DNA of 64,000 nt from Vreelandella profundi. GTDB taxonomy: Bacteria > Pseudomonadota > Gammaproteobacteria > Pseudomonadales > Halomonadaceae. Made by a program: the position numbers and the translations under genes. Location of the stretch: contig NZ_CP077941.1 of NCBI RefSeq assembly GCF_019722725.1, positions 434,001 through 498,000 on the forward strand, written 5' to 3'. Positions 1 to 64,000 of the stretch are shown here, piece after piece (position 1 is the first letter of the stretch; every line of letters begins with the position of its first letter). Below the pieces are notes generated by a model. That model was not told the origin of the DNA. It did not search any database and saw nothing but the letters and a program-made list of their open reading frames with translations.

Positions 1-90
1 CTGGTTGAGCCACAGGGCGTACTGCACTCCGGCGTTGATTTGCCTAATCTGACCGACGAAGTCACTCAGATTTTTGATGGCTTGAACTAA
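1..90 (+). CDS. C-terminal end of an OmpH/Skp-family periplasmic chaperone (partial)
   Basis: An open frame runs from the first base of the window to a TAA at 88-90, giving 29 residues ending in VDLPNLTDEVTQIFDGLN. The gene directly upstream of lpxD in gammaproteobacteria is normally skp/ompH (hlpA), whose product ends in a similar 'VD-(I/L)T-x2-V-x-(Q/K)' tail. Skp escorts unfolded outer-membrane proteins through the periplasm. The identity is inferred from position and this short tail only; the rest of the gene lies outside the window. Confidence 0.6.
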   Translation: MVEPQGVLHSGVDLPNLTDEVTQIFDGLN

Positions 91-103
91 ATTTAAACGA
101 TGC

Positions 104-126
104 TTGGTGTGGCCGGGCCACACCAA
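104..126 (+). other. Perfect 11-bp stem-loop between ompH-like gene and lpxD
   Basis: TTGGTGTGGCC (104-114) and its exact reverse complement (116-126) flank one base, so the real loop opens to 3-5 nt. It is followed by CGTTTCTCTG rather than a clean T-run. It could be a weak terminator, or an mRNA-stabilising hairpin that sets lpxD expression below that of the chaperone. It sits 17 bp before the lpxD ATG, close enough to influence initiation. Confidence 0.45.
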
Positions 127-143
127 CGTTTCTCTGGGTTCCC

Positions 144-1172
144 ATGACGCACGCTTCTCATCACCTTACTCTTGCAGACGTTGCTCGCCACTTAGGCGTT
201 GCCTTTAAGGGCAATGCTGAGCAGCCTATACGTGGTCTTGCGACGCTAAAAGAAGCGCAGCCGGATCAAGTAGCTTTTTTGGCGAACCGTGCCTATCTAA
301 AAGATTTGGCGACGACCCAGGCGGCGGCGGTGTTACTACACCCCGAGCATGGCAAAGACTGCCCCGTGCCGCGTCTGGAAATCGATAACCCGTATTTAGG
401 CTATGCAAAGCTCTCTCAGCTGTTTGATCCGTTGCCGCCGCGCGACGTGATCGGTATTCATCCGACGGCGGTGGTAGCCGATGACGTCCAGCTAGGTGCC
501 GATGTCTCTGTCCAGGCTCACGCAGTCGTGGAAGCAGGAGTGGTGCTCGGTAACCGCGTCGTTATTGGGGCCGGCAGTATGGTCGGCGCCGATAGCCAGC
601 TCGGTGAAGGGACGCGCTTACACGCCAACGTTACCGTCTGCCATGGCGTCATTGTCGGTAAAAACGTGATCCTGCAAAGTGGCTGTGTTATCGGCGGCGA
701 TGGGTTTGGCTTTGCTCACGATGGTGCCGGCTGGCATAAGATTGTTCAGCTGGGTGGCGTTGTGCTGGGTGATGATGTGGAAGTCGGCAGCTGCTCGAGC
801 ATTGATCGTGGCGCGCTGGGTGATACGGTGATCGGCAATGACGTTAAAATCGATAGCCAGGTGCAAATTGCCCATAACGTTATTATTGGCGACCATAGTG
901 CATTGGCGGGCTGTGTAGGTATTGCTGGCTCAACGAAAGTCGGCAAGCACTGCATGCTAGGCGGCGGCGTCGGGCTATCCGGCCATCTGACCATTTGTGA
1001 TGGCGTTCAGGTGACGGGTATGAGTCTGGTAACGAACTCTATTCATGAGCCCGGTGTCTACTCTTCGGGCACTGGCGCCATGGCCAATAACCAGTGGCGG
1101 AAAAACGCGGTGCGCTTTAAGCAGCTTGATGATATCGCCAGGCGTTTAGCAAGATTGGAAAAAAAGCAGTGA
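144..1172 (+). CDS. lpxD: UDP-3-O-(3-hydroxyacyl)glucosamine N-acyltransferase LpxD
   Basis: LpxD adds the second 3-hydroxyacyl chain to UDP-3-O-acyl-glucosamine, the third step of lipid A synthesis, in the cytoplasm using acyl-ACP. The 342-residue length matches the family (341 in E. coli). Residues ~1-100 form the LpxD N-terminal uridine-binding domain. Residues ~105-320 are a long run of hexapeptide repeats ([IV]-G-x-x-x-x) of the left-handed beta-helix, and the IAHNVIIGD segment carries the expected catalytic His. The C-terminus is the usual basic helix (ARRLARLEKKQ). It is the first gene of the lpxD-fabZ-lpxA-lpxB block. The ribosome binding site is weak. Confidence 0.97.
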   Translation: MTHASHHLTLADVARHLGVAFKGNAEQPIRGLATLKEAQPDQVAFLANRAYLKDLATTQAAAVLLHPEHGKDCPVPRLEIDNPYLGYAKLSQLFDPLPPRDVIGIHPTAVVADDVQLGADVSVQAHAVVEAGVVLGNRVVIGAGSMVGADSQLGEGTRLHANVTVCHGVIVGKNVILQSGCVIGGDGFGFAHDGAGWHKIVQLGGVVLGDDVEVGSCSSIDRGALGDTVIGNDVKIDSQVQIAHNVIIGDHSALAGCVGIAGSTKVGKHCMLGGGVGLSGHLTICDGVQVTGMSLVTNSIHEPGVYSSGTGAMANNQWRKNAVRFKQLDDIARRLARLEKKQ

Positions 1173-1209
1173 GATTAACCAGTGCTAAATGATTTTATCC
1201 GCCATTAGC

Positions 1210-1237
1210 TTGAGGCTAGATAGCAGCGGGGTATAAT
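1210..1237 (+). promoter_or_regulatory. Candidate sigma70 promoter upstream of fabZ
   Basis: A perfect -10 box TATAAT at 1232-1237 is preceded by TTGAGG at 1210-1215 with a 16-bp spacer. It lies in the 150-bp gap between lpxD and fabZ, so fabZ-lpxA-lpxB-rnhB could be transcribed independently of lpxD. A short inverted repeat (CCAGC...GCTGG, about 1251-1267) lies in the transcribed leader. Confidence 0.6.
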
Positions 1238-1324
1238 CCACAGCCTTTTCACCAGCCGGCGTGCTGGTATTTACCTGACTCCCCTCAGGTGTTCCAGGTT
1301 TTTGTCATTTTAGAGGTCGCTACG

Positions 1325-1768
1325 ATGGTTATGGATATCAATGAAATTCGCGAATACTTGCCCCACCGCTATCCGTTTTTGCTGGTGGATCGAGTAACGG
1401 AATTGACCATCGGTGAGTCCATCGTTGCGTACAAGAACGTTAGTATCAATGAGCCGTTTTTCAACGGACATTTTCCGCACCACCCGATTATGCCCGGCGT
1501 GCTGGTTATCGAAGCGCTGGCTCAAGTTTGTGGCATTCTTGGCTTTAAAACGGTTAATAAACTGCCGGCCGATGGCTACGTCTATTATCTAGTAGGCACC
1601 GATAAAGTACGCTTCAAGCGCCCGGTGATGCCTGGCGACAAGCTCACGTTAGAAGCTAACGTTATCAAAGGTAAACGCGGTATTTGGAAGTTCGCCTGCC
1701 GCGCTTCTGTTGATGGCGAACTCGCCTGCGAAGCGGAAATCATTTGTGCCGAGAGGAAGGTTGCTTGA
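1325..1768 (+). CDS. fabZ: 3-hydroxyacyl-ACP dehydratase FabZ
   Basis: FabZ dehydrates (3R)-hydroxyacyl-ACP to trans-2-enoyl-ACP in type II fatty-acid synthesis, competing with LpxA/LpxD for the same hydroxyacyl-ACP pool. The hot-dog fold is recognisable from [13 protein letters not shown] near the N-terminus and the catalytic motif [19 protein letters not shown] (active-site His and Glu). I start at ATG 1325 ([12 protein letters not shown]), behind GAGGT at 1313-1317, rather than at the longer upstream frame. This gives 147 residues, close to the family's 150. The stop overlaps the lpxA start. Confidence 0.97.
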
Positions 1769-2532
1769 TACATCCTACTGCCTTGGTCGACCCAGCGGCG
1801 CGTCTAGCCGATGACGTTGAGGTGGGTCCTTTTAGTGTTATTGGCCCAGACGTCACTATCGGCGCAGGCTCTATCATTGGCCCTCATGTAGTGGTTAAAG
1901 GCCCCTCTACGCTGGGCGAGCGTACGCGTATCTTTCAGTTCGCCTCCGTAGGCGAAGACTGTCAGGATAAAAAATACGCAGGCGAGCCAACGCGGCTGGT
2001 GATGGGCGACGATAACGTCATCCGCGAAGGCGTCACGCTACATCGCGGAACGGTTCAGGATCGCAGCGAAACCACGATTGGTTCGCGCAATTTATTTATG
2101 GCCTATGTGCACGTAGGGCATGATTGCGTTATTGGTAATGACTGCATCTTGGCCAACCAGGTCACCTTGGCGGGTCATGTCACCGTCGGCGACCACGTTA
2201 TCCTAGGTGGCTTGTCGGCAGTGCATCAGTTCTGCCACTTTGGCGATTATGCCATGGCGGGCGGCGGCTCGATTATTACCAAAGACACGCCCGCGTATAT
2301 CATGATTAACGGTAATCCTGCTGAAGCACGTGGCCTTAATCTCGTCGGTTTGAAGCGGCGAGGCTTTAGCCGCGATGCCATCAGCGCGTTAACTTCTTCC
2401 TACAAGATGGTTTATCGACAGGGCTTGACGATAGAGCAAGCGCTTACTGAGATGCACAGCCGTTTTGACTTGCCTGAGGTGAAGCACTTTGCCGCCTCAA
2501 TTGAGCGATCGACACGCGGCATCACCCGCTAG
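1765..2532 (+). CDS. lpxA: UDP-N-acetylglucosamine acyltransferase LpxA (TTG start)
   Basis: LpxA catalyses the first step of lipid A synthesis, transfer of a 3-hydroxyacyl chain from ACP to UDP-GlcNAc. The protein is a hexapeptide-repeat beta-helix of about 255 residues with catalytic [25 protein letters not shown], and the C-terminal [20 protein letters not shown] signature. The likely start is TTG at 1765, overlapping the fabZ TGA (1766-1768) and preceded by a strong Shine-Dalgarno GAGAGGAAGG at 1751-1760. An upstream in-frame TTG at 1744 would add seven residues with no homologue support. The overlap implies translational coupling with fabZ. Confidence 0.96.
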
Positions 2533-2549
2533 CCCATGCGAATCATTTT

Positions 2550-3722
2550 ATGACCCTGCAACGCGTTTATCTCGTGGCCGGGGAACTCTCCGGCGATATT
2601 CTGGGCGCTGGGTTGATGCGCGAGCTGAAGGCGCGTCATCCGGGCGTTGAGTTTCGTGGTATCGGCGGGCCACGCATGCAGGTTGAGGGTATGGAAAGTC
2701 GTTTTCCATTAGAGACCCTGTCAGTCATGGGTCTGGTTGAAGTTCTAAAGCATCTGCCTGAACTGATTCGTGTGCGGCGTACCTTAAAAGCCGAAGCGCT
2801 GGCCTGGCAGCCGGATATTATGCTGGGCATAGACGCACCTGATTTCAACTTGGGGCTAGAAAGACAGCTCCGCGAGGCAGGTATTACGACCGCCCATTAC
2901 GTCAGCCCTTCCGTTTGGGCGTGGCGTCAGGGCAGAGTGAAAGGCATCGCCAAATCGGTCGACGGCATGCTGACTCTGCTGCCCTTTGAAGCTGCTTTTT
3001 ATCGAGCCCATCGAGTCCCCGTCGTGTTTGTTGGCCACCCGCTGGCCGACGAGCTACCGCTTGAAAATGATCGTGATGCCACGCGCCGTGAACTCCACTT
3101 GCCTGCTGACGCGCCGGTGCTGGCTCTGTTGCCGGGCTCGCGCGCTAACGAAGTGCGTTTTTTAGGCGCTACTTTTTTGGCCGCTGCCGAGCAGCTTTGC
3201 CAGCAACACCCCGCGCTGCACGTTGTTATCCCCGCCGCTACGCCTGATCGACGTCGTGAAATAAGCGCACTACTTGCCGACTATCCACGGCTTGCAGAAT
3301 GCACCAGTCTGCTAGATGGGCAAGCCCGTGAGGCCATGGTAGCGAGCGACATTGTGTTGCTCGCCTCCGGTACGGCCGCGCTTGAAGCGATGCTGTGCCA
3401 TCGGGCAATGCTGGTCGCTTACAAAATGGCGCCGGCGACGCACTGGCTGGCGAAGCGGCTGGTGAAAACGCAGTGGGTGTCACTGCCGAACCTGATCGCG
3501 CAAGAAACGCTGGTGCCTGAACTGATTCAGGAGGCCGCTTCGCCTGAGGCGATTGCGGGCCAGCTCAGCGCTATGCTGATCGACGAATCGAGCCGTTACG
3601 CGCTTGAAGAACGCTTTGCTGAGATACATGCCACGCTGCAGCGCGACGCTAGCCGGCGTGCGGCTGAAGCGCTCGGCGCATTGGCAGCAGGGCAGCCATG
3701 GGAGGACGCTTATGACGATTAA
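2550..3722 (+). CDS. lpxB: Lipid-A-disaccharide synthase LpxB
   Basis: LpxB condenses UDP-2,3-diacylglucosamine with lipid X to form the lipid A disaccharide at the inner face of the inner membrane. It is a GT19-family protein of 390 residues (382 in E. coli). Visible motifs are the N-terminal [48 protein letters not shown] and [12 protein letters not shown], and near the C-terminus [10 protein letters not shown]. It follows lpxA by 17 bp and overlaps rnhB by 11 bp. Confidence 0.97.
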
Positions 3723-4338
3723 GTACGCCGACTATCCGCCCCTAGAGATTGCCTATATCGGCCAGCGGCTTGCCGGGGTAGATGAAGTAGGGCGTGGGCC
3801 GCTGATCGGCAGCGTCGTGGCCGCTGCGGTCATTCTGGATCCTGCACAGCCGATTGAAGGCCTGACGGACTCTAAAAAATTAAGTGCGCGTCGCCGTGAA
3901 GCGTTGGACGAGCAGATTCGCGCGCGGGCAATAGCGTTTGCGATAGCAGAGGCCAGTGCCGCCGAGGTGGACGCGCTGAATATCTATCACGCCACTCACT
4001 TAGCCATGCGACGAGCCATTGATGCGCTGGCGCCTTCGGCCGAGTACCTGCTCGTCGACGGTAATAAGTTGCCTGGCCACCGGTTACCCGGACAAGCCGT
4101 GGTCAAAGGCGATGCTCGCCATGCGGCTATCGCCGCGGCATCAATTTTGGCTAAAGTGTTGCGCGATGCACAGATGGTGGCGCTGGATATGCGCTATCCT
4201 GAGTATGGCTTTGCTCGCCACAAAGGCTATCCCACAAAAGAGCACCTAGCGGCACTGTCTGCGCATGGGCCTTTACCCGAACATCGACGCAGTTTTGCGC
4301 CCGTTCAGCGTCAGCTATCAACGATCAACATGCCCTAG
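3712..4338 (+). CDS. rnhB: Ribonuclease HII
   Basis: RNase HII removes ribonucleotides misincorporated into DNA and RNA primers in RNA-DNA hybrids. The DEDD metal-binding set is visible: [11 protein letters not shown] (Asp24, Glu25), a following SKKLS segment, LLVDGNKLP, and [24 protein letters not shown] place the start at ATG 3712 inside the end of lpxB, with GGGAGG just upstream. This gives 208 residues, the usual family length. The longer in-frame extension back to 3604 is only lpxB read in another frame. Confidence 0.96.
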
Positions 4339-4372
4339 CGCTGCTGTAAGCTTATTTCTTTATTTGCCGAGA

Positions 4373-4421
4373 ATGTTATGAATTTGTTGAGGGTGTTATG
4401 ACGTTAGCGAGAGTCTCATGA
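4373..4421 (+). other. Ladder of ATGA-overlapped mini-ORFs leading into dnaE
   Basis: Three ATG codons at 4378, 4398 and 4418 are spaced exactly 20 bp apart. The first opens MNLLRVL-stop (TGA 4399-4401) and the second opens MTLARVS-stop (TGA 4419-4421). Each TGA overlaps the next ATG in an ATGA. GAGGG (4389-4393) and GAGAG (4409-4413) give each following ATG its own Shine-Dalgarno. A further ATG-TTA-TGA begins at 4373. The units match at about 12 of 20 positions, suggesting tandem duplication of a start region. The third ATG is the dnaE start. Confidence 0.55.
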
Positions 4422-7400
4422 CGGTACCGTTTGTTCATCTGCGTTTGCACAGTGAGTACTCCCTGGTTGACGGCTTGGTTAAGCTCAAATCGTTGGTCAG
4501 TACCACCGCTGAACGGGCGATGCCGGCGCTGGCCCTGACCGATGAAACCAATTTATTTGGCCTGGTAAAGTTCTATAAAGCGGCCCAAGGAGCGGGTTTA
4601 AAGCCCGTGATTGGCAGCGATTTATGGCTCCAAAATCCGCACGACGAATCGCATCCTTACCGCATAACGTTGCTGGCGATGAACGACGTTGGCTATCGCA
4701 ATCTTACCGAACTGATCTCTAAAGGCTGGACTCATGGCCAGCGCCAGGGGCGCGCCATTCTCGACAAACAGTGGGTGATGGAGCAGAACGAGGGATTAAT
4801 TGCGCTCTCCGGTGCTCGCGAGGGCGAAATTGGCCGCCACCTGCTATCTGATCACGAGCAGGACGCGCGCGCGCTGCTGAAAGAATGGCAGGCGGCCTTT
4901 CCTGAGCGTTTTTATCTAGAGCTAGTGCGCACCGGGCGCCCCTTGGAAGAGGCTTGCGTTCACGCCAGCGTCAAGCTAGCCATTGAAACCGGTACGCCGG
5001 TGGTCGCCACCAACGACGTGCGCTTTCTTGAACGCGGCGATTTTTGGGCCCACGAAACCCGGGTGGCGATTGGCGAGGGCAAGGCTCTGGATGACCCGCG
5101 CCGCGAGCGTCGCTATACCGAAGAGCAGTACCTGAAAAGCCCCGATGAGATGGCGGCGCTGTTCTCCGATATCCCCGAAGCGTTAGAAAATAGCGTGATG
5201 ATTGCCGAACGCTGCAGCGTAAACGTGCGGCTTGGCGAGATTTTCCTGCCCGAGTTCGAAATTCCCGAGGGCATGACGCAGGACGAGTTTTTCCGCAAGG
5301 TTTCCCACGACGGCCTGACGGATCGTTTGGATTTCTTATTTCCCGCTGAGCGCTATCCTCGCGAGAGTGACGAATATAAAGCGATCAATCAGCGCTATCG
5401 CGATCGGCTTGAATTTGAGCTGAACGTTATTATTCAGATGGGCTTTCCCGGCTACTTTCTGATCGTTATGGACTTTATCCAGTGGGCGAAGGATAACAAT
5501 GTGCCGGTAGGGCCAGGGCGTGGTTCGGGTGCAGGTTCGCTGGTTGCCTATGCTCAAAAGATTACCGACCTAGACCCGATTGGTTACGACCTGCTGTTCG
5601 AGCGCTTTTTGAATCCTGAGCGTGTTTCCATGCCCGACTTTGACGTCGATTTCTGCATGGAAAAACGCGACAAGGTCATCGAGTACGTAGCCGAGCGCTA
5701 CGGGCGTAACGCGGTATCGCAGATTGTTACCTTCGGCACCATGGCGGCGAAAGCCGTGGTGCGCGATGTTGCTCGCGCTCAGGGCCGGCCTTATTCGCTG
5801 GGCGACAAGCTCTCCAAGCTGATCCCTTTTGAAGTCGGCATGACGCTGTCAAAAGCGATTGAGCAAGAGCCAGCGCTTAAAGAGTTTATCGGCAGCGACG
5901 AAGACGCCGGAGAGATCTGGGAAATGGCGCTCAAACTAGAGGGCACCACGCGGGGTACCGGTAAGCATGCGGGCGGGGTGGTTATTGCCCCGACCAAACT
6001 GACCGACTTCTCACCGCTGTTATGCGATGAAGATGGTTCAGGCTTGATGGTGCAGTTCGATAAAAACGATATTGAAGAAGCGGGCCTGGTCAAATTCGAC
6101 TTCCTGGGTTTGCGTACGCTGACAATTATCGACTGGGCGCTGGAGATGGTCGATAAAGTGCGCGACGTTAATGGCCAGGGGGCGCTGAATATCGACAGCA
6201 TCCCGCTGGACGATGCGCCGACCTTTGAAATGCTCAAACGCGCCGAAACCACCGCGGTGTTCCAGCTCGAATCTCGCGGTATGAAGGAGCTGATTAAGCG
6301 CCTGCTGCCTGACTCGCTAGACGACATGATTGCCCTGGTGGCACTGTTCCGCCCCGGCCCGCTGCAGTCGGGCATGGTCGATGACTTTATCAACCGTAAG
6401 CACGGCCGGGCCGAAGTGTCTTATCCACACCCGGACTACCAGCATGAACTGCTTAAGCCGGTGCTGGCGCCTACCTACGGCATCATTCTTTACCAAGAGC
6501 AGGTCATGCAGATCGCTCAGGTGATGGCCGGCTACAGCCTCGGCCAGGCCGATATGCTGCGGCGCGCCATGGGTAAGAAAAAGCCCGAAGAGATGGCTAA
6601 ACAGCGCGACGGCTTTATGGATGGCTGTGCCGCCAACGGTATTGATAAAAATCTGGCCGGTAATATTTTTGATTTGGTGGAAAAATTCGCCGGCTACGGT
6701 TTTAACAAGTCGCACTCGGCTGCTTATGCGTTAGTTTCTTATCAAACCGCATGGCTGAAAGCCCACTATCCGGGTCCCTTTATGGCGGCCGTGATGTCCA
6801 CAGAAATGGACAATCTGGACAAAGTGGTGCCGCTGATTGAAGAGTGTCGCAACCTAAAACTCACGGTGACGCCCCCGGATGTCAACGTGGGTGGCTACAA
6901 GTTCACGGTGGATACGGACGCTCGGGTTGTGTATGGCCTAGGCGCGATCCGAGGTGTGGGCGAAGGGCCTATTGGTGCCATTGTTGATGCCCGCAAGGCA
7001 GACGGCCCGTTTAAGGATATCTTCGACTTTTGCCGGCGTATGGATCCTAAGCGGATGAATAAGCGCACCTTAGAGGCGCTGATTCGCTCTGGTGCACTCG
7101 ATACGATAGGCCCTAATCGTGCGGTGCTGTTCGCGGCGATGGAAGACGCGCTAAAAGCCGCTGCGCAGAATCATACCAATCAGAATCTGGGTATGCTGGA
7201 CATGTTTGGCGATGCCTTTATTGAGGCTGACGATAGCGAAAGCAACGTTTACGCCGAGTATCTCAGTGCTCGGGAGTGGACCGATCGTGAGCGGCTATCG
7301 GGGGAAAAAGATACTCTGGGGTTGTACCTAACCGGCCACCCGATTGACGAGTATGAGCGTGAGTTAAAGCGCTTTGTTTCCACTCGCATCAGCGATTTAA

Positions 7401-7924
7401 AACCCTCTCGCGATCCGCAGCGCGTGGCAGGGTTGGTGGTTGGCGTGCGCACGATGAAGTCCAAGCGTGGTGATACCATGGCGTTTATTACCTTGGATGA
7501 CCGCACTGGACGCATTGAAGCCTCGCTGTTTGGCGAGCTGTTCGAGCAGCTGCGCGGCCAGATTGAGTCTGATCAAGTGTTAATCGTTGAAGGCGAAGTC
7601 TCCAGCGATGAATTTTCCGGCGGTTTGCGCCTGCGCGGTAAAGACGTCACGCCCATGGTGACGGCGCGGATTCGCTATGGCCAGGCGGTAGAACTTGCCT
7701 TAGACGCTGAGCAAATCAACGGCCGTTTAGTTGATAGCCTGCGTGATAGCCTTACGCCATACCGTGATGAAACGGGGCTGCCCGTGCGCTTGCAGTACCG
7801 CCATCCGGCAGCGGTGGCTTGGCTTGAGCTTGGCGATGAGTGGAAAGTCTCGCCTAGCGACGATTTATTGCTAGCGCTGCGAGATGTGCAGGGCCAGGCG
7901 GGTGTCCAACTTCGCTACCGCTAG
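4418..7924 (+). CDS. dnaE: DNA polymerase III alpha subunit
   Basis: This is the catalytic alpha subunit of the replicative polymerase, a C-family polymerase of 1168 residues (1160 in E. coli). Domains in order are an N-terminal PHP domain (HLRLHSEYSLVDG, residues ~6-18), the polymerase palm with GPGRGSGAGSLVAYA (~365) and the catalytic aspartates in PDFDVDF (~406), the fingers and helix-hairpin-helix region, and a C-terminal OB fold (GLVVGVRTMKSKRGDTMAF). The dnaE-accA-tilS neighbourhood is standard for gammaproteobacteria. Its start is the last rung of the coupled mini-ORF ladder described at 4373-4421. Confidence 0.98.
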   Translation: MTVPFVHLRLHSEYSLVDGLVKLKSLVSTTAERAMPALALTDETNLFGLVKFYKAAQGAGLKPVIGSDLWLQNPHDESHPYRITLLAMNDVGYRNLTELISKGWTHGQRQGRAILDKQWVMEQNEGLIALSGAREGEIGRHLLSDHEQDARALLKEWQAAFPERFYLELVRTGRPLEEACVHASVKLAIETGTPVVATNDVRFLERGDFWAHETRVAIGEGKALDDPRRERRYTEEQYLKSPDEMAALFSDIPEALENSVMIAERCSVNVRLGEIFLPEFEIPEGMTQDEFFRKVSHDGLTDRLDFLFPAERYPRESDEYKAINQRYRDRLEFELNVIIQMGFPGYFLIVMDFIQWAKDNNVPVGPGRGSGAGSLVAYAQKITDLDPIGYDLLFERFLNPERVSMPDFDVDFCMEKRDKVIEYVAERYGRNAVSQIVTFGTMAAKAVVRDVARAQGRPYSLGDKLSKLIPFEVGMTLSKAIEQEPALKEFIGSDEDAGEIWEMALKLEGTTRGTGKHAGGVVIAPTKLTDFSPLLCDEDGSGLMVQFDKNDIEEAGLVKFDFLGLRTLTIIDWALEMVDKVRDVNGQGALNIDSIPLDDAPTFEMLKRAETTAVFQLESRGMKELIKRLLPDSLDDMIALVALFRPGPLQSGMVDDFINRKHGRAEVSYPHPDYQHELLKPVLAPTYGIILYQEQVMQIAQVMAGYSLGQADMLRRAMGKKKPEEMAKQRDGFMDGCAANGIDKNLAGNIFDLVEKFAGYGFNKSHSAAYALVSYQTAWLKAHYPGPFMAAVMSTEMDNLDKVVPLIEECRNLKLTVTPPDVNVGGYKFTVDTDARVVYGLGAIRGVGEGPIGAIVDARKADGPFKDIFDFCRRMDPKRMNKRTLEALIRSGALDTIGPNRAVLFAAMEDALKAAAQNHTNQNLGMLDMFGDAFIEADDSESNVYAEYLSAREWTDRERLSGEKDTLGLYLTGHPIDEYERELKRFVSTRISDLKPSRDPQRVAGLVVGVRTMKSKRGDTMAFITLDDRTGRIEASLFGELFEQLRGQIESDQVLIVEGEVSSDEFSGGLRLRGKDVTPMVTARIRYGQAVELALDAEQINGRLVDSLRDSLTPYRDETGLPVRLQYRHPAAVAWLELGDEWKVSPSDDLLLALRDVQGQAGVQLRYR

Positions 7925-8038
7925 CAAGGCGACAACGGAGCCTTCACCTTGCGTGGCAGAACCAGGGTGCGATAATGCTCATATTCTCTCATTATTTATC
8001 CATGCTTATTTTGATCAGGCTTCTTACAGGTAGCGCCG

Positions 8039-8995
8039 ATGAATCCTAATTATCTCGATTTTGAACAGCCCATTGCCGAGCTTCAGGCAAAAATTGAAGA
8101 GCTGCGTTTAGTCGGCTCCAGTAGCCAAGTGAACCTCTCCGATGAAATTACTCGTCTGGAAGAAAAAAGTCGCAAGCTGACGGAATCGATCTTCAAGGAT
8201 TTAACTCCCTGGCAGGTTTCTCAGTTATCGCGGCACCCTCAGCGGCCCTATACGCTGGATTATCTTGAATACATCTTCACCGATTTTGATGAGCTGCACG
8301 GTGACCGTCTCTTTGCCGATGATGCTGCTCTGGTCGGCGGGGTTGCGCGGTTGAACGGTGCGCCGGTGATGGTGATTGGCCATCAAAAAGGCCGTGACGT
8401 GAAAGAGAAGGTGCGCCGCAACTTCGGCATGCCGCGTCCGGAAGGTTATCGCAAAGCGTGCCGGCTGATGGAGATGGCCGAGCGTTTCAAAATGCCGATT
8501 CTGACCTTTATCGATACGCCCGGTGCTTATCCCGGCATTGATGCCGAAGAGCGCGGTCAGTCAGAAGCTATCGCCTACAATTTGGCCGTTATGTCACGGC
8601 TGAAAACACCGATTATTTCTACCGTGGTGGGTGAGGGCGGCTCCGGCGGCGCGCTGGCTATTGGCGTCTGCGACGAGCTGCAAATGCTGCAGTACTCCAC
8701 TTACTCGGTGATCTCGCCGGAAGGCTGCGCCTCGATTCTCTGGAAGAGCGCGACCAAAGCCTCTGACGCCGCTCAGGCGATGGGCATCACCGCCGAGCGT
8801 CTAAAAGAGCTAGGGTTTGTCGATTCATTGATTAAAGAGCCGTTAGGCGGCTCGCATCGCCATCCTCTAACGACCGCTGAGCGCGTTAAAGAGGCGCTGT
8901 CTGCCAGCTTAGAGCGCTTACAGTCGATGGACACCGAGGCACTGCTGGAACGCCGCTATAAGCGCTTAATGAGCTATGGCGCCCCAGCCGCTTAG
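8039..8995 (+). CDS. accA: Acetyl-CoA carboxylase carboxyltransferase subunit alpha
   Basis: AccA with AccD forms the carboxyltransferase that transfers the carboxyl group from biotin to acetyl-CoA, making malonyl-CoA. The 318 residues match E. coli (319). The N-terminus ([21 protein letters not shown]) and crotonase-fold motifs ([47 protein letters not shown]) are diagnostic. Its last 20 bp overlap tilS. No clear promoter was seen in the 114-bp gap after dnaE. Confidence 0.98.
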
Positions 8996-10262
8996 CACAC
9001 TGCAAAGCCTGCTTAACGACGCCCTGGCGGAAACCCCGCCGGGGCGCTCTATTTGGGTGGCGCTCTCCGGAGGCATAGACTCATGCTTGCTGGTGACGCT
9101 CGCCGCCAAGGTAGGCAAGCAGGCTAATCGCTGCGTTCGCGCTATTCATATCAATCACGACCTTCAGGCCGCTGCCCAGACCTTTGAGGCGCATTCGCGG
9201 ACGCTGTGTGAACGTCTAAATGTGCCGCTAACGGTGGTCAATGTCACGGTGGCTGTGCAGGGGCAGGGTGTCGAAGGCGCTGCACGCAACGCTCGCTACG
9301 CCGCGTTTTACGCCACGCTAGCCGCTGGCGATGCGCTATGGCTTGCCCAGCACCAGGATGATCAGGCAGAAACGTTTCTACTCGCTGCGCTGCGCGGCAG
9401 CGGGTTGCGTGGTCTTGCAGGCATGCCTTGTCGACGCGAATCTCAGGGCATTACGCTAGTGCGGCCCTGGCTGAGCGTACGTCGAGCCGAGTTGGAGGCA
9501 GCGGCACGTTCGCTAGCACTAACGTGGTGCGAAGATCCTACCAATAGCGATATCAGCTTTGATCGTAATCGCCTGCGCCATCGCGTGCTGCCGGAGCTCC
9601 ATGAGCGCTGGCCAGGAGCCGCGCGCGCGTTAGCGAATAGCGCGGCGCATGCCTATGAGGCGGATGCCGTGCTGGGCGAATACGTGGCAGCCGAGCTGGC
9701 GGGCCTTATGACCAATGATGGTCAGGTAGATGCCGGTGCGCTTAATCGATGCTCACGCCCGCGTCAGCGGCTGCTGGTGCGGGCGCTGTGCCAACAGCAA
9801 GGCTTGCCAACGCCGCCGCAAAAACGCTTAGAAAGTCTCTTGGAACAGCTGATGGCTAAGGCGGATGCAGAGGTCTGCATTGAGTGGCCGGGAGTTCAGG
9901 CACGCTTATGGCGTCAGCGGCTCTACGTGATGGCAAGGCTTGAGCCCCTGCCGGCGTGGGACGTTTTCTGGGACGGTCAAGCGCCGCTGGAAACGCCACT
10001 GGGGCGGTTAGGCTGGCAGCTTGACTGCTCGCAACGGCTGAGGGTTGCCTGGCGGCAGGGAGGCGAGGTTATCCAACTTCGCACGCGTGGTCGGCGTGAT
10101 CTAAAACGGTTACTGCAAGAGGCATCTGTGCCGCCCTGGGAGCGAGAGCGGCTAGTGGTGGTGATGCAGGCAAAGGCCTGCATTGGCGTGATCTCTCCTC
10201 CGGACAGGCTGCTCTGGCAAGCTGAAGGGTTTGAGTTTACCCCTCAGCCTTCATCTGCTTAA
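8976..10262 (+). CDS. tilS: tRNA(Ile)-lysidine synthetase
   Basis: TilS attaches lysine to C34 of the CAU-anticodon tRNA-Ile, switching it from Met to Ile decoding. The N-type ATP pyrophosphatase (PP-loop) motif SGGIDS lies at residues 31-36, followed by [19 protein letters not shown] and the [19 protein letters not shown] segment that contacts tRNA. The C-terminal region (~residues 340-428) fits the TilS C-terminal domain ([23 protein letters not shown]). It starts inside accA. Its 3' end overlaps the convergent ppx by 26 bp, and no terminator is visible at that junction. Confidence 0.96.
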
Positions 10263-11787
10263 CCACAAGATTAAAGCCCGCGGCTTGCATAAACGCCTGC
10301 TCCTGTTCGAGGTCGGTGCTCAGCAGGGTGGGCTCATCGCTCTCCGGCAGAGTAATCGTTAGGCTGCCGCTATCGACGTTTAATAGCGGCAGCGCTGGCG
10401 CCGCTTCAGGCCGAGAATGATTAAATAAAACCGCCAACCGCAGCAGCTGAGCAAGCTTTTGAGCGCTCGCCTGCTGTGCTGCTGGCAGCGCCTGCCACTC
10501 TTTAAGCGGGAATTTGCGTCGATGGGCGCGCACTAAAAAGGCCAGCTGGCGCTGTTCCGGGCGTGAAAAACCGGCCAGGTCAGAGTGTTCCAACAGGTAG
10601 GCCCCGTGGCGGTGAAATTGGCTATGGGCAATCGCAAGGCCAATTTCATGCACGTGGCTTGCCCACTGTAAGTAGCGCGCCTGGGCGGGGCCCAGCGACC
10701 AGGCATGGCGTACTTGATTAAATAAACGCTCGGCGGTGTCGGCGACATTGGCCCCTTGGCGAGTATCAACATCGTAGGTCCGCTTCAGTGATTCCAGGCT
10801 TTTTGAGCGTGAATCTTCCGCACTATTGCGTCCCGCCATATCGTAGAGCACGCCTTCGCGCAGGGCGCCGTCGGCAAAACGCATTTGCGTGAGATCGAAG
10901 GCTTCAAAAATCGCGCCTAGAATGGCAACCCCCGCAGGAAAGACTTTGGCGCGATCGGGCTTTAGGCCATCTAGTTCGACTTTATCAAGCTGCTTGCATT
11001 TCAGCAGGCGCTCGCGCAGTTTCTTTAATCCACTGCGCGTAATAACCCCTTCGTGAGGCGTATCGCCGTAAGCATGCAGCACGCTAGCGGCGGCTTTAAT
11101 CGTACCGCTTGAGCCGACAGGATCGTCCCAGCCTAAACGCTGATAGGGGCGCTGGATATTGGCGAGCTCTGAAAGGGCGGAGATTTCAGCGCGGCGCATG
11201 CGTTTTTCGTTTAACTCGCCGTCGGGGAAAAAGCGTCGTGAAAAGGTCACGCAGCCCATGCGCAGGCTTTCCAGCGCTTTGGGTTCAAAGGCTTCGCCAA
11301 TGATGAACTCGGTGGAGCCGCCGCCGATATCGACAATTAAGCGGCGGCCGTTCTCGGCCAGCGCGTGAGCAGCGCCTAGGTAAATGAGGCGGGCCTCTTC
11401 GCGGCCGGCAATAATCTCGATAGCGTGACCTAGCTGAGCTTCAGCGCGCTCAATGAACGCTTGGCTGTTACGCGCGTCGCGCAGCGCGTTAGTGCCGACG
11501 ATGCGTAAGTTGCCATGGGTAATGTCGTTTAAAAACGGCGCGAAGCGGCCCAGGCAGTCCAGCGCACGCTGTATGGCTGCTTCATTGAGCACTCCGTCAT
11601 CATCTAACCCCGCCGCAAGCTGAACTTTTTCACCCAGGCGGGCAACCACCTGAAGCCGCTCATGCTGATAATTGGCCACCAGTAGATGGAAGCTGTTGGA
11701 GCCCAGGTCTATCGCGGCAAAGCGCTGCGGCGCAACGTTTTCTATCTCCGCAGTGGCGGTCGTGGGTGTCGAAATGTCCTTGGGCAT
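10237..11787 (-). CDS. ppx: Exopolyphosphatase Ppx
   Basis: Ppx processively removes orthophosphate from polyphosphate. It belongs to the Ppx/GppA actin-fold phosphatases. Residues ~23-320 hold the phosphatase domains (AAIDLGSNSFHLLVA, GTNALRDARN, GREEARLIYLG, LIVDIGGGSTEFIIGE, GSSGTIKAAA). The C-terminal part is the HD-like helical domain (HEIGLAIAHSQFHRHGAYLLEHSDLAGFS). At 516 residues and with a helical C-terminus it resembles E. coli Ppx (513) more than GppA. Placement divergent from rho is common, though in many relatives trxA lies between them. Confidence 0.93.
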   Translation of the reverse strand: MPKDISTPTTATAEIENVAPQRFAAIDLGSNSFHLLVANYQHERLQVVARLGEKVQLAAGLDDDGVLNEAAIQRALDCLGRFAPFLNDITHGNLRIVGTNALRDARNSQAFIERAEAQLGHAIEIIAGREEARLIYLGAAHALAENGRRLIVDIGGGSTEFIIGEAFEPKALESLRMGCVTFSRRFFPDGELNEKRMRRAEISALSELANIQRPYQRLGWDDPVGSSGTIKAAASVLHAYGDTPHEGVITRSGLKKLRERLLKCKQLDKVELDGLKPDRAKVFPAGVAILGAIFEAFDLTQMRFADGALREGVLYDMAGRNSAEDSRSKSLESLKRTYDVDTRQGANVADTAERLFNQVRHAWSLGPAQARYLQWASHVHEIGLAIAHSQFHRHGAYLLEHSDLAGFSRPEQRQLAFLVRAHRRKFPLKEWQALPAAQQASAQKLAQLLRLAVLFNHSRPEAAPALPLLNVDSGSLTITLPESDEPTLLSTDLEQEQAFMQAAGFNLVVKQMKAEG

Positions 11788-12288
11788 GCGCTATCCTTCT
11801 TATTGGCTATGCCAAGGTTGCGGTGAGCTTTATCCATTGTCAATTACCAAAGACTTGCGTTTGTCGCGATGCTTGACTACCATCGAGCTACTGGCTTGAT
11901 ATGACCTAGTTTGTTAGTGTGTCCACAAGCGCGGCGTTATGGTAATAAATCGTTTTACATTCGTCGTTCAAGTACGGCATCTTGGTCGCCCCATACGTTA
12001 CTCATCGCTTATCTCATTAGCGTCAGCCAGATTTCCAAGTCGTCAGATAGCCCACTGGTTTCGCCACTCTCCGGTGCAAGCCAGATTAAATAACTGTTAG
12101 CACCCTCGAGTTGAGCCTTAATCACACTAATCAATAGTGTTATTAACTGAGCCCAATCCAGTTCCTTTCGTTTTCGAGCGCGTGCCTTTTCCGGGGTCTG
12201 AACGCATCACACGGCGTAACTGAAACGCCTCCTGTCTTATTCCCGGCGCCTAGCGCCCAGCTTCCATGAGCAATTTTCTAACACACCG
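11788..12288. promoter_or_regulatory. 500-bp intergenic region with the rho leader
   Basis: No coding sequence could be supported here; short frames lack family features and no thioredoxin WCGPC-type motif occurs in any frame. The region must carry the divergent ppx and rho promoters. A TTGACT at 11873-11878 followed about 17-18 bp later by TTGATAT is a weak promoter candidate for rho. In E. coli, rho has a long leader through which Rho autoregulates by premature termination, so a long untranslated leader here fits the same control. That is an inference. Confidence 0.4.
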
Positions 12289-13548
12289 ATGAATCTTACT
12301 GAACTCAAGCAAAAAACCGTTCCCGAGCTCCTCGATATCGCCCGTGAAATGGGTATTGATAACTTGGCCCGTTCGCGCAAGCAGGACATCATTTTCGCCA
12401 TCCTGAAAAAACACGCCAAAAGTGGCGAGGATATTTATGGCGACGGTGTGCTGGAAATTCTTCAGGATGGCTTTGGCTTCCTGCGTAGCGCTGACAGCTC
12501 CTATCTGGCCGGTCCAGATGATATTTACATTTCGCCTTCACAGATCCGTCGTTTCAATCTGCGCAAGGGCGATTCCATTTCAGGCAAAATCCGTCCGCCG
12601 AAGGAGGGTGAGCGCTATTTCGCCCTGCTCAAGGTCAGTCAAATCAATTTTGACCGCCCGGAAAATGCCAAGCACAAGATACTGTTTGAGAACTTAACGC
12701 CCCTGTTCCCAGACGAACGTATGCGTATGGAGATCGGTAACGGCTCCACGGAAGACCTTACCGCGCGGATCATTGATCTAACCGCGCCGATTGGTAAAGG
12801 CCAACGTGGCTTGCTGGTATCGCCGCCTAAAGCGGGTAAAACGCTGATGTTGCAAAACATCGCGACCTCCATCACGCGTAACAATCCAGAATGTCATCTG
12901 ATCGTACTGTTGATCGATGAGCGTCCTGAAGAAGTGACCGAAATGTCGCGCACCGTGCGTGGCGAAGTGGTTGCATCGACCTTTGATGAGCCGCCAGCGC
13001 GTCACGTGCAAGTCGCCGAAATGGTTATCGAGAAAGCCAAGCGTTTGGTTGAGCACAAGAAAGACGTGGTCATCCTGCTCGACTCGATTACCCGCTTAGC
13101 GCGCGCTTACAACACCGTGGTGCCTAGCTCCGGCAAAGTACTCACCGGTGGTGTCGATGCGCACGCGCTTGAGAAGCCAAAACGCTTCTTCGGTGCGGCG
13201 CGTAACATCGAAGAGGGCGGCAGCCTGACGATTATCGCCACGGCGCTGGTCGATACCGGCTCTAAGATGGACGAAGTCATCTTCGAAGAGTTCAAGGGTA
13301 CCGGCAACATGGAAGCCCACCTGGACCGCAAGCTGGCCGAACGTCGCGTATTCCCCGCGATCAATATCCGTCGCAGTGGCACTCGTCGTGAAGACTTGCT
13401 GGCCTCTGAGGATGAAATGCAGCGCATGTGGATTCTGCGTAAGCTGCTCAATCCGATGGAAGACACCGCCGCGACCGAGTTCTTGATTGACCGTCTGAAA
13501 GATACCAAGACCAATCTTGAGTTCTTTGAAGCGATGAAGCGCCGCTAG
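12289..13548 (+). CDS. rho: Transcription termination factor Rho
   Basis: Rho is the hexameric RNA-dependent ATPase helicase that ends transcription. The 419-residue length equals that of E. coli. The N-terminal helix bundle ([18 protein letters not shown]) is followed by the cold-shock-like RNA-binding domain ([20 protein letters not shown]). The RecA-like core carries Walker A ([11 protein letters not shown]), Walker B ([16 protein letters not shown]) and the Q- and R-loop region ([21 protein letters not shown], split in the sequence). There is no strong Shine-Dalgarno before the ATG, but the N-terminus aligns directly with known Rho proteins. Confidence 0.98.
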
Positions 13549-13624
13549 CGTGTTATTCATATCAGCGCTGCTAGCGTTGAGTGGGACAAACGCCGCCGCG
13601 CAGTAGCCAGCCAGGGAGCGTGCC

Positions 13625-15121
13625 TTGAAGTACAAAGACCTGCGTGAGTTCATTGCGGCGTTAGAAGCCCGTGGTGAACTCAAACGTATCCATGTCGAAG
13701 TCGATCCTTATCTGGAAATCACTGAAATTTGCGACCGCACGCTGCGTGCCGGTGGCCCGGCGCTGTTGTTTGAAAACGTCAAAGGCCATGACATGCCGCT
13801 ACTGGGCAATCTCTTTGGTACCCCCAAACGGGTAGCGCTGGGAATGGGGCAGGACTCGGTAGAAGCGCTGCGAGAAGTCGGCAAGCTGCTGGCGTTTCTC
13901 AAAGAGCCTGACCCGCCTAAAGGCTTAAAAGATGCCTGGGACAAGCTGCCGATTTTCAAGCAAGTGCTCAGCATGGGGCCTAAAAACGTCAAGCGAGCGC
14001 CGGTGCAAGAAGTGGTTTACGAGGATGACGACGTCGACCTTGGCCTGCTGCCGATCCAGCACTGCTGGCCTGGCGATGCAGGGCCGCTGGTCACCTGGCC
14101 GTTGGTGATTACCAAAGGGCCGCATAAAAAGCGCCAAAATCTCGGTATTTATCGTCAGCAGAAAATCGCTAAAAACCGCCTGATTATGCGCTGGCTCTCC
14201 CATCGCGGCGGCGCTTTGGATTTCCTTGAGTTTCAAAAAGAACACCCAGGTGAGCCGTTTCCGGTGGCAGTGGCGTTAGGTGCTGACCCGGCGACGATTC
14301 TTGCGGCCGTTACGCCCGTGCCAGACTCGCTTTCGGAGTATGCCTTTGCAGGGCTGCTACGTGGCTCGCGTACTGAGCTAGTCAAGTGCGGCCACGCGGA
14401 TCTTGATGTGCCGGCATCGAGCGAAATCATCCTCGAAGGCTTCATCTATCCTGACGACATGGCAGCGGAAGGCCCCTTTGGTGACCACACCGGTTACTAC
14501 AATGAGGTCGATCACTTTCCTGTCTTTACCGTCACCCGTATGACCATGCGCCGTGACGCGATTTACCATTCTACCTACACCGGGCGTCCGCCTGACGAAC
14601 CGGCGATCCTCGGGTTAGCGTTGAACGAAGTATTTGTGCCGATTCTGTGTAAACAATTCCCAGAAATTGTCGACTTTTATCTGCCGCCAGAAGGCTGTTC
14701 GTACCGCATGGCGGTGGTCACGATGAAGAAGCAATACCCTGGTCACGCCAAGCGCGTAATGATGGGGGTCTGGAGCTTTCTGCGACAGTTCATGTACACC
14801 AAGTTTGTGATTGTGCTGGATGACGACGTTGATGCCCGCAACTGGGAAGACGTCATTTGGGCCATCACCACACGGATGGATCCCGCGCGCGACACCGTGC
14901 TCGTGGAGAATACGCCGATTGATTATCTCGATTTCGCCTCGCCGGTCTCAGGCCTTGGGTCGAAAATGGGGTTAGACGCCACCAATAAATGGCCGGGTGA
15001 AACAGACCGGGAGTGGGGCACCCCCATTGTGATGGACGAAGCCGTTAAAGCGCGTGTGGATGATCGCTGGGAAGCGCTTGGGATCGGCCTTGATTTGCCG
15101 CCCTCTCGCCACGGCGGTTAA
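13625..15121 (+). CDS. ubiD: 4-hydroxy-3-polyprenylbenzoate decarboxylase UbiD (TTG start)
   Basis: UbiD decarboxylates the polyprenylated 4-hydroxybenzoate ring in ubiquinone synthesis, using prenylated FMN made by UbiX. The 498 residues match E. coli UbiD (497). Recognisable stretches are [20 protein letters not shown], the [20 protein letters not shown] segment of the active-site region, [11 protein letters not shown], and [15 protein letters not shown] sequence near residue 395. Translation appears to start at TTG 13625 behind AGGGAGCG. It lies 76 bp after rho, and fre follows, as in E. coli where ubiD and fre are neighbours. Confidence 0.97.
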
Positions 15122-15191
15122 ACGTGCGGCGTTATAGTTGACCGAAATAGTTGAGCGAAATAGTTGAGCGAATTTGCAAAAAGAGGCTTTC

Positions 15192-15932
15192 ATGAGTGCA
15201 AGGACGTTGACTTGCCAAGTTACCGAAGTTGAGAACTTGAACCCCGATGTGTTTGGCGTGACGCTCGAAGGGCGCGCCGAAGCCATGCAGCATGCACCGG
15301 GCCAGTATTTAGAGCTTAAGTTAGACGATACCACCTGGGTGCCGTTTTCGATTGCCAGCTTCGATCGCGGAGTTGGCATTATTGAACTACATATTCAGCA
15401 TTGGCCGGAGCGAAGCAATTCCGTGCGTCTGCGAGAGCTGTTGAAGGTCGCAAATCAACTAACACTGCGGCTGCCGGGCGGTGAATGTGTACTGGATCGC
15501 CAAAGCCAGCGGCCGCTAATGCTCATCGCCGCGGGCACCGGCTTTTCGCAGATGAAAGCCATGGTTGAGGCGGTGCTGCACGAGCAGCCCGACCGGCAAG
15601 TGTCGCTATGGTGGGCCGCACGCGAGCACCGGGATCTTTATCTAGAGCAGCTGGCCAGCCACTGGGCGCAAACGTACTCCAACGTGTCATTCCATGCGGT
15701 CACCGAGCTTCCGTTAGAAGAGCCGCTAGCGGTGGGAGAGCGGATTACCCATCAGCAGGGGCGTATTGATGACGCCCTGAAGGCTGCCGATATTGCCCCG
15801 CACGCTCATGATGTTTATTTATCAGGGTCGCCAGGCATGGTGTATGCCTGTCTGGACGTGCTTGAAAGTAAAGGCATGCCATTAGAGCGCGTATTTTCAG
15901 ACGTGTTCGCCTATGCGCCACGGGCTAGCTAA
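15192..15932 (+). CDS. fre: NAD(P)H-flavin reductase Fre
   Basis: Fre reduces free riboflavin or FMN with NAD(P)H, and adjacency to ubiD suggests it helps supply reduced flavin. It is a ferredoxin-NADP reductase-fold protein of 246 residues: a flavin-binding barrel with WVPFSIASF (the R/P-x-Y/F-S-type motif) and an NAD-binding half with MLIAAGTGFSQMKAM and a terminal FAYAPRAS. The start is ATG 15192, preceded by AAGAGG at 15181-15186; an in-frame start six codons earlier lacks a ribosome binding site. It differs from FNR by lacking a C-terminal aromatic extension. Confidence 0.92.
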   Translation: MSARTLTCQVTEVENLNPDVFGVTLEGRAEAMQHAPGQYLELKLDDTTWVPFSIASFDRGVGIIELHIQHWPERSNSVRLRELLKVANQLTLRLPGGECVLDRQSQRPLMLIAAGTGFSQMKAMVEAVLHEQPDRQVSLWWAAREHRDLYLEQLASHWAQTYSNVSFHAVTELPLEEPLAVGERITHQQGRIDDALKAADIAPHAHDVYLSGSPGMVYACLDVLESKGMPLERVFSDVFAYAPRAS

Positions 15933-16133
15933 TATCCCAGGCATGACCTGTCTTAGGCGCGCTTAAGCTCTGTTATCAGCCCTGTTTGACTTGAAGGGCA
16001 CCGCTGAGCGGCAGGCTTTTAGCAGATGAGTATTGCCATTTGAAACGCTTGCAGGCAGGATAAAGTCATTACGCCACTGCGAAAGCCCTTTGGGCTATCC
16101 CTCGGGCCTTACCATTACCAGCGGAAAATAAGC

Positions 16134-16301
16134 ATGCTACAACGCGCCACGTCATTCACAGCTAAGCCCCAGCCGATAACGGCTGATGGCGTGCGTGCGT
16201 GCGTGGAAAGCCTACCGCCAGTGCGTAGCACTGAACTGGTTAACAGCACTGCAGCTTATTGGTATTGGTTTAGCCACGGTGTGCCCTTGGCCGACGCCTA
16301 A
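16134..16301 (+). CDS. 55-codon leader peptide with Tyr-Trp-Tyr-Trp-Phe run, upstream of DAHP synthase
   Basis: ATG 16134 opens a 55-residue frame ending at TAA 16299-16301. Residues 42-46 are Tyr-Trp-Tyr-Trp-Phe (codons at 16257-16271), the three aromatic end products of the pathway begun by DAHP synthase. The run lies 6 nt before the first strand of a strong hairpin and the stop codon falls in that hairpin's apical loop, the geometry of trpL/pheL-type attenuators. The ribosome binding site (GGAA at 16123-16126) is modest. At 55 codons it is longer than classic 14-16-codon leaders, so an internal GTG start (codons 20 or 24) is possible. The protein itself is probably not functional. Confidence 0.8.
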   Translation: MLQRATSFTAKPQPITADGVRACVESLPPVRSTELVNSTAAYWYWFSHGVPLADA

Positions 16302-16322
16302 CGTCGCGCTACCAGGCACACC
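16278..16322 (+). promoter_or_regulatory. Pause (1:2) hairpin of the aromatic attenuator
   Basis: GGTGTGCC (16278-16285) pairs exactly with GGCACACC (16315-16322). Inside it, TGG (16288-16290) pairs with CCA (16312-16314), and CGACG (16292-16296) pairs with CGTCG (16302-16306) around the loop CCTAA that contains the leader stop codon. A ribosome stalled on the Tyr/Trp/Phe codons would cover the left arm. The freed downstream stretch GGTTGCC (16327-16333) can pair with GGTAACC (16359-16365) in the loop of the terminator, a plausible antiterminator (seven pairs, one of them G-U). Confidence 0.75.
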
Positions 16323-16348
16323 ACTCGGTTGCCTGCCGCAAGCACAGA

Positions 16349-16388
16349 AGCCCCGGTCGGTAACCCCGCCGGGGCTTTTGGCGTTTTT
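16349..16388 (+). terminator. Intrinsic terminator of the aromatic attenuator
   Basis: AGCCCCGG (16349-16356) pairs perfectly with CCGGGGCT (16369-16376) around a 12-nt loop. It is followed by TTTT (16376-16379) and a second TTTTT (16384-16388). It lies 228 bp before the DAHP synthase and 47 bp after the leader-peptide stop, with no other gene to terminate. This position makes it an attenuator rather than an end-of-operon signal. Confidence 0.85.
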
Positions 16389-16455
16389 GGACGTATCTAA
16401 GTTCTTGTACGTATCGAGAGCGATCGTCATCATTATTTCATTAAGGAGCGGCACC

Positions 16456-16614
16456 ATGATTTATCGCGCACTGACTAACGCTTTTGCTATCGGCTTTGTG
16501 GGCTATTGCTATGGCTGGCGATTTAGCGGCGCGCGGTCGGTGCAAGCTACCACCTCCGATCGTGTTCGCCTGGGTGGTCACTTAGTCAAACGATGTACGA
16601 TTACGGAGAGTTAA
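16456..16614 (+). CDS. 52-residue small protein between attenuator and DAHP synthase
   Basis: ATG 16456 follows a perfect Shine-Dalgarno AAGGAG (16443-16448) at ideal spacing, one of the best in the window. The frame ends at TAA 16612-16614, two bases before the DAHP synthase ATG, whose own GGAGAG lies in its last codons, so the two are probably translationally coupled. The first 23 residues contain seven aromatics (Tyr3, Phe10, Phe14, Tyr17, Tyr19, Trp21, Phe23) in a hydrophobic segment; the C-terminal half is basic. It could be a small membrane protein or a second aromatic-sensing leader. No family is recognised. Confidence 0.55.
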   Translation: MIYRALTNAFAIGFVGYCYGWRFSGARSVQATTSDRVRLGGHLVKRCTITES

Positions 16615-16616
16615 TC

Positions 16617-17699
16617 ATGAATGCGCCCATCAGTTCTGCTGTCAATTGCCCTGTAATAGCTAACCCTAGTATCGATACAACCTTCAGCGCGTCGTCTGAA
16701 AGGCTGCCCACCCCCGATGCGCTTCGTCAGCGTATCCCGCTGAATGACTCGCTACGTGAGCAGATTTCTCGCCAGCGTCACGCCGTTCAGCAAATTTTAA
16801 GCGGTCAGGATGATCGCCTGCTGGTCGTTGTCGGCCCCTGCTCGGTGCATGACCCTAAGGCGACGTTAGAGTATGCCGATCGCTTATCCGTGCTCAGCGA
16901 GCAGGTGAGCGAACGTATTTTGCCGGTGATGCGCGTCTATATTGAAAAGCCGCGCACCACTGTGGGTTGGAAGGGGCTAGCCTACGATCCTGATTTGGAT
17001 GGCAGCGGTAATATGGGGCGTGGCTTAGCGCTCTCCCGTGAGCTGATGCATGCGGTTGCCGCACGCGGGCTGCCGGTGGCTACCGAGCTTTTGCAGCCAA
17101 TGCTGGCACCCTATTTGGACGATTTACTGAGCTGGGTAGCGATTGGCGCACGCACCACGGAGTCACAGCTGCACCGTGAGCTCGCCAGTGATTTAGCCGC
17201 CGCGGTGGGGTTTAAAAATGCCACCAGCGGCGATGTACAGGTGGCGATTGATGCCATGGAGGCGGCGGCTCATCCACACCAGCGCTTCGCGGTTGATTCT
17301 CAGGGGCACCCTATTGTCCAGCAAGCGGCGGGAAATCCGCATACTCACGTCGTATTACGCGGCGGCCACGGTGAGCCCAATTACCAGGCGCATCACGTGC
17401 GTGCGGCCATTGCCGCGCTGCGTAACGCTGGGCAAAATCCACGGCTGATGGTGGATTGCAGCCACGCTAACGCGCGTAAAGACCATCGTCGCCAGAGCGA
17501 AGTCATGCTGGATGTGCTGGCTCAGCGCCAAGCGGGTGAGGCAAATCTCGTCGCGCTTATGTTAGAAAGCCACCTGTTCGAAGGCAAGCAGCCGTTAAAG
17601 CCCGGCGCAATGCGCTATGGCGTGTCGGTCACCGATGCTTGCATGGGCTGGGAAACTACCGAACATCTGCTAAAAACCGCCGCCGAGCGTTTAGCTTAG
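16617..17699 (+). CDS. 3-deoxy-7-phosphoheptulonate (DAHP) synthase, AroF/AroG type
   Basis: The enzyme condenses phosphoenolpyruvate and erythrose 4-phosphate, the committed step of the shikimate pathway. It is a type I-alpha DAHP synthase of 360 residues with LLVVVGPCSVHDPKATLEY, VMRVYIEKPRTTVGWKGL, SWVAIGARTTESQLHREL, GFKNATSGD, LRGGHGEPNY and LMVDCSHANARKDHRRQ. The wording around DCSH and the C-terminal KYGVSVTDAC-like stretch resembles AroF (Tyr-sensitive) slightly more than AroG, but feedback specificity cannot be settled by eye. The start is ATG 16617 behind GGAGAG. The upstream attenuator suggests control by aromatic aminoacyl-tRNA levels. Confidence 0.95.
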   Translation: MNAPISSAVNCPVIANPSIDTTFSASSERLPTPDALRQRIPLNDSLREQISRQRHAVQQILSGQDDRLLVVVGPCSVHDPKATLEYADRLSVLSEQVSERILPVMRVYIEKPRTTVGWKGLAYDPDLDGSGNMGRGLALSRELMHAVAARGLPVATELLQPMLAPYLDDLLSWVAIGARTTESQLHRELASDLAAAVGFKNATSGDVQVAIDAMEAAAHPHQRFAVDSQGHPIVQQAAGNPHTHVVLRGGHGEPNYQAHHVRAAIAALRNAGQNPRLMVDCSHANARKDHRRQSEVMLDVLAQRQAGEANLVALMLESHLFEGKQPLKPGAMRYGVSVTDACMGWETTEHLLKTAAERLA

Positions 17700-17767
17700 C
17701 GCAAGTGCTTGTTTGCCCTGGTCAGCCCCGTATCATAAGGGCGTTTCTAAAGATAACGAGGCTGGCT

Positions 17768-18280
17768 ATGGTATTTAATCTAGAACATCACGACCCAGAG
17801 GCCTACCGCCGCAAAGCCCGTATGATCAGCTTTGCCATGGCGGGGCAGCTGATTATTTTTGGCCTATTATTTTCAATGCTGCTGACCTCTACCTTTGGCA
17901 GCAGCCTGTGGCTCTACGCCTTAGGCGTCGTGCTTGGGCTGCTGGCAACCAGCGCACTGTTTGCCGTGCTGCGTGAGCGCCCGTGGATGACCGAGGTGCG
18001 CTATGCCTGGCAGCTTAAGCATCACCTGTCACAAGTCAGCGGCTATCTTGCTCCGCTGCGGCGTGCGGCTGAAGAGCACAATCGCACGGCGCTGGATCTA
18101 CTGACTTTCTATCATCAGGGCATGGCGCAGTTAGCCGAGCTCAATGGACGCGCCGCCAATAGTGACCCAGAGCGTCTCGCTGAAAAAAGACAGCTGAAAA
18201 TAAAGCGCGAAGAGCAAGGGTTGCCACCACGGATAGAGAGTGTCGATACTCAAGACCTGCAAGCGTTCAAGCGCGGGTAG
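17768..18280 (+). CDS. DUF3087-like inner-membrane protein
   Basis: This 170-residue protein has two adjacent hydrophobic helices (residues ~20-42 and ~47-68) after a short charged N-terminus (MVFNLEHHDPEAYRRKARMI). A soluble helical C-terminal half follows, ending in a charged KRQLKIKREEQGLPPRI stretch. The pattern fits the uncharacterised DUF3087 family of gammaproteobacteria; no function is known to me. ATG 17768 is preceded by CGAGG. An in-frame upstream extension overlaps the DAHP synthase and is not credible. It lies 68 bp after the DAHP synthase and may be co-transcribed. Confidence 0.7.
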   Translation: MVFNLEHHDPEAYRRKARMISFAMAGQLIIFGLLFSMLLTSTFGSSLWLYALGVVLGLLATSALFAVLRERPWMTEVRYAWQLKHHLSQVSGYLAPLRRAAEEHNRTALDLLTFYHQGMAQLAELNGRAANSDPERLAEKRQLKIKREEQGLPPRIESVDTQDLQAFKRG

Positions 18281-18339
18281 GCACACCTCAAGCCATAGAA
18301 TCCGTCATATAGGGAACCCAGTACAATGAATCCAGGACT

Positions 18340-19071
18340 ATGAACATGCTAACAACACGCCTATGGGCGACGGTCGTAACAGGGCTGATGGTCGCCTTAA
18401 CGGGCTGTGCAGCAACGCCTTCGGCCGAAACAGCCGTTGCTAACCAGGCAACGTTGGAAAATCGGGCACCTTTTTTACCGTCGGCGCTTTTTCCCGGCTC
18501 TGCGCAGCAGTTTGAAGCCTGGCACTGCATGCCCGCTCAGCAGCACCTCGTCACTGCAACTAATGACAGCGATCTGCGTCTTTGGTCGCTGCACGGCGCT
18601 TGGCGATTGCCACAGGCGATTGTAGCCAGCGGCGCTCGCTATCAGGATGGTGAAATCAGCTTCTGGAATCGCGGTGATCAGGCGCGCGTAGAAACGCCGC
18701 GTGGTCAGCTACAATGCGCCCTCGCTGAGCAGCGCGATGCCTTAACCCGCGCTGAACGCCCCGGCGTCATGTTCTTTGGCCAAGGCAATGAGCCAGGATG
18801 GTCGATCGCGCTAGCCCACGATACGCCGACACTAACGGTCGAACTCAATTATGGTGAGGATAAAATCCAACTGCCCTACATGGTCAGCGTGATGGATAAC
18901 GAGGCCGGCCGGGTGGTGATTGAAAATGGCGATGTCGAGCCTTTCTTCCGCGTGCGCATTGAGGCGGGGGCCTGCTTCGACGACATGAGCGGCAAGCCTT
19001 TTCCCGCCCGAGTCACGCTGACCTATGGCGGCGAGCAGTACAGCGGCTGCGGCCAGGGTATCGCTCCCTAA
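18340..19071 (+). CDS. Two-domain lipoprotein: MliC-like lysozyme inhibitor plus COG3650-type domain
   Basis: The 243 residues begin with a lipoprotein signal peptide (lipobox LTGC, Cys about residue 23). Residues ~55-130 resemble the membrane-bound c-type lysozyme inhibitor MliC: FEAWHCMP, a SGARYQDGEISFWNRGDQA segment and a closing Cys in GQLQCAL. Residues ~145-243 contain FGQGNEPGWSIAL, the GNEP-(F/G)W motif of the COG3650 domain, with two further Cys. MliC proteins protect peptidoglycan from host or environmental lysozyme; whether this protein inhibits lysozyme is inferred. Confidence 0.75.
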   Translation: MNMLTTRLWATVVTGLMVALTGCAATPSAETAVANQATLENRAPFLPSALFPGSAQQFEAWHCMPAQQHLVTATNDSDLRLWSLHGAWRLPQAIVASGARYQDGEISFWNRGDQARVETPRGQLQCALAEQRDALTRAERPGVMFFGQGNEPGWSIALAHDTPTLTVELNYGEDKIQLPYMVSVMDNEAGRVVIENGDVEPFFRVRIEAGACFDDMSGKPFPARVTLTYGGEQYSGCGQGIAP

Positions 19072-19097
19072 GCCCTGCCCAATGCCCAGGCATTAAC

Positions 19098-20168
19098 TTA
19101 ACAACGATCAGCCGCGGGCTCCGCTCGCCATGCATCCGCCACAAATTCGCTGGCGCATAAAGCGGAAGGGTTGCCAGTGGCGCGAGCGGCGAGGCGTAGC
19201 AGGGTTTGCATCGCCAGCTCACGCGTATTTTCTAGCTCCTCGGTTACCGCCAAGGGTGTCCAGCGCCCATCCTCTAAGGTTGCGAGTGTAAAGCTGAACG
19301 GGTGAAAGCCTGGAAAGCCGAGCCTGACGTCGGTGGCGATCAGCGTCTCTTTACCGTCCAGCAGGCGTGTCTCGTAGCGTAAGAACGGGCCAGCAAACCA
19401 TGCTAAACGCTGGCCCTGTTGGCTAGCGAGGGCGGCCTGTTCTAACTCAGCGTTTCGACGTAGCGGCTCAAGATGTGGTGAATGCTGGCCATCAAACAGA
19501 CTGACCAAACTTTCATAGTAGCGATCGCCGTCCACCAGCGTTACGCGCCACAGTGCGATACTGAACGGCGCTGGTTGGATAAGTAAGGGCGCATTCTCCA
19601 GACCTTGTGCCGCTAGCGCCGGCGCTAAACGGTGCTCCACCGCGGTTTTGGCGCCTATCGCCATGATGAGATAAACGCTAGAAATGGCTAATCCCCAGGT
19701 GCAGGCTTTGCGTATCTGCTTTGAAGCCAAGCCGATGCCGAGGGCAATCAGCAGGGGCAGCGTGTAGAACGGATCGATAATAAACACGATGGGCAGCGCG
19801 GCCGGGGGCAGGTCGAGAGGCCACAACAGCTGGGTGCCGTAAGTGGTCAGCGAATCTAGCAATGGGTGAGTGGTCAGGCCCATGGTAAAAAGCCACCACC
19901 AACGTTGAAAGGAGATATCGCGAGCAGGGGCAAAGCGTGTGCACAGCAGTGCCATTAGCGTGGCTAAGCCGGTAAGCACAAACAGCGAATGGCTAAAGCC
20001 GCGATGCTCGGTGACATTGGCCACGGCATCGCCATAATCCAACACTACGTCAAGATCCGGCAAGGTGCCGAGCACTGCGCCAATGAGCAATGCCTTGCCG
20101 CCTAGGCGGCGTCCCAGCACAGCACCGCCAATAGCGGCACCCAGCGCGGCTTGGGTGACTGAATCCAC
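19098..20168 (-). CDS. YdjM-family membrane-bound metal-dependent hydrolase
   Basis: Residues 1-200 carry the hallmark of the LexA-binding/YdjM family (PF04307): MDSVTQAALGAAIG, a PDLDVVLD motif, HRGFSHSLF, and HPLLDSLTTYG, which together supply Asp/His metal ligands within hydrophobic helices. The remaining 150 residues form a soluble domain without recognised motifs. E. coli YdjM is an SOS-regulated inner-membrane protein of unclear function. At 356 residues this is the long form common in Halomonas and Pseudomonas relatives. It converges on the lipoprotein gene with a 26-bp gap. Confidence 0.85.
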   Translation of the reverse strand: MDSVTQAALGAAIGGAVLGRRLGGKALLIGAVLGTLPDLDVVLDYGDAVANVTEHRGFSHSLFVLTGLATLMALLCTRFAPARDISFQRWWWLFTMGLTTHPLLDSLTTYGTQLLWPLDLPPAALPIVFIIDPFYTLPLLIALGIGLASKQIRKACTWGLAISSVYLIMAIGAKTAVEHRLAPALAAQGLENAPLLIQPAPFSIALWRVTLVDGDRYYESLVSLFDGQHSPHLEPLRRNAELEQAALASQQGQRLAWFAGPFLRYETRLLDGKETLIATDVRLGFPGFHPFSFTLATLEDGRWTPLAVTEELENTRELAMQTLLRLAARATGNPSALCASEFVADAWRAEPAADRC

Positions 20169-20297
20169 AGGTTTCTCCGTCGGGTAAACCCAGTTAAGAT
20201 AAACGTTATGGTGTCATTGTACAGCGTTGCAATGCTTTGGTCTTATTGTCACGCTTTTGTAAAGCATGGCTAAGATGAATTATTCACAGGAGTCGTT

Positions 20298-20738
20298 ATG
20301 CAATATCTTCATACCATGGCACGGGTTAGTGATTTAGATGCGTCGTTACACTTTTACTGCGACCTGCTGGGTCTTAAGGAAGTGCGTCGCAAAGAAAATG
20401 AGAAAGGCCGTTTCACGCTGATTTTTTTGGCCGCACCAGCGGACGAGCAGCGCTCAGAGCGGCTGACGGCGCCTGAGCTGGAGCTGACCTACAACTGGGA
20501 CCCTGAAGAGTATTCAGGCGGGCGCAACTTCGGCCATTTAGCCTATCGTGTCGATGACATTTACGCGCTTTGCAAGTATCTGCAGGATAACGGCGTCACT
20601 ATCAATCGTCCGCCTCGCGACGGCTATATGGCGTTTGTTAAATCGCCAGATGGTATCTCGGTAGAGCTGCTGCAGAAAGGCGATGCGTTAGCACCGCAAG
20701 AGCCCTGGGCTTCTATGGAAAATAGCGGTAGCTGGTAA
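20298..20738 (+). CDS. gloA: Lactoylglutathione lyase (glyoxalase I)
   Basis: GloA isomerises the methylglyoxal-glutathione hemithioacetal to S-lactoylglutathione. It is a VOC-fold protein of 146 residues with all four metal ligands at the expected places: His5, Glu62 (LELTYNW), His80 (RNFGHLAYRV) and Glu123 (GISVELLQ). The absence of the long insertion of eukaryotic Zn enzymes suggests a Ni/Co-dependent bacterial type. The ATG is preceded by CACAGGAG. It stands alone, divergent from the YdjM-like gene. Confidence 0.95.
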   Translation: MQYLHTMARVSDLDASLHFYCDLLGLKEVRRKENEKGRFTLIFLAAPADEQRSERLTAPELELTYNWDPEEYSGGRNFGHLAYRVDDIYALCKYLQDNGVTINRPPRDGYMAFVKSPDGISVELLQKGDALAPQEPWASMENSGSW

Positions 20739-20804
20739 TCCATTGCGGGTAATCAAGCTGCTGATCGTCGTTAAGCCTAATCGCTAAAGAGGTAAAGGAT
20801 CATC

Positions 20805-21266
20805 ATGACCATGAAAGGTTGGCGTTTACTGCCGCTGCTTGCTTCAGCCGCGCTGTTGTTAAGTGCCTGTAGCAGCACCCCAGGACCGAGCTCAGCAACG
20901 GGAGGCCAAATGAGCGGCTCCTCGCTCTCAGGCCCTATCGTTGAGCAGCGCTGGAATCTATTGCTGGTCGGCACCGACGAGCGCCTCTCCATGTCGGAAA
21001 CGCCCTATTTCCAGATTGCAAAGGACGGCAAGGTCAGCGGTTATGATGGCTGCAATCGCTTTACCGGCGAAGTGACGCTCGGCGATAGCCAGCGCATAGC
21101 GTTTAGCGAATTAGCGACGACCCGCATGGCATGCCCACAAATGGCCGATGCAAAGCGGGTAACGGATATGATGGAAACCGCCTACCGTTACTTAATTGAT
21201 CATGATCGGCTGGTCTTTTTTGGCCCGGATAGCCGAGTACTCGGCGGCTGGCGCGAAGGCAAGTAG
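20805..21266 (+). CDS. META-domain (HslJ-like) lipoprotein
   Basis: The 153 residues start with a lipoprotein signal peptide (LLLSACSS, lipidated Cys near residue 22). A META domain follows: a WNLLLVGT opening, YFQIAKDGKVSGYDGCNRFTG (the diagnostic GxDGCNRF-type motif), a TRMACPQ segment and a closing DRLVFFGPDSRVLGGW. E. coli HslJ belongs to this family and is heat-inducible and linked to novobiocin resistance; no such role is shown here. Spacing to gloA is 66 bp, so co-transcription is possible. Confidence 0.85.
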   Translation: MTMKGWRLLPLLASAALLLSACSSTPGPSSATGGQMSGSSLSGPIVEQRWNLLLVGTDERLSMSETPYFQIAKDGKVSGYDGCNRFTGEVTLGDSQRIAFSELATTRMACPQMADAKRVTDMMETAYRYLIDHDRLVFFGPDSRVLGGWREGK

Positions 21267-21300
21267 GCTGTTCTGAGCACTACTTATGCTTTTCTGAGGA

Positions 21301-22428
21301 CTACCTAGGCGGATTGAAGCGTGCGATAAAGCGCGCATCAATCCGCTTTTTCCATTTCCAAACCCATCGGCCTGAGATGCCAACGCCACCATGGCTGGCA
21401 ATGGCCCGGCCATCGCCGGTGCCAATCAGTGCCAGTACGCGCTTCGGCGCCTGCCAGTCCGTCAGCGGCTCGTCGTGGCAAGCGCGGCGTAGGTTCTCCG
21501 CTAGATGGGGCCCCATGCGCACCGCGTAAACGCCGGCGTTAGGCACTGCTGGCGTTAGCGCGGCACAGTCGCCGGCGGCAAAGATCCCCGGCTGATCGCT
21601 GGCTTCTAGCGTGTTGTTTACCCGGATAAAGTAATATTTGTCCAGCGGTAATGCCGTGTCTGCCAGCCAGCGATGGCCGACGGCGCCGGTCGCCCAGAGC
21701 ACGATATCAGCGCCAATCAGCACGTTGCAGTGCGTTAAAACGCCGCCGTCAACCAGCGCGGCTCCTCTTACTTGCGTATGCACGCTAATGCCTGCGCGTG
21801 AAAGCGCCCGCTGGGTTAGGCCGCGTGGCAGGCGCCCTGCGCCGGGCAACAGTCGGTTGGAGGCGCTGAGCAGATGCCCCTGCCAGTCAATATCCGCACG
21901 CTGGTGGCGTAGCTGCGCCATCACGCTCATCAGCGTTTCGCAGCCTGCCGCGCCGCCTCCAATGCCAACAACGCGTTGAACGCCGCCGCTGGGCAGGTGC
22001 TGAATATGCGTCTGCAGGGCTTGCCAGCGTTCATGTAGCGAGCTTAACGGGCGCATCGCCATCAGCTTGGGCAGCCGTTCGCCATGCTGCTGGGGTGGAA
22101 CCAGGGTGGAGCCGATATTGAACGAGGCAATGTCAAAATCAATCCGATCGCCATTAGCCAACGTGACGTAGCGCGATAGCGTGTCGATGTGACGAGCGCA
22201 AGACAGTAGCAGCCGTGCATTGGCGCGTTGACACAGTGCCGCCACGTCGATCTGAGTCTCACGCAGCGTACATTCACCGGCCAGCCATGCCGGCACGCTG
22301 CCCGAATAAGCCGTTAAAGCACTGTCGCTGACAACGGTAATGGCAATGTTTGGATCTGGCCGCTTTGCAAACGCTTCCAGCACAAAGGCATGGGCATGGC
22401 CTGCACCGATCAGCAGCAGCTGCTTCAT
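21301..22428 (-). CDS. FAD/NAD(P)-dependent oxidoreductase of the type found fused or adjacent to SelD
   Basis: This 375-residue flavoprotein starts LLLIGAGHAHAFVLEAF, a Rossmann motif with the GxGHxH variant typical of the pyridine-nucleotide-disulfide family often fused to selenophosphate synthetase SelD (TIGR03169-like). Further motifs are GGGAAGCETLMSVMAQL (second dinucleotide fold), a WATGA segment and the FAD-closing GIFAAGDCAAL. No redox CxxxxC pair is present in the FAD domain, so it resembles NDH-2-like enzymes. It overlaps the upstream fusion gene by 4 bp (ATGA) and is the last gene of the leftward operon. Neither selD nor other selenium genes are in this window. Confidence 0.8.
   Translation of the reverse strand: MKQLLLIGAGHAHAFVLEAFAKRPDPNIAITVVSDSALTAYSGSVPAWLAGECTLRETQIDVAALCQRANARLLLSCARHIDTLSRYVTLANGDRIDFDIASFNIGSTLVPPQQHGERLPKLMAMRPLSSLHERWQALQTHIQHLPSGGVQRVVGIGGGAAGCETLMSVMAQLRHQRADIDWQGHLLSASNRLLPGAGRLPRGLTQRALSRAGISVHTQVRGAALVDGGVLTHCNVLIGADIVLWATGAVGHRWLADTALPLDKYYFIRVNNTLEASDQPGIFAAGDCAALTPAVPNAGVYAVRMGPHLAENLRRACHDEPLTDWQAPKRVLALIGTGDGRAIASHGGVGISGRWVWKWKKRIDARFIARFNPPR
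21309..21351 (+). terminator. Terminator embedded in the 3' coding end of the opposing oxidoreductase gene
   Basis: GCGGATTGA (21309-21317) pairs with TCAATCCGC (21338-21346), and inside it GCGTGC (21319-21324) pairs with GCGCGC (21331-21336, one G-U). The stem is about 15 bp, followed by TTTTT (21347-21351). Read on the + strand it terminates the META-lipoprotein transcript. The same bases encode the last ~15 residues of the leftward FAD oxidoreductase, so the hairpin constrains that protein's C-terminus. Confidence 0.8.
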
Positions 22429-24569
22429 TTTGCGTCACCGCGCCGCCAGCTGAAGTAGCGTTTCAATAGCGCCAGCACCCGCTCGGGTTTATGCGCATTT
22501 TTCCATACGCCTGCCGTGGCCTTGGCAGCCTCACCTAACGTGGGATAGGGGTGAATAGTGCCCAACAGCTTGTTAAGCCCCAGGCCATGCTTCATGGCGA
22601 GGGTAAATTCACCCAGCCACTCGCCGGCATTTTCAGCCACAATCGTCGCGCCGAGAATTTTATCTTTGCCGGGCGCGGTAAGCACCTTGATAAAGCCTTG
22701 AATGGCGCCTTCCGCAATGGCGCGGTCGCTCTCGCTCATCGCGTAGCGTGTAACTTCAAATGCAATGCCCTTTGCTTCAGCTTCTTTCTCATTCAGCCCC
22801 ACTCTGGCCACCTCTGGCTGAACGTAGGTGACGGCGGGCATAACGCGATAGTCCACCGCAAAGCTTTTGAATTCACCAAACAGTGCGTTGACCGCTGCGT
22901 GCCAGGCTTGATGTGACGCCGCGTGGGTGAGCTGGTAAGGCCCGGCTAAATCACCGCAGGCCCAGATATTAGGAAGCCGCGTTTGCAGCCGCTCGTTAAG
23001 CTCCAGCGTGCCTGCTTGAGTGGTAGTGATACCCAGCGCTTCCAGCCCCAAGCCCTCAACGTTGGCTTGGCGTCCTGCGCTCACTAATAGATAGTCAAAG
23101 GCGAGCAGCGTGCGTTCGCCTTGATGCTCAACGACTAGCTGGTAGCCCGCGGCATCATTAATCACTTCGTATGCCTGGGTATGGGACATCACCGTGACGC
23201 CTTCGCCAGCCAAGGTGTTTTCAATCAGTTCGCCAACGTCATGGTCTTCACGCCCCAGCAGCTGAGCAGCTTCTTCTATCAGCGTGACGTGGCTGCCCAG
23301 GCGGGCAAAGCTCTGGCTTAGCTCGCAGCCAATGGCACCGCCCCCCAGCACCACTAAGCGCTTGGGCAGCTCCGTTAGCGACCACAGGTTTTCTGAGGTT
23401 AAAACGGGGGCGCCCTCAATGCCCGGCAGGGCTGGAATGCGTGGCCGTGCTCCGGTGGCCAGCACGATATGGCGAGCCGTCAGGGTTTTATCGCCGACCT
23501 TTATTTCCCATGGCGAGGTGAGCGTGGCGTGATCTTGGTATACCTCCACGCCTAAGTCGCTGTAGCGTTCTACGCTGTCGTGAGGCTCGATATCGCGAAT
23601 CGCCTGATGAACGTGCCCCATCACCTTGGAAAAGTCGATCTCGGGCTCGCTGGCGCTGACGCCAAAGCGTGACGCGGTGCGGATCTCATGGGCCGCACGG
23701 GCGGCGCGTATCAGCGCTTTAGACGGTACGCAGCCGGTGTTCAGGCAGTCGCCACCCATTTTGTTTTTTTCCACTAGCGCTACTTTGGCGTTCACGGCGC
23801 TGGCGATGTAGCTGGTGACCAGCCCCGCTGAGCCTGCGCCAATCACCACAATGTCATAATCAAAACGCTGGGGGCGGGTGAAGCCCTGGTAGGCCTTGCG
23901 TTGCTGCACTACTAGTACGATGCGCCGGGCAATCCAGGGGAAAATCGCCAGCAGCGCAAACGAGGCTAACAGCGTCGGGGAAACGATGCCGCCCAGGCTC
24001 TCAAGCTCACCCAGCTGGCCGCCGGCATTGACGAAAACCGCCGTGCCCGGCAGCATCGCGAGCTGACTCACCCAGTAAAACGTCACGGTTTTAATCCGCG
24101 TTAAGCCCATCACCAGGTTGATCATGAAAAATGGAAACACCGGCACAAGGCGTAGCATAAAGAGATAAAAAGCCCCTTCGCGCTCAACGCCGCGGTTCAC
24201 CGCTTCAAACTGGCGCGGAAAGCGCTTTTCAATCGGCTGGCGAAATAGAAACCGTGACAGTAAAAACGCTAACGTCGCGCCCAGCGTGCTGGCAAACGAG
24301 ATAATCAGCAGCCCCCAGCCCAGACCAAACAGCGCACCGCCGAGCAGCGTGAGCAGCGTGGCGCCGGGTAGCGAAAGGGCGGTCATCACCACGTAAACGG
24401 CAAAAAAGAGTCCCGCTACCTGCCACGGATTTTGATTAAACGCCGCTTGAAAGTCGCTTTGGTACGCCTTGAGGGTTTCCAGCGTGAACCACTGGTGGGC
24501 ACCGCTCAGAAAAAACACGCCAATGGCAATGACCAGTAGCGCTGCAAGAATCAAACGTTGTCGGGTCAC
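22425..24569 (-). CDS. TVP38/TMEM64 membrane domain fused to a mercuric-reductase-like FAD disulfide oxidoreductase
   Basis: The 714 residues contain two modules. Residues ~1-225 are a TVP38/TMEM64 (DedA-like) membrane domain with a SLPGATLLTLLGGALFG motif and an FFMINLVMG reentrant-type segment. Residues ~238-714 are a class I pyridine nucleotide-disulfide oxidoreductase: FAD fold DIVVIGAGSAGLV, redox pair in GGDCLNTGCVPSKAL, NAD fold GGGAIGCELSQSFARLG, WACGDLAG, and a dimerisation domain ending HPYPTLGEAAK. The N-terminal HMA domain and C-terminal Cys pair of true MerA are absent. The membrane module suggests electron transfer or transport at the inner membrane. It is translationally coupled to the gene that follows. 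Confidence 0.9.
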   Translation of the reverse strand: MTRQRLILAALLVIAIGVFFLSGAHQWFTLETLKAYQSDFQAAFNQNPWQVAGLFFAVYVVMTALSLPGATLLTLLGGALFGLGWGLLIISFASTLGATLAFLLSRFLFRQPIEKRFPRQFEAVNRGVEREGAFYLFMLRLVPVFPFFMINLVMGLTRIKTVTFYWVSQLAMLPGTAVFVNAGGQLGELESLGGIVSPTLLASFALLAIFPWIARRIVLVVQQRKAYQGFTRPQRFDYDIVVIGAGSAGLVTSYIASAVNAKVALVEKNKMGGDCLNTGCVPSKALIRAARAAHEIRTASRFGVSASEPEIDFSKVMGHVHQAIRDIEPHDSVERYSDLGVEVYQDHATLTSPWEIKVGDKTLTARHIVLATGARPRIPALPGIEGAPVLTSENLWSLTELPKRLVVLGGGAIGCELSQSFARLGSHVTLIEEAAQLLGREDHDVGELIENTLAGEGVTVMSHTQAYEVINDAAGYQLVVEHQGERTLLAFDYLLVSAGRQANVEGLGLEALGITTTQAGTLELNERLQTRLPNIWACGDLAGPYQLTHAASHQAWHAAVNALFGEFKSFAVDYRVMPAVTYVQPEVARVGLNEKEAEAKGIAFEVTRYAMSESDRAIAEGAIQGFIKVLTAPGKDKILGATIVAENAGEWLGEFTLAMKHGLGLNKLLGTIHPYPTLGEAAKATAGVWKNAHKPERVLALLKRYFSWRRGDAK

Positions 24570-24632
24570 GATAAGCTCCAGCGGCAGGGGATAAACATGC
24601 GGTGTTTAACTGTTTTTATACAGTGAGGGAGA

Positions 24633-24645
24633 CTCACTTAGTGAG
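24633..24645. promoter_or_regulatory. 13-bp palindrome upstream of the TVP38-FAD fusion
   Basis: CTCACTTAGTGAG is a perfect palindrome around a central base, in the 92-bp gap between the fusion gene and the upstream glycosyltransferase. It could be an operator for an internal promoter. No cognate regulator is visible nearby. Confidence 0.25.
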
Positions 24646-24661
24646 AAAAGAATCCGTTTTC

Positions 24662-25291
24662 TTATCTGGAAAGCGCTTTCCAGCGCTGCCAATCTTCGGG
24701 GCGATCTACATCCCAGATGGTTGCCGGATAAGCGGCCTGCAGCCCCAGTGCTTCAATACGCTGCTGAGTGGTTGTCAGCACGCTTTGGGTTCCCCAGGGA
24801 ATGTCGCTAAATAGCGCAGGGTAGTCTTGCTGAGTGCCGACAAAACCGTAGCCGCCGTCTTCCGCGGGTAAAATGACCACGTCGTAGCGGGCGAGCTGCT
24901 GTGCGCAGGTGGTAATCAGCGCACTGGTAATACTGGGGCAGTCACTGCCCATTAGCATGGCGGGCCCCGGCGTGCTGTTGAGCGCATAGCGAACCCGAGT
25001 GCCTAGATCGCCGTTCGGCTGAGGGCATAACGCCAAGCCGTATTGATTTTGCAACTCAATAAATAGCGGGTGGGAGTGCTCAAGCGCCGTCCACAGCGTG
25101 ATCTGCTCAGCGGGCAGTGCCCCGCAGGCGTTGGCGACGCAGTGGCGCACCAGTTCAGCATGCGCATTGGCCGCTCCGCTTTCTCCCAGCAGGGGTGCCA
25201 GGCGCGTTTTTGCCTGCCCGGCCAGCGGCGCTTTGGCCAGCAGGTGCAAATGAGGCAGCGGTTCGCGCTGAAGAGGCATCTTAGCGGGCAT
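24662..25291 (-). CDS. TIGR04282-type (DUF2064) glycosyltransferase-like protein
   Basis: About 209 residues with a GT-A-like fold: LLAKAPLAGQAKTRLAPLLGE (the KxPxxGxxKTRL motif), AMLMGSDCPSIT (GSDCP motif) and PAEDGGYGFVG. This is the 'rSAM/selenodomain-associated transferase 1' family, which in arsenosugar producers acts near the radical SAM ArsS. I chose ATG 25291 because AAGGA precedes it; ATG 25279 directly after the upstream stop is the alternative. It overlaps the end of the second glycosyltransferase, so the two are co-translated. The substrate here is unknown. Confidence 0.85.
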   Translation of the reverse strand: MPAKMPLQREPLPHLHLLAKAPLAGQAKTRLAPLLGESGAANAHAELVRHCVANACGALPAEQITLWTALEHSHPLFIELQNQYGLALCPQPNGDLGTRVRYALNSTPGPAMLMGSDCPSITSALITTCAQQLARYDVVILPAEDGGYGFVGTQQDYPALFSDIPWGTQSVLTTTQQRIEALGLQAAYPATIWDVDRPEDWQRWKALSR

Positions 25292-25982
25292 CGCGATATT
25301 CCTTGGCAAGTTGAATGGCGCTAACGCCGCGCCAGTAGCGATAGCGCAGCCGCCACATCAGGCAGATGGTTTTCCACGCGCCGTGCTGATCCCAGCGCCT
25401 GCCTGAGCTTATCACTTTTGCCGTTAGGCAGGCGGGGCGCGAGATGCGTCTGAGCCGCTTAGACAGCTCAATATCCTCCATTAACGGCTGTTCGGGAAAG
25501 CCGCCGATGGCTTTAAACGCACTGGCGCGCACGAAAAATCCCTGGTCGCCGGTCGCGATGCCGGTGAGCCGCGAGCGTTTATTCATCATCCAGCTCACGA
25601 CGGGTAGCCAGCCACTGCGGCCGTTAAGTTGAATATCAAAGCGGCCCCAGGTGTGGGTCGTCAGCGCCTGGGCTACCTGCTCAATGGCGCCCTCGGGCAA
25701 GCGGGTATCGGCGTGCAAAAACAGTAAGGCAGGCGCGCTCGCCTGCTGCGCTCCCAGGTTCATTTGCATCGCTCGGCCGGTCGGGCTGTTGAATATACGG
25801 TCAGCCAGCGGCCTGGCGATATGAATGCTGTCATCGCTGCTCCCGCCATCAACCACAATGATCTCGATGTGCTGGGCAGCGTCCGGCGTGCGCAGTGGCG
25901 CCAGCGCGGCATGAATGCTGGCAGCTTCGTTCAGCACCGGCATTATGATGCTGAGCCGAGGCGGCTGTTTAGCCAAGCTCAA
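25281..25982 (-). CDS. TIGR04283-type family 2 glycosyltransferase
   Basis: A GT2-family enzyme of about 233 residues: SIIMPVLNEAASI, VVDGGSSDDS, LFLHADTRLPEGA and ATGDQGFFVRASAFKAIGGFPEQPLMEDIELSKRL (the acceptor-binding GDQG and ED motifs; listed in two parts of one region). It is 'rSAM/selenodomain-associated transferase 2', the regular partner of the TIGR04282 family. TTG 25982, eight bases after GGAGG and overlapping the ynjD stop by 14 bp, is the best start; ATG 26009 is possible. The pair sits behind an importer operon and no radical SAM gene is seen. Confidence 0.85.
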   Translation of the reverse strand: MSLAKQPPRLSIIMPVLNEAASIHAALAPLRTPDAAQHIEIIVVDGGSSDDSIHIARPLADRIFNSPTGRAMQMNLGAQQASAPALLFLHADTRLPEGAIEQVAQALTTHTWGRFDIQLNGRSGWLPVVSWMMNKRSRLTGIATGDQGFFVRASAFKAIGGFPEQPLMEDIELSKRLRRISRPACLTAKVISSGRRWDQHGAWKTICLMWRLRYRYWRGVSAIQLAKEYRDAR

Positions 25983-26607
25983 TGACCGGCCCTCCCGCGG
26001 CGTCGGCATCCGCGTGGTCGTGGGTGACCAGCAGTGCCGGCAGGCCAGCCTCGCGCAGCTGGCTAAATACCAGCGAGCGCGTCTCCTGGCGTAGTGCCGT
26101 ATCCAATTTTGAAAACGGCTCGTCCAGCAGCACCGCCTGGGGCGATGAAAGCAGCAGGCGCATTAATGCCACACGGGCTTTTTGACCACCGGAAAGCGTG
26201 GCCGGGTCACGATCTTCAAAGCCCTCAAGCCCCACGCGCGCAAGAGATTGGGATACTTGCTGGCGCTTCTCTTGCGCGCGTTTAGGTAGCCCGAAGCGCA
26301 GGTTGCCAGCCACGCTAAGATGCGGAAACAGCAGCGGATCCTGAAACAAAAGCCCGATGCCTCGCTGCTCCGCGGGCAGCTTAATCAGGCTGCGCTCGCC
26401 CAGCCAAACGTCACCGCGAGCGGTGAACTCACGTTCTAAAAAGCCCGCTATATAGGCGAGCAGGGTAGATTTTCCTGAACCGGAAGGCCCCATCACAGTG
26501 AGCACCTCGCCGGGGGCAATGGTGGCATCAACGGCGAGCAGCTCGCGGCCTGCAAGGGCGATGCTGATCTGCTCAAGACGTAGCGGTGCGCTCAAATATG
26601 CTGTCAC
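25969..26607 (-). CDS. ynjD: ABC transporter ATP-binding protein, YnjD-like
   Basis: A 212-residue ABC ATPase: Walker A GPSGSGKSTLL, Q-loop LLFQDPLLFPHLSV, signature LSGGQKARVALMRLLLS, Walker B AVLLDEPFSKLD and switch His in LLVTHDHADADAAG. Length, and position directly after the fused permease and YnjB-like binding protein, match the E. coli ynjBCD importer, whose substrate is not firmly established (it is sometimes annotated as thiamine-type). The ATPase energises uptake at the inner membrane. Confidence 0.85.
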   Translation of the reverse strand: MTAYLSAPLRLEQISIALAGRELLAVDATIAPGEVLTVMGPSGSGKSTLLAYIAGFLEREFTARGDVWLGERSLIKLPAEQRGIGLLFQDPLLFPHLSVAGNLRFGLPKRAQEKRQQVSQSLARVGLEGFEDRDPATLSGGQKARVALMRLLLSSPQAVLLDEPFSKLDTALRQETRSLVFSQLREAGLPALLVTHDHADADAAGGPVIELG

Positions 26608-26617
26608 GATGACCCTC

Positions 26618-28291
26618 TTAGGTAGCCAGCTCTCGACGGTTTGCGCGTAAAAGGCGGGGCAGCGTCAGCGCAAGCACAAAGCCAATCAGCGGCAGTACCG
26701 CCTGCATTAAGGCCCATACGCCAATTAAGCGACGATTACTGCCTGCGGCAAGCGCCACGGCTTCAGTGGTCACGGTGGTTACGTGCCCCGCACCCAGCAG
26801 CTGAGTGGGCAAATACTGGCCAATGCTAACCGCTAAGCCTACCGCAAACGCCGTTAACACCGATGCTAATAGGAGCGGCAGGCGAACGCGCCAAAAAGCG
26901 GCGCGGCGAGATACGCCCAGTGAACGTGCTACCTGAAGCCAGCGGGGGTCCAGGCGGCGGTATGCCTCTGATAGCGAAAGATACACATAAGGCAGCACAA
27001 ACAGCAGGTGCCCCGCGACCACCAGGCTTAACTGAGGGCGTATTCCCAGGCTTTCAGCCGCGACGACTAGCCCAAACAAAAAGGCAATTTGGGGCACCAG
27101 CAGCGGCAAATACAGTAGCCACAGCGCGCGCTTAGGGCGTAGATGCTGGCGGTGCTCGTTTTCCAGCGTTGCGAGTACTAACGCCGTCGCTAGGGCAGTT
27201 GACAGCAGCCCGATGAGCGCGGTGTTGAGCAGCGGCGTGGCAAACATTGGGCCGCTACGCTGCCAGTGATCCAGCGTTAGCATTTGTGGCAGCAGATCAG
27301 GGAACTGCCAGAAACCGGCTAAGGAAAACAGCCCCAAACCTACCAAGGATGCAAGCGCTGTCACGCTTGAGAATAGCAGCGCCGAGCGACCCAGCATACG
27401 CAGCGCACGTTCACCGCGCTGGCGGCTGCCGTTGATTAGCCAGCCCCGCGTTAGCGAGCGGGCCAGCTGTTCCAGTAGCCACCAGCAAAACAGCGCCGCT
27501 AGCGTCACGCCAAGCTGCAGCACCGCCGCCGCCGAGGCCATAAAACGCATGCTAATGTTAGGATCGTTAAACCAGCTAAGAATCGAGACGCTCAGCGTTG
27601 GCGGCAGCTGTGGGCCCAGAATCAGCGCCATGTCCACCACCGAGGTTGCGTAGGCGATCACCGCGTAAATGGGCAGGCGAATAAGCGGATACAGCGAAGG
27701 CAGTACCGTTTTCAACCAGGCAATGGTAGGTGAATAGCCCAAGGACCGCGCCAGCATTAGGTGCTTTTCAGGCGCTAGCTGCGGCAATGCCGCCAGGCTC
27801 ATCAGCAGTAAAAACGGCGCCTCTTTCAATGCCAGCCCGGCCATTAATGCCAGCCCCCACGGGTCGTTGACGATCAGCGCATCCGGTGGGCGCTCCCAGC
27901 CCGTTAGCGCCGGTGAAATCAGCCGCGCCACCAGACCAGAAGGCGCGATCAAAAAAGCGAATCCAAACGCGATAGCGGCATGGGGAATCGCGAGCAGCGG
28001 TGACACTAGCCGCCGAATGCCGCGATCTAGCCAGGTTCCCCGGCTGGCCGCTAAAAAAAGCACCACAATGATCAGTGCTATCGCGGTGCTGATCAAGCCG
28101 CTGGCAAAGCTAACCGAGACCGAACGCCATAGCCCCGGCTGATCGAACAGCATTTGCCACGGGGCAATACTAGCAGCGTGGCCACCTAGCGCGGGCAGGT
28201 AGCCAAATGCTGGCAGCAGTACCATTACTAGCCCAGCACCCACCGGTACGACCAGCAGAGCAATGATGAGCGCCGGGGCTAATTGCAGCAT
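26618..28291 (-). CDS. ynjC: ABC transporter permease with two fused membrane domains, YnjC-like
   Basis: The 557-residue protein holds two homologous binding-protein-dependent permease domains of about 250 residues each, with roughly 12 transmembrane helices. EAPFLLLMSLAALPQ and the EAYRRLDPRWLQVARSLGVS segment are the two cytoplasmic EAA-type loops that contact the ATPase. A single polypeptide carrying both halves is the architecture of E. coli YnjC and of ThiP. It lies between ynjB (2-bp gap) and ynjD (10-bp gap). Confidence 0.87.
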   Translation of the reverse strand: MLQLAPALIIALLVVPVGAGLVMVLLPAFGYLPALGGHAASIAPWQMLFDQPGLWRSVSVSFASGLISTAIALIIVVLFLAASRGTWLDRGIRRLVSPLLAIPHAAIAFGFAFLIAPSGLVARLISPALTGWERPPDALIVNDPWGLALMAGLALKEAPFLLLMSLAALPQLAPEKHLMLARSLGYSPTIAWLKTVLPSLYPLIRLPIYAVIAYATSVVDMALILGPQLPPTLSVSILSWFNDPNISMRFMASAAAVLQLGVTLAALFCWWLLEQLARSLTRGWLINGSRQRGERALRMLGRSALLFSSVTALASLVGLGLFSLAGFWQFPDLLPQMLTLDHWQRSGPMFATPLLNTALIGLLSTALATALVLATLENEHRQHLRPKRALWLLYLPLLVPQIAFLFGLVVAAESLGIRPQLSLVVAGHLLFVLPYVYLSLSEAYRRLDPRWLQVARSLGVSRRAAFWRVRLPLLLASVLTAFAVGLAVSIGQYLPTQLLGAGHVTTVTTEAVALAAGSNRRLIGVWALMQAVLPLIGFVLALTLPRLLRANRRELAT

Positions 28292-28293
28292 GC

Positions 28294-29514
28294 TTAGTTA
28301 ACGCCGTAACGCTCAAGCCACGCCTCTTGAAGCGCGGTCATCCAACTAGGGTGTGGTTCTGGCAGCGTGTTGGAAAGCGCATCGGCAGGCAGCTCGGCAG
28401 GATGGCGCTCACCCTGCTCAAACAGCGCTTGGGTATCCGCATCGAGTTGAGCGATATCGAGTACGCTGCGGTCGCCCCACATGGCTAGCGACTGTTTTTG
28501 GGCCTGTGCCTGCGGAGAAAGCAAAAAGTCGGCAAGTACCATGGCACCGGCTTTATGCGGTGAGTTATAGGGAATCGCCACAAAGTGTACGTTCCCTAGC
28601 GTGCCGCCTTCTAGCACGTAGCTGCGAACGCTTTCAGGCAGCTCATACTCCATGACCGCTACGGCGGCATCGGTGGGATAGAAGGAAAATGCCAGGCTCA
28701 GCTCGCCATCACTCATCAGCGTGCGCAGGTTGGGGCCTGAGTCAGGGAAGGTGCGTCCGCTGCGCCATAGGTGCGGGTGCAGCGTATCTAAATAGGCCCA
28801 GAGCGGCGCTGTTACGGCCTCGAAATCGGCCTCTGACACCGGCTGATAAAGCGCCTCATCCTGCTCGGTAAGCTCGATCAGTGCCTGCTTTAAAAACGTG
28901 CTGCCGGTGAAGTCGGGAATGCGCGGATAGCTGAACTGGCCGGGATTGGCTTCCGCCCAGCTGAGCAGTGCCTGCATATCCTGTGGGGGCGTGTCGGTTT
29001 GGGCGCTATCGTAATAGAAGGTGATTTGCGCTTTGCCCCACGGCGCTTCGTAGCCTTCCGTGGGAAGGGTGAAGTCGGTCACTACCTCCGGGTTAGCGGC
29101 GGCGTTGGTGAGCGTAAAATTAGGCAGCGCTTCGGCGAAAGGGCCAAACAGCAAGTCGCTTTCGCGCATGGCCGCGAAGTTTTCACCGTTGATCCAAATC
29201 AGGTCGATGCTACCATCGTCGCCGTTACCGGCCTGCTTTTCCGCCAGCACCCGCGCTACGGCGCTGCCGGTGTCATCCAGCTTGACGTGCTCCACATCAA
29301 CGCCGTACTGCGCCTGCATTTGCTGGGCGACCCAGTTAATGTAGCGATTCGTCCGCGTATCACCGCCCCATGCGTTCCAATAAACGGTCTGGCCTTCGGC
29401 CGCTTGCTGCACGGCCGGCCAATCACTTGGATCTGGGTTGGCCATGGCGGAAAAGCTCAGCGCCAGCATCGTCACCGCCGTTGTGGCACGCAGGGAGTTG
29501 CGGTTAATCGGCAT
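28294..29514 (-). CDS. ynjB: ABC transporter periplasmic substrate-binding protein, YnjB-like
   Basis: ATG 29514, preceded by TGAGGTG, gives 406 residues; an in-frame extension to 29640 lacks support and overlaps the upstream gene. A signal peptide (residues ~1-24, cut after SFSAMA) leads into a type II binding protein with QTVYWNAWGGDTRTNRYINW, a VKLDDTGSAVARVLAEK segment and GSIDLIWINGENF, all typical of YnjB (COG4134). It captures the transported solute for YnjC/YnjD. The substrate is unknown; the upstream kinase-like gene suggests a hydroxylated or amine-containing small molecule. Confidence 0.85.
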   Translation of the reverse strand: MPINRNSLRATTAVTMLALSFSAMANPDPSDWPAVQQAAEGQTVYWNAWGGDTRTNRYINWVAQQMQAQYGVDVEHVKLDDTGSAVARVLAEKQAGNGDDGSIDLIWINGENFAAMRESDLLFGPFAEALPNFTLTNAAANPEVVTDFTLPTEGYEAPWGKAQITFYYDSAQTDTPPQDMQALLSWAEANPGQFSYPRIPDFTGSTFLKQALIELTEQDEALYQPVSEADFEAVTAPLWAYLDTLHPHLWRSGRTFPDSGPNLRTLMSDGELSLAFSFYPTDAAVAVMEYELPESVRSYVLEGGTLGNVHFVAIPYNSPHKAGAMVLADFLLSPQAQAQKQSLAMWGDRSVLDIAQLDADTQALFEQGERHPAELPADALSNTLPEPHPSWMTALQEAWLERYGVN

Positions 29515-29545
29515 TGCACACCTCATCATTAAAGAAATAAAAACA

Positions 29546-30589
29546 TCACAGGGAGGCTTGCAGGCACTGCAGCTCGCCGTGGACGTGATCGATAGTCGGT
29601 AGCGAGAGATAATGCTCGACGCGATCACGGACGTGCTCAATCACGGCGTCGTCAGTGAGTTCTGCCGACCAGTCTTCGCCGCGCTGTTGGTCATCTTTGG
29701 CGTTGACGTATTGAGCACGCCATTTGGCACACCACGTCAGCGACCATAGCCAGGTCGCGCGACGACAGGCGACCAGGGTTTCTGTACTGGGTGTTTCTCC
29801 CATGGCGGTTTGCCAGCGACGGTAAAAATCAATCACCTCGCTCAGCGACAGCACGGCTTGGCTATTGATATCCCACGTAGTGGAGGTATAAAGCGAGGTA
29901 TGCGCAAGATCAATACCCGGTAAGCCGTAGCGGCATTTCTCAAGATCCACTAACACGGCGCGGCCATCGTCTCGGATTAAAAAGTTGCCGGGGTGAGTAT
30001 CAAAGCTAATCAGTGCAGGTGTGGCATCGCTTAAGCGGGGCGGGAGCATATCCAGCTCTTGCTGAATGCGTTGCGTGACTTTGCTGGAAAGCTGGGCATC
30101 ACTCAGCCAGTTAGCCTGCTGGCGCACTTCAGTAACCATTGCTTGCCACGGGTCGTCAGGGGCAAGCAATGGTTGCCGCGCCGCGTGACTGGGCAGCGGT
30201 TGGCGATGCAGGCTGGCCAGTGCATCCGCAATGGCGGGCAGGTCATCCGGGAGTCGGGTCAAGCGGCCGCGGATAGCCTCAACTAATAAACCACCGCGTG
30301 GCAGGGCATCACTGGGCGGCAAGGTGGCATAAAACGTTGGCATATGACCACCTGGGCTGGCGCGCTGATAACAGGCGGCTTGGTAGGCCAGGTTTTCTTG
30401 TGGGGGCAGGTTCATTTGGCTTTGTTTTGGCAGCCTCGCCACCCAGTCGTCACCATCGTTGCGGTGCACCCATACGTGATCGTGAGCAAGCCCGGTATCC
30501 GCCATCGGCGAAAGCTCACGGTACGAAACCCCTGCCCGCTGTAGTTCGCTTGCCAGCGCCTCTAGTCGCGCCTCGATAGGTGTCGGCAT
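29546..30589 (-). CDS. Aminoglycoside-phosphotransferase-fold (choline/thiamine-kinase-like) protein
   Basis: A 347-residue APH-family protein (PF01636). Recognisable are VARLPKQS (ATP-lysine region), LVEAIRGRLTRLPDDLPAIADALASLH, the catalytic loop LISFDTHPGNFLIRDDG (a D-x-H-x-x-N variant of HxDxxxxN) and the metal-binding VLVDLEKCRYGLPGIDLAH. The fold is shared by choline kinase, thiamine kinase and antibiotic kinases. Its position as first gene of the YnjBCD operon (31 bp before ynjB) suggests it phosphorylates the imported solute and traps it in the cell, rather than an antibiotic. Confidence 0.8.
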   Translation of the reverse strand: MPTPIEARLEALASELQRAGVSYRELSPMADTGLAHDHVWVHRNDGDDWVARLPKQSQMNLPPQENLAYQAACYQRASPGGHMPTFYATLPPSDALPRGGLLVEAIRGRLTRLPDDLPAIADALASLHRQPLPSHAARQPLLAPDDPWQAMVTEVRQQANWLSDAQLSSKVTQRIQQELDMLPPRLSDATPALISFDTHPGNFLIRDDGRAVLVDLEKCRYGLPGIDLAHTSLYTSTTWDINSQAVLSLSEVIDFYRRWQTAMGETPSTETLVACRRATWLWSLTWCAKWRAQYVNAKDDQQRGEDWSAELTDDAVIEHVRDRVEHYLSLPTIDHVHGELQCLQASL

Positions 30590-30735
30590 AAAGCAGTCCG
30601 TGTCGTTGCTGAATCAGCGATGCTAGTAAGTGGCCGTTCTTGTACCAACCTTACACTTTTCTTAACAAGAAGTGATGATGCAGTTTAAGTGAACATTGAT
30701 TGAGCGCAATGCTAAAAAGGAGGCAGCCTAAAACC

Positions 30736-30764
30736 AAAAACGGCACCTCAGAGGTACCGTTTTT
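30736..30764 (-). terminator. Rho-independent terminator after valS
   Basis: AAAAACGG-C-ACCT and AGGT-A-CCGTTTTT form a nearly perfect stem (one C/A mismatch) with a 3-nt loop, flanked by A5 and T5 so it can act in both directions. It begins 26 bp beyond the valS stop on the minus strand and separates valS from the phosphotransferase operon. Confidence 0.85.
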
Positions 30765-30789
30765 AATTCAGCTCGTGCCAATAAGCGTT

Positions 30790-33636
30790 TTACAGCGCCT
30801 CTATCTTCATCTTTTGTTCTTCCAGCAGCTGCTTCGTTGCTTGGAATTCGGCGAGTTTGCCGCGCTCTTTGTCGACCACTGCGACGGGGGCTTTGGCGAT
30901 AAAGCCGTCGTTGCCGAGCTTTTTCTCGATGCCGCCGATGAATTTATCCTGCTTTTCGATCTCTTTGGCTAGGCGGGCCAGCTCGACGTCTTTATCGATC
31001 AAGTCCGCCATCGGTACCAGCACTTCCATATCGCCCACGAGCTGCGTGGCGCAAAGCGGCGCGTCGTTGGGGTTTTCAAGCCAGCTAACGCTTTCTAGCT
31101 TGGCGAGCTTGGAAAGGAAGTGACGGTTGCTATCCAGACGTTCGATGTCTTCTGGCTTGCCTTTGGTCAGCAGCACGTCGAGCGGTTTACCGGGGGAGAT
31201 GTTCATCTCGGCGCGGATGTTGCGTACAGCGATAATCACGCCCTTCAGCCACTCGATATCAAGGCTTGCTTGATCGTCGATTTTGCTTGCGTCGGTTTCC
31301 GGCCAGGACTGCAGCATGATCGACGCACCTTCACCCATAAACACGCCCGCCAGCGGCGCGACGCGCTGCCAAATCTCTTCGGTGATATAGGGCATCATCG
31401 GGTGGGCAAGGCGCAGAATCGTTTCGAGCACGCGCACCAGTGTGCGGCGAGTGCCTCTTTTCGCTTCTGCTGTGGCGTTTTCGTCCCACAGTACCGGTTT
31501 GGAAAGCTCCAGATACCAGTCGCAGTATTCGTTCCAGACAAATTCATACAGCGCTTGTGAGGCGTGGTCGAAACGATATTCATCCATCGCTTTAGTGACC
31601 TGAGACTCAACCTTCTGCAGCTGTGAAATAATCCAGCGGTCGGCCAGAGAGAGCTCAACGTCACTGCCATCTAGCCCGCAATCCTCGCCTTCGGCGTTCA
31701 TCAGCACGTAGCGCGAGGCGTTCCACAGCTTATTGCAGAAGTTGCGATAGCCATCCAAGCGGTTCATATCAAACTTGATATCGCGCCCGGTGGTGGCCTG
31801 GGAGAGGAAGGTAAAGCGCAGCGCATCGGTGCCATGGGCTTCGATGCCGTCTTTAAATTCGTCCTTGGTCGCCTTGGCAATGGCCTTCGCCTGTTTCGGC
31901 TGCATCATATTGCCGGTGCGCTTGTCGAGCAGTTCATCCAAGGTGATGCCGTCGATCAAATCGATAGGATCGAGTACGTTGCCCTTAGATTTGGACATCT
32001 TCTGACCCTGGCCGTCACGCACCAGGCCATGCACATACACCGTTTTGAATGGCACCTGTTTGGTGAACTTCAGGGTCATCATGATCATCCGGGCAACCCA
32101 GAAGAAGATGATGTCAAAGCCGGTGACCAGCACGCTGGAAGGATGGAATGTCTCAAGCTCTGGCGTTTGTTCTGGCCAGCCGAGGGTGCCGAAGGTCCAC
32201 AGACCCGAGCTAAACCAGGTGTCGAGCACGTCTTCGTCTTGCGTAAGCGCCACGTCGGCACCAAGGCCGTGCTTCTCGCGCGCTTCCTCTTCGCTGCGGG
32301 CAACGTAGATATTGCCTTCGGCGTCGTACCACGCTGGAATGCGGTGGCCCCACCACAGCTGGCGGGAAATACACCAGTCTTGCAGGTCGCGCATCCAGGC
32401 AAAGTACATGTTTTCGTAGTTTTTAGGCACGAACTGAATATCGCCGTTTTCCACCGCTTCAATGGCCGGTTTGGCGAGCGATTCCACCGCCACAAACCAC
32501 TGATCGGTGAGCAGCGGTTCAATCACGTCACCTGAACGATCGCCATAGGGCAGGGTATTGTTAACGGCTTCTACCTGTTCCAGCAGACCTAGGGCATCCA
32601 TGTCAGCCACGATTTGCTTGCGCGCGTCGAAGCGGTCCAGGCCTGCGTACTTGGCGGGCAGGCTGGCATCTTCGTCAGGATGAGGCTGACCCTTCAGGTC
32701 AAAGATTTCGGCACGTTCAAGGATCGACGCATCTTTGGAGAAAACGTTAATCAGCAGGTGGTTATGCCGCTTGCCGACTTCGTAATCGTTAAAGTCGTGG
32801 GCAGGGGTGATCTTGACGCAGCCCGAGCCTTTTTCGATATCCGCGTGTTCGTCGGCCACGATCGGAATACGCCGACCAACCAGCGGCAGCTCAATAAAGG
32901 TGCCGATCAATGAGGCATAGCGGGCGTCGTCTGGGTTCACGGCTACGCCGGTATCACCGAGCAGCGTTTCTGGGCGGGTGGTGGCGACCACCACGTAATT
33001 CTTGCCATCAGCCGTTTGCACGCCATCCGCCAACGGGTAGCGGAAATGCCAGAAGCTGCCTTGCTGCTCTTTATTTTCTACTTCTAAATCAGAAATGGCG
33101 GTGTGCAGCGTTGGGTCCCAGTTGACCAAGCGCTTGCCACGATAAATCAGTTTTTCTTCGTGCAGGCGAACAAATACTTCTTGAACTGCTTTGTAGAAGC
33201 CGTCGTCCATGGTGAAGCGTTCGCGGCTCCAATCTACGCTTGCGCCCATGCGGCGCAGCTGGCGGGTAATCTGGCCGCCAGACTCTTCCTTCCATTCCCA
33301 CACTTTATCGATAAACGCGTCGCGGCCTAAATCGTGGCGGGTTTTGCCCTCTTCCGCTGCAAGCTTACGTTCCACCAGCATTTGCGTGGCGATACCGGCG
33401 TGGTCGGTGCCTACCTGCCACAGCGTATTGTTCCCCTGCATTCGCTTCCAGCGCGTCAGGGTATCCATAATGGTGTCCTGGAACGCGTGGCCCATATGCA
33501 GGCTGCCGGTCACGTTGGGCGGGGGAATCATGATCGAAAAAGGCGCGCCCTTGCCGGAAGGGGCGAAACGGTTGTCGGCTTCCCAGCGCTCGTACCAGCG
33601 GGTTTCGATCTGCTCGGGTTGGTAGGTCTTTTCCAT
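30790..33636 (-). CDS. valS: Valyl-tRNA synthetase
   Basis: ValS charges tRNA-Val and edits misactivated threonine. It is a class I synthetase of 948 residues (951 in E. coli) starting [18 protein letters not shown]. The class I signatures are [14 protein letters not shown] (HIGH) and [13 protein letters not shown] (KMSKS). The CP1 editing domain lies at ~200-345, an anticodon-binding helical domain follows, and the C-terminal coiled coil is visible ([20 protein letters not shown]). The start at 33636 is set by the family N-terminus; a longer frame to 33669 is rejected. The Shine-Dalgarno is poor. Confidence 0.98.
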
Positions 33637-33696
33637 GGGAGTCGGCTCACGGCTGGCAAAAATGTGCACAAGTATAGCGCGAGAGGTACTTGCTCG

Positions 33697-34869
33697 TCAG
33701 GTGCTTCGGGTGCGCATCGCGATGAGCCCAAGAACTGGGCCTGGCAGCAGCCACCAAATGACCGCCAGCGACTGGCTAGACCACAGCGCGGTGACTAGCG
33801 CAATGGAAGGAATGGTTAACCCAAAGCCAATAGCGTTCATCATTGCTAACGCCGCCCCCAGCCGTTCGGGCGGGGCCGTGGCGCTGGCTAGCGCTGAAAA
33901 CTGTGCCGAGTCAGCAATCACGCTAACTCCCCATACGCCTAACAGTGCCAACAGTAGCCAGGGTGATGCATTAGCCAATAGGGGGTAAGCCAAACACAGC
34001 GCACCAGAGACTGCCAGTGCTATACAGGCAACTCTACCGCTACCAATGCGATGGCTCCATTTGCCCGCTAGCACGCAGCCGGGCAAGCCTAGGGCGATCA
34101 CTGCAAAGCTTAGCCACGGCTGCGCGCTATTTGACGCATCCAAGCGCTCCAGTTCCCGGGCGACCAGGAATGGTACCAGCGCCCAAAATGCATACAGTTC
34201 CCAGCAGTGGCCGAAGTAACCCAGCGCGGAGGCACGAAAACGGGGTTGTTTGAACGCAGCTAGCCCTGCCCAAGGGCGGCCACTTTTGGCGGTGGCCGGT
34301 AGGTGAGGGCCGTCGCCTAAGCGAGCAATCATCAGTGCGGCGACCAGCGCTAATAGTGAAGCAAGCAGTAGCGGCCACTGCCAAGGAAGATGTAGCGTTA
34401 AACCTCGCAGCAGGTGGGGGGAGGCAATGCCTAGGGTGAGCATGCCCAACAGCCAGCCCAGCGCTGCTCCGGCGTGGCTGGGTGTCCAGCTCACCACGAG
34501 CTTCATACCAAGCGGATAGATGCCCGCTAGACAAAGCCCGGTGGCAAACCGCGCCACTGCAGCTAGCGTCACGCTTTCGGCGACGCCAATAAAGGCGGCG
34601 TTAATTAATGCGCCCAGCACCGCTGAAATCGCAAACAGGTGGCTGGCGCGGACGCGATCGGCCAAGCCCGTGGTGGCCATTAGCAGGGTGCCGGTAATAA
34701 ACCCGGCCTGAACGGCGATAGTCAGCAGACCCAGATCACTTTCGCTCAGGCCTACGGCCTCCTGTAGTGCCAGGCCAACGCCGTTTACGCTAAACCACAG
34801 CGAAGTGCCAAACAGCTGGGCGATAACAATAACGGCCAAAGGGTAGCGCACCAGCAGCGATGTGGGCAT
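33697..34869 (-). CDS. Major facilitator superfamily transporter
   Basis: The 390 residues form about 12 transmembrane helices. Features include QLFGTSLWFSVNG in helix 1, the loop motif TGLADRVRASHLF between helices 2 and 3 (a G-x-x-x-D-R-x-[GR] motif A variant) and LAGKWSHRIGSGR in the second half. The substrate cannot be deduced; it resembles the NimT/CynX-type exporters and sugar-phosphate-like carriers only loosely. It is inserted between holC (30-bp gap) and valS (60-bp gap), which are normally adjacent, and is transcribed with them. Confidence 0.85.
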   Translation of the reverse strand: MPTSLLVRYPLAVIVIAQLFGTSLWFSVNGVGLALQEAVGLSESDLGLLTIAVQAGFITGTLLMATTGLADRVRASHLFAISAVLGALINAAFIGVAESVTLAAVARFATGLCLAGIYPLGMKLVVSWTPSHAGAALGWLLGMLTLGIASPHLLRGLTLHLPWQWPLLLASLLALVAALMIARLGDGPHLPATAKSGRPWAGLAAFKQPRFRASALGYFGHCWELYAFWALVPFLVARELERLDASNSAQPWLSFAVIALGLPGCVLAGKWSHRIGSGRVACIALAVSGALCLAYPLLANASPWLLLALLGVWGVSVIADSAQFSALASATAPPERLGAALAMMNAIGFGLTIPSIALVTALWSSQSLAVIWWLLPGPVLGLIAMRTRST

Positions 34870-34899
34870 ATAAAATCCCTTCCAATAAGGGGGGTATTA

Positions 34900-35331
34900 T
34901 TACCCCAGTTTATGCGGCACGACCTCATGGCCGAGCTCTTTATAGCGCTGCCAGCAGGCACGTTTGGCGACCAGCACTTGTTGGTGCTGATTGATGATTT
35001 CGGCAATGCGCGCGTAGTGTTCAAGGCCGTCGGGAATGTCGGGGTGCAGATTGAGCAGTGCGGTTTCTTGCGTGGGCATCGGTAGCTGTTGCCAGCCCAG
35101 CGTAATGGGCACGCTGGCGGCCATTTCGCTATCTTCTAACGCGTGGGGCAGATAGGCATCGGGGCGAAAATTCCACAGCGCGCTGTCGGCCTGCTCAGCG
35201 AATGCTTTGTCCTCGCAGTGCAGATGCAGCCGGTAGCCTTTGCGCCAGATGGTCTCGGCAAGCTTGCAGGCAAACTGCAAACGGGCTTCTAGGGTCGTGT
35301 CGGGCAGGATGTAAAAGTCAATGCGCGCCAT
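34900..35331 (-). CDS. holC: DNA polymerase III chi subunit
   Basis: HolC (chi) links the clamp-loader to single-strand-binding protein. The 143 residues match the family (147 in E. coli): MARIDFYILPDTTLEARLQFACKLAE at the N-terminus (given in part), a GYRLHLHCEDKAFAEQADSALW segment, and a C-terminal RYKELGHEVVPHKL that forms the SSB-facing end. Its place between pepA and valS is conserved, though ilvE and an MFS gene have entered this block here. Confidence 0.94.
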   Translation of the reverse strand: MARIDFYILPDTTLEARLQFACKLAETIWRKGYRLHLHCEDKAFAEQADSALWNFRPDAYLPHALEDSEMAASVPITLGWQQLPMPTQETALLNLHPDIPDGLEHYARIAEIINQHQQVLVAKRACWQRYKELGHEVVPHKLG

Positions 35332-35377
35332 AGCGATTCCAGATAAGTCGGGTCTAGAGTAAGCGGCTTAAAACAGC

Positions 35378-35400
35378 GCCGCCGCAAAAGATGCGGCGGC
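35378..35400 (-). terminator. Terminator-like hairpin after ilvE
   Basis: GCCGCCGCA (35378-35386) pairs perfectly with TGCGGCGGC (35392-35400) around a 5-nt loop. On the minus strand it is followed by GCTGTTTTAAG. It lies 20 bp past the ilvE stop and 47 bp before the holC start, so it probably insulates holC-MFS-valS from ilvE. Confidence 0.7.
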
Positions 35401-35419
35401 GAGAAGAAGCGCTTTAGCG

Positions 35420-36547
35420 TTAAACCAGCTTAGTTAGCCAGCCGTGCTTATCTTCACTGCGGCCATACTGCAGGTCGAGCAGCTTGCTACGAATGCGCAT
35501 AGCGACTTCGTTGCTGTCGCCAGCGCCTTCAACGGCAGACTTAAGACGAATACGCTCGTTTTCGGAAACCAGCTCGCCCACCGGGGTGATCACCGCGGCG
35601 GTGCCGCAGGCAAAGACTTCGATGATCTCACCCGACGCCGCGCCTTCGCGCCACTCGTCAATGCTGATCGGGCGCTCTTCTGGCGTTAGGCCTTCCTCTT
35701 TGGCTAGCGTCAGTATCGAGTTGCGGGTCACGCCTTCCAAAATGGTGTCGGTTAAGCGGGGCGTTACCAAGCGGCCGTCTTTGAAAACGAAGAACAGGTT
35801 CATACCGCCCAGCTCTTCAACCCACTTGTTTTCAGCGGCATCTAGAAACGCGACTTGGCCACACTGATGGGCTTCGGCTTCTTTCTGCGCAGCTAAGGAT
35901 GCGGCGTAGTTGCCGCCACACTTGGCAAAGCCCGTGCCACCGGCGGCCGCGCGCTTGTAGTTCGAGGAAAGCCAGATCGATACCGGCGCAACGCCGCCTT
36001 TAAAGTAGGCCGCCGCTGGGGAGGCGATAACGTAGTAATCGACCTCCTGTGACGGGCGAACGCCTAAAAACGCTTCAGAGGCGATCATAAAGGGGCGTAG
36101 GTAAAGGCTGCACTCATCCGAGGTGCTGGCAGGCGTGGGAACCCAGGCGTGATCTTGGGCCAGCAGCGCTTTCAGCGAGCCAATAAAGTCTTCGTCTGAA
36201 AGCTCAGGCAGTGCCAGGCGACGTGCGCTGCGGCGAAAACGCTCGGCGTTTTTCTCAGGGCGAAACGTCCAGATCGAACCGTCGGCATGGCGATAGGCTT
36301 TAATGCCTTCAAAAATTTCCTGGCCGTAGTGCAGCACTGACGCTGCAGGGTCTAGCGTCAGCGGACCATACGGACGCACCTGATGGCCGTGCCAGTTGGC
36401 ATCGGAGGTCCAGCGAACGTGGGCCATGTGGTCAGTGAAATACTTGCCAAAACCTGGGTTACTTAGGATATTGCCACGAATATCACCTGCCAACGGATTG
36501 TTGGACGGGAGGGTTTCAAAACCCGTTTCAAAGCTTGCAGTGGGCAC
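35420..36547 (-). CDS. ilvE: Branched-chain amino acid aminotransferase
   Basis: The enzyme interconverts leucine, isoleucine and valine with their 2-oxo acids, using glutamate and PLP. It is a fold-type IV aminotransferase of 375 residues, the longer BCAT type shared with eukaryotes (E. coli IlvE is 309). Visible are GPLTLDPAASVLHYGQEIFEG, LYLRPFMIASEAFLGVRP, the PLP-lysine region GTGFAKCGGNYAASLAAQ and EVFACGTAAVITPVG. It follows pepA after a gap with two hairpins, so it likely has its own promoter. Its presence in the pepA-holC-valS block is not the E. coli arrangement. Confidence 0.95.
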   Translation of the reverse strand: MPTASFETGFETLPSNNPLAGDIRGNILSNPGFGKYFTDHMAHVRWTSDANWHGHQVRPYGPLTLDPAASVLHYGQEIFEGIKAYRHADGSIWTFRPEKNAERFRRSARRLALPELSDEDFIGSLKALLAQDHAWVPTPASTSDECSLYLRPFMIASEAFLGVRPSQEVDYYVIASPAAAYFKGGVAPVSIWLSSNYKRAAAGGTGFAKCGGNYAASLAAQKEAEAHQCGQVAFLDAAENKWVEELGGMNLFFVFKDGRLVTPRLTDTILEGVTRNSILTLAKEEGLTPEERPISIDEWREGAASGEIIEVFACGTAAVITPVGELVSENERIRLKSAVEGAGDSNEVAMRIRSKLLDLQYGRSEDKHGWLTKLV

Positions 36548-36615
36548 GGCTATTTGTCTCCGCTAGAACCACGCCCAGGGTTGGGCATGGTTGGATACGA
36601 TGGTGAATTCGATAC

Positions 36616-36645
36616 AGCAGCACCGAGCCTCGGCTCGGTGCTGCT
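36616..36645. other. 14-bp perfect stem-loop between pepA and ilvE
   Basis: AGCAGCACCGAGCC (36616-36629) is followed by two bases and then its exact reverse complement (36632-36645). No T-run follows on either strand. It may be a transcript-end stabiliser, a Rho-dependent end, or an element of the ilvE leader; it lies 69 bp upstream of the ilvE start on the minus strand. Confidence 0.55.
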
Positions 36646-36661
36646 TGATATGTCCAGGTTT

Positions 36662-36690
36662 AACGGTTGCGGCGCAGAAAGGCAACCGTT
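36662..36690. other. Second hairpin just after pepA
   Basis: AACGGTTGC (36662-36670) pairs with GCAACCGTT (36682-36690) around an 11-nt loop. It begins 19 bp beyond the pepA stop. With the neighbouring 14-bp hairpin it forms a tandem structure in the pepA-ilvE gap. Confidence 0.5.
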
Positions 36691-36708
36691 TCGCGCATGA
36701 ACGAGGCG

Positions 36709-38229
36709 TTAAGCGTCACTATTTTCGACCTGAGTGTCGGTTTCACGATCAAGCAAGTACTGGGTTAATAGGCCAACAGGGCGCCCCGTGGCGCCTTTTT
36801 GCTTGCCAGAGTGCCAAGCGGTGCCTGCGATATCTAGGTGCGCCCAGGGGAAGTGATCGGCAAAGCGCGACAAAAAGCACGCGGCGGTAATCGTGCCCGC
36901 TGGACGACCGCCTATATTGGCAAGATCGGCAAAATTAGAGTCTAGCTGCTCTTGGTATTCGTCCCACAGCGGTAAATGCCACGCGCGATCCCACGCGGCC
37001 TCGCCTGCATCTAGTAAGTCGAGTGCTAGATCATCATCGTTGGAAAGCAGGCCTGTGGCATGGTGGCCCAGGCCAATAATCACCGCACCGGTGAGGGTGG
37101 CGATATCCACCACGCTTGCCGGCGTAAAGCGCTCGGCGTAGGTCAGCGCATCGCATAGCACCAGGCGGCCTTCTGCGTCAGTGTTGAGCACTTCAACGGT
37201 CAAACCTTTCATCGTCTTGATAATATCGCCGGGCTTGGTGGCATGGCCGTCAGGCATGTTTTCCGCGGCGGCGACGATAAAGACTAGGTTGAGCTTTGGC
37301 TTGATCGCCAGCACCGCTTTGACGGTGCCGAAGACGCTGGCGGCGCCGCACATATCGAATTTCATTTCGTCCATGCCTTCGCCAGGCTTGAGCGAAATGC
37401 CGCCGGTATCGAAGGTTATGCCTTTGCCGACCAGCACATGGGGCGCTTCTTGCGCATTTTCAGCACCTTGATATTTCATTACGATCAGGCGGGTTGGCTC
37501 TTTGCTACCGCGGCCTACGGACAATAACGAGCGTGCGCCCAACGCTTCGAGCGCATCTTCATCGAGGATCTCAACGTCCAGCGCACCGTTTGACTCGCGC
37601 CCTAGCTGCTGCGCCTGCTCGGCTAAGTAGCTGGGCGTGCAGACGTTGGCGGGAAGGTTGCCCAGCGTGCGGGTATAGTTAATGCCTTGGCCAATCGCAT
37701 TGCCTACTAGCGCACCTTGCTGAACGAGAGGCTGCGCGCTGGTGTCACTAATAACGAGCGTGAGTTTGGCAAGGCTGGGGGCTGGTGCCGGCGTCGATTT
37801 GAACTGATCGAAGCGATAAATAGCCCGCTCAGCGGCTTCTAACACTTTACGAGCTTTCCAGGCCGCGTCGCGGTCGGTTAGCGGCACATCATTAAAAACG
37901 ACGCTGGCTTCATCAATGGGCAGTTTCACCAGCGCAGCCATGGCGGCATCCAGCGCTTTAATGTAGGCCGCTTCCTGACATTTTTCGCGTTCGCCCAAGC
38001 CGACTAATAACAGCCGCTGTGCCCCGAGGCCTGGCGCAAACGGTATCATGAGGATGCTGCCGAGCGAGGCATCAAAGTCGCCGCGCTCCATCAGCTGGCC
38101 GATTAGGCGCTCGCTAGCGTCGTCCAGTTTGGCGACGCTGGGCAGTAGATCGCTACCTTTAAAAACCGGCACCACAAGACAGGCTGTTTCGGTTTTGGCC
38201 GGATTAGCAGTTTGAACGGAAAATTCCAT
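36709..38229 (-). CDS. pepA: Leucyl aminopeptidase (cytosol aminopeptidase)
   Basis: PepA is an M17 dizinc/manganese aminopeptidase; in E. coli it also binds DNA in XerCD recombination and carAB control. The 506 residues match the family (503). The N-terminal macro-like domain begins MEFSVQTANPAKTETACL. The catalytic domain includes VGKGITFDTGGISLKPGEGM, DMCGAASVFGTVKAV and the signature NTDAEGRLVLCDALTYAE. It is divergent from lptF, an arrangement conserved in gammaproteobacteria. Confidence 0.97.
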   Translation of the reverse strand: MEFSVQTANPAKTETACLVVPVFKGSDLLPSVAKLDDASERLIGQLMERGDFDASLGSILMIPFAPGLGAQRLLLVGLGEREKCQEAAYIKALDAAMAALVKLPIDEASVVFNDVPLTDRDAAWKARKVLEAAERAIYRFDQFKSTPAPAPSLAKLTLVISDTSAQPLVQQGALVGNAIGQGINYTRTLGNLPANVCTPSYLAEQAQQLGRESNGALDVEILDEDALEALGARSLLSVGRGSKEPTRLIVMKYQGAENAQEAPHVLVGKGITFDTGGISLKPGEGMDEMKFDMCGAASVFGTVKAVLAIKPKLNLVFIVAAAENMPDGHATKPGDIIKTMKGLTVEVLNTDAEGRLVLCDALTYAERFTPASVVDIATLTGAVIIGLGHHATGLLSNDDDLALDLLDAGEAAWDRAWHLPLWDEYQEQLDSNFADLANIGGRPAGTITAACFLSRFADHFPWAHLDIAGTAWHSGKQKGATGRPVGLLTQYLLDRETDTQVENSDA

Positions 38230-38375
38230 GACGTCTCCAACAAGACAAGCAACGAGGGATTCGGGATAATGCCTCGTTACTTTTGATTTTGAAAAGGCAC
38301 TGAGAATAGTTTCATTAGTGTACCCAAGCCATGCGGGTATTGCATGGCATCCTGCACGACTAGCCGGAGAGCGCG

Positions 38376-39455
38376 TTGATTTTATTTCGGTATTTAACTC
38401 GCGAAGTGTTACTCACCATGGCGGCGGTTGCCGGCATTCTGCTGTTGGTGATCATGGGCAGCCGTTTTATCCGTTATTTCGCGGATGCAGCGGAGGGTGA
38501 CTTTCCGGTCACTATCTTAGGCAGCCTGATGATGTTTCATCTGCCTGGCTTTATGGAGCTGATACTGCCGCTGTCGTTTTTTCTAGGCATTTTGCTGGCC
38601 TACGGGCAGCTCTATATGAACAGCGAGATTACGGTCATGGTCGCCTGCGGCATGAGCCCCACGCGCTTGCTGAAAGTAACGCTGCTGCCGGCGAGCGTTG
38701 TCGCGGTGCTGGTAGGCGTGTGTAGCCTGTGGCTGACGCCCTATGGCGCGCTGCAAACGGAAACCGTACTGGAGGAACAGCGCAGCCGCTTGGATGTGTC
38801 TGTGCTCGCACCGGGGCGCTTTCAGGAGTTTGGAGGCGGTCGCACCGCGTACATTGGCAGCTTTTCCAGCGATGGCACAGAGATGCAGGATGTATTTGTG
38901 CACGAGCAGAATCAGCCCGGCGATGAAAATACCCACGACTATATTACCCGCGCCGCCTCTGGCTATCAGGAAACCCGGATGGATACGGGCAGTCGTTTTC
39001 TGGTGTTAGACGAGGGCGAGCGATACGGTGTGACCCCCGGGCGGCAAAGCGCTGAACGGCTCACCTTTGATCGCTATACGCTGCGCTTAGGGCTAAGCAA
39101 TAATCGACAGTCGCTGGATTCCCTAGAGTATGCGACCACGCCAGCGCTATGGAATGATCCAAGCCCGCGTGCGCAGGCCCAGTGGCAGTGGCGGGCCGGG
39201 CTCCCGCTAATGGTGTTTATATTAGCCCTAATGGCGCAGCCGCTTTCTCGGGTTAACCCTCGCCAGGGGCGTTTTGGCAAACTTTTGCCGGCGGTGTTTT
39301 TATACGTCGCCTATCTCAGTCTTTTACTCGCGGTGGTCGACGCCATTGGCAGTGAAACGTGGTCTGCCACGTTGGGTGTATGGCCGGTACATGGGCTGTT
39401 TTTAGGATTGGGCCTGCTGCTGCTGTGGCACTCGCAACGTAAGGGAATGCGCTGA
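38376..39455 (+). CDS. lptF: LPS export ABC transporter permease LptF (TTG start)
   Basis: LptF with LptG and LptB extracts lipopolysaccharide from the inner membrane and drives it along the Lpt bridge. The 359 residues show an N-terminal pair of helices (MILFRYLTREVLLTMAAVAG), a third near 60-80, a periplasmic beta-jellyroll (~130-255) and three C-terminal helices. The start is TTG 38376 behind GGAGAG (38367-38372). Its last base is shared with the lptG ATG (TGATG), so the two are translationally coupled. Confidence 0.95.
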   Translation: MILFRYLTREVLLTMAAVAGILLLVIMGSRFIRYFADAAEGDFPVTILGSLMMFHLPGFMELILPLSFFLGILLAYGQLYMNSEITVMVACGMSPTRLLKVTLLPASVVAVLVGVCSLWLTPYGALQTETVLEEQRSRLDVSVLAPGRFQEFGGGRTAYIGSFSSDGTEMQDVFVHEQNQPGDENTHDYITRAASGYQETRMDTGSRFLVLDEGERYGVTPGRQSAERLTFDRYTLRLGLSNNRQSLDSLEYATTPALWNDPSPRAQAQWQWRAGLPLMVFILALMAQPLSRVNPRQGRFGKLLPAVFLYVAYLSLLLAVVDAIGSETWSATLGVWPVHGLFLGLGLLLLWHSQRKGMR

Positions 39456-40531
39456 TGGTGAATCTGCTGATGGTTGACCGCCTGGACCGCTACATCGCCC
39501 GCAACGTGCTGGCGGCTATTATTGTGGTTCAGTTCGTGCTGTTGGGCTTGGATATTACCATTGCCTATATCGATAACTTAGGCGATGTGCAGGCCGGCTA
39601 TACCGCCCTTGATGCGCTGTTCTACTTGCTGATGCGTACGCCGTGGCGCTTCTATCAATATGCCCCGGTGGCGGTGTTAATTGGCGCGTTAATTGGCTTG
39701 GGCAGCATGGCTTCTAATAACGAACTCACCGTTATGCGTGCCTCTGGGCGCTCCCTAGCACGTATTGTGTGGGGCGTGATGAAGCCAGTGCTGCTGGTGA
39801 TCGTCGTGGTGCTGCTTGTGGCTGAATATGTCAGTCCACGTACCGAACAGCACGCTGAGGCCTGGCGCTTAGAAAAGATTCAGGGCGAAGGTACGATGCT
39901 GACTAGCCGCAGTGGCTGGCAAATTGAGGGCGACAGCGTCTATCGCTTCGGGGCGATCCGTGCCGATGATGTGGTGCTTGATTTAACCCGCTATCGCTTT
40001 GATGACCGGCAGCTAGTAGAAGCCACCTATGCTCAGCGCGCGCTTTGGGAAGACGGGGCCTGGCGTTTGGAAAGCGTCTCTACGACGCGCATCTTCGATG
40101 ATCACACTGAGTCCGACCAGGCCGCAAACATGGGGTGGGAAACGTCTTTTACCCCCACGCAGCTTGAGCGCCTGTTACGGGACATAGAGAGCCAGGCGCC
40201 CAGTGAGCTTTGGTACTACGCGAAGTTTCTCGCTGCTCAAGGCCTGCAAAACGATCAGGCGCTGCTGTATTTTTGGCAGAAAATGTTAATGCCGCTCACC
40301 ATGGGCTCATTAGTACTGATTGCGGCCTCGTTCGTTTTTGGCCCACTGCGCACCGTGGCAGCGGGTACCCGCGTTTTCTACGGCGTGATTACCGGGCTCA
40401 GCTTTAAGTATGTGCAAGATCTGCTGGCGCCTGCATCAACGATTTTCGGATTTTCGCCCGTCTGGGCCGTATTGGTGCCGACGCTTGCGTGTGCCGGGGT
40501 GGGGATCTATTTCTTACGCCGCAACGGTTAG
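39455..40531 (+). CDS. lptG: LPS export ABC transporter permease LptG
   Basis: This is the second permease of the LPS exporter. The 358 residues share the YjgP/YjgQ layout with LptF: N-terminal helices (DRYIARNVLAAIIVVQFVLL), a SNNELTVMRASGRSL cytoplasmic segment that contacts LptB, a periplasmic domain (~135-260) and C-terminal helices including SLVLIAASFVFGPLR. The ATG at 39455 overlaps the lptF stop; an internal ATG at residue 6 is an alternative. Confidence 0.95.
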   Translation: MVNLLMVDRLDRYIARNVLAAIIVVQFVLLGLDITIAYIDNLGDVQAGYTALDALFYLLMRTPWRFYQYAPVAVLIGALIGLGSMASNNELTVMRASGRSLARIVWGVMKPVLLVIVVVLLVAEYVSPRTEQHAEAWRLEKIQGEGTMLTSRSGWQIEGDSVYRFGAIRADDVVLDLTRYRFDDRQLVEATYAQRALWEDGAWRLESVSTTRIFDDHTESDQAANMGWETSFTPTQLERLLRDIESQAPSELWYYAKFLAAQGLQNDQALLYFWQKMLMPLTMGSLVLIAASFVFGPLRTVAAGTRVFYGVITGLSFKYVQDLLAPASTIFGFSPVWAVLVPTLACAGVGIYFLRRNG

Positions 40532-40535
40532 CAAG

Positions 40536-41009
40536 ATGCGCACGCGACGCTTTGCTCAGTTGGGTGATGCGTGGCCAGCAGGCCTAGGCCGCCGCTTAGG
40601 CGCCATGCTCTACGACGGCTTTTTGGTTACGGCAATTTGGATTGCAGTGACGGTGGTTCATCTAGTGTTTTTCCGCTATGTGCTGGGCCAGTCGCTAGAA
40701 GACATTGGCGCCACCGCCTGCGATGTTTGGAGCCTGCGAATCATGCTGGTCGTGTTTGTCAGCCTGTTTTTTGTTTTCTCCTGGACGCGCGGCGGCATGA
40801 CTCTGGGAATGCAGGCATGGCGGTTGCGTGTGCAAACGCGAGAGGGCTATTCACTGAGCCTGACGCAGTGCCTCATTCGCTGCGCTGTCGCGTGGTTGTC
40901 GCTGTTGACGTTTGGGTTAGGCTATCTGTGGGTGCTGTTCGACCCACAGCGGCGTAGCTGGCCAGATATCGTGTCTAAAACGCAAACCGTGGTGCTGTCA
41001 AAACGATAA
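40536..41009 (+). CDS. RDD-family membrane protein
   Basis: The RDD domain (PF06271) is recognised from RRLGAMLYDGFLV near the N-terminus, several hydrophobic helices, a TLGMQAWRLRVQT segment and a C-terminal WPDIVSKTQTVVL. The 157 residues carry about four membrane segments. Some RDD proteins act in ion exchange or lipid-related processes, but no function can be assigned. I start at ATG 40536, 4 bp after lptG; a longer in-frame extension only overlaps lptG. It often accompanies lptFG in related genomes. Confidence 0.85.
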   Translation: MRTRRFAQLGDAWPAGLGRRLGAMLYDGFLVTAIWIAVTVVHLVFFRYVLGQSLEDIGATACDVWSLRIMLVVFVSLFFVFSWTRGGMTLGMQAWRLRVQTREGYSLSLTQCLIRCAVAWLSLLTFGLGYLWVLFDPQRRSWPDIVSKTQTVVLSKR

Positions 41010-41151
41010 CGCTGTCGATTTTGAGTAAAAAAATAATAATTAGGCGAAAATTGTTGCCGGTAAAAAACGTCGCGGCGCCAATATGTTATCGAGCAGCTGG
41101 CGTGTGTTAAGACGAATGCCTCCCAAAAAGCAGTTATTTCTACTTGATAAG

Positions 41152-41173
41152 ATGTATACGAATCATTTACATT
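41152..41173 (+). promoter_or_regulatory. Possible Fur-box-like site before bfd
   Basis: The stretch GTATACGAATCATTTAC matches about two thirds of the right half of the Fur consensus (ATAATCATTATC). It lies 30-50 bp upstream of bfd, which in E. coli and Pseudomonas is induced by low iron. The match is partial, so this is a weak candidate. Confidence 0.25.
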
Positions 41174-41201
41174 CATCTCATAGTTTATATGAGGTGTCGC
41201 C

Positions 41202-41408
41202 ATGTACGTTTGTGTGTGCAAGGGAGTAACCGATCATCAGATTCGCCAGCAGGTAAGCGACGGTGCGCGCAGCTGGCGGGAAGTACGCGAAGCAACCGGC
41301 TGCGCAACGCAGTGCGGTAAGTGCGCGTGCTATGCCAAAGCTATTACCCGCGATGCCGTATTAGATGCTCGTCAAGAGGCCGATATGGGGCTTGCTTACG
41401 CCGTGTGA
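41202..41408 (+). CDS. bfd: Bacterioferritin-associated ferredoxin
   Basis: Bfd docks on bacterioferritin and delivers electrons that release stored iron. The 68 residues carry the [2Fe-2S] ligands at exactly the E. coli positions, Cys4, Cys6, Cys38 and Cys41, in MYVCVCKGVTDHQIRQ and CATQCGKCACYAK. Two further Cys (34 and 43) are present. The start follows GAGGTG. bfr lies downstream after 204 bp with its own promoter. Confidence 0.96.
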   Translation: MYVCVCKGVTDHQIRQQVSDGARSWREVREATGCATQCGKCACYAKAITRDAVLDARQEADMGLAYAV

Positions 41409-41455
41409 CGCGAATCACTCTTGTTAGAGTTATCGTTTGCAAATATATGATTTGC

Positions 41456-41483
41456 TTGAACTTTTAAACACTTTATCTATACT
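41456..41483 (+). promoter_or_regulatory. Candidate sigma70 promoter for bfr
   Basis: TTGAAC (41456-41461) and TATACT (41478-41483) are separated by 16 bp, both close to consensus. The predicted start is about 120 bp upstream of the bfr ATG, giving a long leader; a second TCTATACTC copy at 41515-41523 lacks a good -35. Confidence 0.6.
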
Positions 41484-41612
41484 CTCAGGAAAGCTGGGAG
41501 TGTAGCTATTTGCGTCTATACTCCTTCTCTAACGTAACTGCTTGATCGCATTATTTAAAGGCCACTTAAACACTGGCTTAACCATCAGCATTACCGTTGA
41601 AAAGGTGACATT

Positions 41613-42095
41613 ATGAAAGGTGATACTAAAGTTCTTGAGCATCTCAACAAGGCGCTTGGTAACGAACTCGTCGCGATTAATCAGTATTTTTTGCATTCCA
41701 AAATGTACAAAGACTGGGGTCTTAAGGCGCTCGCTAAATGGGAATACGAAGAATCCATCGAAGAAATGCAGCACGCTGACAAGATCATCGAGCGCATCCT
41801 ATTCCTAGAAGGCATTCCCAACCTGCAAGACCTGGGCAAGCTGCACATTGGTGAAAACGTTAAAGAGATGCTCGAAAGCGATCTAAAAATCGAGCACGAC
41901 GGCCGCAACGATTACATTGAAGCCATCACCTACTGTGAAAGCGTAAAAGACTACGTTACTCGCGATATGCTGCGCGACCTGCTCGCCGATGAAGAAGGTC
42001 ACATTGATCACATCGAAACTGAGCTGAAACTGATTGAGCAGGTGGGTATCCAGAACTACCTGCAGCGCCAAATGCAGATGGCTGGCGAAGAGTAA
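41613..42095 (+). CDS. bfr: Bacterioferritin
   Basis: Bacterioferritin stores iron in a 24-subunit haem-containing shell. The 160 residues keep all ferroxidase ligands at E. coli numbering, Glu18, Glu51, His54, Glu94, Glu127 and His130, and the haem ligand Met52 (EEMQHADK). Haem-binding Met52 with a full di-iron site marks the catalytic alpha type. The start [13 protein letters not shown] follows AAAGGTG. A strong terminator follows at 42149. Confidence 0.97.
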
Positions 42096-42148
42096 ATACG
42101 CTGGCAGTATTAACTATCAAGTGATCTTTTCACGTTAATGCGCAAAGC

Positions 42149-42178
42149 AAAACGGGCAGCCCATGGGCTGCCCGTTTT
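42149..42178 (+). terminator. Rho-independent terminator after bfr
   Basis: A perfect 30-bp palindrome, AAAACGGGCAGCCCA and its reverse complement, with A4 and T4 flanks, lies 54 bp past the bfr stop. The same AAAACGGGCAGCC core recurs at 54393-54422. Confidence 0.9.
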
Positions 42179-42433
42179 CTATTAGTCTTACAGCGATTTA
42201 AGAGTTAGTCGTCAGTGTGTCGCCTGACTTTCCGCTCTCTGAAAATAACCATTAAGCTATAGAGTCTCTAAATATTACTCCTGCCGCAAAGCATTTACAG
42301 CCATTCTTCAAAAAAAACCTCCATCATATTAATAATATTAATAGCCAATTAAATCAACTGCTTATTAATTTTCATGGATATTTTGTTCACGACTGAAACT
42401 TGCTTCAAAGACTAAAGTTTAAGTCTCGGTGCT
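42179..42433. other. AT-rich intergenic region before the TTT transporter
   Basis: No gene is supported here. The stretch 42260-42400 is much richer in A+T than neighbouring genes and includes overlapping ATTAAT/ATATTAAT runs near 42325-42345, with an A8 tract at 42310-42317. It may hold upstream promoter or nucleoid-protein sites for the transporter operon. It marks a composition change at the left edge of that operon. Confidence 0.4.
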
Positions 42434-42464
42434 TTGACATAGTGCATTTAAAAAGCTTTATATA
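42434..42464 (+). promoter_or_regulatory. Promoter of the tctC operon
   Basis: A perfect -35 TTGACA (42434-42439) is followed after 17-19 bp by TTTATATA (42457-42464), which offers a near-consensus -10. It lies 27-57 bp upstream of the TctC GTG start. Confidence 0.65.
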
Positions 42465-42475
42465 TCGTGATATAT
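42460..42475. promoter_or_regulatory. Inverted-repeat operator on the tctC promoter
   Basis: ATATATC-GT-GATATAT is a perfect 16-bp inverted repeat overlapping the -10 and likely transcription start. Bound repressor would block RNA polymerase. The obvious candidate is the GntR/FCD regulator encoded as fourth gene of the same operon, which would make the circuit substrate-inducible and autoregulated. The assignment is inferred. Confidence 0.55.
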
Positions 42476-42490
42476 CAAAGGAGTGTGACT

Positions 42491-43465
42491 GTGCGCAAAA
42501 CAATCTTTCTAACAGCATCGGCGCTACTTATTGCCGGCCTTATTCCCTCTCTGGCATTGGCTCAATGGCCGGAACGACCTGTCAATATTGTCGTTCCTTC
42601 GGGCGCTGGCGGCGGTACCGACCAGACCGGGCGAATGTTGGCTGAAAGGCTTCAGGAATATTTCGGCCAACCTTTCAATGTTATTAATCAGGGCCAAGGG
42701 GGCGGTGTAATAGGTCTTTCCTCAATCAAAAATGCTGATCCCGACGGCTACACGCTGGGTGTTCTTTATAATTTCGCCCATTACGCGGCTATGGGGCAGG
42801 CTGACTTTGATGCAGAAGACTTTACTGCTATTGCACAGTTCAACTTTGATCCGGCTGGCTTTCAGGTTCGCGACGACAGTCCCTGGGAGAATATTGAGCA
42901 GGCTTTGGATGATATTCAGCAGTCTCCAGAAGATTATGTGATTGCCTGCGGTGGTGGATGCGGGGGCTCCTGGCCAATGGCTGTTGCAACAATGATGGAT
43001 AAGTACGGTGTCGACGTATCAAAAATTCGCTTTGTATCAGGTCAGGGAGCTGCTGCTGCCTTGCAGGATCTTGCTGCTGGCGGTGTCGATATTGTTCCTT
43101 CTTCTCTTCCTGAGGCTAGTCCCTTGATACAGGCGGGGCGCATCAAGTCGCTAGTAGTGATGGGCGATGAAAGGCTGGAAGCTTTCCCTGACGTTCCTAC
43201 GTTGGCCGAAGCTACCGACATAGATCTGCAGCTTGGGGCCTGGCGCGGACTAGTGGCTCCCCAAGGTTTACCTGATGATATCGTCGAGCGGCTGGAAGGC
43301 GCTATGCATGAAATCGTGAATGACGATCAATGGCGCGAGCAGATGACTGATCGTGGCTTTGGTATTCAGTGGCGTGATGCCCTTACGTTCAGCGATTTTA
43401 TGAACGAGCAACAGTCCTCGGTACGCGAGATCATCAAAACCATCGGTTTAGTCAAGAGCAACTGA
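42491..43465 (+). CDS. Tripartite tricarboxylate transporter substrate-binding protein (TctC/Bug family)
   Basis: The periplasmic receptor of a TTT importer. The start is GTG 42491, eight bases after AAAGGAG (42477-42483); an earlier GTG at 42485 is too close. The 324 residues begin with a Sec signal (ending near LALA-QWPERPV). The Bug-family fold shows WPERPVNIVVPSGAGGGTDQTGR, VINQGQGGGVIGLSSI, GQGAAAALQDLAAGGVDIV and GRIKSLVVMGDERLEAFPDVPTL. Such receptors bind carboxylates (citrate, tartrate and others); the actual ligand is unknown. Confidence 0.93.
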   Translation: MRKTIFLTASALLIAGLIPSLALAQWPERPVNIVVPSGAGGGTDQTGRMLAERLQEYFGQPFNVINQGQGGGVIGLSSIKNADPDGYTLGVLYNFAHYAAMGQADFDAEDFTAIAQFNFDPAGFQVRDDSPWENIEQALDDIQQSPEDYVIACGGGCGGSWPMAVATMMDKYGVDVSKIRFVSGQGAAAALQDLAAGGVDIVPSSLPEASPLIQAGRIKSLVVMGDERLEAFPDVPTLAEATDIDLQLGAWRGLVAPQGLPDDIVERLEGAMHEIVNDDQWREQMTDRGFGIQWRDALTFSDFMNEQQSSVREIIKTIGLVKSN

Positions 43466-43539
43466 TTCTTGCTTGTCATTCGCTGGCGGCATACCTAAGT
43501 GCCGCCACAATTCAGACATTCGTACTTGGGGTCATCGCT

Positions 43540-44031
43540 TTGAAATTCGACGACAGTATCAGTGGGATACTCATTATCTGCTTCGGCAGCATAGTCATTT
43601 TTTTTGCTCAACAGTTACCGACCCTGCAGTTTATCGATTATGGTCCGGGCTTCTTTCCTACCTTGATCGGTATTGTGCTTGTTATATGTGGGTTATCTGT
43701 ATTGGCAAAGCGGATTGTTTCCAGCGAAGGCAAGATAGCTACTTGGGTGCGCATCGATAGTGATCATAGTTTATGGAAATCGCTATTAACCATTGGCTTT
43801 GTGATTGCCGTTATTCTTTTTTATATCTTTACCGTCAAAATCCTTGGTTTTTTAGTAACGATGCCGCTGGTGCTTTTTGCATTATTGTTTTACTTCCACC
43901 GCCGTCTTGGTCGAGATATGGGCATTGCTGTTATTGGCAGCATTGCCTTCCATAGCTTTTTTTATCAGTTAATGTCGGTGCAGTTGCCTTGGGGCCTGTT
44001 AACACCGTTCGCGGGGACTCTGACATGGTAA
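43540..44031 (+). CDS. Tripartite tricarboxylate transporter small membrane subunit (TctB family)
   Basis: The 163 residues form four hydrophobic helices with the TctB-typical GPGFFPTLIGIVLVICGL segment after helix 1. TctB stabilises TctA. The start appears to be TTG 43540 with only a weak GGGG upstream, consistent with low expression. The stop TAA (44029-44031) overlaps the start of tctA. Confidence 0.88.
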   Translation: MKFDDSISGILIICFGSIVIFFAQQLPTLQFIDYGPGFFPTLIGIVLVICGLSVLAKRIVSSEGKIATWVRIDSDHSLWKSLLTIGFVIAVILFYIFTVKILGFLVTMPLVLFALLFYFHRRLGRDMGIAVIGSIAFHSFFYQLMSVQLPWGLLTPFAGTLTW

Positions 44032-45518
44032 TGAATGCTCTGGCGTTGTTGTTCACGCCCACAACACTTGGTGTCATGCTCGCGTGCGCTCTTTATGGGC
44101 TAGTGATCGGCGCTATCCCCGGGTTTTCCGCTGCGATGGCAGTCGCCCTAATGGTTCCAGTCAGTTACTTTCTGGATCCTGTGCCCGCGCTAGCTGGCGT
44201 TGTCACTCTATGCGCTATGGGTATTTTTTCGGGAGATATTCCCGGCGCACTGTTACGTATTCCTGGAACTCCAGCTTCCGCAGCTTATGTTGATGAATCC
44301 TACAGAATGACTCAGAAGGGGCAGGCAGGGCTCGCTCTGGGAACAGGCTTAGTATGCTCGTCAATAGGGGGAATATTCGGCAGCATCGTATTGATTTTTG
44401 CAGCGCCCTCGTTAGGTAATTTAGCCCTACAGTTTAGCTCAGTTGAGTATTTCTGGTTGGCTTGCATGGGCTTGACCGCAGCGATTGCCGTCTCTCAAGG
44501 GTCAACCGCTAAGGGAGTTGTTTCCTTAAGCCTTGGTTTGTTGATTGCGATGGTGGGCCTTGATCCTGTATCTGGACAACCTCGTTTCGCCTTCGGCACG
44601 GAATATCTCTCCGGTGGGCTAGGCTTTATACCGGTGCTAATCGGTTTATTTGCCTTGTCAGAAGTCTTTCGGTTTGCGCTGTCGCCAAAGGTCGATGAGC
44701 TTGCGCCGGTAGGCAAGTTAAATGATGTTTTTCGGGGAGTGCTGACTGAGATTAAGCGGATGGGATTTCAGATACTGCAGGGTTGCGGCATTGGAACCCT
44801 GGTTGGCGCTATTCCGGGAGCTGGAGCTGACATTGCCTCATATATCGCTTATGCCAGCACGAAGAAACAATCCCGTCACCCGGAAAAGTTCGGCACTGGG
44901 ATTGTCGATGGCATAGCATCAGCCAGTGCTGCCAATAATGCGTCGATTGGTGGAGCTCTCGTCCCGGCCACAGTGTTTGGTATTCCTGGTGACAGCCTGA
45001 CTGCTGTGATTATAGGCGTCCTTTATATGAAAGGGCTTAACCCAGGGCCTACCGTTTTTCTGACGCAAGGTGATCTTATCACCGCAGTCTTTCTTGCTTT
45101 TTTACTCGCCAATATTCTGATTGTACCGTTTGGTTATCTTGCGATCCGCATTTTCAAGCACATTCTAGCCGTACCGCGAACGATTTTAATGCCACTAATC
45201 ATCGCGGCTTGCATTATCGGTGCGTTCGCGGTGGAAAATACGGTGTTTGCCGTCGTGACAATGCTGTGCGCCGGTATACTTGGCTTTTTCATGGAAGAAA
45301 ATGGTTTTCCGCTTGCGCCAGCGATTCTCGGCGTCGTATTGGCTCCCATCGTTGAAGAGAATTTTCTTAATACATTGGTAAAATCTAATGGCGATATGCT
45401 GGTCTTCTTCAGTCGCCCTATCGCCTTGGCTCTAGCAGTAATTACTATCGCTATCTGGGTGGTTCCTCCCTTGCTAGCGCTTCTACGTCGCAATACAGGC
45501 AGAGTTAAACCAACATGA
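44025..45518 (+). CDS. Tripartite tricarboxylate transporter large permease (TctA family)
   Basis: About 497 residues with around 12 membrane segments. TctA hallmarks are LVIGAIPGFSAAMAVALMVP near the N-terminus and GTLVGAIPGAGADIASYIAY near the middle, plus FGIPGDSLTAVIIGVLYMKGLNPGP (in two parts). It is the sodium-coupled channel of the TTT system. ATG 44025 is seven bases after GGGGA; ATG 44031 is the alternative. Its 3' end overlaps the GntR gene by 4 bp. Confidence 0.94.
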   Translation: MVMNALALLFTPTTLGVMLACALYGLVIGAIPGFSAAMAVALMVPVSYFLDPVPALAGVVTLCAMGIFSGDIPGALLRIPGTPASAAYVDESYRMTQKGQAGLALGTGLVCSSIGGIFGSIVLIFAAPSLGNLALQFSSVEYFWLACMGLTAAIAVSQGSTAKGVVSLSLGLLIAMVGLDPVSGQPRFAFGTEYLSGGLGFIPVLIGLFALSEVFRFALSPKVDELAPVGKLNDVFRGVLTEIKRMGFQILQGCGIGTLVGAIPGAGADIASYIAYASTKKQSRHPEKFGTGIVDGIASASAANNASIGGALVPATVFGIPGDSLTAVIIGVLYMKGLNPGPTVFLTQGDLITAVFLAFLLANILIVPFGYLAIRIFKHILAVPRTILMPLIIAACIIGAFAVENTVFAVVTMLCAGILGFFMEENGFPLAPAILGVVLAPIVEENFLNTLVKSNGDMLVFFSRPIALALAVITIAIWVVPPLLALLRRNTGRVKPT

Positions 45519-46210
45519 GCGGATCTTACGGTTCTACTATATCAACGCTTTTCTCGCGTGCAGAGGAGGCCTATACGATCATCGAAGAGATGATCGTGAC
45601 ATTGACCCTAGTACCGGGGGAGATTCTGACGGAGCAGGCACTCTGCGAGCGGCTCGATATGGGTCGAACACCTATTCGGGAAGCGTTGTTAAGACTTAAG
45701 CAAGACTATTTGCTTAGTGTTCTGCCCAGGCAGGGGATTTTTATCCAGCCGATTGATACGACGACAGCTCTTGAGGCTTTAGATGTTCGCCAGCATGTTG
45801 AAGGACTGCTTATCAGACGCGCGAGCCAACTGGCTAGCGATAGCCAACGGCAAGAGTTCCTGCGTATGGCCGACCAGGCCGAAGAGGCCTTAAAAAGAGC
45901 CGATAACGTAGCTTTCTCACAGATTGATAAGCGTTTTAACGAACGAGTGTGCGAAGCAGCCAGGCACGCTGTTGCTGCTAAGACCATCATGCCATTGCAT
46001 GCGGTATCACGCCGAATTGGCTTTTTCTTATCACAGTTCGCGGATTTGGGCCTAGCTGATACGGGGCTGCCCCACGTAGAAATCATGCGGGCAATCGCTG
46101 AGGCCGATGTGGATACTGCACTAGCTGCGCTAGGCGTGCTGCACCGGCGTACGCGCGAGCAGACCCTTGCTATCGAACGAGAAGGGTTACTTGATCGAGC
46201 TAACAAGTGA
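45515..46210 (+). CDS. GntR-family transcriptional regulator with FCD domain
   Basis: The 231-residue regulator has an N-terminal winged helix (LTEQALCERLDMGRTPIREALLRL, the GntR signature, in a single helix-turn-helix near residues 38-62) and a C-terminal all-helical FCD ligand-binding domain. It overlaps tctA by 4 bp and probably controls this operon in response to its carboxylate substrate, likely through the inverted repeat at 42460-42475. Confidence 0.92.
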   Translation: MSGSYGSTISTLFSRAEEAYTIIEEMIVTLTLVPGEILTEQALCERLDMGRTPIREALLRLKQDYLLSVLPRQGIFIQPIDTTTALEALDVRQHVEGLLIRRASQLASDSQRQEFLRMADQAEEALKRADNVAFSQIDKRFNERVCEAARHAVAAKTIMPLHAVSRRIGFFLSQFADLGLADTGLPHVEIMRAIAEADVDTALAALGVLHRRTREQTLAIEREGLLDRANK

Positions 46211-46270
46211 TCGAATCATTGTTGCTGCCGGTGCCCGTTAATGCTTATTCATAAGGATGAAACTGTATAT

Positions 46271-47218
46271 ATGCCCCGATCTAATATAATCCTAGTAGGT
46301 GCTTATTCTCCCCAACAGCGTGAACGGCTAGAAAGTCGTTTTATCACGTGCTCTGTTGATACTCCGCAGCAGTTGACGAGTCTCGCTAGCGACGAGCGGA
46401 GGGCCTGTGCAGCAGTTGCCTGTCATGGTCACTCCCCTTTTGGTGCTGCTGAAATGGATGCGCTTCCCAGCTTGCGCCTGATTGCCAACTTTGGTGTGGG
46501 TTATGACGATATCGATATCGACGCGGCTACGAGCCGCGGTATCACGGTGACTAATACGCCCAACGTGTTAAATGATGATGTCGCTGACTTGGCCGTCGGG
46601 ATGTATTTAGCCCTCAAACGTCGCCTTATTGCTGGTGATCGCTGGGTTCGTAGCGGAGACTGGGCGCGTATTGGCTCATTTCCGCTGAATGCACATACCA
46701 GCGGTCTGCGTGTTGGAATATTAGGAATGGGGCGGATAGGTAAGGAAATTGCTGACCGCATGGTAGCGTTCAAAGCCACCGTGCATTACCAATCACGTCA
46801 GGCCAAACAAGTACCCTCTGATTGGGTTTATCATGCCGATGCCATCGATCTAGCACGCTCGGTGGATGTTCTGTTTGTAACGGTAGTGGGTGGAGATGAA
46901 ACTCGCCATTTCGTATCGGCTGAGGTACTCAGTGCATTACCTAGCGATGCCGTCGTGATCAATGTTTCCAGAGGCACAGTGATTGATGAGGATGCGCTAA
47001 TTCAGCGTCTGCAAGGCGGATTTTTAGCGGGCGCTGCGCTTGATGTCTTTGCAACTGAGCCGCATGTGGATCCGCGGTTGTGCGATCAAGAAAATGTCTT
47101 GCTTCAGCCCCATCAAGGTTCGGGTACTATTAATACGCGTGAATCCATGGGGGATTTGCAGTACGCTAATATTCTTGCCTTCACCGAAGGTAACGAGCTA
47201 ATAACGCCTGTTAATTGA
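46271..47218 (+). CDS. D-isomer-specific 2-hydroxyacid dehydrogenase (GhrB/glyoxylate-reductase-like)
   Basis: NAD(P)-dependent oxidoreductase of about 315 residues. It shows NFGVGYDDIDIDAATSRGI, the Rossmann motif VGILGMGRIGKEIADRM, and the catalytic triad Arg (INVSRGTVIDED), Glu (DVFATEPHVD) and His (LLQPHQGSG). ATG 46271 fits the family start; ATG 46241 would add ten residues. As last gene of the transporter cluster it probably reduces or oxidises the imported hydroxy- or keto-acid. Confidence 0.88.
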   Translation: MPRSNIILVGAYSPQQRERLESRFITCSVDTPQQLTSLASDERRACAAVACHGHSPFGAAEMDALPSLRLIANFGVGYDDIDIDAATSRGITVTNTPNVLNDDVADLAVGMYLALKRRLIAGDRWVRSGDWARIGSFPLNAHTSGLRVGILGMGRIGKEIADRMVAFKATVHYQSRQAKQVPSDWVYHADAIDLARSVDVLFVTVVGGDETRHFVSAEVLSALPSDAVVINVSRGTVIDEDALIQRLQGGFLAGAALDVFATEPHVDPRLCDQENVLLQPHQGSGTINTRESMGDLQYANILAFTEGNELITPVN

Positions 47219-47414
47219 TATACAAAATTGCGCTAATTGTCTCCCAACAGCAACAGCGGAGTAGACCGCAGAAAGAGGTCTAGTTATAGGATGCAGGAGG
47301 CGTCTGTTGTGTATCGAATAGCCTGCTATTTACCGTAATTTAAATCGCTATATAAACCGTGCTAGAAGCAAGACGGGATTACAGGCTAATTCCACTGATG
47401 GTTGCTCCATATAG

Positions 47415-49202
47415 TCAACGTGATACTTTCCTGACGCCCACAATGCTGGAAATCGACACTGCCAGTACCGATAGTAAAATCAGCGCTAACGCGGGAATGA
47501 GGACTGCCCAGGGTGCGCGCTCGATGTAGGGCATGCCCTCGGCGAGTATCAGCCCCCACTCTGGCGAAGGCGGGCGCGGCCCAAGGCCAAGAAAGCCTAG
47601 GGCTGCTAGAGCTAGCGCGACCCCCGGTAAGCGCAGCATGGAATGGCGAAACACTGGGCCAAACACTGCCGGCAGAATGTAGCGGCTCATCAGACGAAAA
47701 TGGCCTACTCCTAACATCGGCGTAATGCGCACATGGGGCTGGGCTTTGACTTCGGCCACCAGCGCCGCCGTGTGCGCAGCAAGTGGTGCCCAGGCCACGG
47801 CAGTCACCGCAATAATAGCGCCGCTGGCGCTTGGCCCCATCAGGCCTGCGACGATAAGTCCTGCAATGGTGGGGGGCGTTGCCTTGGTGATCTCAATGGG
47901 GCCGGTTGCCAGCTTGGGAGCTAGACCAATTAGCAGACCCAGCCCAAGTGAAAAGAATACCACTACCGTGGCCATACCCATGGTAGACAGTGCCCCGTGG
48001 GCCACCCGCGCCAAAATATCACGGCCCGTGCCGTCGGCACCTAGCGGTAGAGCCAAGCTTGGCGGCTCCAAACGCATAAAATTGGAGTTAAACGGATCGC
48101 GAGTAATCCCCGTCGCCACCAGTATGAACAGGAGCAAAATAGCGATGGTGGGAACGATCCACGCCCGGCGCTGAATGCTCTGCTCGCTATGCGCCACCGG
48201 CAATGCTCCAAGCCTGAAGGCGCGGCCTAGTAGAAGCGCGCGGCCAATATTGGCCAGACTGCCAAGCACAATGGCAATAATCAGCAGAATAAGAATGCCG
48301 GTTTGCAGGGCGGGCATGTCCTGGGCCGATGCCGCACCAAGGGTTGCTCGACCAAGGCCTGGAATCGAGAACACCTGCTCTACGGCAATAGCACCGCCCG
48401 TAAGACCTACCATCACCATACCCACCTGGGGCATTAAGCTTGGCAGGGTGCGGCGCAGGGCTGCCAGGGTAATCCGGATGCGGGAAAAACCAGCCACATT
48501 CCAGGTAGCCACCCAGCGTTCTGTAAAGGTGGCCGAAAGGCCGTCGCTAAACAAATGTCCCAATAGGCCACCTGCCGGAATACCCAGGGCGAGGGCAGGC
48601 AGTATGGCGTAGCTGAAACCGCGCCACCCATAAGGTGGCAACCAGTTTAGCCAGGCGGCAAATATCACCAGCAGTACTGAGGCAAGTAGAAACTCGGGGA
48701 GCGCTGTCAGCGTTGCGCCAATGGCCCCAGATGAGCGGCTGACTTGGCCATTTAAGCCGCGGCGAATCACGGGCACACAAATCAGCGTCGCAGTAACCAC
48801 TGCCACCAGCATGCCGAACGACATAAGCATGAGAGAAACCTGGGCGCTTTTCAGCATGCCCGGCAGCACTGGCGCGCCAGAAATCCAGGAGTTCCCTGCA
48901 TCGCCATGCAGAAGCCCCATCAGCCAGCTCTGCAGCTTTTCGAAGGGGCCAACGTCCAGCCCCAGCTGGGCTCGAATGGCGGCGAGTACCTCGGGCGTAG
49001 CTTCCTGTTCGGCTGAGCGTGCCCGCAAGATGCTCAGTGCTGGATCCCTGCCGGATAACCATGGCAGTAGCCCGACTAGCACGATCACGCTTGCTAATGT
49101 CATCAGCCGAGAGAGCAGTGGAATAAAAGGCGCTATGTGCAAGCTGCGCCAAAGACGCAGCGATGTTGCAGTTGTCATGCGCAGGGTACCCTTAATACTC
49201 AC
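47415..49202 (-). CDS. Fused peptide/nickel-type ABC transporter permease (DppB-DppC fusion)
   Basis: The 595 residues combine two permeases normally made separately. Residues ~1-330 are DppB-like, with IAVEQVFSIPGLGRATLGA and LPPYGWRGFSYAILPALALG. Residues ~340-595 are DppC-like, with LGADGTGRDILARVAHGALS and FLGLGPRPPSPEWGLILAEG. The gene starts inside the 3' end of the binding-protein gene (11-bp overlap). With the separate DppD- and DppF-like ATPases upstream it makes a complete importer. No frameshift explains the fusion; the reading frame is clean. Confidence 0.9.
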   Translation of the reverse strand: MSIKGTLRMTTATSLRLWRSLHIAPFIPLLSRLMTLASVIVLVGLLPWLSGRDPALSILRARSAEQEATPEVLAAIRAQLGLDVGPFEKLQSWLMGLLHGDAGNSWISGAPVLPGMLKSAQVSLMLMSFGMLVAVVTATLICVPVIRRGLNGQVSRSSGAIGATLTALPEFLLASVLLVIFAAWLNWLPPYGWRGFSYAILPALALGIPAGGLLGHLFSDGLSATFTERWVATWNVAGFSRIRITLAALRRTLPSLMPQVGMVMVGLTGGAIAVEQVFSIPGLGRATLGAASAQDMPALQTGILILLIIAIVLGSLANIGRALLLGRAFRLGALPVAHSEQSIQRRAWIVPTIAILLLFILVATGITRDPFNSNFMRLEPPSLALPLGADGTGRDILARVAHGALSTMGMATVVVFFSLGLGLLIGLAPKLATGPIEITKATPPTIAGLIVAGLMGPSASGAIIAVTAVAWAPLAAHTAALVAEVKAQPHVRITPMLGVGHFRLMSRYILPAVFGPVFRHSMLRLPGVALALAALGFLGLGPRPPSPEWGLILAEGMPYIERAPWAVLIPALALILLSVLAVSISSIVGVRKVSR

Positions 49203-50706
49203 TATCGGCGTCGATGGACGTTTTTTCAGTGATCAGCACTCGCTCGCGGGGGTCACGCTCCGCGTTGGAAACACGTGCTGATTCGCCCTGAATGACACGC
49301 TCATGGAGCATCGGGATGGCTGCATCGGTGCGTAAAATGGCCGCTTCAGCTTCGATGATTGCCTGACGGCGCGCGTCACCCGTGGGCAGTACGGCGGCTG
49401 TGGCTAGCGCCTCGTCCACGGCAGGATCGCATAGCTGGGCGATATTGAATGAGCCTGCGCAAGCAAAGTCGCTAAACATATAGGCAACCGGGTCGCCGGA
49501 GTCGAGGACGGTGGCACGCGAGAGGATAAAGGCGTCAAACTGGCCCGCTAACGCATCCGCTTCAATATGCGCGTACTCACGCACTTCCTGGTTAACGGTG
49601 AAGCCTGCACGGGTGAGCTGTTGCTCAAGCAGCACGGCGACTTCGGGAAGCTCCGCGCGATCAGTAAAGGTCGCTAGCGTAATCTCCGTACCATTTGGCT
49701 CGGTAGGCTCGGTGCGTTGCCCAATTGGCGTGCGGTAATCGCTTGCCCACGCTAGCGCCGGGCCAAGTAGTCCTTCAGCGATATCCGCGCGACCTTCGTA
49801 AACGGTATTCACGATAGTGGAGCGGTTAACTGCTTCACGCACGGCGGCTCGCAGAGCAGGGTCGGTCATGGGGCCTGATTCGGTATTCAGGTACAGCGTA
49901 TTGGTGCGCGGCATGGGCACTTCGTGGACTAACTCAGGGTCGAGCAGGGCGACCTGAGATACCGGGATGGCTTCCACCACATCGGCCGCACCCGTTCTCA
50001 ACGCTGCCGCACGGGCAGTGCCATCCGGCACGTAGTCGGCATCAATACCGGCCACTGCGGCTGGCTCGCCCCAGTAGTCGTCAAAGCGGTCTAGCCGAGC
50101 GCTGGTGGTGCCGTTGATCTCTTTCAGTACAAAGGGGCCGGTGCCTGCTTCGATAGGGTTAATCCGGCCATCTTCGCCGTAGGCGCTAGCGGCGAGAATC
50201 GCCAGCTGCGGGCTGGAAAGACGGTTGGGGATCAGCGGATCTTCTCTTTCTGTGCGTACGATCACCGCCTTATCACCATCGGCTTCAACGGTCATGCTCA
50301 CACCGTCTAAAATCCTCGGCTTAGGAGCGGCCTGAGTAGCGGCGGTGAGAGAATTGACGACGTCTTGCGCGGTTAGCTCGCTGCCATCATGAAACATTAC
50401 ACCGTCGCGAATCACAAAGCGCCAAGTGTTGGCGTCCAGCTGTTCCCATTCGGTGGCTAGAAAAGATTGGGGATCGCTGTTGGCGTCCAGGCGAATCAGC
50501 GTTTCCGCCATGCTCCAACGGGATAGCTTAAAAGCATCGTCGGAAAGTGGCGTTAATCCTGAACGCGGCGGCTGTAACATCGCCACGCTAATGCGCTCAC
50601 CTGATTCAGTGGAGGAGGTATCGCGCTGCTCATCAAAACAACCGGTAAGCAAAAGAGGAGCGGCAAGGGCAGCGGGCAAAGACAGGCGAAGCGAGCGGCG
50701 TAGCAT
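49192..50706 (-). CDS. ABC transporter substrate-binding lipoprotein (SBP family 5)
   Basis: A 504-residue type II binding protein anchored by a lipobox (LLLTGC, Cys ~23). It shows the family 5 pattern: ETLIRLDANSDPQSFLATEWEQLDANTWRFVIRDGVMFHDGSELTAQDVV is the typical central block (residues ~70-118, cited as position markers), then GTGPFVLKEI and the second-domain AVREAVNRSTIV. Family 5 proteins bind peptides, nickel or metallophores; the ligand here is not evident. The gene order ATPase-ATPase-SBP-permease resembles metallophore and nickel systems but does not prove it. Confidence 0.88.
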   Translation of the reverse strand: MLRRSLRLSLPAALAAPLLLTGCFDEQRDTSSTESGERISVAMLQPPRSGLTPLSDDAFKLSRWSMAETLIRLDANSDPQSFLATEWEQLDANTWRFVIRDGVMFHDGSELTAQDVVNSLTAATQAAPKPRILDGVSMTVEADGDKAVIVRTEREDPLIPNRLSSPQLAILAASAYGEDGRINPIEAGTGPFVLKEINGTTSARLDRFDDYWGEPAAVAGIDADYVPDGTARAAALRTGAADVVEAIPVSQVALLDPELVHEVPMPRTNTLYLNTESGPMTDPALRAAVREAVNRSTIVNTVYEGRADIAEGLLGPALAWASDYRTPIGQRTEPTEPNGTEITLATFTDRAELPEVAVLLEQQLTRAGFTVNQEVREYAHIEADALAGQFDAFILSRATVLDSGDPVAYMFSDFACAGSFNIAQLCDPAVDEALATAAVLPTGDARRQAIIEAEAAILRTDAAIPMLHERVIQGESARVSNAERDPRERVLITEKTSIDADSEY

Positions 50707-50836
50707 CGTAATGAATCCTAACAGTAGGTGGAAAATAGTGAGAGAAGGGGGATAAGCGATGACAACACCTTATTTGGTGCAAATGCTTTAACACTGCATG
50801 GAGCCAAAGGGGTTAATCAAAAAAGTCGTGGAAGAT

Positions 50837-51712
50837 TTACAACAATGCCTCTACCTCTGCTGCATTGCAGTTTGGAAACGCGCAGGTAGGCAGCTGTGAC
50901 ACGGCATTAATTAGTGACAGCGTGACCGCATGGCGGGGGGTGCTCCACAGCGCTGCCGTTGGACGATCTTCAACAATATTGCCGTCATCCATCACCAGCG
51001 TGCGCTGGCAAAGTTTTGTGACCACCGCTAAATCGTGAGACACCATCAGCAGCCCCGTGCCACTTTCATCGCATAGCTTTTTCAGCACGCTAATAACCTG
51101 CGCGCGAACCGGTAGATCAAGGCCACTAAGCGGTTCATCGGCCAGCAAAAAACGTGGGCGGGTAGCAATCGCCCGAGCTATGGCGACCCGTTGGGCTTGG
51201 CCACCGGAAAGTTCATGGGGTTGGCGGTCCAAAAACTTCGCATCTAGCCCAACCTGTTCCAGTGCTTCCCGGGCGCGCGCTTCTGGGTTGCAGTCGACAC
51301 GCAGCCGGATGAGCGGCTCGGCTACCAGGGCGCGAACACTCATCCGCGGGTCAAGCGATGAGACAGGGTCTTGGGGAATATACTGCACTGCCTGGCGGTA
51401 CCACCTGAGCTGAGCCGCAGAGCCGGGGCGCACCGTTCTATGCTGGCAGGTTATTGAGCCGGCATCAGGCGCTTCAATAGCCAATAGCGCGCGCAGCAGA
51501 GTCGTTTTTCCCGAGCCGGATAAACCCACTAGCCCCACCCGCTCGCCAGGATAAAGCGTGAGGTCGATATTGTTCATGACCTGCTTACGCTCACCTCTTC
51601 GCCAAAAAACGTCGCGGGGCAGTGAAATGTGTTTAGTTAGTCCGCGAGCCGAGATAAACGCTTCTCTGCCGTTCAAGTTAGCTCTTTTATTAAGTGATAG
51701 CGGGCTTGGCAT
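50837..51712 (-). CDS. ABC transporter ATP-binding protein, DppF/OppF type
   Basis: A 291-residue ATPase with Walker A GLSGSGKTTLLRALL, Q-loop YIPQDPVSSLDPRMSV, signature ELSGGQAQRVAIARAIATRP, Walker B FLLADEPLSGLDLP and switch His MVSHDLAVVTKLCQ. The C-terminal TPRHAVTLSLINAV resembles the oligopeptide-type C-terminal domain. It starts directly after the stop of the DppD-like gene (TAG-ATG) and is followed by a 130-bp gap before the binding-protein gene, which may therefore have a second promoter. Confidence 0.9.
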   Translation of the reverse strand: MPSPLSLNKRANLNGREAFISARGLTKHISLPRDVFWRRGERKQVMNNIDLTLYPGERVGLVGLSGSGKTTLLRALLAIEAPDAGSITCQHRTVRPGSAAQLRWYRQAVQYIPQDPVSSLDPRMSVRALVAEPLIRLRVDCNPEARAREALEQVGLDAKFLDRQPHELSGGQAQRVAIARAIATRPRFLLADEPLSGLDLPVRAQVISVLKKLCDESGTGLLMVSHDLAVVTKLCQRTLVMDDGNIVEDRPTAALWSTPRHAVTLSLINAVSQLPTCAFPNCNAAEVEALL

Positions 51713-52567
51713 CTAGGCGCTCTTTAAAAGGTCATTCGAGGCTAAAAAATCTACAGATGCCAAGATGTCGGCGTTGGGCAACTCGGAGGGTTGCACGCTA
51801 TGTGCGGCGGTGACTAACTCCTGAGTGAAGGAATGCTGCGGAGCAGTAATTAGAGCCTCTAAGTCGCCGCTTTCGATCATTGCGCCACGCTCAATAATCA
51901 CCGCACGTTGGCAAAGCTGTGAGGCCGCATGGAGGTCGTGGGTAATAAATAGCATGGCGGTGCCTGAGTCGCCGGTATGGTCGCGTAAGACGCGCAGTAC
52001 CTGCGCTTGGGTGACCACATCCAGTGCGGTGGTAGGCTCATCGGCGACCATTAACGATGTTTTGCACGCCATAGCCAGGGCAATACAGACCCGCTGGCGC
52101 TGGCCGCCGGAAAGCTCCGCTGGGGTGCGTTTTATTAACCGCTGCGGGTCTGGCAAACCCATAGCTGCTAACAGCTTCACGGCCGCTTGGGTCGCGGTTT
52201 TGCGCGGCAGGCCATGATGGCGTGAAAAAGGCTCGCGTAACTGGAATCCAATTGAAACCAGAGGGTTAAGCGCTGAAAGGGAGTCCTGAAACACCATCGA
52301 AACGCGCGTTTCAGCACGTCGCCGTGCGGCGGGTATTGCAATGGCTTCTTGGCCTTGAATGCGAATGCTGCCTGATACCTGTGCATTAGCCGGTAAAAGC
52401 CCCAGGACTGCTTTTGCCGTAAATGATTTACCCGACCCTGATGCACCTAACAGGCAGACGCGTTCGCCGGGCATGACATCGAAGGAGAGCCCATCGACGA
52501 CCTGCTGACCGTCAATTTGAATATGAAGATCACGCACTGATAATACAGGGGCGCTGCACATTGACAC
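51713..52567 (-). CDS. ABC transporter ATP-binding protein, DppD/OppD type
   Basis: A 284-residue ATPase: Walker A LLGASGSGKSFTAKAV, Q-loop MVFQDSLSALNPLVSIG, signature ELSGGQRQRVCIALAM, Walker B LMVADEPTTALDVVTQ and the switch LFITHDLHAASQLCQRAV. It is the first gene of the leftward operon. The region upstream to cstA (52568-52759) would hold its promoter, although the cstA terminator also lies there. Confidence 0.9.
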   Translation of the reverse strand: MSMCSAPVLSVRDLHIQIDGQQVVDGLSFDVMPGERVCLLGASGSGKSFTAKAVLGLLPANAQVSGSIRIQGQEAIAIPAARRRAETRVSMVFQDSLSALNPLVSIGFQLREPFSRHHGLPRKTATQAAVKLLAAMGLPDPQRLIKRTPAELSGGQRQRVCIALAMACKTSLMVADEPTTALDVVTQAQVLRVLRDHTGDSGTAMLFITHDLHAASQLCQRAVIIERGAMIESGDLEALITAPQHSFTQELVTAAHSVQPSELPNADILASVDFLASNDLLKSA

Positions 52568-52691
52568 TATCTCTTGCTGAGCTATTCAATTGCTATTAAT
52601 AGTTATGATATAACGTTTTTGTGGGATGCAGCAATATTAGTTTCAATGCAAAGAAGTAGGCGGAGGCGTTGGCTGGTCAATCAACAGGTAT

Positions 52692-52720
52692 AAAAAAAGC
52701 GCTGAACAGATCAGCGCTTT
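52692..52720 (-). terminator. Rho-independent terminator after cstA
   Basis: AAAGCGCTGA (52696-52705) pairs with TCAGCGCTTT (52711-52720) around a 5-nt loop. Read leftward the stem is followed by a T7 tract (52698-52692). It lies 40 bp past the cstA stop. Confidence 0.9.
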
Positions 52721-52759
52721 ATGGTTACTAGGCGGCGTTAGTCACCTGATTATGGTCAA

Positions 52760-54229
52760 TTATTTTGAGACGGTGGCGAAACTTTCCTCACCCGTAACAA
52801 AATTTTCTGCCGGTTCATCAACGCTAAAGGTTGTGCGGCTTAGGCGACGAACGCGCTTCATAAATAACGCAATGCAAAGCAGTGTTCCTAGCGCCGCCAC
52901 AAAGTAGCTGGTGTTCAGCGGCAGACCAAAGCCAATCGGCGCGTAGGCTAGGTAGGTGAAGGTCGCCATGGTCATAAAGGTGGCTGGAATCGATGTGATC
53001 AAATGAGGCTTACGCGACAGTACCAAGTACATGGTACCTACCCACAGGGCAATAACCGCGGTGGTTTGGTTTGCCCAGGAGAAGTAGCGCCACAGCAGCG
53101 TGAAGTCCATGTGCGTTAATGCATAGGACACAACAAACAGTGGAAGAGCCACCATAATGCGCTTAACCATCGGCTTTTGGTCGACTTTAACGTAGTCGGC
53201 GATAATCATCCGCGCGCTGCGAAAAGCGGTGTCACCAGAGGTGATCGGCAGCACAATAACGCCGAGTATAGCCAGCGTGCCGCCTACAGCGCCGAGCATG
53301 GTGGTAGAAACTTCGCTAACCACGGCAGCAGGGCCACCGGCGGCAAGTACGTCAGACAGCGTTTGGTCGCCGTAGAACAGGCTCATAGCAGCGGCGGCCC
53401 AAATCATCGCGATCACACCTTCTGTGATCATCATGCCGTAGAAGATTTTGCGTCCATTGGTTTCGTTTTGCGTGGTGCGCGAAATGATCGGTGTTTGAGT
53501 GGCATGAAAGCCGGAAAGTGCGCCACAGGAGATCGTTAAAAACAGCAGCGGGAAGATAGGGGCTGCTTCAGGGTGCATATTTTCGAAAGACAGTTCGGGA
53601 ATGGGCGCGCCGGTGACAATCAAGCCAATGCCGATACCGGCCGCACTGAACAGCAGTAGCGCACCAAAGTAAGGGTAAATACGGCCGATGATTTTATCGA
53701 TCGGCAGTAGTGTCGCGACCAAATAGTAAATAAAGATGGCGACGATAATTAACGTCATCGACAGCGAGGTCATATTCGCTAGCAGCGCAGCGGGAGAGGT
53801 GACAAAGACCGTGCCGACCAGCAGTAGTAGCAAAATGGCGAAGGCATTAACGACGTGCTTCATCGCTTTACCGAGAAATTTGCCCGCTAGTTGAGGTAAA
53901 TGAGCACCGTGGTTACGGATTGAAATCATGCCGGTTAGGTAATCGTGCACAGCGCCGGCAAAGATGCAGCCGACCACAATCCATACAAAGGCAACCGGGC
54001 CGTAAAGCGCGCCAAGAATAGGGCCAAAAATAGGTCCCACGCCGGCAATATTTAATAATTGAATAAGTGAGTTACGCGTAGTGTTCATCGGCACATAGTC
54101 GATGTCATCACGCATGGCGAATGCTGGTGTGCGTCGCTTGCGGTCGGTAACGAACACGCGCTCAACGAACTTCCCGTAGGTAAAGTAGCCCGCTATTAGC
54201 AGCAGGATCGATACAATAAAGGTGATCAT
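52760..54229 (-). CDS. cstA: CstA-family carbon starvation/pyruvate or peptide transporter
   Basis: The 489-residue protein has about 13 membrane helices. It shows NTTRNSLIQLLNIAGVGPIFGPILGALYGP (residues ~50-78), VHDYLTGMISIRNHGAHLP and GFHATQTPIISRTTQNETNGRK, which are hallmark CstA blocks. E. coli CstA (701 residues) and BtsT take up pyruvate and peptides on carbon limitation; this is the short-form member of the family, so the substrate remains uncertain. Monocistronic, with a terminator on each side. Confidence 0.9.
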   Translation of the reverse strand: MITFIVSILLLIAGYFTYGKFVERVFVTDRKRRTPAFAMRDDIDYVPMNTTRNSLIQLLNIAGVGPIFGPILGALYGPVAFVWIVVGCIFAGAVHDYLTGMISIRNHGAHLPQLAGKFLGKAMKHVVNAFAILLLLLVGTVFVTSPAALLANMTSLSMTLIIVAIFIYYLVATLLPIDKIIGRIYPYFGALLLFSAAGIGIGLIVTGAPIPELSFENMHPEAAPIFPLLFLTISCGALSGFHATQTPIISRTTQNETNGRKIFYGMMITEGVIAMIWAAAAMSLFYGDQTLSDVLAAGGPAAVVSEVSTTMLGAVGGTLAILGVIVLPITSGDTAFRSARMIIADYVKVDQKPMVKRIMVALPLFVVSYALTHMDFTLLWRYFSWANQTTAVIALWVGTMYLVLSRKPHLITSIPATFMTMATFTYLAYAPIGFGLPLNTSYFVAALGTLLCIALFMKRVRRLSRTTFSVDEPAENFVTGEESFATVSK

Positions 54230-54392
54230 CTAAGGTACCTAGAGTAGTTAGAGGGATTAGCCGGAGTCGGCAAGACGCTTACTAGCATGCTACCTGTACA
54301 CCAGCGGTTACTTTTAAACCGAGATGAATGTACAGATAAGGCCCGTAGATCACAGCTAGACTTTAGTTGTTAATTTTCGATAAACCTTCAAT

Positions 54393-54422
54393 AAAACGGG
54401 CAGCCACTGGCTGCCCGTTTTT
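54393..54422 (-). terminator. Rho-independent terminator after sodC
   Basis: AAAACGGGCAGCCA-CTGGCTGCCCGTTTTT forms a near-perfect stem flanked by A4/T5, so it works in both directions. It lies 22 bp past the sodC stop and 163 bp before the cstA start. Its arms share AAAACGGGCAGCC with the bfr terminator. Confidence 0.85.
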
Positions 54423-54444
54423 GATGCTGAAGTGAATGCTTGTC

Positions 54445-54981
54445 TTAAGACTCAACGACACCACAGGCCATGCGAGCGCCGCCACCGCCAAGATGGGGCT
54501 CATCCTTATAGGTATCGCCGCCTGCGTGGATCATGATGCTACGGCCCGGCATATCTTCCATGCTAAGGCGCGGTGCCAACACGGGAAGATTGGCTTCGCC
54601 GTCTTCATTAACCGTTAGCACCGGCAGGTCACCCAAATGGCCTTCGCCGTAGGGGCCAAGGTGGGTATCCGTTTCTTCCGGATCATAGTGGCCGCCTGCG
54701 GCTTGCGCCGCGGTCATTTCGCCGTCGTCATTCTCGGCAGGATCGCAGCTGGCGTTCTGGTGAACGTGGAAGCCGTAAACACCGGGCTCCATATCCGTGA
54801 GTGACGGGGTGAGCAATAAACCGTGCTCCGTGCTTTCCAGTGAAACGGTGCCAATCGACTCTTCAACACCATCAACGCTGACTTTATGCATTTCAACATC
54901 AAGGGTGTCGTTTGCCTGCGCCGCAGCACTGGCGAGCAGTAATGAGGCGGCAATGCCGGTAAGGGAAGCTGTAAAGCGCAT
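54445..54981 (-). CDS. sodC: Periplasmic Cu,Zn superoxide dismutase
   Basis: SodC dismutates superoxide in the periplasm. The 178 residues begin with a Sec signal (cut near AAAQA-ND). Copper/zinc ligands are in GFHVHQNASCDP, AAGGHYDPEETDTHLGPYGEGHLGDLP and SIMIHAGGDTY, and the disulfide partner Cys is in RMACGVV near the C-terminus. The bacterial-type SodC length and motifs are complete. Monocistronic, bounded by a terminator. Confidence 0.96.
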   Translation of the reverse strand: MRFTASLTGIAASLLLASAAAQANDTLDVEMHKVSVDGVEESIGTVSLESTEHGLLLTPSLTDMEPGVYGFHVHQNASCDPAENDDGEMTAAQAAGGHYDPEETDTHLGPYGEGHLGDLPVLTVNEDGEANLPVLAPRLSMEDMPGRSIMIHAGGDTYKDEPHLGGGGARMACGVVES

Positions 54982-55013
54982 AGTGATTTCTCCTTCCTAA
55001 TCCATGGAAACGC

Positions 55014-55048
55014 TGTGGCAGCGTTGCCTATTTAAGGTAGCTGCCACA
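55014..55048. promoter_or_regulatory. Inverted repeat upstream of sodC
   Basis: TGTGGCAGC (55014-55022) and its reverse complement GCTGCCACA (55040-55048) are separated by 17 bp, 33 bp upstream of the sodC ATG. It could be a transcript hairpin in the sodC leader or a dyad operator for an oxidative-stress regulator. No known consensus is matched. Confidence 0.35.
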
Positions 55049-55247
55049 ACACCACTATGCCAACGAACGATGTAAAGCGCTACTCAGGGCCGTTACCTGA
55101 TGTCTTCCAGCCGATGGCTTAGCCTGTGCTCAGCTAGCCAACCATGCCACAGAAGAGCATTTCGTCATAAACGCCATCTAAAAGGATTATCGTATCAAGC
55201 GGATGACATCTCGCAGCCAAGCCGCGACAATGGCGCCCTATTTACAA

Positions 55248-55312
55248 AAACAGTTTTTATAAACAGCTTTTATAAGCAGCTTTTATAAATAGTTTTTGTA
55301 AATAGTTTTTAG
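55248..55312. repeat. Five tandem 13-bp repeats upstream of truC
   Basis: Units at 55248-55260, 55261-55273, 55274-55286, 55287-55299 and 55300-55312 follow the consensus AAACAGCTTTTAT, with one to five changes each and no gaps. The array ends 48 bp before the truC ATG. The unit is A/T-rich and slightly longer than one DNA turn. The rest of the 379-bp gap (54982-55360) holds the sodC upstream repeat and no supported gene. Confidence 0.85.
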
Positions 55313-55360
55313 ATAACCGTTCTAGACCGTTTTTGTCGCTAGCTTTTACCGGGGAGCGTT

Positions 55361-56134
55361 ATGACGCCACTCACTATCCTCTATCAGGATGAGTATCTCG
55401 TTGCGATGCATAAGCCATCGGGGCTTTTAGTGCACCGCTCGGCGCTAGCGCGTGGCGAAACAGAATTCCTGCTCCAGCGGTTGCGCGATCAGCTTGGTAA
55501 GCGGGTATATCCCGTTCACCGGTTGGATCGGCCTACCTCTGGCGTGATCGTATTTGCGCTTTCATCAGCAGTGGCGGGGCTGCTCAGCGAGGCCTTTAGC
55601 GAGCGCCAGGTCGAGAAACGCTACCTCGCCGTAGTGCGTGGCAACGCCCCTGAAAGCGAGCGTTTAGACTATCCGCTACGGGAAGAGGACGGCACGCGGC
55701 CTAAGGCGGAAATGCCCGCAATGCCTGCGATGACCGATATTCGCCGCTTGGATAGCGTCGAACTGCCTGTTCAGGTCGACCGCTATTCGGTGGCGCGTTA
55801 CTCGCTGGTGGAAGCGCGGCCGCTGACCGGGCGTCGCCATCAAATTCGTCGCCATCTTTCTCGACGAGGCTATCCCATTATTGGCGATGCCAAACATGGC
55901 AAAAGTGTCCACAACCGTTTTTTTGCCGAGCAGCTGGGCGCGCCGCGCTTACTACTGGCCGCTACTTATTTAGCCTTCGATCATCCGATGTTAGATAAAC
56001 GCGTACAGTTAAGCTGTGCCGTGGACGACACCATGATCACGCTGTTTAATCATCTTGGCTGGGCCGGACACTTACCGTTGGATAGTGTGCGTACGCCACC
56101 TCACACACCGCTTTCAGCCCTCCAAGCGCTATGA
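55361..56134 (+). CDS. truC: tRNA pseudouridine(65) synthase TruC
   Basis: TruC isomerises U65 in the acceptor-stem region of certain tRNAs. It is an RluA-family enzyme of 257 residues (260 in E. coli). The catalytic motif is VYPVHRLDRPTSGVIVFAL (Asp in HRLDRPTSG), followed by EKRYLAVVRG and GRRHQIRRHLSRRGYPIIGD. It starts behind GGGGAG and overlaps the next gene by 4 bp (ATGA), heading a truC-tcdA-DUF1653 operon. Confidence 0.93.
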   Translation: MTPLTILYQDEYLVAMHKPSGLLVHRSALARGETEFLLQRLRDQLGKRVYPVHRLDRPTSGVIVFALSSAVAGLLSEAFSERQVEKRYLAVVRGNAPESERLDYPLREEDGTRPKAEMPAMPAMTDIRRLDSVELPVQVDRYSVARYSLVEARPLTGRRHQIRRHLSRRGYPIIGDAKHGKSVHNRFFAEQLGAPRLLLAATYLAFDHPMLDKRVQLSCAVDDTMITLFNHLGWAGHLPLDSVRTPPHTPLSALQAL

Positions 56135-56985
56135 GTGATCCCGCTATGTCCTCCGCGATTTCAGCTGCTAATCCGCCAGCCTCTGCCGACTACGACGCTC
56201 GCTTTGGCGGAATTCGTCGCCTTTACGGTCAGCGCGCTGTTGACGTGTTTCGTCATGCTCACGTGGTGGTGGTGGGTGTCGGCGGGGTGGGAAGCTGGGC
56301 CGTTGAGGCGCTGGCGCGTTCGGGGATTGGCAAGCTGACGTTGATCGACCTGGACGACGTTTGCGTCTCTAACGTTAACCGCCAGCTGCACGCGCTAGAT
56401 GGCACTATAGGCCAGCCTAAAGTGGAGGTGCTGGCAAGCCGGTGCCGCCTGATTGCTCCTGAGATCGAGATCGTTGCCGACAGCGCTTTTGTAACACCTA
56501 CCAATCTGGCCGAGCGTATCCCTGATGACGTCGACCATGTGGTAGACGCCATCGACAGCGTGATCGCCAAGGCCGCGCTCATTGCCTGGTGCAAACGCCG
56601 CAAAATTCCGATTACCGTGACCGGCGCCGCCGGCGGGCAAACCGACCCGACGCGCATCCAGGTTGCTGACCTTACTCGCACCGAGCACGACCCGCTGCTA
56701 TCTAAAGTGCGCTCACGACTGCGCCGTGACTACGGTTTCTCCCGCAACCCCAAGCGGCGCTTCTCGGTAGAGTGCGTCTACTCCGACGAACAGCTGGTGT
56801 ATCCCAGCGGCGACGGTGAAGTGTGCCTGCAAAAGCCCGGCAGTGGCGAAGCTACGCGCTTAGACTGCGCGTCAGGCTTCGGCGCCGCCACCTTTTTAAC
56901 CGGCACCTTTGGCTTTGTCGCCGCCTCAAAAGTGCTCGAACGGCTCGCTAAAAAAGCCCATGCCGCCCATAAGGAATCACCATGA
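56131..56985 (+). CDS. tcdA: tRNA threonylcarbamoyladenosine dehydratase TcdA (CsdL)
   Basis: TcdA cyclises t6A37 to ct6A in ANN-decoding tRNAs using ATP and works with the CsdA/CsdE sulfur relay. It is an E1/ThiF-like protein of 284 residues: RFGGIRRLYG, adenylation fold VVVVGVGGVGSWAVEALARSG, LIDLDDVCVSNVNRQLHAL, DAIDSVIAKAALIAWC and a C-terminal GTFGFVAASKVLERL. A second in-frame Met lies at residue 6. It is sandwiched in ATGA overlaps between truC and the DUF1653 gene, all tRNA- or nucleic-acid-linked. Confidence 0.95.
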   Translation: MSDPAMSSAISAANPPASADYDARFGGIRRLYGQRAVDVFRHAHVVVVGVGGVGSWAVEALARSGIGKLTLIDLDDVCVSNVNRQLHALDGTIGQPKVEVLASRCRLIAPEIEIVADSAFVTPTNLAERIPDDVDHVVDAIDSVIAKAALIAWCKRRKIPITVTGAAGGQTDPTRIQVADLTRTEHDPLLSKVRSRLRRDYGFSRNPKRRFSVECVYSDEQLVYPSGDGEVCLQKPGSGEATRLDCASGFGAATFLTGTFGFVAASKVLERLAKKAHAAHKESP

Positions 56986-57200
56986 CCGCTCCCGTTCCCG
57001 GCATCTACCGTCATTACAAAGGCAGCCTTTACGAAGTGCTCGGCACCGCCCAGCACAGCGAAAGTGAAGAGTGGCAGGTGGTTTACCGCGCTCTTTACGG
57101 CGACTACGGCCTGTGGGTGCGCCCGCTTGAGATGTTCACTGAAACAGTCACTAAAGAAGGCCGCACGCAGCCGCGCTTTGCGCTGGAGAAAGCGTTCTAG
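56982..57200 (+). CDS. DUF1653-family small protein
   Basis: This 72-residue protein matches DUF1653: PGIYRHYKGSLYEVLGTAQHSESEE at the N-terminus (residues ~6-30), VVYRALYGDYGLWVRPLEMF in the middle and RFALE at the end. Function is unknown; the compact fold with many aromatic residues is typical. It overlaps tcdA by 4 bp and ends the operon. Confidence 0.9.
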   Translation: MTAPVPGIYRHYKGSLYEVLGTAQHSESEEWQVVYRALYGDYGLWVRPLEMFTETVTKEGRTQPRFALEKAF

Positions 57201-57236
57201 CCAGCCGCTAATTGTTCAGTAACGCCGTCATTTGAC

Positions 57237-57268
57237 GTCGCCATCTGGTTACAGTTTGGCGGCATTTT
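57237..57268 (+). terminator. Probable terminator after the truC-tcdA-DUF1653 operon
   Basis: GTCGCCA (57237-57243) pairs with TGGCGGC (57257-57263, one G-U) around a 13-nt loop. TTTTT follows at 57265-57269 after one A. It lies 37 bp past the DUF1653 stop. The long loop makes it weaker than the others in the window. Confidence 0.5.
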
Positions 57269-57375
57269 TATGCGCGCTATTGTATATATTCCATAATTAG
57301 ATATGTTTATAACAATTATTTTCGCGCGACTGTTATGTTTCACCGCGCAGCGGTACACGCATTTAGGAGACAAGC

Positions 57376-58284
57376 ATGAAGACCTTTGCACTTTCTCAAA
57401 ACACAGGTGCAGGCACACCCGATGTGGCGGGTTTTTTTGATTCCCGTACCTTTAGCGTGCAGTACATCGTTAGCGACCCGGCCACCCGGCAGTGCGCGAT
57501 TATTGATCCGGTATTGGATTTTGATGAAAAATCTGGCGCGACAGCGACTTTCTGTGCTGACGCGTTGTTAGCCTATATAGAAGAGCAGCGACTCACGGTC
57601 GCATGGATTTTAGATACTCACCCTCACGCCGACCACTTTTCTGCCGCGCAGTATTTAAAACACAAAACCGGCGCGCCGACGGCCATTGGCCAGCACATCA
57701 CCAGCGTGCAGGCGCTGTGGAAGGACATCTATCACTGGCCTGAAATGCCTGCCGATGGCCGGCAGTGGGACACGCTGTTTGCCGAGGGCGACACGTTTCA
57801 AATTGGCGAGCTAAGCGCCAAAGTGCTGTATTCTCCTGGCCATACGCTGGCGTCGATTACCTACGTGATTGGCGACACCGCGTTTGTCCACGACACTCTG
57901 TTTCAGCCCGATTTCGGTACCGCGCGGGCTGACTTTCCTGGCGGCGATGCAAAGTCGTTGTGGGACTCTATCCAGCAAATTCTTGCACTGCACAGTAAAA
58001 CGCGCCTTTTCACCGGCCACGACTATATGCCGGGCGAGCGCGACCCTGAATGGGAAAGCAGTGTCGCGGAGCAGCGCGCGGATAACCCACACCTAGTGGG
58101 CAAAAGCGCCGACGACTACATTGCTCTACGTCATAAGCGCGATAGTGAGCTGCCAATGCCTAAGCTGATTCTGCACGCGCTGCAGGTGAATACCCTGGGT
58201 GGTCGTTTGCCGAAGCCTGAGGCCAACGGCAAGCGCTATCTCAAAATCCCTCTAGATGCCCTAGATGGCGCGAAGTGGGGCTAG
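57376..58284 (+). CDS. Metallo-beta-lactamase-fold hydrolase, persulfide-dioxygenase-like
   Basis: The 302-residue protein has the glyoxalase II-type metal motif LDTHPHADHFSAAQYLK, YSPGHTLASITYVIGD, HDTLFQPDFGTARADFPGG and the terminal FTGHDYMPG, with metal-binding His and Asp in place. The DFGTARADFPGG segment and length match the ETHE1/Blh group, which oxidises glutathione persulfide in sulfide detoxification, though glyoxalase II activity is not excluded. Start MKTFALSQN follows GGAGA. The upstream region holds an AT-rich stretch (57280-57320) that may carry its control site; no ArsR-type regulator is adjacent. Confidence 0.85.
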   Translation: MKTFALSQNTGAGTPDVAGFFDSRTFSVQYIVSDPATRQCAIIDPVLDFDEKSGATATFCADALLAYIEEQRLTVAWILDTHPHADHFSAAQYLKHKTGAPTAIGQHITSVQALWKDIYHWPEMPADGRQWDTLFAEGDTFQIGELSAKVLYSPGHTLASITYVIGDTAFVHDTLFQPDFGTARADFPGGDAKSLWDSIQQILALHSKTRLFTGHDYMPGERDPEWESSVAEQRADNPHLVGKSADDYIALRHKRDSELPMPKLILHALQVNTLGGRLPKPEANGKRYLKIPLDALDGAKWG

Positions 58285-58400
58285 CGTTAGCGCCACTGCA
58301 AGAGCACTTATTATTTTTAGGAGCGTGTCTTTCGTTGGTGAAAACGTCTTGAACCCGGTAGCGTGTTACTCCAAGACGTCACTCCACTTTAGGAAGATGC

Positions 58401-60401
58401 ATGACTTCAACTTCTCCCCAGCAAACGCTGAAAGCCGTATTTGGGTTTGACGACTTTCGAGGCGGCCAGCAGGCGGTGGTGTCACGCGTATTGGAGGGGC
58501 ACTCTACCGCGGCCATTTTCGCCACCGGTGCGGGCAAGTCGCTTTGCTATCAGCTGCCGGCGCTGCATTTGCCGCACTTAACCCTGGTGGTATCGCCGCT
58601 GCTGGCGCTCATGCAGGATCAGTTGGCGTTTCTAACGCGCCACGGCGTGGCAGCGGCCAGCATTGACTCCACTCAAGACCGCGAGACTGCGCGCGAGATA
58701 ATGGAGCGCGCTAAAAGCGGTGAGTTAAAAATTCTGATGGTCTCAGTAGAGCGGCTTAAAAATGAGCGCTTTCGGCACTTTTTGCGCCAGGTTCAGATCT
58801 CGCTGTTAGTGGTTGATGAAGCTCACTGCTTGTCTGAGTGGGGGCACAATTTCCGCCCCGACTACCTTAAGCTGCCGGACTATCAGCGCGACTTTGCCAT
58901 TCCCCAGGTGCTGCTGCTGACCGCTACCGCGACGCCCGCGGTGATTGCCGATATGCGCGAGAAGTTCGCCATCGCGCCAGACAACGTCGTTACCACCGGC
59001 TTTTATCGCCCTAATCTTGAGCTGCTGGTGGCGCCCGCCCTGCAAGACCGCGAGCAGCAGTTGATTGACTGGCTGAAGCCACAGATGCAGCCGGGCAGCG
59101 AAGCGCCGACGATTATTTACGTCACCCTTCAGCATACCGCCGAGCGCGTGGCGAAAGCGCTGGCGGCGCAGGGAATTGCTGCGCAGGCCTATCATGCAGG
59201 ACTGGATTCACAGCGTCGCGATGAGATTCAGCGCCAGTTTATGGGCGGCGAATCGCCCTGTATCGTCGCCACGATTGCTTTTGGTATGGGGATCGATAAG
59301 GGCAATATTCGCAACGTGGTGCACTTTGACTTACCCAAATCGATTGAAAACTACAGCCAAGAGATTGGCCGAGCGGGCCGCGACGGCCAGCCTTCCACCT
59401 GTCTGACCATGGCCGGACGCGATGGCCTGCGGGTGCTAGAAAACTTCGTTTACGGTGATACCCCTGAATATGCCGGTATCTACCGTTTGCTTGAAGAGAT
59501 TGTGGCGGCTGGAAACGCGCCAGATCGTCAGTGGGAAGTGCTGCTTAACACGCTGTCTCGCGATACCAATATCCGCTTGTTGCCGCTGAAAACGCTGTTG
59601 GTGCGGCTAGAAATGCACGGCATTATTGCGCCGCGCTTTGCCTTCTTAGCCGAATATCGGCTCTGCTACCACAGTGAGCCGGATGCTCTGGCTAGCCGTT
59701 TTGAAGACGAACGAGCGGCTTTTGTGCGGCTTATCATCGACAATGTTCCTGTGGCGCGGACATGGGGCACGGTCGATTTTGAACGCCTGCACAGCGCGGG
59801 GCAGGCACAGCAGATTGACGCCTCTCGCGCACGGGTCATTACGGCCCTTGAGTATTTTCAGGACAAAGGTTGGCTGACGCTGGAAGGCAAGCGGATGACC
59901 GACGTGTATGAGATTTGCCAGCCAGAAATCGCGATTGAAACATTGACCAACCAGCTTTATGAAGAATGCCTAACGAGGGAGCGCGCGGAGATTGAGCGGC
60001 TGCATTCAATGCTGGCGCTATTTGAATCGGAAAGCTGCTTAACCCGGCGGCTGGCCGAGCATTTTGGAGACAGCACCTTTGGAGACAGCACCTTTGCTGG
60101 GCAGGATCGCTGCGGGCACTGTTCGGCGTGCTACGGCAACCCTGTACGCCTGCCGGACTCACCGCCGCAGCCTGCGCTTTCGAATAACGACTTCACGCGC
60201 TACGCCGCGCCCTTCATTGAACGCCACACTGATCAGTTCGGCCAGCCGCCGAATGCACATCGGCTGGCGCACTTTCTGTGCGGATTAACAATGCCGATTT
60301 TTACACCGCTCAAAGCGCGAAGTCTTAACGGCTTCGCGGTCTTTGAGCAGCGTGGTTATCCTGATGTGCGTCAGTGGGCAGAGCAGAGGCTGGTCGGCTA
60401 G
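58401..60401 (+). CDS. recQ: RecQ-family ATP-dependent DNA helicase
   Basis: A 3'-5' helicase of recombination and fork repair, 666 residues. Helicase motifs are GAGKSLCYQLPALHLPH (motif I), VVDEAHCLSEWGHNFRPDYLKL (motif II, DEAH, and the RecQ aromatic loop; quoted in one region) and ATIAFGMGIDKGNIRNVVHFD (motif V); IENYSQEIGRAGRDGQPS is motif VI. The zinc-binding Cys cluster is at the C-terminus (RCGHCSACYG, ~residue 570). A C-terminal HRDC domain is not evident. A 15-bp tandem duplication occurs near 60063. RecQ motifs I and VI distinguish it from UvrD-type helicases. Confidence 0.92.
   Translation: MTSTSPQQTLKAVFGFDDFRGGQQAVVSRVLEGHSTAAIFATGAGKSLCYQLPALHLPHLTLVVSPLLALMQDQLAFLTRHGVAAASIDSTQDRETAREIMERAKSGELKILMVSVERLKNERFRHFLRQVQISLLVVDEAHCLSEWGHNFRPDYLKLPDYQRDFAIPQVLLLTATATPAVIADMREKFAIAPDNVVTTGFYRPNLELLVAPALQDREQQLIDWLKPQMQPGSEAPTIIYVTLQHTAERVAKALAAQGIAAQAYHAGLDSQRRDEIQRQFMGGESPCIVATIAFGMGIDKGNIRNVVHFDLPKSIENYSQEIGRAGRDGQPSTCLTMAGRDGLRVLENFVYGDTPEYAGIYRLLEEIVAAGNAPDRQWEVLLNTLSRDTNIRLLPLKTLLVRLEMHGIIAPRFAFLAEYRLCYHSEPDALASRFEDERAAFVRLIIDNVPVARTWGTVDFERLHSAGQAQQIDASRARVITALEYFQDKGWLTLEGKRMTDVYEICQPEIAIETLTNQLYEECLTRERAEIERLHSMLALFESESCLTRRLAEHFGDSTFGDSTFAGQDRCGHCSACYGNPVRLPDSPPQPALSNNDFTRYAAPFIERHTDQFGQPPNAHRLAHFLCGLTMPIFTPLKARSLNGFAVFEQRGYPDVRQWAEQRLVG
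60063..60092 (+). repeat. 15-bp tandem duplication inside recQ
   Basis: TTTGGAGACAGCACC occurs twice in a row (60063-60077, 60078-60092), encoding FGDST-FGDST just before the zinc-binding cysteines. It keeps the frame and adds five residues, so it looks like a recent slippage event in the linker. Confidence 0.9.
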
Positions 60402-60521
60402 CCACTCGATGGTGGGGCCGGATTGTTGGGCGAGCAGCTCGACAATGGCGGGGTCTGCCTCGAAGCCATTCTATCCTCCGCCATTACGTCGGGGGAGTCG
60501 CTTACTCCGAGTGTGTGCTAA

Positions 60522-60884
60522 AAGTGCGTATTGGCGGCGAGAATGAAGCTCGGTGACGTTGCAGTGCTCTTGGTGCTGGGCACGTTTATGGAGCAGATTT
60601 CCATAATGATGCTCACCGTGCCGATCTTCTTTCCATTAGCACAGGCGTTAGGATTTGATCTGGTATGGTTCGGGATTATTGTCTTGCTGGCACTGGAAAT
60701 CAGCTTCTCAACGCCGCCTTTAGGACTGCTGCTGTTTGTTATGAAAGGGGTAGCGCCTCCCGGCACGACCATGAGTGAAATTTACTCGGCCGCTATCCCT
60801 TACATCCTGTGTTCGATGCTGCTAGTGGCCTTGCTGATTGTGTTCCCCAGCCTGGCGACCTGGTTGCCCAGCATGCTGCAGTAA
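60522..60884 (+). pseudogene. Remnant of a TRAP transporter large permease (DctM C-terminus)
   Basis: The frame opens after a TAA at 60519-60521 and ends at TAA 60882-60884. It encodes only the last ~115 residues of a DctM-type permease: LGTFMEQISIMMLTVPIFFP, GFDLVWFGIIVLLALEISFSTPPLGL (in one region) and FVMKGVAPPGTTMSEIYSAAIPYI. A full DctM has about 430 residues and several more helices, and no DctP/DctQ genes are here. It is a truncated leftover, not an intact gene. It starts after recQ and ends 19 bp before a terminator. Confidence 0.75.
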
Positions 60885-60902
60885 CGGCGTTACTGTTAAT
60901 GC

Positions 60903-60932
60903 AAAAAGAGAGGCATCGGCCTCTCTTTTTTT
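60903..60932. terminator. Bidirectional terminator between the DctM remnant and the COG0523 gene
   Basis: AAAAAGAGAGGC (60903-60914) pairs with GCCTCTCTTTTT (60919-60930) around ATCG, followed by two more Ts; A5 and T7 flank the stem so it serves both directions. It lies 22 bp past the end of the leftward GTPase gene. Confidence 0.88.
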
Positions 60933-60954
60933 ATGCGTACCTCACCGCAGTGAC

Positions 60955-62181
60955 TTACTCCCAGGCGGGAAAAGGGTCGGGCAGCTGCTTCCATGCCGCC
61001 ATGCCTTCCAGCAGTTCTGCCTCGCTTAGCAGGCAGGCATCCAGCGCTTCACGCATTTGGGTTTGATCCAGATTCTGGCCGATAAACACCAGCTCCTGGC
61101 GCATATCGCCAAACGGCTCCTGCCATTTCTCCATAATGAAGTGTCGCGTCTCAGGATCTTCCGGCCAGCTGGCTTCCGGTATGGCTTTCCAAAACATGCC
61201 GGCGGGGCCGTGGTGAGCGATGCCGCCCGCCTGGCTCCACTGACCGGCGGCCTGAGGGCGGGTGGCGAGCCAGAAAAAGCCTTTCGAGCGTAACAGCCCT
61301 TTGCCGAACCACTCTTGGTTGAGCAGGTCGTGGAATTTCTGAGGATGGAAAGGGCGGCGAGCGTGATAGGCAAAGCTGCCAATTCCGTATTCTTCGGTTT
61401 CTGGCACGTGCTCGCCGCGCATTTCTTTTAGCCAACCGGGTGCTAATTGAGCACGTTCAAAGTTGAATTTTCCGGTGTTGAGCACTTTATCTAGCGGTAC
61501 CCCACCTTGGGTGATGGGCACCAACTCGGCATCAGGGTTTAACGAACGCAGTATGGCCTTTAAGGCTTGCAGCTCTCGATCGCTAATCAGATCGGTCTTG
61601 CTGATCAGCAGTACATCGCAGAACTCGATTTGATCGACCAGCAGATCCGCGACGTTGCGATCGTCGTCTTCGCCCAGGCTTTCGCCGGCATCAGCCAGGC
61701 TTTGCGCTTCGCGATACTGCTCAAGAAAATTAGCACCATCCACTACTGTGACCAGCGTATCCAGCCGCGCAACGTGGGAAAGGCTCTGGCCGCTTTCATC
61801 TTCAAAGGTAAAGGTTTCCGCCACGGGCAGCGGCTCGGAAACACCGGTGGATTCGATGACCAAGTAATCAAACCTGCCTTCCTTTGCCAGTTGGCTGACC
61901 TCTTCAAGAAGATCTTCACGAAGGGTGCAGCAAATGCAGCCATTGCTCATCTCCACCAAGCGCTCTTCAGAGCGGTTCAAGGCAACGTCGCCATCCAGCG
62001 TTGATTCACCCGGGCCGCCGCGCACCAGCGCCGCATCGATATTCACCTCGCTCATATCGTTGACGATCACCGCCACGCGGCGGCCTTCACGGTTAGCCAA
62101 AATATGGTTCAGTACGGTGGTTTTACCGGCGCCCAGAAAGCCGGAGAGCACGGTGACGGGTAAGAGGGAGAGTGCGGTCAT
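60955..62181 (-). CDS. zigA: COG0523 zinc metallochaperone GTPase, ZigA-like
   Basis: A 408-residue CobW/COG0523 G3E GTPase. It has Walker [19 protein letters not shown], the Cys-rich metal motif [19 protein letters not shown], the [15 protein letters not shown] switch, SKTDLIS (GTP-binding) and a C-terminal CobW_C domain ending in [11 protein letters not shown]. Such proteins transfer zinc to client enzymes when zinc is scarce; the N-terminal stretch through [11 protein letters not shown] matches the ZigA group best. The Zur-like site upstream (62207-62226) supports zinc control. Client proteins are not known here. Confidence 0.9.
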
Positions 62182-62206
62182 TGCTAGGTCATCTCTAAAC
62201 GGTTTG

Positions 62207-62226
62207 TGTTATGTGATAATATAACA
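62207..62226 (-). promoter_or_regulatory. Zur-like palindromic operator upstream of zigA
   Basis: TGTTATGTGATAATATAACA is an 8-of-10 imperfect palindrome with TGTTAT/ATAACA arms, close to the gammaproteobacterial Zur consensus (GTTATANTATAAC). It starts 26 bp upstream of the zigA ATG. The arrangement fits repression by zinc-loaded Zur. The match was made by eye. Confidence 0.55.
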
Positions 62227-62295
62227 ATAAAGAGATATCTAGGGAAAGGCCTGTTTTGAAGGCGCCTGAGTTAGGTGTGTATTTGTTAAGCGTTC

Positions 62296-62571
62296 TCAGT
62301 GCTTATATTGCGTCGGACAGTAGCCTCGCAATACATCCGGCGAGCGCAACGCGATGTGCTTGGTGGCGCGGCCAGTGACGCGCTTACGCCACAGGCGAAA
62401 CGAGGCGGGTTTTAGCTGGTGGCGCATTACTTCAATCACATCGGGTTCGGCAAGGCCAAACAGCGTCTCGATCGCTTCAAACGGCGTTCTGTCTTCCCAA
62501 GCCATTTCAATCACGCGCGACTGCTCGTCATCGGGTAAGCGGCGAAAGCGTTTAACGGGAGCTTTGGGCAT
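62296..62571 (-). CDS. TIGR03643 (DUF2805) family small protein
   Basis: The 91 residues fit this family: RFRRLPDDEQSRVIEMAWEDRTPFEAIETLFGL near the N-terminus, LAEPDVIEVMRHQLKPASFRLWRKRVTGRATKH in the middle (positions ~40-72), and a C-terminal RSPDVLRGYCPTQYKH. The basic, helix-turn-helix-like sequence hints at nucleic-acid binding but its function is unknown. It sits 3 bp after the PepSY gene and is probably co-transcribed with it. Confidence 0.88.
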   Translation of the reverse strand: MPKAPVKRFRRLPDDEQSRVIEMAWEDRTPFEAIETLFGLAEPDVIEVMRHQLKPASFRLWRKRVTGRATKHIALRSPDVLRGYCPTQYKH

Positions 62572-62574
62572 TGA

Positions 62575-63969
62575 TCACCTCGGTATATTTGAATGGTGGG
62601 CATGTTTATTGCGAGCAGTGTAACGCTTTTTAAAATACCAGCGCAGCGCATCAATCACGATAAAAACCGCCAGACTTACCCCTAACACCGGCAGCGCTAA
62701 GCCTAGAGCGATAGCGACTAAGCTCACGCTGAGCTTGGCAGTGAGCGGTAGCATGAGCCAGGGTTCGGCTATGGTGGGAAAGCGCTGGCCACTCGCTGCG
62801 CGCATTCGCCGCCATGCCGTTACATAACCCAGTCCTATCAGCGTGACCAGCCCCGCGGCGATTAGCGCTAGCACTAGCTGATTGGCGATTCCAAACAGTA
62901 CCCCCATATGCAGATCAACGCCCCAGCGAGTGAGCTTGGCGGCTAAGGGGAAGGTGGCGAAATCCGTTTGATCGGTCACGGCCATGCTGCGTGGATGCAG
63001 TGCGACTTGGTCGACTTGTGTCGGCCAGCGTCGATCAATTTCTGCTACCCGCCACGCCTGGTTTTCATTTGTCGGCGGATAGAGCTGAATACGGTCGGCC
63101 GTTAAGCCGGCTGCCCGAGCGGCATTCAGCGCGCGGTCAAAATCCTCGGGCAGCAGCTGTACGCTGGTGGTAACGGGGGCTACATGGCCGTGATGCTCTG
63201 CGTGCTCATCGTGTGGCTGGCTGTCGGTGCCAATTAGCGCCGTTGAGGCACTGGGTGTGCTCCAGCCCCAGGCATTGCGCAGCTCCGAAATATTGCCGCC
63301 CGCCCACTGGGACCAGGTAAGCCCGGTTGCCGAAAAAAAGAGTAATCCTAGCGACAGGATCAGCCCTAGCATTGCATGGCGACGCCGCGTTGTCTGGCGC
63401 CCGGAAAGCGTTTTTAGCGAGCGGCGCTGCCAGGCCCACAGCAGGATGCCCCCTAGCGCGGCCAGCCAAAGCCACGAGGCGGCCAGCTCACTGTAAAGAC
63501 GGCCAACATCGCCCATTAATAGCTGGCGATGAAAGTGATCAATAGCGGTGCGTAACGGTAAAATGCCGCTGGTGCCGTAAACCGTTGTGTCACCCGTGAC
63601 GGCCAGCGAAATAGGGTCAACAAAGATCGCACGATGTTCCGAGGGGCCAAGGTCAGGCGCGTTAAACATCAGCCGAGTAGTATCGCCGAGCTGTGGTGCG
63701 GGGCGCACGGCGCTTGGCAGTGTCGAATGACCTAAGTGGCGTTGGACCGTATCAATCTGGGCGGCCAGCGGCTGAGGCTCGCCTTGGCTGACGCCATAGA
63801 GCGTGTCGTGATAAAGCCACTCTTCGAGTGGCGGGCTCAGCAGATAAGCAATCCCGGATAGCGCGGCGATGAGAATAAACGGCCCAACGAAGAGCGCAAT
63901 ATATAAGTGCAGACGACTAAGTAGCGCAAACAGTAGTTTGCCAGTGCGGACAGATGGGCGTTGTGTCAT
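62575..63969 (-). CDS. PepSY-associated transmembrane protein (PiuB-like)
   Basis: The 464 residues include an N-terminal helix with LLSRLHLYIALFVGPFILIAAL, the PepSY-TM GIAYLLSPPLEEWLYHD segment, a HFHRQLLMGDVGRLYSELAA stretch, and three further membrane helices ending in an FKKRYTARNK tail. A His-rich periplasmic segment (SQPHDEHAEHHGHVAPV, residues ~251-267) could bind metal. PiuB-type proteins are linked to siderophore reduction and iron uptake. Close spacing with TIGR03643 and zigA suggests a metal-homeostasis setting; nothing further can be assigned. Confidence 0.82.
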   Translation of the reverse strand: MTQRPSVRTGKLLFALLSRLHLYIALFVGPFILIAALSGIAYLLSPPLEEWLYHDTLYGVSQGEPQPLAAQIDTVQRHLGHSTLPSAVRPAPQLGDTTRLMFNAPDLGPSEHRAIFVDPISLAVTGDTTVYGTSGILPLRTAIDHFHRQLLMGDVGRLYSELAASWLWLAALGGILLWAWQRRSLKTLSGRQTTRRRHAMLGLILSLGLLFFSATGLTWSQWAGGNISELRNAWGWSTPSASTALIGTDSQPHDEHAEHHGHVAPVTTSVQLLPEDFDRALNAARAAGLTADRIQLYPPTNENQAWRVAEIDRRWPTQVDQVALHPRSMAVTDQTDFATFPLAAKLTRWGVDLHMGVLFGIANQLVLALIAAGLVTLIGLGYVTAWRRMRAASGQRFPTIAEPWLMLPLTAKLSVSLVAIALGLALPVLGVSLAVFIVIDALRWYFKKRYTARNKHAHHSNIPR

Positions 63970-64000
63970 GTTTTAATCCGAGCTTAATCGACTAAATAGC

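Follow-up and report, generated by a model that had tools for sequence, protein, structure and literature searches.

The locus upstream of the DAHP synthase gene

The 64 kb of DNA analysed here (the window) carry a gene for 3-deoxy-7-phosphoheptulonate (DAHP) synthase, which is preceded by a leader reading frame, a series of predicted RNA hairpins and a second small reading frame, ORF2. These features, all on the forward strand, are as follows:

16134-16301, forward strand: leader peptide ORF, 55 amino acids; a homologous leader in 78 of 80 named relatives
16257-16271, forward strand: control codons Tyr-Trp-Tyr-Trp-Phe (codons 42-46, TAT TGG TAT TGG TTT)
16278-16322, forward strand: core (pause) hairpin, arms 16278-16285 and 16315-16322
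16313-16335, forward strand: alternative hairpin, 16313-16317 with 16331-16335; supported by RNAalifold, by pairing in alignments A1 and A3 and by the masking simulation (all below)
16327-16365, forward strand: antiterminator, 16327-16333 with 16359-16365, plus an extension, 16335-16338 with 16354-16357
16345-16386, forward strand: intrinsic terminator with T-rich tail, from the minimum free energy (MFE) fold and covariation
16456-16614, forward strand: ORF2, 52 amino acids, aromatic-containing, ending 2 nt before the DAHP synthase ATG
16516-16527, forward strand: TGGCGATTTAGC, encoding Trp-Arg-Phe-Ser of ORF2; all 12 bases in 71 of 80 rows
16534-16578, forward strand: possible H-type pseudoknot, 16534-16540 with 16556-16562 and 16549-16554 with 16573-16578
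16617-17699, forward strand: DAHP synthase; NCBIfam TIGR00034 (3.7e-130) and NF009395 (2.7e-148), both over cut-off

A first-pass annotation of this DNA had described a 55-codon leader with Tyr-Trp-Tyr-Trp-Phe at codons 42-46, followed by a small ORF and DAHP synthase. The leader and its codons are present where it had placed them, and the next genes are indeed ORF2 and then the TIGR00034/NF009395 match. Conservation guided the choice of the DAHP synthase start codon; the ATG at 16593 is also in frame and is an alternative start in the window, but by eye it is not present in all relatives. The genes further upstream, in 12289-15932, we take by eye to resemble Rho and a UbiD-type decarboxylase; the same interval also holds a relative of NAD(P)H-flavin reductase, below cut-off. 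The genome, one contig of 3.64 Mb, also encodes a second DAHP synthase elsewhere (G000:C1:1441205-1442191, locus L002).

The leader reading frame and its aromatic codons

The leader comprises 55 codons and a stop, and its translation ends in ...AAYWYWFSHGVPLADA. Among ten leaders, a Shine-Dalgarno-like AGGAG precedes a start in three (L042, L045 and L061), and the window has GGAAAA. A pattern scan of 15900-16650 found no match to a sigma-70 promoter. Throughout the six frames of the window, 27 of 87,693 stop-free stretches contain at least five aromatic codons per ten with all three kinds represented. These fall in 12 places, three of which lie between 16242 and 16525, namely the leader, a frame across the terminator and the adjoining small ORF. 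The codon cluster alone is thus not unique within the window, and the decisive evidence comes from comparison with relatives.

A scan with the DAHP synthase protein yielded 80 named loci from Halomonas, Vreelandella, Chromohalobacter and their relatives, which we call Halomonadaceae. In 78 of these an upstream leader ORF with an aromatic cluster is present, and its stop codon precedes the DAHP synthase match by 263 to 467 bases; at the other two loci, L069 and L072, only 14 and 103 bases of DNA precede the gene. When the window is counted in, Phe, Tyr and Trp occur within one 10-codon stretch in 76 of 79 leaders, with a mean of 5.3 aromatics per ten codons. The predicted leader is hence, as in an attenuator, a short ORF rich in codons for the end products. 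In A1, our alignment of 55 leaders, the last Phe codon (16269-16271) is TTT in every row. The Phe and Tyr codons of the leader clusters are mostly TTT and TAT (TTT:TTC 118:20, TAT:TAC 133:26); in the DAHP synthase genes at these loci, TTC and TAC prevail (50:145 and 144:297, respectively). The preference in the leaders may reflect slow codons or RNA pairing.

Mutually exclusive hairpins supported by covariation

Structures were evaluated in A1 and in A3, a joint alignment of 38 leaders that includes other families, against slid structures and 500 shuffles; the shuffles ignore relatedness, so that the results are not probabilities. The RNA folding that had been proposed as a check gave z = -4.99 for 16254-16388, with none of 200 shuffles as good, and the whole nested MFE structure of the window pairs in 80.5% of A1 cells, against 38-50% when slid. 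As for the alignment of Halomonadaceae, likewise proposed beforehand, it bears out both the aromatic codons and the hairpins as conserved, and the hairpins covary.

The composite pause hairpin of the first-pass annotation, said to hold the leader stop codon in its loop, is found at 16278-16322. Inside it lies an inner stem, 16288-16296 with 16302-16311, whose loop contains the stop codon (16299-16301). The core arms covary: 97.7% of A1 cells are paired, three of the eight pairs are doubly changed, and 93.0% of cells are paired in A3. A previously suggested antiterminator pairing, 16327-16333 with 16359-16365, is also present and can be extended by the four base pairs 16335-16338 with 16354-16357. 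Including this extension, 88.5% of A1 cells are paired (18-66% when slid) and six of 11 pairs are doubly changed; for the seven core pairs in A3 the values are 90.2% and four of seven, and one of these pairs shows U-A, C-G and A-U.

The terminator had been described as a perfect 8-bp hairpin. A terminator is there, but its stem is longer, running in the MFE fold from 16345-16356 to 16369-16380. Its helix is paired in 84.8% of A1 cells, with seven of 15 pairs doubly changed. A pattern scan for terminators was not significant alone (one found against 0.9 expected) and listed 16367-16383, which is not the main stem.

To the competing structures proposed earlier, which hold, we add one more, the alternative hairpin 16313-16317 with 16331-16335, drawn by RNAalifold and paired in both leader alignments. 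It excludes both the core hairpin and the antiterminator. Its cells are paired at 98.5% in A1 (29-67% when slid), with one of five pairs doubly changed, and at 95.6% in A3, with two of five. At the outer pair, 22 of 55 A1 rows have G-C in place of C-G, perhaps through one event. Paired cells and covariation score exceed all 500 shuffles in A1 and A3; the number of doubly changed pairs is not above the shuffles, being reached by 77 of 500 in A3 and by 500 of 500 in A1. In the MFE fold the codon region also pairs with region 2 (16327-16338). This pairing is present in 85.3% of cells, compared with 26-52% when slid, and shows no covariation above shuffles (85.3% versus 84.9%); its bases are partly fixed by coding.

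On the evidence of these alignments, the predicted pause hairpin, antiterminator and terminator are mutually exclusive, and the predicted intrinsic terminator stands before the structural gene, both as in an attenuator.

The same arms bear on a rival reading, in which the leader is a nascent arrest peptide that stalls in the exit tunnel on a free aromatic compound rather than for lack of charged tRNA. Most Halomonadaceae leaders do show conservation at the protein level after the codons, in the form FSxGVPxA. However, GVP is the codon reading of a core-hairpin arm that covaries with its partner, and outside the family the sequence after FS differs (HWRA, QRRA, QNPGRP) while the aromatic content stays. 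We therefore consider an arrest peptide highly unlikely.

Folding with a masked ribosome

Each leader was folded at equilibrium and for a single transcript length, stopping short of region 3 (16354-16365), with a ribosome masking all bases up to 10 or 13 nt past the A-site codon's first base. Over the 55 A1 rows, an A-site on the Tyr and Trp codons (16257-16266) makes the core hairpin the likelier, with a mean probability of 0.62-0.88. With 13 nt masked, the alternative hairpin has a mean of 0.10-0.37 at these positions and of 0.95-1.00 from 16269 on. The core hairpin is thus lost one codon after the stalled zone, as the alternative hairpin reaches 0.95-1.00. With a leading edge of 10 nt the step shifts one codon on, and the stalled state reaches up to the Phe codon. 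The step therefore places the end of the aromatic codons where the switch turns. Stalled states leave region 2 partly free, its mean unpaired probability being 0.36-0.48 for an A-site at 16260-16266 (13 nt). At 14 loci outside A1, 11 of them from other families, the alternative hairpin likewise stands at 0.08 with the A-site at 16266, 0.62 at 16269 and 0.98 at 16272 (13 nt), and at 0.56 when no ribosome is present. Without a ribosome, region 2 of the window leader pairs with the codon region at 0.99 (mean over 55 rows, 0.40).

Equilibrium folding of a transcript extended to 16368 fails to separate the states, which speaks against a purely thermodynamic switch. Wherever the ribosome stands, region 2 is then more likely to pair in the antiterminator, with a probability above 0.5 in 67-100% of rows. 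Since it is favoured at all ribosome positions once region 3 is present, the switch must be kinetic and set before region 3 is made.

A predicted attenuator reading aromatic codons

Sequence comparison and folding models together point to a ribosome-mediated transcription attenuator of the trpL/pheL kind, which very probably sets DAHP synthase expression according to how much tRNA-Tyr, tRNA-Trp and, with less certainty in this species, tRNA-Phe is charged. From the observed sequence, conservation, covariation and gene context we infer stalling, its timing and its effect on transcription as follows. Under aromatic shortage, the ribosome would stall on the aromatic codons, right before it reaches the core hairpin, which would be left standing and holding 16315-16322. 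Region 2 would then be free to pair with region 3, which would block the terminator and allow DAHP synthase to be transcribed. When aromatics are plentiful, the ribosome would proceed, melt the core hairpin and free 16313-16317; this segment would capture region 2 and leave region 3 to the terminator, so that transcription would end near 16380. In an untranslated leader, region 2 could pair back on the codon region, as in the MFE fold of the window, and this would also lead to termination.

The proposal that mixed aromatic codons let one element sense three amino acids stands in large part, given the 76 leaders with Phe, Tyr and Trp and the covarying hairpins, but for the window's species Phe sensing is the least sure of the three, because its cluster has a single Phe codon, which comes last and sits at the edge of the switching zone. 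A refinement would be that the attenuator of this species reads Tyr and Trp only, with the Phe codon carried for the hairpin or for the conserved TGGTTTAGC stretch. In addition to that codon's place at the switch boundary, the absence of Phe from the nine codons before the last Phe in 32 of 79 leaders speaks for this narrower reading; against it, Phe, Tyr and Trp all occur within those nine codons in 46 of 79 leaders, and the last Phe codon is invariant in A1. We regard it as rather unlikely; the element appears to read Tyr, Trp and probably Phe.

Relation to Pseudomonas sRNA P15 and occurrence in other families

No Rfam family scores above its gathering score anywhere in the window. Between 10000 and 25000, the sole match at E ≤1 is P15 (RF00627, "Pseudomonas sRNA P15"), at 23.6 bits and E 0.25; it falls short of the gathering score of 70, and its E-value in the window's genome is 0.0146. 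When 244 genomes of the order were searched with P15, 24 matched at E ≤0.01 and 11 over the cut-off. The window's genome, at E 0.0146, is not among the 24, and matches within its own family reach E 3.1e-8. None of 14 named control genomes matches at E ≤0.01, and seven of the 14 also match at E ≤10. A DAHP synthase gene lies within about 1.5 kb at every one of the 27 P15-matched loci, which represent 24 distinct sites plus three repeats of them, partial or on the reverse strand. The same position, an alignable structure and covarying helices shared in A3 indicate common descent, and judged from this alignment the window element is homologous to P15. Leaders outside the window's family read ...FYFGYWFSHWRA, ...YFFYGYWFSQRRA and similar.

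In a rival reading, the element acts in trans as a small RNA or is a metabolite riboswitch, which is how its relative P15 has been regarded: P15 is filed in Rfam as an sRNA gene, and the available part of a 2008 survey suggested from synteny that P15 of P. aeruginosa may be a riboswitch (PMC2527527). However, a DAHP synthase gene close to every P15 match places the RNA in cis, in the relatives that were read an open frame containing aromatic codons runs along its strand, and the arms of an attenuator account for its structure. This reading of the element is very improbable. Rather, the attenuator points to a function for P15 and probably accounts for an RNA known in databases only as a Pseudomonas small RNA.

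A search model was built from A3 and run with fast filters, so that weak members are missed. It matches 42 of the 244 genomes of the order at E ≤0.001. All 37 matches with E ≤4.5e-5, one per genome, adjoin a DAHP synthase gene; of ten weaker matches, one (L198) lies beside DAHP synthase, another falls on the opposite strand of a site already counted, and the remaining eight are not next to this gene. Among 274 genomes of the class, nine have a match, four of them beside DAHP synthase, comprising three already counted and G553 of another family; the other five are weak (E 2e-4 or more) and not beside this gene. The leader is thus found in at least eight families (f1, f7, f20, f21, f38, f39, f43 and f207), of which f21 would be the Pseudomonadaceae, judging from the Rfam name, and a large part of the sampled families have no match to the model. 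In the window's own genome the studied leader is the one match, the second DAHP synthase gene having none. The leaders of f20 (L181-L185, L199, L202-L204) are extremely aromatic, for example FFWWFGYGFYFSQ.

Comparison with known systems

Leader-peptide control codons, mutually exclusive hairpins and a terminator before a biosynthetic gene characterize the E. coli trpL and pheL leaders, and the window shares all of these. Unlike trpL and pheL, which sense one amino acid each and precede genes of terminal branches, it has codons for three amino acids before the first common enzyme, as well as an additional small hairpin that competes with the antiterminator. The element is probably an attenuator of known type with an unusual three-amino-acid content. 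An aroF attenuator in Corynebacterium glutamicum is reportedly dealt with in a paper later than the one on which we draw here. In the available part of the latter, a leader with Phe-Tyr-Phe before this DAHP synthase gene is named a putative attenuator, which is like the window by description; it differs in coming from a distant phylum and in that no Trp is mentioned there (PMC4046766). P15 resembles the window in its position before DAHP synthase and in its aligned leader codons, hairpin and terminator, and differs in being called an sRNA by Rfam and in the window's score of 23.6 bits against a gathering score of 70.

In the accessible portion of a regulon survey of Proteobacteria, TyrR and TrpR control DAHP synthase genes, and attenuation is given for trp and pheA (PMC5343134). 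The main text of a survey of premature terminators, as far as available, does not mention DAHP, aroF, aroG or P15 (PMC2965389), and the parts seen of two further papers contain nothing on the element (PMC12125101, PMC7822408). The first-pass annotation had left it undecided whether the element was already described in relatives: its homolog is listed, as the sRNA P15, but searches of open-access papers yielded no description of the element in pseudomonads or halomonads, most subscription papers being outside the scope of the search. In several families akin to the pseudomonads and halomonads, the entry into aromatic synthesis would be controlled by a single RNA that reads up to three amino acids, in contrast to the TyrR/TrpR repressors used in E. 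coli. The design would be simple, with codon position setting the switch.

ORF2 and a possible pseudoknot

In A2, an alignment of 53 rows of the ORF2 region, the ORF2 frame is open through the first 99 bases in all 53 rows, and stop codons interrupt the two remaining frames in 30 and 50 rows. In 47 of the 53, the ORF2 stop falls within a span from 7 bases ahead of the DAHP synthase ATG to 4 bases past it. The first ten bases of TGGCGATTTAGC, TGGCGATTTA, occur in all 80 rows (the window and 79 of 80 loci), in a search whose pattern fixed seven of the ten bases. At 32 loci, mostly from other families, TGGCGATTTA lies in such an ORF in 13 (all eight of f21, two of f43, one of f20 and two of genus g15), CTGCGATTTA occurs in one, TGGCGATTTT in one, and 17 have none by this search. 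The TGGCGATTTA search did not find ORF2 at eight of nine f20 loci. Within the window, GCGATTTAGC occurs exactly once, at 16518. NCBIfam has no match for ORF2 or the leader and Rfam none for ORF2, and entropy by codon position did not point to a conserved peptide in those parts of ORF2 that vary.

Downstream of the motif, the two stems of the possible pseudoknot (7 and 6 pairs) are paired in 99.0% of cells over 53 Halomonadaceae rows, against 27-50% when slid, and five of the 13 pairs are doubly changed. On A2, RNAalifold, a program that does not handle pseudoknots, finds the first stem with nine pairs; it pairs 16573-16578 with the invariant motif and not with 16549-16554, and without a doubly changed pair. 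A stable nested fold of the region was rejected, since z = +1.10 and +0.34 are no better than shuffles, for nested folding only.

We interpret ORF2 and the putative pseudoknot as another element at the RNA level, linked to the translation of DAHP synthase; it may be a second layer of control before a gene of practical interest for aromatic production. That DAHP synthase is under two aromatic-reading devices in series is a tentative proposal that we would not yet favour. ORF2, which has codons for Tyr, Trp and Phe, would then act as an attenuator of translation, encode an arrest peptide or be part of a ligand-binding RNA, in any case of an undescribed kind.

Frameshifting from ORF2 into DAHP synthase was considered, as the pseudoknot follows an invariant motif, and was rejected: the DAHP synthase frame of the window has a TAG inside TTTAGC, the open frame of some relatives stops short upstream (e.g. 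G047, 355 codons), and no slippery heptamer is seen by eye. A regulon marked by TGGCGATTTAGC was also rejected, on a sample of 14 sites. The pattern is present in 52 of 145 genomes of the order, and the 14 sampled sites away from DAHP synthase lie mostly in unrelated coding sequence, with none ORF2-like.

Finally, three smaller observations concern this region. CTCCG of ORF2 could mask the Shine-Dalgarno sequence of DAHP synthase. It should also be noted that CGATGT (16591-16596), which contains the ATG at 16593 and follows the pseudoknot, is nearly invariant in Halomonadaceae, and that some relatives, among them L019, L023 and L025, have a 12-base insertion at 16591-16596 in A2, which holds a similar stretch.
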